A stretch of 33,751 nucleotides of DNA from a virus. The DNA lies in the IMG/VR virus record IMGVR_UViG_3300034018_000736, positions 1 to 33,751 of that record; one strand, 5' to 3'. Made by a program: the position numbers and the translations under genes. Shown piece by piece: positions 1 through 33,751 of this stretch. Numbering within the stretch: the stretch's first letter is position 1; the number at the start of each line of letters is the position of its first letter. The notes below the pieces were generated by a model that was not told where the DNA came from, did not search any database, and saw only the letters and a list, made by a program, of their open reading frames with translations.

Positions 1-1
1 A

Positions 2-1855
2 GTTGCCCTGAAGCGATTCGCCGCAGCGATCAGCGAAGTTGACTTGGATCGCATCAGTTCTCTTGGCAGCGCGTTTGACAACGTAAAAACTTCTCTTGGC
101 GGCCTTGGGCAGTCAATCGTTTTGCCATTCGCTGGCGCAGTCGAAGGCGCATCAAATCTATTCGCAGACTTCATTGGAACTGTCACCCGGCTGGCCCAGG
201 CTATCGGCACAGTCCTGACGCCAATACTCGATAAGCTTGGCGCGGCGTTTGCCAAGTTTGGCGGCGTGTTCGGCGCTATCAATGAATACCTTGACTCATT
301 TGGGTTCACGTCCATCAAGGCTGCCGGAAACGCCAAGGAGTTTCGGGCTGAAGTCGAAGAGGACGCCAAGGCGCTCGGGGAACTCACGAAAGCGATTGAG
401 TCAGGAAACGACGCACTTAACTCTGCAATCGACAAGGCCGCTGAGTTTGGTCAGGCTGGCTTTGATGCTGCCTATCAGTTCCAGCAGGCTCTCGCAGACT
501 TGAATGAGCAGGCCAAGGAAGAAAACTACAACGGAGAGCAGTACGCCAGAGCGGTCGCCAACGCCACGGCTGAGTACGAAAAGCAGATCAAGGCGATTGA
601 GAAGGTTGCGGATGCAACCAAGAAGGCCGCAGACGAGGCGAAGAAGAAGGCGGAAGATGACAAGAAGCGGATTGAAGAGCTTCTAAATCCAAACGATTCT
701 GCTACCAAGGTTCAGGCCGAAATCAGTCTTGCGATTGCCCAGCAGGCGGAAGCGGAGAAGAAGCTGGCCGCCGCCAGGGCCGCAGGCGACAAGGTTTCCG
801 CAGACGCTGCTGCGTCACGCCTGGCCCAGCTGGATCAACTGCGAACCAAGCTTGAAGACCAGTCGCAGGCTATCAGCCAAGGTTTTGCAGATGGCTTCTC
901 TGCAGCCTTCAACAACACCGCCGAAAGCATTTCGGGATTGATTGATAAGGCTGGCGAGTTTGGCAACGCCGGTGCCGAAGCGGCCATGAAGTTGCAGGAA
1001 GGTGTAGCACTTGCTCAGCAGCAAGCCAGGGACGGCATCATTCTTTCGAGCGACGTGTACGAAAAGGAGATCAGCCGGCAGCGAAGTATCTTTGAGGAGC
1101 GGCTGGCTCAGATTGAGCAACTGAAGCGGGCAGAGCAGGAAGCAAAGGCCGCAGCATTTCAGCTAGAGGTTGATGCCAACCAGCGCGTCAACGAGTTCAT
1201 TGCCCAGAGAACGCAAGCCGAAGTGGCCGGCGCTGAGCAGGCGGCAGCGCGCCGCCAGCAGGCCGCATTCAATATTGAAGCGATTGAGCAGCGGATTGCT
1301 CTTGAGCGTCAGTCTCTTGAGGCTGCGCGAGAGCAGAACGATATGAACTCCGCTCGGGCTGCCGTGCAGCGGATTGACTTGCTAAAGGATGCCCTGGCTG
1401 TTGAGCAAGACATTTCAAACGGACGAGAGAAGCAGCTACAGACTCAGCAGCAACTCATTGAGAGCCAGCAGCAGTACGACAAACAGCAGCAAGCCGCAGT
1501 CCAGGCATACCAGCAACAGCAGCAGCAGGCCCAGCAGCAGTACGCCCAGGAGCAGGCCCGCATCTTTGCCGAGCAGCGCAAGGCCGCCGAGGCTGAAGCG
1601 AAGCGGCAGGAAGAACGCCTCCGCAAGCTCAACACGCTTGGCCAACAGTCAGTCAGCGTGGCCGACATCCGCAACGTCGAGAGCGCCAACCTTGTGCTCC
1701 AACTCGGAGCGGCTGCCCAAGATCCCGCACTGATTCAGCAGCGGCTACAGACGAAGCTGCTCGAGAAGATCGCCCTTGGCATCGCCCAGGCGGCCAGCAG
1801 CTACTTCAATCAGCCAGTTGCGATCGTTGGCTACGCTGACGTGGGAGGCATCTAA
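2..1855 (+). CDS. Tail tape measure protein, C-terminal part (5' truncated by window edge)
   Basis: The frame is open from base 2, so the gene enters from outside the window; 617 residues are visible. The first TTG, at 44, is not a credible start. The protein is Ala/Gln/Glu-rich and almost wholly predicted coiled coil, with a short hydrophobic Gly/Ala/Leu-rich stretch (about bases 75-270), as tape measure proteins have. It ends in a very Gln-rich segment (about 1430-1560). Two segments of about 60 residues resemble each other (425-601 and 938-1117; both carry IDKA-EFG-AG). Tape measure proteins set tail length and are packed inside the tail tube. The next gene starts on the stop codon. The N-terminal part is most likely the fragment at 33235-33751. 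Confidence 0.8.
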   Translation, partial: VALKRFAAAISEVDLDRISSLGSAFDNVKTSLGGLGQSIVLPFAGAVEGASNLFADFIGTVTRLAQAIGTVLTPILDKLGAAFAKFGGVFGAINEYLDSFGFTSIKAAGNAKEFRAEVEEDAKALGELTKAIESGNDALNSAIDKAAEFGQAGFDAAYQFQQALADLNEQAKEENYNGEQYARAVANATAEYEKQIKAIEKVADATKKAADEAKKKAEDDKKRIEELLNPNDSATKVQAEISLAIAQQAEAEKKLAAARAAGDKVSADAAASRLAQLDQLRTKLEDQSQAISQGFADGFSAAFNNTAESISGLIDKAGEFGNAGAEAAMKLQEGVALAQQQARDGIILSSDVYEKEISRQRSIFEERLAQIEQLKRAEQEAKAAAFQLEVDANQRVNEFIAQRTQAEVAGAEQAAARRQQAAFNIEAIEQRIALERQSLEAAREQNDMNSARAAVQRIDLLKDALAVEQDISNGREKQLQTQQQLIESQQQYDKQQQAAVQAYQQQQQQAQQQYAQEQARIFAEQRKAAEAEAKRQEERLRKLNTLGQQSVSVADIRNVESANLVLQLGAAAQDPALIQQRLQTKLLEKIALGIAQAASSYFNQPVAIVGYADVGGI

Positions 1856-2727
1856 TGGGGATACAGTCCTGGCGTGAGCTTGCACGCACGACAGAAGGCG
1901 AAGTGCGTGGCACCACGACGGCCACCCGCACGTTCGTGCTTACGCTGGACGACAACACGCTAGAGAACAACCCGCCCACCGAGACGGAGATAATCTCGAC
2001 TCTCTCGCTCGACAACTGGGGGGCTGCGCATCCTGCGCTCACGTTCCTAGGGCTGCGAAAGGTGTCGATTACTGAGCGGCATTCTGACTCGCCCTACCAC
2101 GTCCAAGTCGTTGCCGAGTACGGGCTGGTCACTGCAAACGACTTACTGGCACCAACGTCTCGCACGTCCGAGTGGACATTCGCCGCTGAGCCTGCCCAAG
2201 TGCCAGCGTTCTATTACTGGGATGGCACGACACGCAGGCCGCTGGTCAACTCAGCCAACGACTATTTTGAGGGGCTCACGACTGAGGAGCAGATTGTTAG
2301 GGCAACGATCAAGAAGAACTACGCCAACTTTCCTGCGTCTCAGATGCAGGCCACCAACAAGATCAACAGCGGCGATTACTTCGGCTGCCCTGCTCACTCG
2401 TGGAAAGTTGCTGGCGTCAATGCCACCTACACCGTTGAGTCATACAACAACGTCGTCCACACGTACTGGGCCACGACGTGCGAGATCCTGTACCGCGAAA
2501 GCAAGTGGAATCTACGCATACCTGACATCGGCTGGAACTACCTGAGCGGTGGCGTGAAACGCCGGGCCATGGTTTTTGATTTTGAAAACGGCGAGTGGGT
2601 TGCATCCGCGAATCCAGTGGCCTTGGACGGCAACGGCAATCAGTCATCAGGGTTCCCGTTCATCCACGATTTCCGCGTGAACTCCGAAGCCAACTTCTCA
2701 ACGCTCTTTGGCACGCCGCCAACCTGA
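1855..2727 (+). CDS. Phage tail protein (tail-tip/distal tail type), 290 aa
   Basis: The ATG overlaps the tape measure stop (TAATG), and GGGAGG lies 6 nt upstream, which fixes the start. The protein is soluble and beta-rich, with many Tyr/Trp in the second half, including a stretch around residues 205-235 with the pattern YW-T-EI-YR---W---PDIGWNYL. I remember this pattern in structural proteins of other phages just after the tape measure. Position and size fit a distal tail or baseplate protein, but no named domain can be assigned by eye. The role in the tail tip is inferred from position. Confidence 0.6.
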   Translation: MGIQSWRELARTTEGEVRGTTTATRTFVLTLDDNTLENNPPTETEIISTLSLDNWGAAHPALTFLGLRKVSITERHSDSPYHVQVVAEYGLVTANDLLAPTSRTSEWTFAAEPAQVPAFYYWDGTTRRPLVNSANDYFEGLTTEEQIVRATIKKNYANFPASQMQATNKINSGDYFGCPAHSWKVAGVNATYTVESYNNVVHTYWATTCEILYRESKWNLRIPDIGWNYLSGGVKRRAMVFDFENGEWVASANPVALDGNGNQSSGFPFIHDFRVNSEANFSTLFGTPPT

Positions 2728-2730
2728 CGC

Positions 2731-3258
2731 ATGGCACGCCAAAAGAAGCCAGCCGACGCGGTGCAGTTCACTCGGGAAAGCGCCGAGCGGGTGGCTCGCG
2801 TCGTTCGCCAGGCGGAGCTCACGCCGGCAGCTGCGTCGCCGCTGACGTTTGATAGGCGGCTTTCGGACAGGCACCCGAAGCAAGTGCGGGCCGCGACTTT
2901 CTCAGGCGCGTGGCCGATTGGCAGCGTAAAGACGGTAACGTTCAAGTACGCGCCGACTGCTACGGCAAACGTCACCAACTTGTCGTGGCCAATCGCCCTG
3001 TCGGGCTACGTTAACGAGGACTGCGTTGTTGGGCGAGAGGGCACCAACTGGTGGCTCGTTGTGCCCAAGCTCGAAGGGCCAACGGCGGTGTTTGTGACTC
3101 AGACGCAGAGTGGCACTTGCCTTTCAAGTGTCACAATCTCAGCGGTGCTCAACACGGAAACCTGCGGCATCACCGTGAGCCAGACGCCGAGCACGACACG
3201 CATTACGCTTATTACGGCAACAGCCACGTCGGCCTACCTACGACTTCGGGTGCCCTAA
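2731..3258 (+). CDS. Probable tail-associated structural protein, 175 aa
   Basis: Starts 3 nt after the previous stop. The first 50 residues are charged and look helical (RESAERVARVVRQAE). From about residue 55 on, the protein is Thr/Val/Ser-rich and probably a beta sandwich. Its last base is the first base of the next ATG, so it is translationally coupled to that gene. No catalytic motif is visible. It belongs to the tail-tip block by position; the exact role is unknown. Confidence 0.6.
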   Translation: MARQKKPADAVQFTRESAERVARVVRQAELTPAAASPLTFDRRLSDRHPKQVRAATFSGAWPIGSVKTVTFKYAPTATANVTNLSWPIALSGYVNEDCVVGREGTNWWLVVPKLEGPTAVFVTQTQSGTCLSSVTISAVLNTETCGITVSQTPSTTRITLITATATSAYLRLRVP

Positions 3259-3920
3259 TGCCTTGCCCGTGCTGCGGCTCTTTGTGCTCGTCAATACTAA
3301 ATGGCACCGATTGGAATGTGGCGCTGGACATTTCCTGCTGGGGAGGAAATCTTTATCCGGGCAGAACGAAACTCATGCACGACGGCGTGGTCGATCTTGA
3401 CATTGAGGTGCTGGAGTGGAACTGGTTCCTTTACAATGAGACTCGCCGTACCCCTGGTGAGCCAGGGCAAGACGGACAAGAGGGGAAGTGGTTTTCAGCC
3501 GTTCAAATGCTTCGCCCGACAGCCACCGGCCCGTACACGGATGCCGACGGCGTGTCGTGGGAAATACTGGCGAACGTGACTAATACGAACAAAACTCTAG
3601 ACATCCACCTCAATGATCTAACGGGTAACTATTGCATTCTCTACGGTCACATCGGCGTGGAATACTCTTTCCGCCCTTTGACGAATACCGACACGTACAC
3701 CTCAGAGCAAATACAGCAGGTTTATGACTACGCAACTACGTGGAGGTGGCAGGTGCCTATCACAGGCAGGTCTTTAGGAAGCGTGTTCTTCACGCCTGTC
3801 GTTGCAGTGAAGAACTACTACACGGGAGTGATTTTTGAGGACGGCTCTTATGAGTCTGTACAGTCCAACGCCATTCCCATTGGCCCTGTGCCAGAAGTGA
3901 CAATTACGCTTGCGCCATGA
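3258..3920 (+). CDS. Probable tail-tip protein with an N-terminal Cys cluster, 220 aa
   Basis: The ATG at 3258 shares a base with the preceding TAA. An upstream extension in the same frame exists but would overlap the previous gene by 200 bases, so it was not chosen. Residues 1-10 hold four cysteines (CPCCGSLC), a possible metal site or disulfide knot. The rest is aromatic-rich and beta-like, with a short Gly/Pro stretch (GEPGQDGQEGK) that recalls collagen-like linkers in tail proteins. The next gene overlaps by 4 nt (ATGA). Function is inferred from context only. Confidence 0.6.
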   Translation: MPCPCCGSLCSSILNGTDWNVALDISCWGGNLYPGRTKLMHDGVVDLDIEVLEWNWFLYNETRRTPGEPGQDGQEGKWFSAVQMLRPTATGPYTDADGVSWEILANVTNTNKTLDIHLNDLTGNYCILYGHIGVEYSFRPLTNTDTYTSEQIQQVYDYATTWRWQVPITGRSLGSVFFTPVVAVKNYYTGVIFEDGSYESVQSNAIPIGPVPEVTITLAP

Positions 3921-4201
3921 AGATACTGCTTCGAGTGCTGCACAAACTGGCAAAGTCTCGTGGCGAAGTCGATCCCGATGCGTGCATCACGCACGACTAC
4001 GGCGACGGCTGGGTAGAGGTAGACGAGACGCACCCGGCCTACCCGCGAGCAAAGCCCGGCCTGGGCGACATGGTGGCATCAGGGCTGTCGGCCATCGGCG
4101 TTACCAAAGAACGGGTGAGCAAGGCCGTGGGCGGTGACTGCGGCTGTCACAAGCGGCAGGAAGCACTCAACGAACTCGGCCGCAAGATCGGCATTGGTTG
4201 A
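3917..4201 (+). CDS. Small protein of the tail-tip block with a C-terminal CGCxxRxxxLN motif, 94 aa
   Basis: Starts with an ATGA overlap. The C-terminal half reads GLGDMVASGLSAIGVTKERV, then a short linker and CGCHKRQEALNELG. This combination (GLGD, a small hydrophobic helix, CGC-x2-R-x3-LN) is one I recall from the ends of phage structural proteins, often those near tail fibres. The two clustered Cys plus His could bind a metal. No enzyme motif is present. The role is unknown; it may be an accessory tail or assembly factor. Confidence 0.55.
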   Translation: MKILLRVLHKLAKSRGEVDPDACITHDYGDGWVEVDETHPAYPRAKPGLGDMVASGLSAIGVTKERVSKAVGGDCGCHKRQEALNELGRKIGIG

Positions 4202-4236
4202 CGCCCCCGCTACGGTGGTGCTTGAAAGGGCGAGCC

Positions 4237-4521
4237 GTGGCAGACCACCACTTCACGCTGAACGGCGACGAGCTTTGGCTCGTCCGGTTTACGGACCTTA
4301 AGGGCCAGGCCTACGGCTACACGTTTTCGCAGAAGTCAAAGCGGCCACGCATCTTGATTCACAGCGGGCTCAAGGGCCGGCACCGCCTGACGATCATCGT
4401 CCACGAGTTGCTGCACGCTCTATTCCCCACAGCAAGTGAAGAGCACGTCGAGCAGGCAGGCAAGGATGTCGCCAAGGTTCTCTACTCGCTGTCATACCGA
4501 GAGGTGAATGATGGGCCGTAG
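4237..4521 (+). CDS. Small HExxH protein (putative zinc metallopeptidase-like), 94 aa
   Basis: GTG 4237 is chosen because GAAAGGG lies about 6 nt upstream; the frame is open back to a TTG at 4198 that overlaps the previous stop, which is the alternative start. The core is IIVHELLHALFP followed by SEEHVEQAG: an HExxH zinc motif (H-E-L-L-H) with a downstream Glu/His-bearing helix that could supply the third ligand, as in gluzincin-like enzymes. The protein is much smaller than usual metallopeptidases. A structural zinc site or a single-domain peptidase are both possible. It overlaps the metallophosphoesterase gene. Function in the phage is unknown. Confidence 0.6.
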   Translation: MADHHFTLNGDELWLVRFTDLKGQAYGYTFSQKSKRPRILIHSGLKGRHRLTIIVHELLHALFPTASEEHVEQAGKDVAKVLYSLSYREVNDGP

Positions 4522-5416
4522 CGCTGGGACATTCCGACGCAAGAACGCGAGTGACGCCTGGAACGTCACAAGCCTTGATGGCAGCGTCACCCGCATAGAC
4601 TTCAACACCCGTCTATGGGTGCTGCTCTCCAGTGACTGGCACTGGGACTCGGTGAAGTGCAGCCGCGAGAAGTTGTCTGCTGATCTCACGAAAGCCCGCG
4701 AGCTAAACGCCGCAGTGCTCAGCATTGGCGACCACTTCGACGCGATGGGCGGCAAGTACGATCCCCGCAGCAATGGCAAGTGGGACGTAAGGCCAGAGTT
4801 TCAACGCGGCAACTACTACGACGACATCGTGACCCAGTGCGCGGAGTACCTCGAGCCGTACCGCGAGCAGATGGCGCTGATAACGCCGGGCAATCACGAG
4901 ACGGCTGTGCGGAAGCGGATGGAAACGTGTTTGACTACGAGGCTCGTGGAGCAGCTGCGAGTGCGTGGCAGTAAGTGCAGGGCCGCTGGCTACTCGGGCT
5001 GGGTGATGTTTCGGGCTAAGGCCGGAAAGACAAGCACGGCGCTCTATCGGCTTTGGTATCACCATGGCTACGGTGGCGGCGGCCCGGTGACTCGCGGCGT
5101 CATTGACTACAGCCGCTATCTCACAGACGTGGACGCTGACTGCGTTCACGCAGGTCACGTCCACCAGAGAACGCTCATTGAGGCCAGCCGGCAACGGCTC
5201 TCGCCCAATGGGCTCGTGCGGGTGCGGCCTATCCACTTAGTGCGAAGCGCGGCCTACAAGCAGGAATCGTTGAGCGATGGCTGGGCTGTTGAGAAGGGCA
5301 TGTCGGCTCGACCACTTGGCGGTTGGTGGATGCTCTTGCGGTGGAATGTAGACCATACGGAGTTGCGGGCATCATTCCACGATTCACCAAGGGACGACAA
5401 TGACGACCACGATTGA
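4511..5416 (+). CDS. Calcineurin-like metallophosphoesterase, 301 aa
   Basis: The dimetal phosphoesterase motifs appear in order: SSDWHWD (D-x-H), SIGDHFD (GD), TPGNHE (GNHE), WYHHGYG (a metal-ligand His) and HAGHVHQ (GHxH). All expected metal ligands are present, so the enzyme should be active on a phosphodiester or phosphomonoester. Its substrate cannot be read from sequence; nucleic acid ends or cyclic/modified nucleotides are possible. Two adjacent ATGs (4508, 4511) are available; GAGG at 4501-4504 is better spaced for 4511. It overlaps the HExxH gene upstream and the DUF1599-type gene downstream. Confidence 0.85.
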   Translation: MGRSAGTFRRKNASDAWNVTSLDGSVTRIDFNTRLWVLLSSDWHWDSVKCSREKLSADLTKARELNAAVLSIGDHFDAMGGKYDPRSNGKWDVRPEFQRGNYYDDIVTQCAEYLEPYREQMALITPGNHETAVRKRMETCLTTRLVEQLRVRGSKCRAAGYSGWVMFRAKAGKTSTALYRLWYHHGYGGGGPVTRGVIDYSRYLTDVDADCVHAGHVHQRTLIEASRQRLSPNGLVRVRPIHLVRSAAYKQESLSDGWAVEKGMSARPLGGWWMLLRWNVDHTELRASFHDSPRDDNDDHD

Positions 5417-5984
5417 AGACGCCAACGAGTTGCTGCGTGCTGCTGTGCAGATCCGCCGCGAGGCCCAGGCGGCAGGCAAGCCACATGAGGAGTGGTATGG
5501 CGTGTCGCAGGCGGCGACAGATCCTAGGTGCTTTGTCGCAAGTACCGAGGAAACGCAACACGTCGATGAGCCATACATCGAGCACCTGCTGCACGAGCAC
5601 CACCTGCACCGTGCTGGCCTGACGCAGGACGAACTAGACGAAGCCCTTGAGCGTCTGGCCGGCGACGGCATCACGCACGAGCAGCGGCCCGGCTCGCTGC
5701 CGTTTCTGGAACTGCTCGAGGAGGTGCGGCATCTGCACCTGAGCAAGAGCCAGGACTACGGGAGCGAGAGCGACCCGCTGGCCAACATCCGCCAGGGCGC
5801 TGAGTTCGTTGGCATCGAGCCGTGGCGTGCCTGTCTCGTCAGAGTGGCCGACAAGGTGCAGCGGCTGAAGACGTACTGCCGCACCGGCCGGCTCGTCCAC
5901 GAGGGCGTGCGTGACACGCTGCTGGATCTCTCGGCGTATAGCCTGCTGGCGATTGTGCTTTTCGATGAGGGCCGCAATGGCTGA
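5400..5984 (+). CDS. DUF1599 / nucleotide-modification-associated-type protein, 194 aa
   Basis: The C-terminal two thirds carries the pattern K-S-x-D-Y-G, P-L-A-N-I-R, PW, R-x-x-DK-x-x-R and E-x-x-x-DTLLDL-x-x-Y. This matches the small all-alpha family called DUF1599 or Nmad1, often found in phages near nucleotide-handling genes and distantly like MazG-type fold proteins. The first 90 residues are a variable, charged, His-rich region. It overlaps the phosphoesterase by 17 nt and the next gene by 8 nt, so the set is one operon. A role in nucleotide pools or modified bases is family-based inference. Confidence 0.65.
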   Translation: MTTTIEDANELLRAAVQIRREAQAAGKPHEEWYGVSQAATDPRCFVASTEETQHVDEPYIEHLLHEHHLHRAGLTQDELDEALERLAGDGITHEQRPGSLPFLELLEEVRHLHLSKSQDYGSESDPLANIRQGAEFVGIEPWRACLVRVADKVQRLKTYCRTGRLVHEGVRDTLLDLSAYSLLAIVLFDEGRNG

Positions 5985-6165
5985 ACCGCTGACGCCCGAA
6001 CACCTTGCCACCATGGAGCAGGCCGCCCGCCGTTTCTCGGGAGCTTACACGGGCACGAGCGGGACGCTGGCCGGCTACGTGATTCACTTGTTGCAAGAAG
6101 TGCAACGGCTCAAAGCCGAGTGGCAACTGCTCGCGGTGGCAAAGGCCATGAAAGAAAACGCCTAG
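5977..6165 (+). CDS. Small hypothetical protein, 62 aa
   Basis: The ATG at 5977 overlaps the end of the previous gene by 8 nt; a longer in-frame start (5911) would lie deep inside it and was rejected. The product is a short helical protein (LAGYVIHLLQEVQRLKAEWQLL looks like an amphipathic helix or coiled coil). It is the last + strand gene before the convergent integrase, and its TAG lies inside the terminator palindrome. Function unknown. Confidence 0.5.
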   Translation: MAEPLTPEHLATMEQAARRFSGAYTGTSGTLAGYVIHLLQEVQRLKAEWQLLAVAKAMKENA

Positions 6166-6227
6166 GCCAGGGCTTGAGCGGCGGCGGTTTTATCCCTTTC
6201 CCGCCGTCGCTCGCCCTGTGCCTAGGC
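6160..6227. terminator. 68-bp near-palindrome, probable bidirectional terminator between convergent genes
   Basis: Three nested arms pair across a 13-nt pyrimidine-rich loop: GCCTAGGC (6160-6167 with 6220-6227), AGGGC/GCCCT (6169-6173 with 6213-6217) and a 12-bp arm with one G-T pair (6176-6187 with 6201-6212). The TAG of the upstream gene (6163-6165) and the integrase stop (6222-6224, other strand) sit symmetrically in the two CCTAGG cores. T-runs lie in the loop, not after the stem, so termination is inferred from structure and position. Confidence 0.65.
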
Positions 6228-7136
6228 CGCTGGCGTGCTTGGCCCGTTCAGATCCAGCGGCGGCAGGCAGTCAACGCTGCTCTGCTCTGTGGGGCAGATC
6301 GTGGGGTCCACGTACCGCTCCTGTAGCTTCGGGTCGCTGTGATCAAGCACCTGCGTGGCTGCGGCCGTACCGCCCGCCAGGGCTGCGTATGAGGCCCGAG
6401 TACGCCTAAGCCCGTGGAAGCCCCTGTAACGCACGCCAGAGAGCCTGCAAAGCAGCTTGAGGCTAGTCCACAGGCTTCCCCTGGCTCTGTCCCAGTGCCA
6501 CACCAGTTCGTCAGGCTGGCCCCGCTGCGGCAGCATCATGGCCGCCAGCTGCTCGGTGAAGTCTCGCTCTATGTCGTGCGTCTGCCCTTTGCGAGTTTCA
6601 CCGCGAAATATCACCCGCCGACGCTCGAGGTCTAGTTCGCCCCACCTGAGCGACAACAGAGCCGTTGCCCGTTCTCCCGTGCAATACGCCATGTAGATCA
6701 GCGTTGCCCACCACCAGCAAGACAACTTGCCGCCGGTGCGTCCGCGCCGGTGACGAGATTGCCGAATCAACTGCGCCACGTCTTCGGCCGTGTAGGCCCG
6801 GCCTGTGGGGATGCTCTTTGACACCTTGATGCGTGGAAGCTCTGGAAAGTCTTTCGCCCACCGCTTGCGGGCAGCAAGATTCCACACAGCGGCCAGCATC
6901 ACCTTGTCTTTCTGCACGCTCGCCGGCCTCACGACCTTGCCGCCCCAGGACTGCGTAGCACGGGCTCTGAGGTAGCGACTTATTACGAGGTCATCTAGGT
7001 CGGCAACCGTTGGCTCGTGCCCCAGGAACGCACGCAGGCGATCCAAGAGCATCGAGTACAGCACCATCGTTTTCGGGTTCAGATTCCGCAGGTCCGCATA
7101 CCGCTCAAACAACTCAGCCAACGTCATCGGTTCCAT
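6222..7136 (-). CDS. int: Phage tyrosine recombinase (integrase), 304 aa
   Basis: Catalyses site-specific recombination between attP and attB. The catalytic residues are visible in the C-terminal domain: Arg156 (CTGERATALLSL), Lys183 (GETRKGQ), His241 and Arg244 (HGLRRT), His266 (LDHSDPK) and the Tyr275 nucleophile (QERY). An N-terminal SAM-like, core-binding domain spans about residues 1-95. The start is the ATG at 7136-7134: AAGGAG lies about 7 nt upstream on this strand. An in-frame GTG two codons earlier is the alternative. It is the only convincing - strand gene and it makes the phage temperate. A 21-bp palindrome lies just upstream. Confidence 0.93.
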   Translation of the reverse strand: MEPMTLAELFERYADLRNLNPKTMVLYSMLLDRLRAFLGHEPTVADLDDLVISRYLRARATQSWGGKVVRPASVQKDKVMLAAVWNLAARKRWAKDFPELPRIKVSKSIPTGRAYTAEDVAQLIRQSRHRRGRTGGKLSCWWWATLIYMAYCTGERATALLSLRWGELDLERRRVIFRGETRKGQTHDIERDFTEQLAAMMLPQRGQPDELVWHWDRARGSLWTSLKLLCRLSGVRYRGFHGLRRTRASYAALAGGTAAATQVLDHSDPKLQERYVDPTICPTEQSSVDCLPPLDLNGPSTPAA

Positions 7137-7158
7137 TGCCACTCTCCTTTTTGCTTAG

Positions 7159-7179
7159 TGTACAGAAGTTCACTGTACA
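7159..7179. promoter_or_regulatory. 21-bp operator-like palindrome upstream of the integrase
   Basis: Perfect 7-bp arms TGTACAG and CTGTACA are separated by 7 nt. The site lies 20-45 nt before the integrase start, where its promoter or leader should be. It differs from the TACCG/CGGTA sites on the other side of the divergent region, so a different regulator (phage or host) probably binds it. No clear -35/-10 pair for int was found. Confidence 0.5.
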
Positions 7180-7229
7180 ACGTTTTGAGTGGCCTCGCCT
7201 CCACTCATACTTCCACCATCGGCAGCCGG

Positions 7230-7254
7230 GCGTGCGGATTCCACCGCTCGCGCC
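7230..7254. other. Possible attP core (resembles the 3' part of a tRNA gene)
   Basis: The stretch around 7236-7250 contains GGATTCCACCGCTCGCG, which looks like the 3' half of a tRNA T-arm plus acceptor strand. Its reverse-strand translation gives GGIRTPG, a peptide well known from spurious reading of tRNA 3' ends. Integrases often use tRNA 3' ends, and attP is usually next to int. No complete tRNA is present. This is a weak, pattern-based call. Confidence 0.25.
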
Positions 7255-7266
7255 GGTTGCGATGGT

Positions 7267-7291
7267 TGGACAGTCTGGGCGGCTGGACAGT
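7267..7291. repeat. Direct repeat TGGACAGT, two copies
   Basis: TGGACAGT occurs at 7267-7274 and 7284-7291, 17 bp apart, immediately before the -35 box at 7292. The position suits an activator site or integrase/excisionase arm-type sites. The function is inferred from position only. Confidence 0.35.
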
Positions 7292-7319
7292 TTGACTTGC
7301 CTACCGATGGCGGTAGAGT
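7292..7319 (+). promoter_or_regulatory. Promoter with embedded operator for the HTH gene at 7326
   Basis: -35 TTGACT (7292-7297), 16-nt spacer, -10 TAGAGT (7314-7319). The spacer is filled by CTACCG-ATGG-CGGTAG (7301-7316). Six nt after the -10 comes the ATG, so transcription would begin at or next to the start codon and the mRNA would be leaderless. The same layout recurs at 7637 and 8248. Confidence 0.65.
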
Positions 7320-7325
7320 TGGAGC

Positions 7326-7592
7326 ATGGTTGCAATGACGCCTGACGGGAAGTGGTGCTCGGTCGAAGAGGCTTGTGGGATCGCCGGCTGCACTGACGGC
7401 TTGATCCGCCTGCGGCTTCGAGAGGGTAGGCTCGAGGGCTGGAAGGCCAACGAGCGGGCCTGGATGGTGAGCGTGGAAGGATGCCGGGCCATGCGGCAGG
7501 AGCTCGCCCCGCACTCCAACGCCCGCAAGGCTGAGGCCAAGGCCCAGGTGGCCGCCTCAAAGCCTAAGCGGAAACGACGCAAAGCCCGCTGA
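7326..7592 (+). CDS. Small MerR/excisionase-type HTH protein, candidate early regulator, 88 aa
   Basis: Residues 8-50 read W-SVEEACGIAGC---LIRLRLREGRLEGWK----W-VS: the helix-turn-helix plus wing of the excisionase/MerR-like group. The tail (residues 65-88) is very basic (KPKRKRRKAR) and could contact DNA nonspecifically. It diverges from the integrase across an operator-rich gap, which fits an excisionase (Xis/Cox) or a small repressor. Its own promoter carries a palindrome, so autoregulation is likely. The ATG at 7326 is at the predicted transcript start; ATG 7335, with GGAG 10 nt upstream, is the alternative. No larger CI-like repressor is recognisable in the window. Confidence 0.65.
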   Translation: MVAMTPDGKWCSVEEACGIAGCTDGLIRLRLREGRLEGWKANERAWMVSVEGCRAMRQELAPHSNARKAEAKAQVAASKPKRKRRKAR

Positions 7593-7606
7593 TTCTGCGG
7601 GATTTC
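7585..7606 (+). terminator. Weak hairpin after the HTH gene
   Basis: CCCGC (7585-7589) pairs with GCGGG (7597-7601) around a 7-nt loop; ATTTCCC follows. The hairpin straddles the stop codon at 7590. The stem is short and the T-run is poor, so it may only attenuate transcription. Confidence 0.3.
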
Positions 7607-7636
7607 CCTAGTTCTAAAAAAATCCGTGCAGTGCAG

Positions 7637-7664
7637 TTGACTTCTTTACCGATAGCGGTAAACT
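7637..7664 (+). promoter_or_regulatory. Promoter with embedded operator (second copy of the design)
   Basis: -35 TTGACT (7637-7642), 16-nt spacer, -10 TAAACT (7659-7664). The palindrome TTTACCG-ATAG-CGGTAAA (7645-7662) covers the spacer and part of the -10. An ATG at 7671 again lies exactly 6 nt after the -10. A protein bound here would block RNA polymerase. Confidence 0.7.
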
Positions 7665-7718
7665 AGTGGCATGCGAGCGAATGAGGCTCGCGGCCAGAAG
7701 AAAAAGGGAAACGAAACC

Positions 7719-8015
7719 ATGACCACTGCGACGCGAGCCAAGGTTGGTGGCGAGGTTGGAATGAACGGCGAGTTTTATGCCGGCGGCACCTTCCTTCCGA
7801 ACACGAAGCTCGGCAAGATGAGCCGCAGCAAGCCGGCTGGCAACCGCCCAGCCCGCACAATCCTGAATCCAGTTTTTGGGCTTGTGGCCGTGGACAACAC
7901 CTACGCCCCGACGTTCGCCAAGGTGACTGCAAACGACCAAGCGATTGCCTACTACGGGTTCACCCGCCAGCAGGTTGAGGACATCGTTTCCCGGTTCAAT
8001 GCCGGCGAGCGGTGA
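7719..8015 (+). CDS. Hypothetical early protein, 98 aa
   Basis: ATG 7719 has AGGGA 9 nt upstream and is chosen. The in-frame ATG at 7671 sits at the predicted transcript start and would give a leaderless version 16 residues longer. The middle has GEFYAGGTFLPNTKLGK, a Gly/aromatic pattern I recall from small plasmid and phage proteins of unknown role. The C-terminal half (ANDQAIAYYGFTRQQVEDIVSRF) is probably helical. It is the first gene behind the operator promoter at 7637, so it is likely controlled by the same regulator. Function unknown. Confidence 0.6.
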   Translation: MTTATRAKVGGEVGMNGEFYAGGTFLPNTKLGKMSRSKPAGNRPARTILNPVFGLVAVDNTYAPTFAKVTANDQAIAYYGFTRQQVEDIVSRFNAGER

Positions 8016-8107
8016 CAGCCGCACAAGGTGGGGCCACCCGGCCTGCCGACAGCTGCAAAACGGGTGGCAATCGATCACAGGATTCTCAGGCCAAGGAGGG
8101 CCACGCA

Positions 8108-8251
8108 ATGAAACGCAACTGGAACGCCGCCCTGCAGTCGCTGGTTCTCGTCCGCCTGGGCCAAGAGCTAGGCACCGACTCGCCAGCTGCTCGAGCCGTC
8201 CACGACCTGCTGGAACTGCTGGCCAGCGTGGCCGGCGTTTTTTCCCGTTGA
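8108..8251 (+). CDS. Small hypothetical protein, 47 aa
   Basis: ATG 8108 is preceded by a strong AAGGAGG at 8093-8099, so this start is preferred over a longer open frame that begins near 8012 inside the previous gene. The product is one or two helices (ALQSLVLVRLGQELG and AVHDLLELLASVAGVF). The last codons lie inside an intrinsic terminator, and the stop overlaps the -35 of the next promoter. Function unknown. Confidence 0.5.
   Translation: MKRNWNAALQSLVLVRLGQELGTDSPAARAVHDLLELLASVAGVFSR
8218..8243 (+). terminator. Intrinsic terminator at the end of the 8108 gene
   Basis: An 8-bp stem with one G-T pair (8218-8225 with 8229-8236, 3-nt loop GCG) is followed by GTTTTTT. It lies within the last codons of the gene and separates the small immunity-type operon from the promoter that begins at 8248. 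Confidence 0.7.
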
Positions 8252-8275
8252 CAACCTTACCGCTAGCGGTATCCT
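8248..8275 (+). promoter_or_regulatory. Early rightward promoter with a perfect operator palindrome
   Basis: -35 TTGACA (8248-8253, consensus), 16-nt spacer, -10 TATCCT (8270-8275). The spacer holds TACCGCTAGCGGTA (8258-8271), a perfect 14-bp palindrome, the best of the set. Transcription would start near 8282 and run into the 8430 gene and the recT operon. It is the natural candidate for the main early lytic promoter repressed in the lysogen. Confidence 0.7.
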
Positions 8276-8285
8276 GCTTGGCGTC

Positions 8286-8303
8286 TTTACCGCTATCGTC
8301 TCC
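8286..8303 (+). promoter_or_regulatory. Degenerate operator half-site at the predicted transcription start
   Basis: TTTACCGCTA matches the left half of the operator; the right half is poor. Its centre is about 30 bp, close to three helical turns, from the perfect site at 8258-8271, which would allow cooperative binding of two dimers on one DNA face. Confidence 0.4.
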
Positions 8304-8371
8304 CAACACTGTACGAAAGTTTGACTCCTCAACTGCATGTTTTCCCCGAGCGCCACGCCGATAATTCCGAT

Positions 8372-8399
8372 TTGACACGCTAGTGAACAGGCGTATAGT
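8372..8399 (+). promoter_or_regulatory. Strong sigma70-like promoter without operator
   Basis: -35 TTGACA (8372-8377), 16-nt spacer, -10 TATAGT (8394-8399), close to consensus. No TACCG/CGGTA palindrome lies in the spacer. It is 30 nt upstream of the 8430 gene and has an AAGGAG ribosome site in the leader, so it may give operator-independent early expression. Confidence 0.65.
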
Positions 8400-8429
8400 T
8401 CGCCAACCTAAGAGAAGGAGATCCCCACG

Positions 8430-8672
8430 ATGATGACGAATGAATCAAGCCCCGCAGAAAACGAGTACCTCGCCGCCGTCGCTGGCCTCAGCGAACAGAC
8501 GCTGAGCCCGGCTTTCAAGAAGTCCGAGCCAGCCGTTGGCGATTTCGTCAGCGGACGCACCGCAGGCCGCTACTGGAGCGGACGAGTCGAGTGGGTCAAC
8601 GATCGCGGAGAAATCTGCGTGAACACAGACGGCAGTTGGGTGTACGTCCCGATGGCGGACATCACGCACTGA
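8430..8672 (+). CDS. Hypothetical early protein, possible small beta-barrel, 80 aa
   Basis: AAGGAG about 10 nt before ATG 8430 supports the start; an adjacent ATG at 8433 is equivalent. The first half is acidic and helical. The second half (VGDFVSG then WSGRVEWVNDRGEICVNTDGSWVYVPMADI) looks like an SH3-like or Tudor-like small barrel. It is the first gene after the strong early promoter. No function can be assigned; such early genes often act on the host, which is inference. Confidence 0.55.
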   Translation: MMTNESSPAENEYLAAVAGLSEQTLSPAFKKSEPAVGDFVSGRTAGRYWSGRVEWVNDRGEICVNTDGSWVYVPMADITH

Positions 8673-8837
8673 CAAACCAAAGGACCGCCAACGGCATGAG
8701 GTCGTGAAGCGGAAGGAGAGCGGTGGAACCGCAGCAGCAAGGAAGCACGATCCCGCCCGCTGGCATGATGCGAAACGGGCTATTCATACCAGAAAAGCGA
8801 CACAAATCGTCGTTTTACACATACGAAAGGACGCGAG
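8673..8837 (+). other. Intergenic leader before recT
   Basis: No gene is seen in these 165 bases. They hold a small GCGGT/ACCGC hairpin in the middle. Just before recT is a leader element, TACACA then ACGAAAGGA and GCGAGATG, that recurs before the gene at 10076. The AAAGGA is the ribosome binding site. Confidence 0.4.
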
Positions 8838-9686
8838 ATGACAACGGAAATCAGCACTAACACGACGCCAACGAGGGGGCTGGCCCTCGCTACATTTGAC
8901 GATGCCTTCCGAGTGGCAAAGATGGTGGCATCTTCGCCGTTCGCGCCGAAGGACTTTCAAGGGAAGCCAGAGCTTTGCTTTCTGGCAATGCAACATGGTG
9001 GCGAAGTCGGGCTCAGCCCGATGCAGTCCCTGCAGAGCATCGCCGTCATCAACGGACGGCCCTCGATCTGGGGTGACGCAGCCCTGGCCCTAGTGCAGGC
9101 GTGCCCGGTTTGCGAGTACGTCCGCGAGTACCTTGAAGGCGAAGGCGACAATCTCACCGCCGTCTGCGAGGCCAAGCGTCAGGGCTACCCTGCACCTACT
9201 ACGGTGCGGTTCTCAGTGGCTGACGCCAAAAAGGCTGGCCTGTGGGGAAAGACAGGCCCGTGGACTCAGTATGCGTCTCGGATGCTGCAGCTGCGGGCTC
9301 GCGGGTTTGCACTGCGTAACGCATTCGCAGACGCCCTGCGTGGGCTTGTGACGGCTGAGGAGGCGCAGGACTACCCGACGCAGCCTGAGCCGGTTGTCGT
9401 GCGTCCGAAGTTCCCAGAGACGGTGGTGAAGCTAAAGGCCGAGCCGGCCAAGCCTGCCGCCACGGACATCGAGAAGGCCCGCCTGGCTGTCAGTGACGCC
9501 AAGGATCTCGCGGGCCTCAACCGCCTGCGGACTCTTGCCGGCCAGCGGCTCACGGAAGGCAAGTTCACGAAGAGCGAGCACGACGAGCTTGTGCAGTTGA
9601 TGCTGCACCGGGCCGAGATGCTTGGCGACTCTGACGATGGCGTGGCGTTTGAGCACGAGGCCGCCGAGCACGAGGCGACGGCATGA
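8838..9686 (+). CDS. recT: RecT-family single-strand annealing protein, 282 aa
   Basis: Anneals complementary single strands in phage recombination. Residues 20-95 show the family pattern: DAFRVAKM-ASSPFAPKDF-GKPELCFLAMQ-G-E-GLSPMQSLQSIAVINGRPSIWGDAALALV, then WTQYASRMLQLRARGFALRNAF near 155-180. The C-terminal 90 residues are a Pro/Lys-rich linker and a charged helical tail, where partner (SSB) contacts usually lie. Length is normal. The start has AAAGGA at good distance. A RecE/YqaJ exonuclease partner is not seen nearby. It overlaps the next gene by 4 nt (ATGA). Confidence 0.85.
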   Translation: MTTEISTNTTPTRGLALATFDDAFRVAKMVASSPFAPKDFQGKPELCFLAMQHGGEVGLSPMQSLQSIAVINGRPSIWGDAALALVQACPVCEYVREYLEGEGDNLTAVCEAKRQGYPAPTTVRFSVADAKKAGLWGKTGPWTQYASRMLQLRARGFALRNAFADALRGLVTAEEAQDYPTQPEPVVVRPKFPETVVKLKAEPAKPAATDIEKARLAVSDAKDLAGLNRLRTLAGQRLTEGKFTKSEHDELVQLMLHRAEMLGDSDDGVAFEHEAAEHEATA

Positions 9687-9919
9687 GCGAGCCACTCGTG
9701 ATCGACGCCAAGACTGTGGCCGAGAAGCTCGAGCAGATGCACTTGCCACGAATGGCAGCATGGGCTTTGGCCCAAGGCAACGCCGTGGCACGCGAGCGGC
9801 TTCTGGCTGAAGTGTTCCAGCGGCAGCTGCGGGATGCCACTGCCCGCCTGAAGGTCTACGAGCCCACCGTCAGGCACACGCCCGTCAGTTGTGTGCCACC
9901 ACCGGAGTCCAGCGACTAA
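9683..9919 (+). CDS. Small hypothetical protein coupled to recT, 78 aa
   Basis: ATGA overlap with recT implies coupled translation. The protein is mostly one helical region (TVAEKLEQMHLPRMAAWALAQG, then RERLLAEVFQRQLRDATARL) with a short Pro-rich tail. It could assist RecT or replication, but nothing in the sequence shows a function. Confidence 0.5.
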   Translation: MSEPLVIDAKTVAEKLEQMHLPRMAAWALAQGNAVARERLLAEVFQRQLRDATARLKVYEPTVRHTPVSCVPPPESSD

Positions 9920-10075
9920 CGCCACGCCATTGGCGAAGCAGGCTGACGAACACAGCCGCATTGGCCGCCTAGCGGTAGGTGGCGAGTAACAACCGCAGCC
10001 GACGCCGTTGATCCGGCGGTGAGTCGGACGCGCCGGGCGTAACCCGGCAAATACACACGAAAGGATGCGTGATCT
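9920..10075 (+). other. Intergenic region with two hairpins and a repeated leader element
   Basis: No gene is seen. CGCCA/TGGCG (9920-9935) and GCCGGG/CCCGGC (10032-10048, 5-nt loop) are perfect small hairpins without T-runs. The last 25 bases repeat the recT leader element (TACACA, ACGAAAGGATGCG). An RNA processing or attenuation role is possible but unproven. Confidence 0.35.
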
Positions 10076-10273
10076 ATGGCGAGCCGCCGGAAAAAACAGG
10101 GAGGTAGCGAAGTGCCTGCTGCAACGAGTCGCCAAAAGGCTCGCGGCGTATGCGTGTCGCTGCTGGCAGAGCTTCTGCAGACCGGCGAGACGCCGGAGGC
10201 AGTCCCAATGCTTCGTCAAGTCGTTTCGCTGCTTGATGAAGAGAAGGATGGCCTTGAGGAGTCCGGATCATGA
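10076..10273 (+). CDS. Small basic hypothetical protein, 65 aa
   Basis: The ATG follows the GAAAGGA leader by 11 nt. The N-terminus is basic (ASRRKKQGG). Residues 25-60 form a helix-rich segment ending in an acidic tail (LLDEEKDGLEESG). The stop overlaps the next start (ATGA). No family recognised. It lies in the replication operon. Confidence 0.5.
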   Translation: MASRRKKQGGSEVPAATSRQKARGVCVSLLAELLQTGETPEAVPMLRQVVSLLDEEKDGLEESGS

Positions 10274-10593
10274 GCGACTACTACAAGGAAGCGCCGCTAC
10301 CGCTGTTCGCAACGCGAGCCCCGTCAGTGAACGGCTCGGCCACCTCGGCGGCTGCTGCCGACTCGCTGACGCCGGCAACGCTGAACGCCATGCAGCGGCG
10401 CGTCTACGAGTTCATCTGTCGCCGGCCCAGCACGGACGAAGAGATCACGAACGAGCTCAGCATGAACGCGAGCACCGTCAGGCCCAGGCGGATTGAGTTG
10501 GCACGGCGCGGCCTGATCGTCGAGTCAGGCACCAGGAGAACGGCGAGCGGGCGCATGGCAACGATTTGGAAAGCAACTGCGGCGTCTCGTTGA
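10270..10593 (+). CDS. Winged-helix DNA-binding protein, 107 aa
   Basis: Residues 38-95 read LNAMQRRVYEFICRRPSTDEEITNEL, a short turn, then STVRPRRIELARRGLIVESGTRRTASGR: a classic winged helix of the MarR/DprA-C type, with recognition helix STVRPRRIELARRG and a wing rich in Thr/Arg. The first 35 residues are low complexity. The protein may regulate early genes or act in replication like small phage HTH factors. It starts by ATGA overlap. Confidence 0.65.
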   Translation: MSDYYKEAPLPLFATRAPSVNGSATSAAAADSLTPATLNAMQRRVYEFICRRPSTDEEITNELSMNASTVRPRRIELARRGLIVESGTRRTASGRMATIWKATAASR

Positions 10594-10641
10594 CGTGCGG
10601 CAGAGGATTGGGAAAGGAAACGAAAGCAAAGGAGACGAGAG

Positions 10642-11064
10642 ATGGAATCAATGACGTTTCAGGCGCAGAAAAAGGGAGGGCTCGCAAACTCCGCAGGAGG
10701 AGACCTCTACGTTTCTCTCAATGGGGCTGGCGGCAACAAGATGTCGCTTTGCGTCCGCTTCAGCGCAGAGACACTCGATGCGTTGCGGTGGAGGATCGGC
10801 GACCGCGTGCTCCTTCATCTCGACAAGGAAGGCGCTTGTGCTTCCTGGACGATCACACGAACCGATGACCACAACGACAAAGGCCTGAAGATCAGCGGAA
10901 ATGGGCGTGACGAGGGCTGCGGAAGCGTTCGCCGTCGCGTCACCGGATCGGAAGCCGAGTTCGTGTTTGGGCCTGCACTTCAGCCCTACACGTGCTTCCT
11001 GCTGCGAGGCGACAACAAGCAGGCCGTGTTCAACAAGACGACAGAAGACAACGAAAACGACTAA
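10642..11064 (+). CDS. Hypothetical protein, 140 aa
   Basis: AAAGGAG lies 7-10 nt upstream of the ATG. The N-terminal half (LYVSLNGAGGNKMSLCVRFSAETLDALRWRIGDRVLLHLD) is probably a small beta-barrel, like an AbrB- or SpoVT-like or PilZ-type small domain, but no motif is decisive. The second half is polar and Gly-rich, with an acidic C-terminus. Context is replication. No function assigned. Confidence 0.5.
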   Translation: MESMTFQAQKKGGLANSAGGDLYVSLNGAGGNKMSLCVRFSAETLDALRWRIGDRVLLHLDKEGACASWTITRTDDHNDKGLKISGNGRDEGCGSVRRRVTGSEAEFVFGPALQPYTCFLLRGDNKQAVFNKTTEDNEND

Positions 11065-11133
11065 TCATCGCCGCCATCGTGATAGGCACGGTGCCTCTTC
11101 GACGAGGCGTGGCGGAATGGAAAGGAGGCCAGG

Positions 11134-11406
11134 ATGGCCAAAGAGTTTGCAATGCTTCCGCAATGGAAGCTTTTAGAAATCGTTAGGACGTGCGGCACAG
11201 GCTGGATGAGGCGTCACGAAAGAGTGAAGCCAGCGGACAATGTTTTTTGGCAGCGGTCGCGAGTTGAGAACTATGCACTTGCGATTGAGCTTGCCGCCGC
11301 ACACGTCCCGTATGGCCATCAGATGACCAAGGACCGCAAGGACGCAGTTTGGCTTCACGTATGCACTGAAGTCGATTTGATGCTCAAGAACGTGCAGGTG
11401 AACTGA
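11134..11406 (+). CDS. Hypothetical protein, 90 aa
   Basis: A strong AAAGGAGG about 7 nt before the ATG fixes the start. The protein is basic and aromatic-rich (WKLLEIVRTCGTGWMRRHERV, then NYALAIELAAAHVPYGHQMTKDRKDAVWLHVCTEVDLML). It lies directly before the replication initiator, whose ATG shares the last base of this stop. No domain recognised. Confidence 0.5.
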   Translation: MAKEFAMLPQWKLLEIVRTCGTGWMRRHERVKPADNVFWQRSRVENYALAIELAAAHVPYGHQMTKDRKDAVWLHVCTEVDLMLKNVQVN

Positions 11407-12308
11407 TGGCAAAGTTCTGCTGGATGCCGCTGTATACGTCTGACTTGGTGAGCAGCTGCGTGGACATGACGCCACACCAGTTCGGGGCGTACGTTCGGCT
11501 GCTGTGCTACGCCTGGGACAACCACGGCCTGCCCAACGATGCGAACGCATGCGGACGCATTGCTGGCGGCATCGACCAGGCAGACTGGAAAGCCATTCGT
11601 AGACGCCTTGAAGTTTTTGACGCTGGGACTGACCGCGAGCGACTAAGCCACCCACGCCTTGAGACTGAGCGTGAAAAACAGGCACATTTGCACGATTCTC
11701 GCTCTGAGGCAGGGAGAAGGGCAGCGAATAAGCGATGGCAAACGCAATGCGATGGCAATGCGGACGCATTAACAAAACCATGCCATCTAGAACCAGAACC
11801 AGAACCAAAGGTAGAAGTAATTACAGAACCAGAACCAAGCAAAGAACCCCATGCTGCGCATGGGGATGCTACGAGCGATCCGCCGAAGCGGCGGAAACGC
11901 TCGCAGCCGGCCTCTGTCGTTCTTTGGACGGCCGATGGCGGATGGGTAGGCATTCTGGACGCTGACCGCCACGAATGGGCCGTAGCGTTTCCTGGGGCCG
12001 TCGTTGAGCAAGAACTTGCCAAGGCTACGGCCTGGCTTAAGGCGAACCCAAGCAAGGCCGGAAAGCGGAACTGGCGTGCCTTTGTCGTTCGGTGGCTGTC
12101 TCGCTGCCAGGACAAGGGCGGCACGAACAGGGATGCGTCAAAGCCTCTGCCTGTGCCGCAGGATCAGTCCAAGCGTCGGTTCTATCGCGGAGACGCCAAC
12201 GAGCGTCTTACGGATGCGGAGTACGCCGCATGGAGGCGTGACCAAAGAACAGGCGGAACGGTGTCCGCGCTTGCACAGTCCATGAAACTCAAGGAGGAAG
12301 ACCTATGA
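11406..12308 (+). CDS. DUF1376-type phage replication protein, probable initiator, 300 aa
   Basis: Residues 1-100 are a DUF1376 (YdaU-like) domain: WMPLYTSDLVSSCVDMTPHQFGAYVRLLCYAWDNHGLP, then an RRRLEVF motif and SEAGRRAANKRW. A Glu-Pro repeat linker follows (EPEPEPK, EPEPSKEP). The C-terminal part (WLKANPSKAGKRNWRAFVVRWLSRCQDKGG) resembles the DNA-binding end of phage DnaD-like/O-like replication proteins. Such proteins bind the origin and recruit the host helicase. Palindromes, EP-coding repeats and a perfect hairpin inside the gene suggest the origin lies within it, as in lambdoid O genes. It overlaps the LexA-like gene by 4 nt. Confidence 0.75.
   Translation: MAKFCWMPLYTSDLVSSCVDMTPHQFGAYVRLLCYAWDNHGLPNDANACGRIAGGIDQADWKAIRRRLEVFDAGTDRERLSHPRLETEREKQAHLHDSRSEAGRRAANKRWQTQCDGNADALTKPCHLEPEPEPKVEVITEPEPSKEPHAAHGDATSDPPKRRKRSQPASVVLWTADGGWVGILDADRHEWAVAFPGAVVEQELAKATAWLKANPSKAGKRNWRAFVVRWLSRCQDKGGTNRDASKPLPVPQDQSKRRFYRGDANERLTDAEYAAWRRDQRTGGTVSALAQSMKLKEEDL
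11539..11560. repeat. Two overlapping ATGCG-RA-CGCAT palindromes in the initiator gene
   Basis: ATGCGAACGCAT (11539-11550) overlaps ATGCGGACGCAT (11549-11560) by two bases. Each is a 12-bp near-perfect palindrome. The second recurs 209 bp downstream. They are candidate binding sites for the initiator protein encoded by the same gene. Confidence 0.5.
11732..11865. other. Candidate replication origin within the initiator gene
   Basis: In order: GCGATGGCAA twice (11732, 11749), the third ATGCGGACGCAT palindrome (11758-11769), an AT-richer stretch with six AGAACC copies (11789, 11795, 11801, 11825, 11831, 11843), and a perfect 8-bp hairpin CCCCATGC-TGC-GCATGGGG (11847-11865). The AGAACC copies are also Glu-Pro codons, so coding may explain them; the palindromes and hairpin are not required by coding. 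Confidence 0.45.
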
Positions 12309-12541
12309 CACCAGAGAACACCACCACCATCGAGCGTCTGCCGCTCACGCCTTCGCAGCAGCGGGCGTACGAGTTCATTGCGTCAACAGCCGGCATGTGG
12401 GGGCCAAGCGTCCGCGAGATCGCGGCCGGGCTGGCCTACAAGTCGCCGCACGCTGTCACCGGAATGCTTGAGCAGCTGGAGCGCAAGGGCTGGATCACAC
12501 GCGAGCCGGGCAAGTCCCGTGGAATCAGGGTGCGAACATGA
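12305..12541 (+). CDS. LexA-type DNA-binding domain without peptidase domain, 78 aa
   Basis: The sequence LTPSQQRAYEFIASTAG, then SVREIAAGLAYKSPHAV, -MLEQLERKGWI-REPGK-RGIRV follows the LexA N-terminal winged helix from end to end. Full LexA has about 200 residues, with a Ser/Lys self-cleavage domain. Here the protein ends right after the DNA-binding domain, and the next gene starts with an ATGA overlap, so it is not a truncation by a late frameshift. It cannot self-cleave. It may bind host SOS boxes or phage operators. It lies between the initiator and clamp genes. Confidence 0.8.
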   Translation: MTPENTTTIERLPLTPSQQRAYEFIASTAGMWGPSVREIAAGLAYKSPHAVTGMLEQLERKGWITREPGKSRGIRVRT

Positions 12542-12807
12542 CTACGGAAAGACTTATCAAGCGTCTTTCGATTCTGCAGGGTGGCTGCATTCACGCCAGC
12601 GAGGACGCCGAGAACTGGCACATGCACGACGCCCTGGTGGCGAACGCTCGCACCATCGGCAGCGCCATCGCTTTTATCAAGCAGTTGCGCCGCGAGAACG
12701 ACGAGCTACGCCAGCGTCTCGTCAAGCAGGCGTGCTACTTCGAGCACATCGAAGCACGCGAGCAGCCCAAGAACTGGCCGCTACTTGAAGACGAGGAGGG
12801 GCTATGA
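12538..12807 (+). CDS. Hypothetical coiled-coil protein, 89 aa
   Basis: ATGA overlap with the LexA-like gene. The middle (NARTIGSAIAFIKQLRRENDELRQRLVKQ) is a predicted coiled coil. Several His and Cys residues occur (GGCIHASEDAENWHMHDA, CYFEHIEAREQ), but no canonical zinc finger spacing. The stop overlaps the start of the small membrane protein. Function unknown; a replication accessory is possible by context. Confidence 0.5.
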   Translation: MTTERLIKRLSILQGGCIHASEDAENWHMHDALVANARTIGSAIAFIKQLRRENDELRQRLVKQACYFEHIEAREQPKNWPLLEDEEGL

Positions 12808-13052
12808 CGCTCTCTGACTTCGTCTGGCTGGCAATCGGTGAAACACTTCTCGCGGGCACTTTCGCTCTCGGGATTCTTGTAGGGGTATCTCTTAATCGAA
12901 AGGGCCAAAGGAATGGCAACTGCAACCAAGGAACGGAAGACGAGTGGAATCACGCTAGCAACGTCAACGCTACGGGCGGCTCTTGCCGACGTGCTCAGGG
13001 CTGTGCCGACAAGACACGCGAAGCCCATCCTGGGCAACGTCCGACTAGGTGA
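12804..13052 (+). CDS. Possible small membrane protein overlapping the clamp gene, 82 aa
   Basis: The ATG overlaps the previous stop (ATGA). Residues 3-30 (FVWLAIGETLLAGTFALGILVGVSL) form one clear transmembrane helix followed by basic residues. From about residue 37 the frame runs through the first 140 bases of the sliding clamp gene, and that part looks like out-of-frame polar sequence. The N-terminal membrane segment is credible; the long overlapping tail may be an accident of a lost stop. Confidence 0.4.
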   Translation: MTLSDFVWLAIGETLLAGTFALGILVGVSLNRKGQRNGNCNQGTEDEWNHASNVNATGGSCRRAQGCADKTREAHPGQRPTR

Positions 13053-14031
13053 CGGGCTGCTGACGGGCACGGATCTCGAGGTGCGAATCGACCGCGAGAT
13101 CGACTACCACGGCGACGCCATGCTGCTGCCGGCTCATCGGCTCAGCGCCATCCTGCGGGCCGCGAGCGGCGACGAGGTGGTGCTGAAGGTTGGCGAGTCC
13201 AGCGTCACCGTGAAGTGTGGCTCTGGCTCGTGGACGCTGCCCACCGAAGACGCTGCAGAGTTCCCGACGTGGGACGCTGGCGATCTAAAGGCAATCTGCC
13301 GCCTGCCTGCGGATCAGTTCTGCCGGGCCGCCAAGGCCACGACGTACGCCACGGACACCGAAAGCAGCCGCTACGCACTGGGTGGCGTCATGCTTGACGT
13401 GGAGTCAACCGCAGACGGTTCGCGTCAGCATTGGGTTGGAACGGACGGGCGACGCCTGGCGTGCGTCGAGACTGAGAGCGACGATGCCGTTGACGCCTCG
13501 CAGACCATCGTGCCGGCCAGGCTGCTGGCGACGGTGGCAACCATGGCCACGGGTGACGGCAGCGTGCAGGTGGAGTCCAACGGCAAAGAAGTCCGCTTCT
13601 CACTGGACGGCTGCACGATTACGGGCCGGCTCGTGGACGGCCGCTATCCACGGTGGCGTGACGTTGTTGGCGAGGCGGAAGGTGAGCCCACCGTGATCGA
13701 CGTGGTTGAGCTGCTCCAGGCGGTGCGGTCTGCTGCCATCGTCACCAGTGAGCAGTCCAAGGGTATCTCGCTAACGTGGACGGCCAACACGCTGGTGCTC
13801 GTGGGCCGCTCGAGCGAGTACGGCGAGAGCAAGGTGATCTGCCCGACGATCGCGGCGGGCTCGACGGCGAGCACCAAGCTGGACCCGAAGTACCTGGCCC
13901 AGTTCTTGGCGAACCTGCCAGCCGACGAAGAGCCGCATGTTGACGTGTACGTGAAGGACGCCCAGAGCCGCGTGCTTCTACGCTGCGGCCCGTACACCGG
14001 CGTCATCATGCCGCTTGCGGAGGACGCCTGA
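12913..14031 (+). CDS. dnaN: DNA polymerase III beta subunit (sliding clamp), 372 aa
   Basis: Ring-shaped clamp that tethers DNA polymerase to DNA. Length (372) equals bacterial DnaN. Visible marks: the N-terminal LRAALADVLRAVPTRHAKPILGNVRL, then TGTDLEVRI; WVGTDGRRLACVE in domain 2; VDGRYPRWRDV at the domain 2-3 link; and the C-terminal VIMPLAEDA, matching the usual VMPxR/L end. AAAGGA lies just before the ATG at 12913. A phage-borne clamp is uncommon in a 34-kb temperate phage and suggests it replaces the host clamp or diverts host DNA polymerase. The stop overlaps the HTH gene (ATGATGG). Confidence 0.9.
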   Translation: MATATKERKTSGITLATSTLRAALADVLRAVPTRHAKPILGNVRLGDGLLTGTDLEVRIDREIDYHGDAMLLPAHRLSAILRAASGDEVVLKVGESSVTVKCGSGSWTLPTEDAAEFPTWDAGDLKAICRLPADQFCRAAKATTYATDTESSRYALGGVMLDVESTADGSRQHWVGTDGRRLACVETESDDAVDASQTIVPARLLATVATMATGDGSVQVESNGKEVRFSLDGCTITGRLVDGRYPRWRDVVGEAEGEPTVIDVVELLQAVRSAAIVTSEQSKGISLTWTANTLVLVGRSSEYGESKVICPTIAAGSTASTKLDPKYLAQFLANLPADEEPHVDVYVKDAQSRVLLRCGPYTGVIMPLAEDA

Positions 14032-14528
14032 TGGCTGTGGTTGATTGGCCGATGGTGTTTAGGCTGCGCGAGTCTGGATTGCCCAACAAGGAAATAGCAA
14101 AGCGAGTCGGTTGCTCTGTCGGCATTGTTGAGTCTGCGGCAGGCCGTTTTGGTTGGCCAAAGCGAAAGCCTGGGTGCCGCCGTGAAATCGACGTGGCCTT
14201 GCTGCGTGAATTGTGGGCGGCTGACATGACTCTTCGCCAGATCGGAAACCGCTTTGGCGTGAGCGAAAAGAGCATCCGTGCCTGGGGAAAGCGTTTTGGG
14301 CTGCCGCCACGATTTGAGTTCTGCGAAGAGGCACCGACTCCAGAGGAAGATGCTGCTTCGCTTGCAGGGCTGGCGTTGAGTCCGATGGTTGCTGAGCTAG
14401 CAAGGCCGATTCGTGAAAAGCACTACGAACAGCGACGGTCAGAAACCGAGGCGAACGCCGGGAGCAAGGCGAACTCTTGGCGGCGTGGCGAGTACCAGCC
14501 AAGTGGGGCACGGCATGTCCAAGCGTGA
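14031..14528 (+). CDS. Tandem helix-turn-helix protein, GcrA/resolvase-HTH-like, 165 aa
   Basis: Two similar HTH units are visible: residues 4-45 (MVFRLRESGLPNKEIAKRV, then GCSVGIVESAAGRFGWPKRKPG) and 50-90 (VALLRELWAADMTLRQIGNRF, then GVSEKSIRAWGKRFGLPPR). Both end in a -GRFG/-KRFG and a basic Pro-rich turn, as in GcrA-type and homeodomain-like resolvase HTHs. The C-terminal 65 residues are polar and disordered-looking. It is likely a DNA-binding regulator, possibly of late genes (position at the end of the early region). That role is inferred. Confidence 0.65.
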   Translation: MAVVDWPMVFRLRESGLPNKEIAKRVGCSVGIVESAAGRFGWPKRKPGCRREIDVALLRELWAADMTLRQIGNRFGVSEKSIRAWGKRFGLPPRFEFCEEAPTPEEDAASLAGLALSPMVAELARPIREKHYEQRRSETEANAGSKANSWRRGEYQPSGARHVQA

Positions 14529-14760
14529 CATCGTGGAGCGGCTTCGCAACTGGCGAACCGTGCATCTGGCACGGCTGCACCTACTCATGGAAGAGGCCGC
14601 AGACGAGATGGAGCGGCTGCGTCTCACCGCAGACGAGCGCGAAGCTGTGGCGTACTATCTCGGCACTGGTGGCCCGTACAACGTGGACCGCACGCTAGTT
14701 GCGTTGCTATCCAGAACGGGATCAGATGGCGCGAAAACTGGCGACGATTCACAGGAGTAA
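14515..14760 (+). CDS. Small helical hypothetical protein, 81 aa
   Basis: ATG 14515 overlaps the previous gene by 14 nt; a longer in-frame start at 14413 would overlap more and lacks support. The pattern KRDIVERLRNW----LARLHLLMEEAADEMERLR resembles small phage proteins with a DIVERLR...ADEIERLR pattern (family of unknown function). The tail is polar. Function unknown. Confidence 0.5.
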   Translation: MSKRDIVERLRNWRTVHLARLHLLMEEAADEMERLRLTADEREAVAYYLGTGGPYNVDRTLVALLSRTGSDGAKTGDDSQE

Positions 14761-14783
14761 CGCTACGCGGTCTGCTAGATCGT

Positions 14784-14802
14784 ACTCTAGCGGCCGTAGA
14801 GT
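14784..14802. promoter_or_regulatory. Operator-like inverted repeat before the 14851 gene
   Basis: ACTCTA (14784-14789) and TAGAGT (14797-14802) are perfect 6-bp arms around a GC-rich 7-nt spacer in a 90-bp gap. The right arm resembles a -10 box (TAGAGT also serves at 7314), but no matching -35 is seen. It may be a regulatory site or an mRNA hairpin. Confidence 0.35.
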
Positions 14803-14850
14803 CAGATTGTGCCGACAAGTGAGAACACGCAGGATCAGGAGCGGCGAACA

Positions 14851-15162
14851 ATGAACACTGACAACACGCAGGACGGTGCCGAGCCGTCTCCTGCATCCGC
14901 TGGTTCTCAGCCGGTGGCGTATGAGGTTTGGTGGGATGGCGCGGCACGCCAGCCTTATTTTGTTTCCGCCGACGAGAAGCCATCTGGCAACTGGACGCCA
15001 GCACCGCGAATCGTCCCGCTCTACCGCCAGCCGCATCCCGCGCTCACCGACGAGGAGAGGGAGGCGGTGGAATATGTCGAACTCTTGCTCAAGTGCGAGA
15101 GTCACCCAGTGTGCAGCAGGCACGTGGACACACTCCGCTCGATGCTGAGGCGGCTTGGATGA
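14851..15162 (+). CDS. Hypothetical protein, 103 aa
   Basis: ATG 14851 has AGGAG 9 nt upstream; an upstream GTG in frame (14809) was rejected. The layout QPVAYEVWWDG, then PRIVPLYRQPHPALTDEEREAVEYVELLL resembles small phage proteins that carry QPVAW...PLYxxPxPxLTDEEREAI. These are of unknown function. The protein is probably a small beta part followed by a helix. A 278-bp intergenic region follows. Confidence 0.5.
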   Translation: MNTDNTQDGAEPSPASAGSQPVAYEVWWDGAARQPYFVSADEKPSGNWTPAPRIVPLYRQPHPALTDEEREAVEYVELLLKCESHPVCSRHVDTLRSMLRRLG

Positions 15163-15440
15163 GAACCAGTAAGTATGCGGACCCGTATATCCGCCACCGC
15201 TGGCCATATATCTCCAAGCTGTCATCGCCGTGCAGCCGCTAGACGCATGCTTGCCGCGCTAACGCAGAATATCTGCCGCATATCTCGCAGTCGTGTCACG
15301 CCCCGCGACACGATGGCTGAACGTATGTCAAAAGCAACGAAAAGCGAACACTTTTGCATACAAGTTGGGCGGCCCTGACTGCTTGACACGCTTGGCATCC
15401 TGCTGGCTGTGGATTTGTTCCCAGTCACAGGAGGACTGCT
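15163..15440 (+). other. Intergenic region with ATATC repeats and a hairpin
   Basis: No credible gene is seen. Four ATATC-bearing copies (ATATC at 15187, 15208, 15269, 15280) lie at spacings of 21, 61 and 11 bp. A 7-bp hairpin TCGTGTC/GACACGA (15291-15297 with 15307-15313) follows. A TTGACA at 15383 lacks a good -10 partner. AGGAGG at 15429-15434 serves the next gene. Confidence 0.4.
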
Positions 15441-15737
15441 ATGCGTTTCGTTTTGCTTCTCGCCGCCCTGGCGTTCGCTTCCGTTGCCAACGCCGATACC
15501 ACCGTGGTGGCTCGTCGTGGCTCTGTCATCAGTGCCCAGGACCACGCCGTCGTGATCGCTCGCCGTGGCTCGCTTGTGCATTCCAGCTGCGGCCAGTACG
15601 AGGGCATTGGCACGGGCTCGACGCCAGAGGCCGCCCGGCGCAACTGCTGCTTCTTCGGGAAGCGCGTCATTGTTGAGGAAGGCGTGGCGTACTCGCCCGT
15701 CGCTCGTCGCTGGTTCGCGGTGATTCGCTACCGCTGA
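15441..15737 (+). CDS. Small secreted protein with Cys-Cys core, 98 aa
   Basis: AGGAGG 6 nt before the ATG fixes the start. Residues 1-19 are a Sec signal peptide (RFVLLLAALAFASVANA, cleavage after ANA). The mature part has two short VARRGS / IARRGS repeats, then CGQYEGIGTGSTPEAARRNCCFFGKR. I remember the Y/F-EG-G-----AA---CC pattern from short exported planctomycete proteins. It stands alone behind a long intergenic region, so it may have its own promoter and be a lysogenic-conversion or envelope-acting gene. Both are inference. Confidence 0.6.
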   Translation: MRFVLLLAALAFASVANADTTVVARRGSVISAQDHAVVIARRGSLVHSSCGQYEGIGTGSTPEAARRNCCFFGKRVIVEEGVAYSPVARRWFAVIRYR

Positions 15738-16138
15738 TGCACGCCGTGTCGTTCACCGTCGCAGGGCAGCCCGTCCCACAGCCGAGGCCGCGAGTCTCGA
15801 CTGCGGGCGGGTTCGCCCGTGCGTACGTGCCAGGGCAGCACCCAGTGCATGCCTACCGCGAGGCCATCGCAGCAGCTGCTCGAGCGGCTGGGCTCACGAC
15901 AACCGGCGAGGTGCTCAACGTCGTGATTGATGCGGTGTTTGAGCGGCCGAAGTCGCACCTACTGAAGAGCGGCGTCAAACCCGACGCGCCGAAGCTGCCT
16001 AGGCCCGACGTAGACAACATCGCCAAGGCCGTGCTGGACGCACTGCAGGAAGTGATGGGCGATGACTCGCTGGTGGGCCGGTTGGTGGTGGAGAAGTCCT
16101 ACGGAACGGAGGCACGGACTACCGTGCGAGTGTCGTGA
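15737..16138 (+). CDS. rusA: RusA-family Holliday junction resolvase, 133 aa
   Basis: Cuts four-way DNA junctions in recombination or before packaging. The family marks are present: the N-terminal FTVAGQPVPQPRPR strand with conserved Pro/Arg, and PRPDVDNIAKAVLDAL, with Asp91, Asp93 and Asp101, followed by GDDS and Lys120. Length fits RusA (about 120-135). The start shares a base with the preceding TGA. With RecT it completes a small recombination set. Confidence 0.85.
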   Translation: MHAVSFTVAGQPVPQPRPRVSTAGGFARAYVPGQHPVHAYREAIAAAARAAGLTTTGEVLNVVIDAVFERPKSHLLKSGVKPDAPKLPRPDVDNIAKAVLDALQEVMGDDSLVGRLVVEKSYGTEARTTVRVS

Positions 16139-16665
16139 GCAACGCCAGCCTGTACCGATACCTGACGTATCACTGCGTCCATTACCCAGTTCGTCATTAC
16201 CTTGAGATCGGCACGCGAGACGGTGACAGCCTGCGAGTCGTGCTTGAGAACACTTCCGGGCTTCAGTCTGTGTGGGTCGCTGATATGTGGGGCACCGACT
16301 ACGGCGGAAGCGGGCGTGGCAACCACGAGCACATTGACCAGCTGCTGGACGATTTCAACTTTGACGGCCGTCGTGCGTTTCTTGATGGCAACAGCCAAGA
16401 CACGATTCCGGCGTTGATGCCAGAGAAGGCCGACGCTTTCGACTTGGTGCTCGTTGACGGCGACCACTCATACGAAGGCGGAATGGCTGACCTTGTGAAC
16501 GTGTGGCCGTTGGTAAAGCCTGGCGGTGCAGTCGTGTTCCACGACATAACTCACCCGGCTCACTTGGACTTGCAGCGGTGCTTTGATGAGTTCGTGGCGT
16601 CCAAGAATGCGCCGCACGAAATCATTGCTGAGCCATATGGCGCGGGAGTCGCGTGGAAACGATGA
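16135..16665 (+). CDS. Class I SAM-dependent methyltransferase, 176 aa
   Basis: A Rossmann methyltransferase of the Methyltransf_24 kind: motif I HYLEIGTRDGDSL near residues 21-34, an acidic WVADMWGTDYGG, FDLVLVDGDHSYEGGMADLVNVWPLVKPGGAVVFHDI in the middle, where motif IV (VDGDHSYE) and the post-II loop are clear. GTG 16135 overlaps the rusA stop. The substrate is not readable; neighbouring glycosyltransferase suggests sugar or glycan O-methylation, which is inference. Confidence 0.75.
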   Translation: MSNASLYRYLTYHCVHYPVRHYLEIGTRDGDSLRVVLENTSGLQSVWVADMWGTDYGGSGRGNHEHIDQLLDDFNFDGRRAFLDGNSQDTIPALMPEKADAFDLVLVDGDHSYEGGMADLVNVWPLVKPGGAVVFHDITHPAHLDLQRCFDEFVASKNAPHEIIAEPYGAGVAWKR

Positions 16666-17570
16666 ATCTTCCAGCACACCTATGGCATCCGTACGAGTTG
16701 TTTGGCGAGTCATACGCCCAGCGTGTCAAAGAGGGCGCTGCCCGGCTGCGAAACTCACGGATTGCTTTCGTGGGCCTTGCCCGAAACTGTGCCGTGCGAC
16801 TTGCTCAGAACCTTGGCCACCTTGAGCAGCTGCAGGATCTGTGCGGCTCGTGGTCGCTGCACATTGAGAGCAACGACTGCGAAGACGCCACACTAGACGT
16901 GCTGCACGACTACTGCCGCGAGAAGCCGCAGGCCACGTTTCACTATCAAATCCTAGGACGCGAGCATTACGGCGCAGAGTTCGCTGGGCGTCGCACGATC
17001 GCCTTGGCTGAATACCGCGACTCATGCCAGCGGTGGGTACGGGCCTGCTCGCATGACGCGGACTATGTGGTCGTGATTGACTGGGACGCATGGGGAGGCT
17101 GGAACCATCACGGCGTGCTCAACGGTTTTGGCTGGCTCGTTGAGTTACCGGGTGCGTACGGCATGGCCAGCGTGTCGCTCAATGAGTGGAAAATGATTTC
17201 GATGGGCGACGATGGCAAGCCAACTCTAGGGAACGGGTGGACGCACTATGACGCCTGGGCCTTGCGTGGCGTTGGTCAGTCTGGTTGCTACTTCGATGAC
17301 TACACGGCCGGGCTAGGCGGCTGGAAACACCAATGGCTGCCGCCGGTTGGCTCGCCGCCCGTGCTCGTCTCGTCTGCGTTTGGGGGCATGTGCATCTACC
17401 GCACCGATGCCTATCTGAAGGGAACGTATGACGGCGTGAGAGACTGCGAGCACGTCCCCTTCCATCAAAGCATCGCTAGAGCCACGGGCCAGCACCTGTA
17501 CCTAAACCCGTCGCAGCGGATGCTGATGAGTTGGATGCCTGAGCCATGCGTGGAATCACCTCAACCATAA
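16662..17570 (+). CDS. Putative glycosyltransferase (GT-A-like with D-x-D), 302 aa
   Basis: ATG 16662 overlaps the methyltransferase stop (ATGA); a GTG at 16653 is the alternative. The protein opens with RIAFVGLARNCAVRLAQNLGHL and IESNDCEDATLDVL, and has YVVVIDWDAWGG, a D-x-D metal/nucleotide-sugar motif. Later come SAFGGMCIYR and CEHVPFHQSI, with His-bearing ends. This order resembles GT69/CMT1-like mannosyltransferases. It probably modifies host surface glycans or virion proteins together with the adjacent methyltransferase. The target is unknown. Confidence 0.65.
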   Translation: MNLPAHLWHPYELFGESYAQRVKEGAARLRNSRIAFVGLARNCAVRLAQNLGHLEQLQDLCGSWSLHIESNDCEDATLDVLHDYCREKPQATFHYQILGREHYGAEFAGRRTIALAEYRDSCQRWVRACSHDADYVVVIDWDAWGGWNHHGVLNGFGWLVELPGAYGMASVSLNEWKMISMGDDGKPTLGNGWTHYDAWALRGVGQSGCYFDDYTAGLGGWKHQWLPPVGSPPVLVSSAFGGMCIYRTDAYLKGTYDGVRDCEHVPFHQSIARATGQHLYLNPSQRMLMSWMPEPCVESPQP

Positions 17571-17926
17571 GCGTGGCCGCGTTCCACGCCGACTGGATGA
17601 CTCACATGCCCATGCGGGCACTCTGTGAGCGTTGGACGATTTCCCGTGATCAGGTCATCCGCCTGGCCGTGGTGTGGGAGTTGCCCAGACGCCACGACAG
17701 GAAGCTCAGGGCAAAGCCGCTCAGGCAGCGAGATCCCACAACGACAGAGATTCAGCAGGCGTGCATCCGCATCCAGGCGACGTGGAGCAAAGACGTGGAA
17801 GAAGAGCGGCGAGTTGTGAAGTCTCAGGCGTTTTCGATGAAGCGGATACCGCTCGACAGCGCGACTCGTTCGCAAATCGACGTGGAATACAACGGCGACT
17901 GTGACGTGTGGGAGGAACGACCGTGA
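17546..17926 (+). CDS. Hypothetical protein with an HTH-like segment, 126 aa
   Basis: ATG 17546 overlaps the previous gene by 25 nt; ATG 17597 is a shorter alternative. Residues 20-50 (MPMRALCERWTISRDQVIRLAVVWELPRR) look like an HTH with a basic follow-up. The C-terminal half (TTTEIQQACIRIQATWSKDVEEERR) is helical. It may be a small regulator. GTG of the next gene overlaps its stop. Confidence 0.45.
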   Translation: MRGITSTISVAAFHADWMTHMPMRALCERWTISRDQVIRLAVVWELPRRHDRKLRAKPLRQRDPTTTEIQQACIRIQATWSKDVEEERRVVKSQAFSMKRIPLDSATRSQIDVEYNGDCDVWEERP

Positions 17927-18195
17927 ACGCACCGAAAGGCAAGGAAGACGTGCTGCGGCGCATCGTCATCGAGTATGGGCAGCTGTACGCCTACATCTAC
18001 ATGACCGATGGAAACGGGAAACTGCTGGACGAAGAGGTTTTTAAGCAGCCCTTCCGGCTGGAGCGAAAGGAAGCCCACGAGGAGGCCAAAGACGCCTACG
18101 ACGCTGCCTACGACTGGATGAACGAAATCGTGAACGTGACGCCGCCACTGCAAGGAGACGAGGACGGCGGGGCAGAATCAGAAGCGGAGGACTAG
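17923..18195 (+). CDS. Acidic hypothetical protein, 90 aa
   Basis: GTG 17923 overlaps the preceding stop and has GGGAGGA at suitable distance, so it is preferred to a start at 17908. The body is charged and helical (EEAHEEAKDAYDAAYDWMNEIVN-like region) and the C-terminus is strongly acidic (DEDGGAESEAED). No family recognised. Confidence 0.45.
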   Translation: MNAPKGKEDVLRRIVIEYGQLYAYIYMTDGNGKLLDEEVFKQPFRLERKEAHEEAKDAYDAAYDWMNEIVNVTPPLQGDEDGGAESEAED

Positions 18196-18197
18196 CC

Positions 18198-18500
18198 ATG
18201 CCAGCGTATGAAGCCACGCCCGCCGAGCTCGAGCAGTACGGATCGAAACTCACGATATGGCAGCAACTCGCCCTGCTGCAGGCTTGGTCGCCGCTCATTG
18301 GCTACGGCCAGCGGTTCATCAACGAGGCAGACCCGTACAAGCGAAGCATCATCGTCAGTGATGCTTCCGAGTGGCTTGCGTCCAAGACAAACGCCCAGGC
18401 CGATGACCAGCTGGTGCGTCTGCTTGGCGACTTGCTGAAGACTAAGCAAGGCGAAGCCTTGGTCCGGTGGTGCCTGCTGCAAGTGGAGGCCGTCCGTTGA
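18198..18500 (+). CDS. Hypothetical alpha-helical protein, 100 aa
   Basis: Starts 3 nt after the previous stop. Predicted all-alpha (LTIWQQLALLQAWSPLIGYGQRF, then ASEWLASKT and LVRLLGDLLKTKQGEALVRWCLLQVE), without signal or membrane segment. It overlaps the next gene by 4 nt (TTGA). Function unknown; its position is before the lysis-type block. Confidence 0.5.
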   Translation: MPAYEATPAELEQYGSKLTIWQQLALLQAWSPLIGYGQRFINEADPYKRSIIVSDASEWLASKTNAQADDQLVRLLGDLLKTKQGEALVRWCLLQVEAVR

Positions 18501-19105
18501 GCGATGATTCAATCATACGCCTTGCAGCCGTGGTGGCGGCGGTTGCTCTGCTGGCCGCCCCGTATCGGGAAACAATCGCTGGCTGGCTCTCTCAGGCCGC
18601 CGAAGCCTGCTACGCCAAGCGTTCCGCGCTAAGCAGAATCGCAGCAGCGCTGCTGATTCTCGCGGCGGCATGGGGGCAGATCCCGATGCCCAAGCTTCCG
18701 GCGGCTCCTGCCGTCACTGTGGACGTGGAGACTCCGAGCGTGGAGATGCAGCAGCTGGTGCGGCCAGTGGCCGAGTCCCTTAAGGCGTTGCCAATGGGCG
18801 ACCGCATGCTGTGGGCTCAGACGTGGAACAAAGCCGCCACCGTCGTGGCCGGCGACGCCGTGACCACCGAAGTGGCCTTCACCGACACCCGCTCGCTGCG
18901 GATGTTCACCACGCTGGCCATAGAAATCGCGTGGCGTCGCATCGGGCAGCATGCACCAGGCTCAGTGGCAGGGCTCAGGGAGGCCGTGGAGGCCGCCTAC
19001 GGGCAGGCTATTGGCGTGGACGTGGTTTCGGTCACGGCTGACGTGCGAAGCCGTTACGCAGCCTTTGCCAAGGCCGTGGCGTGGGCCGGCGTCAACGGAG
19101 GCTGA
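18497..19105 (+). CDS. Membrane protein with N-terminal transmembrane helices, 202 aa
   Basis: TTG 18497 overlaps the previous stop (TTGA), with GTGGAGG upstream; a start at 18467 is less likely. Two hydrophobic stretches lie near the N-terminus (LAAVVAAVALLAAPYR and IAAALLILAAAWGQI), separated by a short basic loop, then a Pro/Val-rich hinge and a soluble domain of about 130 residues. Position just before the papain-like protease suggests a lysis or membrane-anchored role. No known holin or spanin family is recognised. Confidence 0.5.
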   Translation: MSDDSIIRLAAVVAAVALLAAPYRETIAGWLSQAAEACYAKRSALSRIAAALLILAAAWGQIPMPKLPAAPAVTVDVETPSVEMQQLVRPVAESLKALPMGDRMLWAQTWNKAATVVAGDAVTTEVAFTDTRSLRMFTTLAIEIAWRRIGQHAPGSVAGLREAVEAAYGQAIGVDVVSVTADVRSRYAAFAKAVAWAGVNGG

Positions 19106-19108
19106 CGC

Positions 19109-20029
19109 ATGACCGAGCACGGCATGGGCTATGTGCCCGACCCGGAAGGCTCTGAGGCGTTCGTGGCAACGCTGCCACACCCAACGCTTGCATCAGCCGG
19201 GCCTGACCTCAAGGCCGCTGACCAAGACGTGATGCTGTACCCGGCCCTGCTTCAGTGCATGCCGTCCTGGCGTCGAGGCTCGCAGGGAAACGTTGGAAGT
19301 TGCGTTGGCTGGGGCGCGTCGCTCGCAGTAGACGTGCTCGCTGCGACGGACATCCATTGGCGGAAAGAGCCCGAAGCGTGGAACGGCCGCACGATCGAGG
19401 CCAGTTTGTATGGTTTTTCGCGCGTCGAGGCTCGCGGGCAGAAGACAAACACGGGCGGCGACGGCAGCACGGGATTCCACGCAGCCAAGAGCATCCGCGA
19501 CTATGGTGCCCTGCACTACGGCGTGGACTACGGCGGCACTGTGTTCGACAAGCACAGCAGTCAGCGGGAACGCGACTGGGGCCGCAACGGCGTGCCCGAC
19601 GTGCTTGAGCGGTTCGCCAAGGAAAGGCGTTGCTCTGAGACAACGCTAGCCACGTCGTTTGTGGAGGCGGCGAAAGCCATCAGCAACGGCTACCCGGTTG
19701 TCGTGTGCAGCGGCCAGGGCTTCAGCATGAGCCGAGACGCTGACGGCTTTTGTAAGCCGGGTGGCGTCTGGTGGCACTGCATGTGCTTCATCGGCGTGCG
19801 GTTTGGCAAGCGTCCTGGCCTGCTCTGTGCCAACTCGTGGGGAGACAGCAACACGGTTGGCAAGCACTTCCCCGAGACGATGCCGGATGTCGTCCGTAAG
19901 TGCTCTTTCTGGGTGGATGCCGACGTGTGCGACCGCATGCTCAGCGGACGCGATTCCTACGTCTACGCCGGGTACAGCGGGTTTAAGCCAACGGCGATGC
20001 CTGACAACTGGCTGCGAGGTGTGCTGTGA
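19109..20029 (+). CDS. Papain-like (C1-type) cysteine protease, 306 aa
   Basis: The four papain-fold catalytic positions are present in order: Gln59 (oxyanion hole), Cys65 in GNVGSCVGWGASLAVD, His223 in GVWWHCMCFIGV and Asn242 in CANSWGDS. Q-to-C spacing of 6 equals papain, and Asn is in the standard NSWG context. There is no signal peptide. Phage papain-fold enzymes include peptidoglycan hydrolases, but this C1-type active site is a true protease signature. It lies between membrane proteins in a lysis-like block, so an endolysin, a virion protease or a host-directed protease are options. It is coupled to the lipoprotein gene (GTGA). Confidence 0.75.
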   Translation: MTEHGMGYVPDPEGSEAFVATLPHPTLASAGPDLKAADQDVMLYPALLQCMPSWRRGSQGNVGSCVGWGASLAVDVLAATDIHWRKEPEAWNGRTIEASLYGFSRVEARGQKTNTGGDGSTGFHAAKSIRDYGALHYGVDYGGTVFDKHSSQRERDWGRNGVPDVLERFAKERRCSETTLATSFVEAAKAISNGYPVVVCSGQGFSMSRDADGFCKPGGVWWHCMCFIGVRFGKRPGLLCANSWGDSNTVGKHFPETMPDVVRKCSFWVDADVCDRMLSGRDSYVYAGYSGFKPTAMPDNWLRGVL

Positions 20030-20265
20030 GGTTTCTGATCTGCCTGCTCGTTGTTGTGATCGGATGCGTGGCAACGCTGCCTGACGATCACGGCGTTTCG
20101 GCTGACATGGCCTGCGAGACAGCCCGCATAGTGGTGCAGCTGCGGCACGAGATCGCCCCGACGCCGGCCAGCGACAAGTGTGACAACTGCGATGGCACGG
20201 GCACCATTGGCGACGGCCGTATTGCCCTGCCTTGCCCTGTCTGCAAAGGAACGGGCAAGAAATGA
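20026..20265 (+). CDS. Lipoprotein with DnaJ-like zinc motif, 79 aa
   Basis: GTG 20026 overlaps the protease stop. Residues 1-14 (FLICLLVVVIGC) form a lipobox signal (VVIGC, lipidated Cys). The C-terminal CDNCDGTGTIGDGR, then CPVCKGTGKK is a pair of CxxCxGxG zinc motifs as in the DnaJ central domain. All four zinc cysteines are present. A 40-residue polar linker separates the two. The product should be a membrane-anchored, zinc-stabilised small protein, perhaps an outer spanin-like part or a partner of the protease (inference). Confidence 0.65.
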   Translation: MRFLICLLVVVIGCVATLPDDHGVSADMACETARIVVQLRHEIAPTPASDKCDNCDGTGTIGDGRIALPCPVCKGTGKK

Positions 20266-20579
20266 CACGGGAAGAACTTGTTGCCGACGTGTGGGACTCG
20301 CTGCCGATGCGTAAGCATCTAATAGGCCGTGAGCGTGTTGGCCGCATTGTGGAGCGGGCTTTGAGGGAATGGCCCATTCCGGTGCTGTACCAGTGCGACG
20401 CCAAGCAAACCGAGGTGGTAGCCAAACACTTCGCACGGCGTCTTGAACGCCAGGAGCGTGAGTACGGCATGGGCTTTCTGGCCAGCATCATCCTGGCGGC
20501 CATCATCAGCGAGATCGTCAAGAAAATCGTGCAGCGGTGGCTGGATAATCGTGGCGAGATGCTGGAGGCCATGCAGTGA
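20262..20579 (+). CDS. Hypothetical protein with C-terminal transmembrane helix, 105 aa
   Basis: ATGA overlap with the lipoprotein gene. Residues 1-75 are soluble and basic/acidic mixed (ELVADVWDSLPMRKHLIGRERVGRIVERAL...). Residues 77-92 (GMGFLASIILAAIISEIVKKIV) form a single membrane helix flanked by basic residues. Type and position fit a lysis-block protein such as a holin partner. No known family recognised. Confidence 0.5.
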   Translation: MTREELVADVWDSLPMRKHLIGRERVGRIVERALREWPIPVLYQCDAKQTEVVAKHFARRLERQEREYGMGFLASIILAAIISEIVKKIVQRWLDNRGEMLEAMQ

Positions 20580-20818
20580 CCGACCAAGCCAAGGAAACGC
20601 TCTTCGGCATCATTGAGCGGTGGGGATTTCCCACTTTGGTAGCCATTGCCTGCGGCTGGGTGCTGCGGGCTGACGTGTTGCTGCCCCTCGTTGAAGAGCA
20701 TCGGGCGTTCGTGAAGTCACTGAGCGAGACGCAACGCGAGATCAGCAAGGCAGTGAGCGAGCAGACGCGGTTGTTGTATGCCCTACAGCCTCGAGCAACG
20801 GAACAGCAGGAGAACTAA
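20576..20818 (+). CDS. Probable holin-like protein, one TM helix and coiled coil, 80 aa
   Basis: GTG 20576 overlaps the previous stop. The N-terminal third has one membrane helix (FPTLVAIACGWVLRADVLLPL) and the rest is an amphipathic helix/coiled coil (EEHRAFVKSLSETQREISKAVSEQTRLLYAL). Small single-TM proteins with a coiled-coil tail are typical of BhlA-like holins. It is the last of the three small membrane proteins after the protease. Holin function is inferred from size, topology and context. Confidence 0.5.
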   Translation: MTDQAKETLFGIIERWGFPTLVAIACGWVLRADVLLPLVEEHRAFVKSLSETQREISKAVSEQTRLLYALQPRATEQQEN

Positions 20819-20821
20819 GCC

Positions 20822-21652
20822 ATGGCGATGAGCCCGAGACTACTGAGGCCGCGCTCAACGCTGCACCCAGATGCTGCTAGTTGGGCTGCGAGAGTTGTTG
20901 CCAACGGCGGCACGGTTGGAACCAGCCTTGCGGCTGTGTCGAAGTTCTGTGCGGCCATCGCATCGGCAGGCATCCGCGACCGCTTCTACCGGCTTAACCT
21001 GTTCTGCGGCTCAAACCTCAACGCCGCACTGGTGCCGCTCTATCGCGGGCCGTCGCTAGGCGGGACGCAGTACGGCGGGACCACCGATACGAACAACGCC
21101 TTTGTCGGCGTCGGCACCGACTACGCGGAGACGGGGGTGAGTGGTGGGCTGACTGGGAATGGGACGAGTAAGTATCTAGACACCGGCTTTTCAATGGATA
21201 CGCTGCCGTCAACGACGAGCGGCCATGCCGCCGTTTATTGCCCAAATCGCTCGTTTCGCAGTGCTTTCACTGGAATGGTCGGCGTTGGTACTACTGGTTC
21301 AACCGGGTTTGGCATCAGCACGGACACGTCTGTGTATGGCGTCTGGGGTGCGTTTGCGTTCGTAGCAAACAGTGCGAACGGGATGCTTCTCGTCTCTCGG
21401 GAAAGCGGATCGCTTCTCACTACCTACGCGAACGCGGCGTCAATCGCGACGAACACCACAACCGTCACGCCATCGGCCATTGCAAGAAACGCGGTTGTGT
21501 TTGCGAATAGGGCGTCTCCTACGGTAGTGGACAACTTTGACTCAAGGCGCTACTGCGGCTATTCCATCGGTCTTGGCATGACCGCCGCCCAAGTCTCTGC
21601 CTACTACACCGCTATGCAGGCATTTCAGACCGCACTGGGACGCAACGCATGA
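20822..21652 (+). CDS. Tail fibre/receptor-binding-like structural protein, 276 aa
   Basis: ATG 20822, 3 nt after the previous stop. The N-terminal segment HPDAASWAARVVANGGTV, then FCAAIASAGIRDRFYRLNLFCGSNLNAALVPLYRG is a pattern I remember in phage structural proteins and exported planctomycete proteins. The rest is Gly/Thr/Ser-rich beta sequence (residues 75-240), with a Tyr/Ala-rich helix at the C-terminus. It probably forms part of a tail appendage with a lectin-like beta sandwich. Virion role is inferred. Confidence 0.65.
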   Translation: MAMSPRLLRPRSTLHPDAASWAARVVANGGTVGTSLAAVSKFCAAIASAGIRDRFYRLNLFCGSNLNAALVPLYRGPSLGGTQYGGTTDTNNAFVGVGTDYAETGVSGGLTGNGTSKYLDTGFSMDTLPSTTSGHAAVYCPNRSFRSAFTGMVGVGTTGSTGFGISTDTSVYGVWGAFAFVANSANGMLLVSRESGSLLTTYANAASIATNTTTVTPSAIARNAVVFANRASPTVVDNFDSRRYCGYSIGLGMTAAQVSAYYTAMQAFQTALGRNA

Positions 21653-21990
21653 CACTCGCAGATTTTCTTTCCACGCCGCTTCCCGACACCGCCACGCTCC
21701 AGACGCTGGCGATTGTGTTTGACACCGCCCTGGCCCAGAAGATGCTCAACTTCCACGCATGGTACGGCGACCCTCGCTGCACTGTGTACCCTGCCGCTCT
21801 GGCCGATGGCCGGTGGTGCCACGTTGCCGACATCCTGCCGCAGTGCATTACGCCTGACGGCATCTATGCGGCGGGCTTCGCACGGCTGGACGCGGCGAAC
21901 TTTGCCAGCGTGGATGTTGTGCCAATGGCAGACCTTGAGTTTGCCACAGAAGCCGTGCCGCAACTGGTGCCAGAGTCACTGCAAGAGTAA
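21649..21990 (+). CDS. Hypothetical protein after the fibre gene, 113 aa
   Basis: ATGA overlap with the fibre-like gene suggests coupled expression and perhaps a chaperone or accessory role for it. Sequence is mixed (LQTLAIVFDTALAQKMLNFHAWYGDPRCTVYPAALADGRW), with two Cys and several aromatics. No motif recognised. Virion or assembly role is possible by context only. Confidence 0.5.
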   Translation: MTLADFLSTPLPDTATLQTLAIVFDTALAQKMLNFHAWYGDPRCTVYPAALADGRWCHVADILPQCITPDGIYAAGFARLDAANFASVDVVPMADLEFATEAVPQLVPESLQE

Positions 21991-22029
21991 GCCTACGAGC
22001 CCATACCCTAGACCGCACAGGAGAGACGC

Positions 22030-22386
22030 ATGGCCGACAACATTCTGAGCCGGAAGAACCGAGACATCGACATTACCCTGCACACGGCCACGGCATCGGC
22101 TACCACGCTCGACATGCGTGATGTGGCTGGTGCTGTTGTGACTCTGGGCACCATGAGCACCAACGCCGCCACGCTCCAGATGTGGGTAGGCACCAGCACG
22201 GCCGGAACCTTCCGCCGACTCTATAAGTCTGACGGTAGCGTGGCTGACCTGACTCTGTCGGCATCGAGCACGGACGGGCGAGCGTATGCCCTGCCTGACG
22301 AAGTGTTTGGCACCGAGTACCTGAAGATCGTCTCGGCCACGACCAATAGCACGGGCACCGCCGGCGTGGTGATGCTGAAGAGCTGA
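22030..22386 (+). CDS. Small structural (decoration-like) protein, 118 aa
   Basis: CAGGAGA before the ATG. The product is Thr/Ala/Ser/Val-rich and probably beta (LHTATASATTLDMRDVAGAVVTLG, MWVGTSTAG, LKIVSATTNSTGTAG), with no catalytic residues. This resembles small virion decoration or fibre-associated proteins. It lies just before the packaging genes. The exact location in the virion is unknown. Confidence 0.45.
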   Translation: MADNILSRKNRDIDITLHTATASATTLDMRDVAGAVVTLGTMSTNAATLQMWVGTSTAGTFRRLYKSDGSVADLTLSASSTDGRAYALPDEVFGTEYLKIVSATTNSTGTAGVVMLKS

Positions 22387-22387
22387 C

Positions 22388-22720
22388 GTGCCTACCAAGA
22401 TCCCCAGCCATAGGCCGCTGCGTCTTGGCCCTCGCATGCGAGAGGCCAGGCCCAACGCGGCAGCCCGTGGCTATTGCTCAGCCGCTCACAAGGCTTGGAG
22501 GCAAGCGGTGCTGAACCGATGCCACTGGCAATGCGTTGATTGCGGCCGTGTGGCCTATGGCCGTGACATGCACGCGGATCACGTAGTGCCAGTGAGCGTG
22601 GCCCCTGACCTGCGGTATGACGTGACCAACGGAGCGGCCCGGTGCGTGTCGTGCCACAGCCGAAAGACCAACGCGGAGCGGCAGAGGGGGGGCGGTTCGG
22701 ATCCCTACCCCCCCGTCTGA
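22388..22720 (+). CDS. HNH endonuclease, 110 aa
   Basis: Homing-type HNH nuclease: WQCVDCGRVAYGRDMHADHVVPVS, then DVTNGAARCVSCHSRKT: CxxC, H-A-D-H, Asn and CxxCH in the right order. HNH proteins beside terminase genes often take part in packaging (DNA end formation). GTG 22388 starts 1 nt after the previous stop. The gene end carries runs of seven G (22686-22692) and seven C (22708-22714) around its last codons, so the true C-terminus is uncertain. Confidence 0.85.
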   Translation: MPTKIPSHRPLRLGPRMREARPNAAARGYCSAAHKAWRQAVLNRCHWQCVDCGRVAYGRDMHADHVVPVSVAPDLRYDVTNGAARCVSCHSRKTNAERQRGGGSDPYPPV

Positions 22721-22775
22721 GGAAAACCAGAAGTTCCTGCTTCTGTGCGCGGGGCCGAAATTGGGAGTTTGCAAC

Positions 22776-23234
22776 ATGGGCAAGGGCCGCAAGCCGACGC
22801 CTAAACCGCTGCTTAAGCTTCGCGGCGCTCGCGTTAGAGGCCCGCACAAGTCCGGCATAGACGCCGTTCCAGGCATCCCGCCTGCTCCACATTGGCTTTC
22901 GGATCTCGCCCGCGAGGAGTGGGAGCGGATCGTGCCCATGCTCGAGGCGTCCAAGGTCATGAGCCCCAGGCACCAGCAGACGCTGGCCGCTTACTGCGAC
23001 TCGCTCGCGGACATGATTGAGGCAGACCGTGAGCTCAAGGCCAACGGTGCCACGTTCATGGACGACAAAGGTAGGGTAAGCAATCACCCGGCGTGGAACC
23101 GCAAACGAGACGCGAGAAACCAGATGCTGAAGTTCGCGGCCGAGTTCGGCCTGACGGCCTCGGCGCTGGCCCGTGTCTCGGCGGTTGAGAATGGCCCGCA
23201 AGCAGACGAAGAAGACGCCCGAATGTTCGCTTGA
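22776..23234 (+). CDS. terS: Terminase small subunit (P27 family), 152 aa
   Basis: Binds packaging sites on DNA and feeds it to the large subunit. The basic N-terminus (GKGRKPTPKPLLKLRG) and the helical body (LSDLAREEWERIVPMLEASKVM-PRHQQTLAAYCDSLADMIEAD) match P27-type small subunits. ATG 22776 with GGGAG 8 nt upstream is chosen over an in-frame TTG at 22761. It overlaps the large subunit by 44 nt, a normal arrangement. Confidence 0.85.
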   Translation: MGKGRKPTPKPLLKLRGARVRGPHKSGIDAVPGIPPAPHWLSDLAREEWERIVPMLEASKVMSPRHQQTLAAYCDSLADMIEADRELKANGATFMDDKGRVSNHPAWNRKRDARNQMLKFAAEFGLTASALARVSAVENGPQADEEDARMFA

Positions 23235-24756
23235 GCACCCGTGCGAGAAGTGCTCCTCGTGTCTGGCGGTGCGTTTCTTCCACAAGCACCTGACACACGC
23301 CAAGGGCGAGCTCGGCGGCAAGCCGTTTACGCTTGAGCCGTGGCAGCAGGACTACGTGCGAAAGCTCTTCGCCACAGAGGGCGACGTGCGAAAAGTCCGC
23401 ACTAGCCTGCTGGCGATTCCGCGCAAAAATGGAAAGAGCAGTTTATGCGCGGGCATTGCACTCAAGCTGCTGATGGAGAACGAGCCCGGCTGTGAAGTCT
23501 ATTCGTGCGCGGCCTCACGCGATCAGGCTCGGCTCGTCTTTGACATGGCCCGCGTCTACGTCGAGCAGTCGCCGGTGCTGCGTCAGCATCTCAAGGTGTA
23601 CCGCAACGCGATCGTGCGAGAGGCGACGCACGGCACGTACAAGGCACTTTCCGCCGAGGCTGGAATCCAGCACGGGCTCTCGGCTCACGGCGTGATTTTC
23701 GATGAGCTGCATGTAAGTAACCGCGAGATGTGGGAAGTGATGCTGAGCAGCCAGGGTGCTCGGCGGCAGCCGCTCACGGTGGCGCTCACCACGGCAGGCT
23801 TTGACCGCAAGAGCGTCTGCTGGGAAATCTGGAAATACGCTGAGGCTGTGGCCGCTGGCACGGTCAAAGACGAGACGTTTCTGCCAGCCATCTATGCCGC
23901 ACCGATTGAGGCCGATTGGAAAGACGAGAAAACGTGGGAGCGTGCCAACCCCAACCTAGGCGTCTCGGTGCGTATGGACTTCCTGCGAAGCGAATGTGCT
24001 CGAGCGGTTGAGATGCCAACGTATGAGAACACTTTTCGGCAGCTGTACTTGAACCAGTGGACAGAGCAAAGCACAAGGTGGCTGCGGATGGATCACTGGG
24101 CCCAAGGCGACAAGCCGTGCCCCGTTGATCTGGCCGGCCGAGAGTGCTGGGCCGGGTTGGACTTGGCCACCACGTTTGACACCACAGCCCTAGTGCTGCT
24201 GTTCCCGCTGGATGATGGCACGTTTTGGGTTGAGCCGCACTTCTGGATCCCGAGCGACAACGCCCACCAGCGAGAGCGACGCGACAAAGTGCCCTACCTG
24301 ACGTGGCATCGGCAGGGGCATCTGAACATGACCGATGGCAACGTCACGGACTTCGATCAGGTGCGTTCAGACATCAACGCCATAGCCAGTAAGTACAAGG
24401 TCTGCGGCATCGGCCTGGACCCGTGGAACTCCGCGCAACTCGGCCAACAACTGCAAGGCGACGGGCTTCCCATGTCAGACTTTCGACAGGGCTATGGATC
24501 TTTATCCGCGCCCTCGAAGCAACTCGAAAACTGGTGCGTGTCTGGAAAACTGATACACGGTGGGCACCCAGTGCTGTCGTGGCAGGCTTCCAACGTGGCC
24601 ATCCAGCAGGATTCCGCAGCCGGAAACATTAAGCCGAGCAAGGCCAAGAGCACAGAAAGAATAGACGGCATCGTGTCGCTAGTCATGGCCATCGGGCTGT
24701 GGCAGAAGGCAACCGCAGCCACGCCAGAACAGTCCTGGGACATGATGACGCTATGA
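23191..24756 (+). CDS. terL: Terminase large subunit with N-terminal Cys cluster, 521 aa
   Basis: ATPase/nuclease motor that packages DNA. The Walker A-like PRKNGKSS (residues 77-84) and Walker B VIFDE (168-172) are clear; the nuclease part follows from about residue 300 with CWAGLDLATTFD. ATG 23191 is chosen over an upstream GTG. Residues 12-24 hold C-x5-C-x2-C-x2-C, an uncommon possible zinc site in front of the ATPase. The size fits HK97-type enzymes. The stop overlaps the portal start (ATGA). Confidence 0.93.
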   Translation: MARKQTKKTPECSLEHPCEKCSSCLAVRFFHKHLTHAKGELGGKPFTLEPWQQDYVRKLFATEGDVRKVRTSLLAIPRKNGKSSLCAGIALKLLMENEPGCEVYSCAASRDQARLVFDMARVYVEQSPVLRQHLKVYRNAIVREATHGTYKALSAEAGIQHGLSAHGVIFDELHVSNREMWEVMLSSQGARRQPLTVALTTAGFDRKSVCWEIWKYAEAVAAGTVKDETFLPAIYAAPIEADWKDEKTWERANPNLGVSVRMDFLRSECARAVEMPTYENTFRQLYLNQWTEQSTRWLRMDHWAQGDKPCPVDLAGRECWAGLDLATTFDTTALVLLFPLDDGTFWVEPHFWIPSDNAHQRERRDKVPYLTWHRQGHLNMTDGNVTDFDQVRSDINAIASKYKVCGIGLDPWNSAQLGQQLQGDGLPMSDFRQGYGSLSAPSKQLENWCVSGKLIHGGHPVLSWQASNVAIQQDSAAGNIKPSKAKSTERIDGIVSLVMAIGLWQKATAATPEQSWDMMTL

Positions 24757-26057
24757 GCGAAAACGCAGCCGCTGACTTCAAGATGTTCGACCTGCGTGGC
24801 ATCGACTGGCCCGAAGTGAGTTCCAGCCGCACGCCTTCCGGCATTCGCGTCAACGCCGACAACTCCATGGCGTGCTCGGCGTACACCGCCTGCATCCGCG
24901 TCATATCGGATGCGGTATCTGCCCTGCCGCTGCACATCTACGAGCGGATGGCCAACGGCGGAAAACAGAAGGCCACGAGCCATCCCGTGTATCGCCTGCT
25001 GCACCAGCAGCCAAATCCCTGGCAGACGGCCCAAGAGTTCCGCGATTGGATGACCGGCATGTACCTGCATTACGGTGCGAGCTACGCCGAGATTCGCCCA
25101 GGTGCTCGAGGTGCCGTGTCTGAGTTGTGGCCGCTGCACTCCAGCCGCATGGAGGCTGAGCGGCTGACTGATGGCACGCTGCGTTATCGGTACCGCGAGC
25201 CGAGTGGGCAGCAGACGATCTACAGCCAGGAGCAGATCTTCGCCCTGCGATTCACGACCGAAGACGGCATCAAGGCGATCCCGACCTACAAGATTTTCCA
25301 GAACGCCATCGGCCTGGCCCAGGCCCTTGAGACACACGGCAGCACGTACTTCGGCAACGGTGCCCGGCCCGGCATCGTGCTGGAGAGCGACAACCCGATT
25401 CCCATCGAAGCTGCTGAGCGACTCCGCGAGCAGTGGGAGCGGATGCACCGTGGTGCCGACCGTGCGTTTCGCACAGCTGTGCTGCCTAACGGCGTGAAGG
25501 CCCACGAGCTCAGCGGATCAAACGAAGCAGCCCAGATGCTTGAGAGCCGGGCTTTTCAAGTGGTTGAAATCTGCCGGGCGTTTCGCGTGCCGCCGCACAT
25601 GATCCAGATGCTGGACCGCAGCACATTCAACAACATTGAAGTCCAGGGCACGGAGTTTGTGCAGCATTGCCTGCTCCCGCACTTGAAGCGGTGGGAGGCC
25701 GCGATCAGCCGCGACCTGATCGTAGATGACGAGAAGTATTTTGCTGAGCACAGCGTGAGTGGCCTGCTTCGCGGCGACCACGCAAGCCGGTCTGCCTACT
25801 ACGTTTCCGCCCTTCAGAACGGTTGGATGACGGTGAACGAAGTGAGAGAGCTAGAGAACCTAAATCCAATCGGGCCAGAGGGCGACCAGCATTTCATCCA
25901 GTTGAACATGACCACCCTGGAAAAGGCAGGCGAGCCACAGCCGCAAGATCCGCAGCCGATGCCGCAGGACACGCCGGGCGAGCCAGCGGACGGCACGCCA
26001 GAAGACGAGGCCGAAGACACGACTACCGCCCAGGAGGACACGCCCGATGGAACTTGA
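24753..26057 (+). CDS. HK97-family portal protein, 434 aa
   Basis: Forms the dodecameric DNA channel. Family marks: N-terminal V-ADNSMACSAYTACIRVISDAVSALPLHIYER, HPVYRLLHQQPNPWQTAQEFRDWMTGMYLHYGASYAEI, then GSTYFGNGARPGIVL and FRVPPHMIQMLDRSTFNNIEVQG. The C-terminal tail is Pro/Glu-rich and disordered (from about residue 390). ATG 24753 overlaps the terL stop. It overlaps the protease gene by 11 nt. Confidence 0.93.
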   Translation: MSENAAADFKMFDLRGIDWPEVSSSRTPSGIRVNADNSMACSAYTACIRVISDAVSALPLHIYERMANGGKQKATSHPVYRLLHQQPNPWQTAQEFRDWMTGMYLHYGASYAEIRPGARGAVSELWPLHSSRMEAERLTDGTLRYRYREPSGQQTIYSQEQIFALRFTTEDGIKAIPTYKIFQNAIGLAQALETHGSTYFGNGARPGIVLESDNPIPIEAAERLREQWERMHRGADRAFRTAVLPNGVKAHELSGSNEAAQMLESRAFQVVEICRAFRVPPHMIQMLDRSTFNNIEVQGTEFVQHCLLPHLKRWEAAISRDLIVDDEKYFAEHSVSGLLRGDHASRSAYYVSALQNGWMTVNEVRELENLNPIGPEGDQHFIQLNMTTLEKAGEPQPQDPQPMPQDTPGEPADGTPEDEAEDTTTAQEDTPDGT

Positions 26058-26715
26058 GCGCCGCTGCCTTGCGTTTGACGAGTGCCCAGAAGCCGAGCTC
26101 ACTATTGAGACTCGGGCCAACGGCACGCAGGTGCTGACTGGGTATGCCGCTGTCTACAACCGCTTCAGCCTTCCGTTGCGTGAAGGTGGTTCGCAGTTCC
26201 GCGAGATCATCCTGCCGGGTGCGTTCGATAAAGTTCTCAACCGCCAGCGCGGCAAGCAGGACGTGGTGGCGTTGCTAAACCACAACCCAGACCTGATTCT
26301 CGGCCGGTCAGCCAGTGGCACGCTGGAGCTCACCAGCGATGATAAGGGGCTGCGGTATACCGTCATTCCGCCTGATACGCAGGTGGGGCGCGACACGATG
26401 GAACTGGTTAGACGGCGTGACCTTAAGGGCAGTAGCTTTGCCTTCGGCCTTGAACCGGGCAAGGGCGACAGGTGGTCTAGCGACGAGCAAGGCGCAGTCA
26501 GAGAAGTGCGGGAAGTCAGTTCGCTCGTAGACGTTTCCGTTGTTCTGACGCCCGCCTACCCAGCGAGCAGCGTTACCGTTGCTCAGCGTTCCTACGAGGC
26601 ATGGATTGCATCGCAGTCCGCCGAAGAGCCGGCAGTTCGGGCGGTTAGTTCGCGTTCGGCCTTGCGGGGCGTCGCCGCCGCCTGGGCTGCCACCTTAAGG
26701 CTCAAGAATGTCTGA
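26047..26715 (+). CDS. HK97-family prohead protease (S78), 222 aa
   Basis: Matures the capsid by cutting the delta domain. The catalytic His is in VVALLNHNPDLILGR and Ser in LKGSSFAFG; Tyr/Phe-rich GYAAVYNRFSLPL is the usual N-terminal part, and SLVDVSVVLTPAYP is the family's C-terminal motif. Length is typical. The stop overlaps the small zinc-ribbon gene by 8 nt. Confidence 0.92.
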   Translation: MELERRCLAFDECPEAELTIETRANGTQVLTGYAAVYNRFSLPLREGGSQFREIILPGAFDKVLNRQRGKQDVVALLNHNPDLILGRSASGTLELTSDDKGLRYTVIPPDTQVGRDTMELVRRRDLKGSSFAFGLEPGKGDRWSSDEQGAVREVREVSSLVDVSVVLTPAYPASSVTVAQRSYEAWIASQSAEEPAVRAVSSRSALRGVAAAWAATLRLKNV

Positions 26716-26878
26716 GGCCCGCTGCACCTGCGGCGAGAAGTTGCGGTGCCGTTCCTCTCGCCCGTGTGGCGAAGAGCGTCAGCAGTATTTGCGTTGCCCG
26801 CGATGCGGCGCTCGTGCTGTCGTGTTTGTAAAAACAACACATTCGGAAGTCCGGTTCTGCAAGAGAGCGGCACGCTAG
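26708..26878 (+). CDS. Small zinc-ribbon protein between protease and capsid, 56 aa
   Basis: ATG 26708 overlaps the protease end by 8 nt; the frame stays open for 56 codons to TAG 26876. Cysteines at 6, 8, 14, 20, 30, 33 and 51 include the knuckles C-T-C-G and C-P-R-C-G, a zinc ribbon in which the second knuckle has the usual CPxCG form. A capsid reading frame extends through this stretch on another frame, but its credible start (26926) lies after it. I remember a similar CxCG...CPxCG gene before capsid genes in planctomycete-type phages. Function unknown; perhaps a capsid assembly factor. Confidence 0.65.
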   Translation: MSEARCTCGEKLRCRSSRPCGEERQQYLRCPRCGARAVVFVKTTHSEVRFCKRAAR

Positions 26879-26925
26879 AGGCACAGTGGAATCCATCGGC
26901 AATACCGCCGGCGGAGATATACCAC

Positions 26926-28248
26926 GTGGACAACCTCAAGAAGCTGCAGGACGAGGCCGTTAACCTCGCCAACCGTATCGACGCCGTGCGTGCGATCGAG
27001 AGCACCGATGCCGACAAGATCGCGGAGCGTGATCTTGAGCTCGAGGCGATGAACACCGAGGCCGGCAAGCTGGCCAAGCGGATCGACTTTGAGAAGTCGG
27101 TGGCCGAGTCGGCCAAGAATCTCCGCAGCGTGGTTGACCGCTGCACGCCGGCCCCCGAAGTGACCGAAGAGCGTAGCGAGAAAGTCCGCGTTGAGGCGGT
27201 GCCGTTCTCGGGCCGGCTCCGTGCGTTTGAGAACGCCAAGGACGCCTACTCGGTGGGCATGTGGTTCAAGGCGAAGGGCGGCGACGCCGACGCCAAGCGG
27301 TGGTGCCAAGACCACGGCGTTGAGGCTCGTGCCCAGGGCTCGACCGGCAGCACCACGGGTGCGGCTTTCGTGCCTGATGTGCTCTCCTCGACCGTGATCC
27401 GACTCGTGGATCAGTACTCGGCCTTTGCTCAGAACGCCACCAACGTGGTGATGCCGAGCGACGTGCTGCTGTTCCCACGCCGCACGGCCGGTGCGACCGC
27501 GTACTGGATCAATGAGAACTCGGCCATCACTGCCAGCGACCCCACTTCCAATCAGGTCACCCTGACTGCGAAGAAGGTCACGGGCGCGGTGACGATTGCG
27601 AGCGAGCTCCTGCAGGACTCCATCGTGTCGATCGCAGACTGGATCGCTGCTGAACTGGCTTTGACGCTCTCCAACGCCGTGGAAGAGGCTGCGTGGAGCG
27701 GCAACCCGAGCAACGCTCCAGCGGTTGCCGGGCTCGTCACGACTTACACGGGTGGCCTGCTGGCGGCGTCTGCTGCCACCTACGCCGCCTCGCTCGTGAC
27801 GGCTGCCGGTGACACGCCTGACGAGGTGACCAAGGCCAACCTGCTGGCCATGATGGCTAGGGTTCCGCAGCACTCGCGTGCGGGTGCCAAGTGGTTCTGC
27901 TCGCCGTTCTTCTTCGCGGCGTGCATGCAGAACCTCGACCTGGCCCAGGGCGGTTCGGTGGGTCTGTCGCAGGGCATGGGTCCGACGTTCCTCGGCTCGG
28001 AAGTGGTCCTCACCGACCGCCTGCCGGCCGGTGCGGACTCGACGGGTGCCATCATGGCGCTGTACGGCAACATGGCCAACAGCTCCTACTACGGCATCCG
28101 CCAGGCCATCGAGATCGCCAGCAGCGATCAGGTGAACTTCCTGTCGGACCAGACCGTGATTCGGGCAGTGGCTCGCGTTGCCATCACGCACGCGAACCTG
28201 GGCACCGACACCGTGGCCGGCCCGATGATCGGCCTCGTGGGTGCGTGA
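26926..28248 (+). CDS. HK97-fold major capsid protein, 440 aa
   Basis: GTG 26926 with GGAG 9 nt upstream (26913-26916) is chosen; upstream in-frame codons from 26746 run through the zinc-ribbon gene and are Cys/Arg-rich, unlike a capsid. Residues 1-70 are the coiled-coil delta domain (LKKLQDEAVNLANRIDAVRAIE...). Then the mature part: TGAAFVPDVLSSTVIRLVDQYSAFAQNATNVVMPS, FPRRTAGATAYWINENSAIT, and SELLQDSIVSIADWIAAELAL. It ends with VARVAITHANLGTD. A strong terminator follows. Confidence 0.93.
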   Translation: MDNLKKLQDEAVNLANRIDAVRAIESTDADKIAERDLELEAMNTEAGKLAKRIDFEKSVAESAKNLRSVVDRCTPAPEVTEERSEKVRVEAVPFSGRLRAFENAKDAYSVGMWFKAKGGDADAKRWCQDHGVEARAQGSTGSTTGAAFVPDVLSSTVIRLVDQYSAFAQNATNVVMPSDVLLFPRRTAGATAYWINENSAITASDPTSNQVTLTAKKVTGAVTIASELLQDSIVSIADWIAAELALTLSNAVEEAAWSGNPSNAPAVAGLVTTYTGGLLAASAATYAASLVTAAGDTPDEVTKANLLAMMARVPQHSRAGAKWFCSPFFFAACMQNLDLAQGGSVGLSQGMGPTFLGSEVVLTDRLPAGADSTGAIMALYGNMANSSYYGIRQAIEIASSDQVNFLSDQTVIRAVARVAITHANLGTDTVAGPMIGLVGA

Positions 28249-28277
28249 GCCTGACGGCTTGACGAGTGTGCAATCTT

Positions 28278-28319
28278 GAGCGGGCGGCTTCCACGACGGG
28301 GCCGCCCGCTCTCTCTTTT
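28278..28319 (+). terminator. Strong intrinsic terminator after the capsid gene
   Basis: An 11-bp perfect GC-rich stem (28278-28288 with 28301-28311) around a 12-nt loop is followed by TCTCTTTT. It lies 30 nt after the capsid stop and would limit transcription into the connector and tail genes, keeping capsid mRNA in excess. Confidence 0.85.
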
Positions 28320-28328
28320 GAGGCACGC

Positions 28329-29060
28329 ATGCTGGTCAAGGTAGGTGGCACCGAAGTCGATATTCGCGTTGAGGCAGTCATGTCGATGCCTCGCCTTTCG
28401 TTCACTGCAAATCACTTTGCGTGGGCTCAGGCATTTATGCCGCTCGGCATACGTCCGACAATGGGGGTCGGTTGTTTTTGGGATCAGGTGAATACTCGAG
28501 TAATGGAGACGTTCATTGACTCTTGCGAGTATTTACTTCTCACAGACTACGACAGTTTTTTTACGAGGCAGGACCTTGAGCAGTTAATGGCTCTGGCATT
28601 TACGTTTCAGTGCGACGCCATCACGGGCCTGCAGACGAAACGCGAGGACGGCAGGCCGATGCTCACGTTGCTTGGCACGCTGGACAATCCGCCAGATGAC
28701 GGCCACACGCAGGTACCAAAAGAGTGGTTTGCCGAGCCCGTGCAGGAAGTCGATACCGCCCATTTCGGCTGCACAATCATCAGCACTGCCGCACTCAAGC
28801 GAGCCAAGAAGCCTTGGTTCTGGAGCAAGCCGGACTCTGGCGGCTCGTGGAACGATGGCAGGATTGATCCTGACATCTACTTCTGGCGGAACTGGCGAGA
28901 CAGCGGCAACCGCGTCTTCGTCTCGCCGCGTGTCGTTTTGGGCCATGGCGAGTACGTCGTGACGTGGCCCGGCAAGAACCTTACTGCCCCTGTTTTTCAG
29001 TGGACTACTGAGTTCACGAACACGGGCAAACCGCCAGAATCTGCATGGAGTGTGGGCTAA
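28329..29060 (+). CDS. Putative glycosyltransferase (GT-A-like) between capsid and connectors, 243 aa
   Basis: ATG 28329 with GAGG 5 nt upstream; a start at 28380 (MSMPRLSF) is the alternative and a longer frame through the terminator was rejected. YLLLTDYDSFFTRQDLEQLM carries a D-x-D motif (metal/nucleotide sugar). AHFGCTIISTAALKR and IDPDIYFWRNWRDSGNRVFVSPRVVLGHGEYVVTWP resemble GT-A donor/acceptor regions with an ending Gly-His. A gene for a sugar enzyme inside the structural operon suggests capsid or tail glycosylation (inference). Confidence 0.65.
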   Translation: MLVKVGGTEVDIRVEAVMSMPRLSFTANHFAWAQAFMPLGIRPTMGVGCFWDQVNTRVMETFIDSCEYLLLTDYDSFFTRQDLEQLMALAFTFQCDAITGLQTKREDGRPMLTLLGTLDNPPDDGHTQVPKEWFAEPVQEVDTAHFGCTIISTAALKRAKKPWFWSKPDSGGSWNDGRIDPDIYFWRNWRDSGNRVFVSPRVVLGHGEYVVTWPGKNLTAPVFQWTTEFTNTGKPPESAWSVG

Positions 29061-29299
29061 TGCCGAAGATTGTGTTTACCCGCGCGTGGCGTGGCTACCG
29101 CAAGGGGCAAGTGGCTGAGCTTCCTGGCGGGATCAGCACGCAGCTGCTCGCTCAGCGTGTCGCTGTAGAAGACAACCAGCCGTCGCTAATCGAAACGGCT
29201 GCCCTTGAGCACGACGTAGAAACCGCAGACGCCACCCCAAAGCGAAGAGGCCGCCGTGCAGTATCGAAGCCTGACTCGACAGACGCCGCCAGCCGTTGA
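29060..29299 (+). CDS. Small basic-tailed hypothetical protein, 79 aa
   Basis: ATG 29060 shares a base with the glycosyltransferase TAA; the longer in-frame start was rejected. The first 35 residues (IVFTRAWRGYRKGQVAELPGGISTQLLAQRVAVE) resemble small phage proteins of the head-tail region that begin with a K-x-V-x-F---YR-G pattern (function unknown). The C-terminus is basic and disordered (PKRRGRRAVSKP). Overlaps the connector gene by 44 nt. Confidence 0.5.
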   Translation: MPKIVFTRAWRGYRKGQVAELPGGISTQLLAQRVAVEDNQPSLIETAALEHDVETADATPKRRGRRAVSKPDSTDAASR

Positions 29300-29867
29300 G
29301 CCCGTCACGCTCGCGGAAGCAAAGGCCCACCTGCGGGTTGATACGAGCGGCGATGACGCATACATCGGCACGCTGATCACGGCAGCCCGAGAATGGTGCG
29401 AGCAATACCTAGATCGCACGCTGGTGAATACGCAGTGGGTGATGCGGTTTGACTCGTTCCCGCCAGACGGCACGCACGACATCGAGTTACCACGGCCGCC
29501 CATGGCGACGGCCGGCACGACCACGGCGGTGGCCCTGACGTTCACCTACGAGAACGGCACGACAGCCACCTACTCCACAGCCAGCTACCGCGTGGACCGC
29601 AGCAGCACGCCAGGGGCGGTGAAGACTTTGTACGGCCAGACGTGGCCGCCGCACCTAATGGATGACAACGCCATCAGCGTGACGTGGTGGGCCGGCTACG
29701 GGGCTGCCGGCTCAAGTGTGCCTGCTGCCATTCGCCACGCCTGCCTGATGCTTGTGGGCCACTGGTATGAGAACCGCAGCACGGTGCTCGTGGGCAGCAT
29801 CAGCAAGCCGCTGGAGTTCGCTGTTGAATCGCTTCTCTCGTCACAGAAATGGGGCAGCTACCAATGA
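29256..29867 (+). CDS. Head-tail connector protein (gp6/phiE125 gp8-like), 203 aa
   Basis: Joins portal to tail. The family pattern PVTLAEAKAHLRVDTSGDDAYIGTLITAAREWCEQYLDRTLV is at residues 17-57, followed by a beta-rich insertion with YRVDRSSTPGAVKTLYGQTWP and the helical end IRHACLMLVGHWYENRS. This is the connector type found after the capsid in HK97-like phages. GTG 29256 chosen. Overlaps the next gene (ATGA). Confidence 0.85.
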   Translation: MQYRSLTRQTPPAVEPVTLAEAKAHLRVDTSGDDAYIGTLITAAREWCEQYLDRTLVNTQWVMRFDSFPPDGTHDIELPRPPMATAGTTTAVALTFTYENGTTATYSTASYRVDRSSTPGAVKTLYGQTWPPHLMDDNAISVTWWAGYGAAGSSVPAAIRHACLMLVGHWYENRSTVLVGSISKPLEFAVESLLSSQKWGSYQ

Positions 29868-30268
29868 GCCTAGAAGGACGCATCAACGTGGACGTGCTGT
29901 TCCACGACAAGGACGGCACGGCATCGCTCAAAGTGGTGAGCCTGCAGGACTCGCGGGCCTACACCACTGGCAAGGTTGCGGTGATCACTGGGACGCTGGG
30001 CACGGCGAGCTCAACAATCACACACACTGGCTCGTTTCGTGGTGCTGACGGCGAGTACGTTTCTATTCAGTCTGTTGACTACGCCGTCTTTCGCTTTGAC
30101 GGCACGGGCGGAAGCTTCAAGCGTCTGGCGATCGGCAATGCCACCATCAGGTCAAACGACAGCATCGTGGCTGCTTCCTGCGTCGGCGGTGACGATACCG
30201 GGCAGTTCACAATCAGCGGAAACCAAGGAAGCACGGGCACCTACGCCGTCGTGCTCTACGGCACATGA
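29864..30268 (+). CDS. Hypothetical virion or connector-associated protein, 134 aa
   Basis: ATGA overlap upstream and downstream, inside the connector operon. The product is beta-rich, Gly/Thr/Ser-rich (GKVAVITGTLGTASSTITHTGSFRG, then FRFDGTGGSFKRLAIGNATIRSND), with no catalytic motif. It may be a virion decoration or neck protein. No family recognised. Confidence 0.5.
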   Translation: MSLEGRINVDVLFHDKDGTASLKVVSLQDSRAYTTGKVAVITGTLGTASSTITHTGSFRGADGEYVSIQSVDYAVFRFDGTGGSFKRLAIGNATIRSNDSIVAASCVGGDDTGQFTISGNQGSTGTYAVVLYGT

Positions 30269-30582
30269 TTGACGCCGGCAAGCTCCGCGAGCGCGTGACG
30301 GTGCAGCAGGCGTCCGAGTCTCGGAACGCTCTCGGGGAAACCGTGCTCTCGTGGGCCACGTTCGCTGAGCGATGGGCAAGCGTGGAAGGCGTATCGTCCC
30401 GCGAGCTTTTGCAGTACGGGCAGCAGCAGATTGAGGTTTCGCACCGCGTCCGCATTCGGTGGCTGGACGGGCTGACGCAATCCATGCGGATCGTCTGGCG
30501 TGGCCGCACGCTGGAGATCGTCAGCCTGCTTGAGCACGGGAACCGTAGCGAGCACGAGCTCGTCTGCCAGGAGGCCGCCTAG
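30265..30582 (+). CDS. Head-tail joining (head closure) protein, 105 aa
   Basis: Phage head-tail joining family: GKLRERVTVQQASESRNALGETVLSWATFAERWASVEGVS, then HRVRIRWLDGLTQSMRIVWRGRTLEIVSLLEHGNRSEHELVCQEA. The L-R-E-R-V-T-Q/V, WA-V and I-W-G/R-R-x-L-E-I motifs are typical of SPP1 gp16-like/HK97 head closure proteins. ATGA overlap upstream; the next ATG follows the stop directly. Confidence 0.9.
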   Translation: MIDAGKLRERVTVQQASESRNALGETVLSWATFAERWASVEGVSSRELLQYGQQQIEVSHRVRIRWLDGLTQSMRIVWRGRTLEIVSLLEHGNRSEHELVCQEAA

Positions 30583-31386
30583 ATGGCCATTGCTGGCGTC
30601 AACCTTTCTATTGATTCGTCAGAACTGCTCAAGCTGCAGGCTTCGCTTGGCAAGGTGTTTGATAACGCCGGGCTCGCGGACATTCTTGGCGATGCTATTG
30701 AGAAAGCGTTGGAGCCAGCAAAGCTGCGGCTGCGAGAGAACACGCCAGCCGGGCCTACTGGCAATCTCAAGCGTGCCGTGAACATGAAGATCGTGAGGTA
30801 CAAGGACAGCGGCGTGGCCGTGGGCCTGCTTGGCTACAACCGTGCTGGCCAAGGCAAATCAAAGAGCGCTGCCGGCGGCACGGTGCAGGCTGGCCCTGAC
30901 AGGGCTTTTCATCAATGGTGGCTTGAGTTCGGCACCAAGCAGCGAGTGATTGCCAAGCTCTCAAACAAGCCCTACCAACGAAAGGCTCACCAGAGAACGA
31001 TGAAGTCTGGCAAAGTGGCCAGCATCAAGGCTCACCAAGTCTCTGGGCAAAACGCCTACATCGCATCGTCATACAGTGAGCTGGGGCAGTTCAAGATGAT
31101 GAAGACGCCCCGCCCTCCACGAGGAGAGAGCGGCCATCGAGTGCAGACAGATCCTGCCTACCCGAATGCGTTCTTTCAGAAATCCACAAAGCCAATCGTC
31201 ATTCCTGCCATGAATCCTGGCGGCAGCGGGGAGCCGCCGCTGCGAAAGACTTGGAACGAGTACCAAGGCAAGGTGGCTGAGCGGCTCACGTCGGAACTGC
31301 GGATTTCTCTTGAGCGTGCCTTGGACGCGCTCACGTACACCAGCACCGGCAGCGTCACTGGTGCCACCATCCAGGCCGGAGGCTAG
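30583..31386 (+). CDS. HK97 gp10-like neck/tail protein, 267 aa
   Basis: Begins right after the previous stop. The N-terminal part (IDSSELLKLQASLGKVFDN, PAKLRLRENTPAGPTGNLKRAVNMKIVRYKDSGVAVGLLGYN) and the motif HQWWLEFGTKQRV and NAFFQKS (gp10 HxxFxEFGT type) mark the family. It is longer than most (about 150-180 residues) because of an insertion around residues 120-190. It sits before the tail terminator, the family's usual place. Confidence 0.8.
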   Translation: MAIAGVNLSIDSSELLKLQASLGKVFDNAGLADILGDAIEKALEPAKLRLRENTPAGPTGNLKRAVNMKIVRYKDSGVAVGLLGYNRAGQGKSKSAAGGTVQAGPDRAFHQWWLEFGTKQRVIAKLSNKPYQRKAHQRTMKSGKVASIKAHQVSGQNAYIASSYSELGQFKMMKTPRPPRGESGHRVQTDPAYPNAFFQKSTKPIVIPAMNPGGSGEPPLRKTWNEYQGKVAERLTSELRISLERALDALTYTSTGSVTGATIQAGG

Positions 31387-31388
31387 CC

Positions 31389-31805
31389 GTGCTGAAGTCA
31401 CCAGAGCAGGCAGCTGCTCGAGCACTGATTGCAGATCCCGCTGTAGCCATGATTCTTGGCCAGCGTATCTGGCCCGTGATCGCACCGGCGTCTGCGTCCC
31501 TGCCGTTTGCCACCTGGCGACGCACTGGCGTCAGCCGCTCGCAAGGGCTCTCAGGCCCGACAGGTGCCACGTCTGTGCAGTTGGCTGTGGACGTGTTCTC
31601 AACCACATACGAAGAGGCCCGCGAGGCCGCCGACAGAATCCGTTCAGTTCTGGATGGATGGGGCGGGCAAGTGACAGACTACGTAAGCGTTCGGAACGTG
31701 AGCCTCGAAACTGAGTCTGACGGCTTCGTGCAACTCGCTGGCGGTGACTTACCGCCCGTTTATCAGGTGACGCAATCCTTCTCAATCCTCTGGCAGGAGA
31801 CTTAG
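31389..31805 (+). CDS. Tail terminator/tail completion protein (DUF3168-like), 138 aa
   Basis: Order and the pattern QRIWPVIAPASASLPFATWRRTG, then VQLAVDVFSTTYEEAREAADRIRSVLDGW and YQVTQSFSILW match DUF3168 tail completion proteins, which cap the tail tube. GTG 31389, 2 nt after the previous stop. Length is normal for the family. Confidence 0.75.
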   Translation: MLKSPEQAAARALIADPAVAMILGQRIWPVIAPASASLPFATWRRTGVSRSQGLSGPTGATSVQLAVDVFSTTYEEAREAADRIRSVLDGWGGQVTDYVSVRNVSLETESDGFVQLAGGDLPPVYQVTQSFSILWQET

Positions 31806-31808
31806 CAG

Positions 31809-32207
31809 ATGGCCTTTGAAACTCCGCATGATGGTGCTGGCACAGTCCTGACCTTCAACGGCACCGCCTATACCGTCACCAGCGTGGTTGTCAGTGCCAC
31901 CGACCCGACTGCCGCCGATGACAAGATTGCCGTTTCGCATCTTGGCCAGACTGCTGGTGAAACCGCTAAGACTCTTGACCTTCCGCTTGCTGGTGCGGCC
32001 TCTGGCGAAACCGGCCGCAGCGTCACGTTTGACTACATCGGAAAGACTTTCATTGCTGACAAGAGCACTGGCTCTTTTGTGCTCACCATCGGCGGTACGG
32101 CGCTCTCTGGCGTGAGCAGCAAAGTTGGAACGGTCACGAGTTCAACGCTGACGCTCGCCACGCAGGACGCCATCCGAGGCCAGGCGACGATCAAGCTCGA
32201 GCGGTAA
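31809..32207 (+). CDS. Major tail (tube) protein candidate A, 132 aa
   Basis: Beta-rich Thr/Ala/Val protein of virion type (TVLTFNGTAYTVTSVVVSATDPTAADDKIAVSHLGQT, then VTFDYIGKTF and SFVLTIGG). It follows the tail terminator, where the major tail protein gene stands. It is smaller than most major tail proteins. A second small protein with a comparable pattern follows (32226), so the tube may use two subunits or one may be a decoration domain split off. Inference. Confidence 0.6.
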   Translation: MAFETPHDGAGTVLTFNGTAYTVTSVVVSATDPTAADDKIAVSHLGQTAGETAKTLDLPLAGAASGETGRSVTFDYIGKTFIADKSTGSFVLTIGGTALSGVSSKVGTVTSSTLTLATQDAIRGQATIKLER

Positions 32208-32225
32208 GCCAGACGGAGGCCCGTC

Positions 32226-32543
32226 ATGGCTGACTACTCAGCGGGCGTCACGGCTACGTGGAACGGCACCAACTTCGGTGAGGTTACGGAAATATCCGTA
32301 ACGCACGGTGGTGCTCTTCCATTGGCTCGCGCCAGTACGTGGACGCTTGACATTGGCACTATAGAGATGAAGTGCCTAACCACGGCGAACATCTCCACGG
32401 CCAACTACGGCAAGCGCTCGCTCGTCACCATTGCCGGTGGCGGGCTTGCTTATCGCGGCACTGCAGTGCTTGAGAAGTTCACCATGGCTGGCGTGGTCAA
32501 TGACGTGACGCGCTACGCAGTCACGCTACGAGTACAAGGCTAG
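32226..32543 (+). CDS. Tail tube-like protein candidate B, 105 aa
   Basis: A beta-rich protein (VTATWNGTNFGEVTEISVTHGGALPLARASTWTLDIGTIEMKCL, RSLVTIAGGGLAYRGTAVLEKF) with the look of a tail tube fold: TWNG-NFGEVTEISV strand pairs and a central Gly-rich loop. ATG 32226, after a GGAGG. It lies between tube candidate A and the chaperone, where the family's tube gene commonly is. Either this or A may be the main tube subunit. Confidence 0.6.
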   Translation: MADYSAGVTATWNGTNFGEVTEISVTHGGALPLARASTWTLDIGTIEMKCLTTANISTANYGKRSLVTIAGGGLAYRGTAVLEKFTMAGVVNDVTRYAVTLRVQG

Positions 32544-32551
32544 GAGAAACC

Positions 32552-32929
32552 ATGAGCCTCAGCGTTGCAGACCTTGCCAAGCAGATCCTTGATGCCGATG
32601 ACTTGCCGATTCTCAAGGTGACGGTGCGCGAATGGAAGGGCGGAGACGGCAAGCCGCTCGTGCTCGGCGTGCGAGTCATGACCGTGGAAGAGCGTGACAG
32701 CTACGAGAAGGAGTGGGTGGGCAAGAAGGAGACGGGCATCGACAACTTCCGGACGAAGTATCTGGCCCGCTGCCTGTGCCATCCCGAGAGCGGCGAGCGT
32801 CTCTTTGACGAGGCCGGCATCGAGCAGCTGGCGAAGAAGTCAGCCGCCATCGTGTCGAAGCTCTTCGAGAAGGCGCTCAAGCACAACAACATGACCGAGA
32901 CAGACGTGGAGGAACTCGCAAAAAACTAA
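32552..32929 (+). CDS. Tail assembly chaperone (G-type), 125 aa
   Basis: G-type chaperone upstream of the tape measure: VREWKGGDGKPLVLGVRVMTVEERDSYEKEW resembles the conserved core (VREWG..V.V..L...ER..-E). The gene ends GCA AAA AAC TAA. The heptamer AAAAAAC (32920-32926) is in the exact reading frame for -1 slippage. The chaperone coats the tape measure during tail assembly; the frameshifted GT form is made in minor amounts in known systems. Confidence 0.8.
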   Translation: MSLSVADLAKQILDADDLPILKVTVREWKGGDGKPLVLGVRVMTVEERDSYEKEWVGKKETGIDNFRTKYLARCLCHPESGERLFDEAGIEQLAKKSAAIVSKLFEKALKHNNMTETDVEELAKN

Positions 32930-32968
32930 GCGTCCGCCCGACGAGGCGTTTCCTGTTTCGTCTGGCGG
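32920..32968 (+). promoter_or_regulatory. Programmed -1 ribosomal frameshift signal (slippery heptamer plus stem-loop)
   Basis: A AAA AAC at 32920-32926 in frame, 7-nt spacer (32927-32933), then a stem of 11 pairs with one C-T mismatch (32934-32944 with 32958-32968) and a 13-nt loop. All three parts of a classic -1 signal are present at standard spacing. After slippage, translation continues from 32926 through 33231. Confidence 0.85.
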
Positions 32969-33231
32969 GGCACTTGGGAATGACGGTGAGGGAACTGTCT
33001 CGCCGCATGGATTCGCAGGAACTCACGGAGTGGATTGCGTTCACTCGCTACTACCACGCTCTTCCTGATCCATGGCGGCAGACGGGCCTGCTGACGAGTG
33101 CCGTGCTTGCACCGTACTCCCAGCAAGGCAAGGCACCAAAAGCAGACGATTTCAACCCGATTGAGAAACCACCCCAGCACGCAGACGAGATGAAGCGGGA
33201 GCTGCAAAAGCTCCTGGCGTTTCCTGAGTAA
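32926..33231 (+). CDS. T-part of the GT tail assembly chaperone, made by -1 frameshift (about 101 aa; GT fusion about 226 aa)
   Basis: The -1 frame entered at 32926 is open to TAA/TGA-type stop at 33229-33231 without interruption. The sequence MTVRELSRRMDSQELTEWIAFTRYYHALPDPWRQ (from about 32980) is typical of T-domains and of the phage protein family that starts ELxxW-AYF-xxPxxx. An internal ATG at 32974/32980 could start the part alone, but the frameshift signal makes fusion to G the likely product. Confidence 0.8.
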   Translation, partial: LSVRPTRRFLFRLAGHLGMTVRELSRRMDSQELTEWIAFTRYYHALPDPWRQTGLLTSAVLAPYSQQGKAPKADDFNPIEKPPQHADEMKRELQKLLAFPE

Positions 33232-33234
33232 GCC

Positions 33235-33751
33235 ATGGCCACCATCCTTTCACTTGCTCTTAAAGTAAACGCCGACGCCTCTGGCGTGGTGAAGAACCTG
33301 ACGCCGGCTGAGCGGGCGCTGGAGAATCTGGCCAAGCAGGCGAGTAAGGCCACGTCTGCATTCGATGTGCTGGCGAAAGACAGTCAGGCGGCGGCCGATG
33401 CCCAGGCCGCTCTGAATGAGAAGTTCAACACGCTGGCCAAGCAGCTGCAGGGCGGGCTCAACGCCCAGGCATACGCAGATCAGTTTGCATCCTTGCAGGA
33501 AGAAGTGCGACAGACTGCGGCAGCCTTTGAAGATGGAGCAAAAGCCACCCTCGCTCTTCGCACTGAGCAGCAGATACATGCAGACGAACTTGAGCGACTC
33601 AGCAGCTTGCACCAAGTGGGTGCAATTGATGCCGAGACCTACGCGAGAGGCATTTCAGAAGCCGACGCCGCTCTTAAGAAAGCGACAGACGCCGCCAGTA
33701 AGCTTGCCGACCAGACAGCAAAGGCAGCCGCTCAAGGGCTCAAGTTTAACG
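33235..33751 (+). CDS. Tail tape measure protein, N-terminal part (3' truncated by window edge)
   Basis: ATG 33235 lies 3 nt after the T-part stop. The open frame runs 172 codons plus one base to the window end. The product is Ala/Lys/Glu-rich coiled coil (ATILSLALKVNADASGVVKNL, ERALENLAKQASKATSAFDVLAK), as in tape measure N-termini. It is almost certainly the first part of the gene whose end is at 2-1855. Joined, they give at least about 790 residues, which corresponds to a long tail. Confidence 0.85.
   Translation, partial: MATILSLALKVNADASGVVKNLTPAERALENLAKQASKATSAFDVLAKDSQAAADAQAALNEKFNTLAKQLQGGLNAQAYADQFASLQEEVRQTAAAFEDGAKATLALRTEQQIHADELERLSSLHQVGAIDAETYARGISEADAALKKATDAASKLADQTAKAAAQGLKFN

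Follow-up and report, generated by a model that had tools for sequence, protein, structure and literature searches.

The well-studied double-stranded DNA phages of bacteria exit by cutting peptidoglycan, and the lysis genes of phage lambda follow the order S-R-Rz, or holin, endolysin and spanin. A survey of viral lytic proteins recognizes amidases, muramidases, peptidases, transglycosylases and glucosaminidases as endolysins, and the word 'papain' does not occur in its text (PMC12596118). A review of the papain superfamily assigns the lysins of phages to its CHAP/NlpC branch (PMC10318531). At the level of titles and abstracts, the literature yielded no lysis cassette with a C1A-type enzyme, and the nearest working analogy is that of PeiW and PeiP, the thiol-dependent pseudomurein endoisopeptidases of methanogen viruses (PMC4592898), in which lysis by a virus depends on a Cys-His-Asp/Asn thiol peptidase and not on a murein hydrolase (PMC4592898; PMC2989375). 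This comparison is one of function, with a sequence relation neither claimed nor seen, and both host and cassette differ from those of the locus described here.

This locus lies in a 33,751-base virus record with a tailed-phage layout, IMGVR_UViG_3300034018_000736, all of which was analyzed and is called the window below. Tail genes are found at both ends of the window, which may miss a short piece of the tape-measure gene. Inside them, an integrase (6222-7142, minus strand), a RecT-like protein, DnaN (12913-14031) and RusA (15737-16138) lead to a six-gene block (18198-20818), followed in order by an HNH gene, the small and large terminase subunits (22761-24756, plus strand; Pfam Terminase_4, 2e-24, and TerL_nuclease, 5.5e-49), the portal, an S78 prohead serine protease (26047-26715, plus strand; Pfam PF04586, 1.1e-39), the capsid and connectors. 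The genome is of a bacterial type (DnaN, sigma-like helix-turn-helix proteins) and would appear to be that of a temperate tailed phage. The DnaN gene, a phage-borne DNA polymerase III beta clamp, is kept in 9 of 10 relatives, a small HExxH protein with a weak M78/IrrE-like match (4198-4521) is kept in 7 of 10, and a conserved secreted protein of 98 aa (15441-15737) adjoins RusA.

The six genes of the block, all on the plus strand, encode a small protein, an anchored protein, a protease, a zinc-motif lipoprotein and two single-helix membrane proteins. The position of the block, between RusA and late genes on one side and HNH-TerS-TerL on the other, is lambda-like, and an enzyme gene and genes for small membrane proteins form a cluster among the late genes, as in a holin-endolysin-spanin set. 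Like lambda S-R-Rz/Rz1, which also lies upstream of HNH, TerS and TerL, the block consists of overlapping genes, which encode an outer-membrane lipoprotein and small membrane proteins along with a soluble enzyme that has no signal peptide. It differs from lambda in having a predicted C1-type protease in place of a transglycosylase or amidase, in the zinc-type Cys motifs of its lipoprotein, and in a gene order that places the anchored protein before the enzyme. With confidence a little above even, we propose that the block is a lysis (egress) module in which the protease sits in the slot of the peptidoglycan hydrolase and cuts an envelope protein or peptide cross-links.

The first gene of the block (18198-18500) encodes a conserved soluble protein of 100 aa. 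The second (TM1; 18497-19105, 202 aa), which has a TTG start in a 4-nt overlap, encodes a protein with one or two hydrophobic helices at the N-terminus and a domain of ~140 aa that is probably periplasmic; it is kept in 15 diverse homologues and adjoins the protease in all loci that were fetched by using it as the query. Downstream of the protease, a lipoprotein of 79 aa (20026-20265) combines a lipobox (VIGC) with two CxxCxGxG motifs of the DnaJ zinc type; among 85 distinct homologues, a lipobox-like site is present in 68 and the double Cys motif in 71. The next gene (TM2; 20262-20579, 105 aa), the start of which is an ATG within a longer listed open reading frame, encodes a C-terminal hydrophobic helix and is present in nearly all loci. 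The last (20576-20818, 80 aa) encodes a holin-like protein with one N-terminal hydrophobic helix and then a predicted coiled helix. Profile searches placed neither of these two small membrane proteins in a recognized holin family, so the term 'holin-like' for the product of 20576 refers to its architecture. The lipoprotein and the anchored protein occur together in the block, in an unusual gene order and without a match to a spanin family.

The original prediction of a zinc lipoprotein and three membrane proteins around the protease was borne out by the lipobox, the double CxxCxGxG motif and the hydrophobic helices of 18497, 20262 and 20576. Its cassette was recovered as well, with a start that had to be moved upstream to 18198. 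It had described all of the genes as coupled by 4-nt overlaps, which is true of four of the five junctions (those at 18497, 20026, 20262 and 20576), whereas a gap of +3 nt precedes the protease.

The protease itself (19109-20029, 306 aa) is predicted to be a papain-like, C1-type cysteine protease, and hydropathy analysis revealed neither a signal peptide nor a hydrophobic helix. The catalytic set that had been proposed for it (Gln59, Cys65, His223 and Asn242) is exact in position and invariant in 22 aligned relatives (54-94% identity), where the residues lie in the contexts SQG-GSCVGW, WxHxM and NSWG. It therefore has the hallmark of C1A enzymes, a Gln six residues before the catalytic Cys, then His, then Asn (NSWG); the Gln-Cys spacing is 5 in some distant relatives. 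The protein had no significant match among Pfam, PHROG, NCBIfam, PADLOC and PDB sequence profiles. An AlphaFold2 model of moderate quality (pLDDT 65.5, pTM 0.72) retrieved Der p 1, xylellain and cathepsins in Foldseek (E 4.6e-8 and up; TM 0.50/0.66), with 170 PDB matches below 0.001, all papain-type among the 50 of 170 that were listed. In addition, the catalytic residues align with those of a Bacteroidota C1 peptidase in hhalign (84%, E 7e-6). Bacterial C1A peptidases (xylellain, 3ois; Bacteroidota L069:9797-11257) share the predicted fold, the Q/C/H/N set and the NSW motif with this protein, but they are cellular, larger or secreted, have 24-25% local identity to it and are found outside phage cassettes. 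On sequence and predicted fold, the product of 19109-20029 is thus a C1A papain-like peptidase, ordinary in its enzyme class and unusual in its place and company.

Comparison with close relatives gave pN/pS values of 0.17-0.27, indicating that the protease is under purifying selection. Across phages, its C-terminal half, which forms the His/Asn side of the cleft (19650-19960 in the window), is exchanged between two allele types, which occur on different backgrounds. For example, the window protease is 96-100% identical to that of locus L018 over the first seven 26-column blocks of the alignment and 69-81% identical over the four blocks that follow. In those four blocks, L018 is 92-96% identical to L042, apart from the last of the four (77%); this pattern in the alignments suggests an exchange of specificity. 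A role of the enzyme as a defense gene was rejected, and PADLOC returned no match.

At least 235 relatives of the protease are present in IMG/VR, and the block is intact almost without exception in ~120 related viral loci, including some whose TerL, portal and capsid proteins are only 28-44% identical. As a control for circularity, loci were also fetched via the holin-like gene and via 18497; the protease was present in 133 of 133 neighbor-fetched loci that reach the slot, and the 14 that lack it are contigs that stop no more than 1.5 kb from the holin-like gene. The fetched loci cannot be counted as independent events, since many are near-identical or lie on one contig. An all-against-all comparison of 11 whole records found the protease core in every one; at that threshold, the first block gene and the two small membrane genes were missed in one or two records each. 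The enzymes found in all or nearly all of these records are the integrase, RusA, two glycosyltransferase-like proteins, HNH, TerL, S78 and the papain-like protease.

The constancy of the block bears on the proposal that it serves lysogenic conversion of the envelope or superinfection exclusion instead of lysis. Exclusion systems typically include lipoproteins and membrane proteins, and this phage has an integrase, but the block is found in essentially every member of the group, with the protease core in all of the whole records, unlike accessory exclusion genes; its compact, overlapping genes in the late region and the blank PADLOC search further make a role of this kind very unlikely.

Searches of isolated phages found nothing related to the protease, to TM1 or to two other proteases that occupy the same slot, plasmids yielded nothing meaningful, and a genome scan of 84,980 species returned only distant Bacteroidota C1 peptidases. 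The phage group carrying the block is large, environmental and unstudied. One 73-kb record among the relatives (G058, loci L424-L427) has only phage-like genes when read by eye. These form two sets, and what looks like the same 202-aa gene occurs at both 15937 and 63490; the record could represent tandem prophages or a chimeric contig.

Three divergent lineages of cysteine protease occupy the slot: the window type, a 28%-identical homologue and a probable papain-like type. The second was found in loci L307-L309, retrieved via a second holin-like type (from L056), where the neighbors are 94-99% identical and the slot protein is 28-29% identical to the window type; its family has full-length homology to the window type (99.2%) and keeps the Q, C, H and N residues. 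The third type, which lies at 2308-3180 in L319, recurs in at least 104 other loci. Its Q76-C82-H235-D253 set is invariant, and a profile comparison with the window type gave nothing significant; it is probably papain-like, an assignment drawn from these motifs because its model is poor (pLDDT 36) and had no Foldseek match. The second holin-like type is also found outside the block, between nucleotide-kinase-like and tail-fiber genes and with no adjoining enzyme, in L296, L311 and L316.

The third slot type belongs to a sister module with a conserved order in ~50 loci: a small protein, membrane or secreted proteins, the cysteine protease, a zinc-motif protein, a membrane protein and a holin-like protein. 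In eight of eight such records searched, the zinc-motif gene of this module also encodes, as a fusion, a Trypsin_2 domain (E 1e-21), with DegS, DegQ and DegP as its PDB relatives. The DnaJ-type zinc motif and a secreted, DegP-like trypsin domain are thereby found in one protein (L319:3185-3982 and homologues in ~50 loci), which is similar to the window's small lipoprotein at its beginning and at its end (CxDGRC). It shares this domain with periplasmic serine proteases of the DegP/DegS type and differs from them in having no visible PDZ domain, in its fusion to a CxxCxGxG module and in its location in a phage block; the window has no such protein. Where landmarks are visible, the sister module is downstream of the portal gene and not upstream of terminase, and since it keeps its order at this different genome position, the block behaves as a portable module. 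A separate trypsin-like protease occurs in 5 of 33 window-type relatives searched (G013, G015, G018, G033 and G038); the three read closely (L442-L444) have a signal-peptide-like start and, where the neighbors were identified, lie near 15441/RusA.

The position of the sister module near the portal could be taken to indicate a protease for virion maturation or one associated with the tail, as could the location of the window gene, which separates replication and late genes from a lectin-like tail gene and the terminase genes. This possibility is extremely remote, and the prohead-protease version of it is weak because the separate S78 enzyme at 26047-26715 is present; in addition, the neighbors of the papain-like protease are membrane proteins and lipoproteins, and structural modules swap freely without it. 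Prohead protease was accordingly rejected as its identity, the maturation role being filled by S78, and no sign of a structural virion protease was seen in relatives.

The original prediction that the window contains no lysozyme, amidase or transglycosylase held in Pfam searches of its ~45 predicted proteins and in six-frame family searches, neither of which found a known endolysin elsewhere in the window. Across 48-50 long related records, six-frame searches for Amidase_2, Phage_lysozyme, SLT, NLPC_P60 and CHAP gave 0 records and those for M23 and M15_4 gave none over the cut-off, while the positive controls for all seven families were detected. A Pfam search of 100 proteins (the accessory proteins of ten relatives plus the rest of the window) showed no lysis family among 25 of 57 families listed, and a known peptidoglycan hydrolase was never found filling the slot in the fetched loci. 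An endolysin could belong to a family not yet described, or could be encoded in the part of the tail genes that the window's sequence leaves out.

These searches also bear on whether the protease is itself a classical endolysin, a papain-fold enzyme that cuts peptidoglycan stems or cross-bridges within an ordinary holin-endolysin-spanin set, from an unfamiliar enzyme family. The cassette and its position are equally consistent with such an enzyme, papain-fold peptidoglycan hydrolases exist (CHAP, NlpC/P60; PMC10318531), and the pseudomurein endoisopeptidases PeiW and PeiP use Cys-His-Asp (PMC4592898). CHAP and NlpC/P60 endolysins also belong to the broad papain-like superfamily, but their profiles matched none of 48 records; the check that had been suggested, C1A against an amidase fold, thus gave C1A-like motifs (GSC, NSWG) and a predicted fold resembling xylellain and cathepsins, and an identity as a CHAP/NlpC amidase was rejected. 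The protease has no wall-binding domain, and the secreted trypsin-like domain of the sister module favors protein substrates. We consider a classical endolysin unlikely for these reasons.

Lysis is the best-supported role of the block because of its position, its membrane and lipoprotein partners, its core status and the lack of another lytic enzyme, and a protein or peptide target is likelier than a glycan because proteases recur, including a secreted one of the trypsin type. Against a lysis module are the sister module's placement downstream of the portal, outside the lambda position, and the second holin-like type's occurrence outside the block. We infer release, substrate, lysis and host alike: the protease, having no signal peptide, would build up in the cytoplasm until the 80-aa holin-like protein, perhaps with the product of 20262, opens the inner membrane, and it would then enter the periplasm and cleave a protein or peptide part of the envelope. 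The anchored product of 18497 and the outer-membrane zinc lipoprotein (20026) may finish outer-membrane disruption in a spanin-like manner, or may guide the protease. This order of holin-like release, periplasmic cleavage and outer-membrane disruption is modeled on lambda. In the sister branch, a periplasmic trypsin-type enzyme would join the papain-type enzyme in a proteolytic exit.

The lack of a signal peptide and the presence of three membrane proteins in the block are also what would be expected of a cytoplasmic protease that processes a host or phage protein, for takeover or to activate cassette proteins, with the membrane proteins alone causing lysis in a single-gene or amurin-like manner. 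The strict coupling of the protease to outer-membrane or secreted proteins, one of them itself a protease in the sister module, points instead to the envelope, and we view cytoplasmic processing, too, as improbable.

For the lysis module, a broader and tentative proposal is that a widespread phage group exits by proteolysis and not by peptidoglycan hydrolysis, the barrier of its hosts being protein or held together by protein. If true, a phage group with a protease in the slot and no recognized hydrolase would broaden what is meant by an endolysin, suggest that the hosts have an envelope dependent on protein, and offer a source of proteases acting on bacterial envelopes.

Other features of these phages stand apart from the block. 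The two glycosyltransferase-like proteins (16653-17570 and 28266-29060 in the window), one of which lies within the structural module, are present in nearly all relatives, and many relatives encode very cysteine-rich tail proteins with runs such as CCCGKC and CPCCNPC (L126, L132, L142, L141 and L428-L433).
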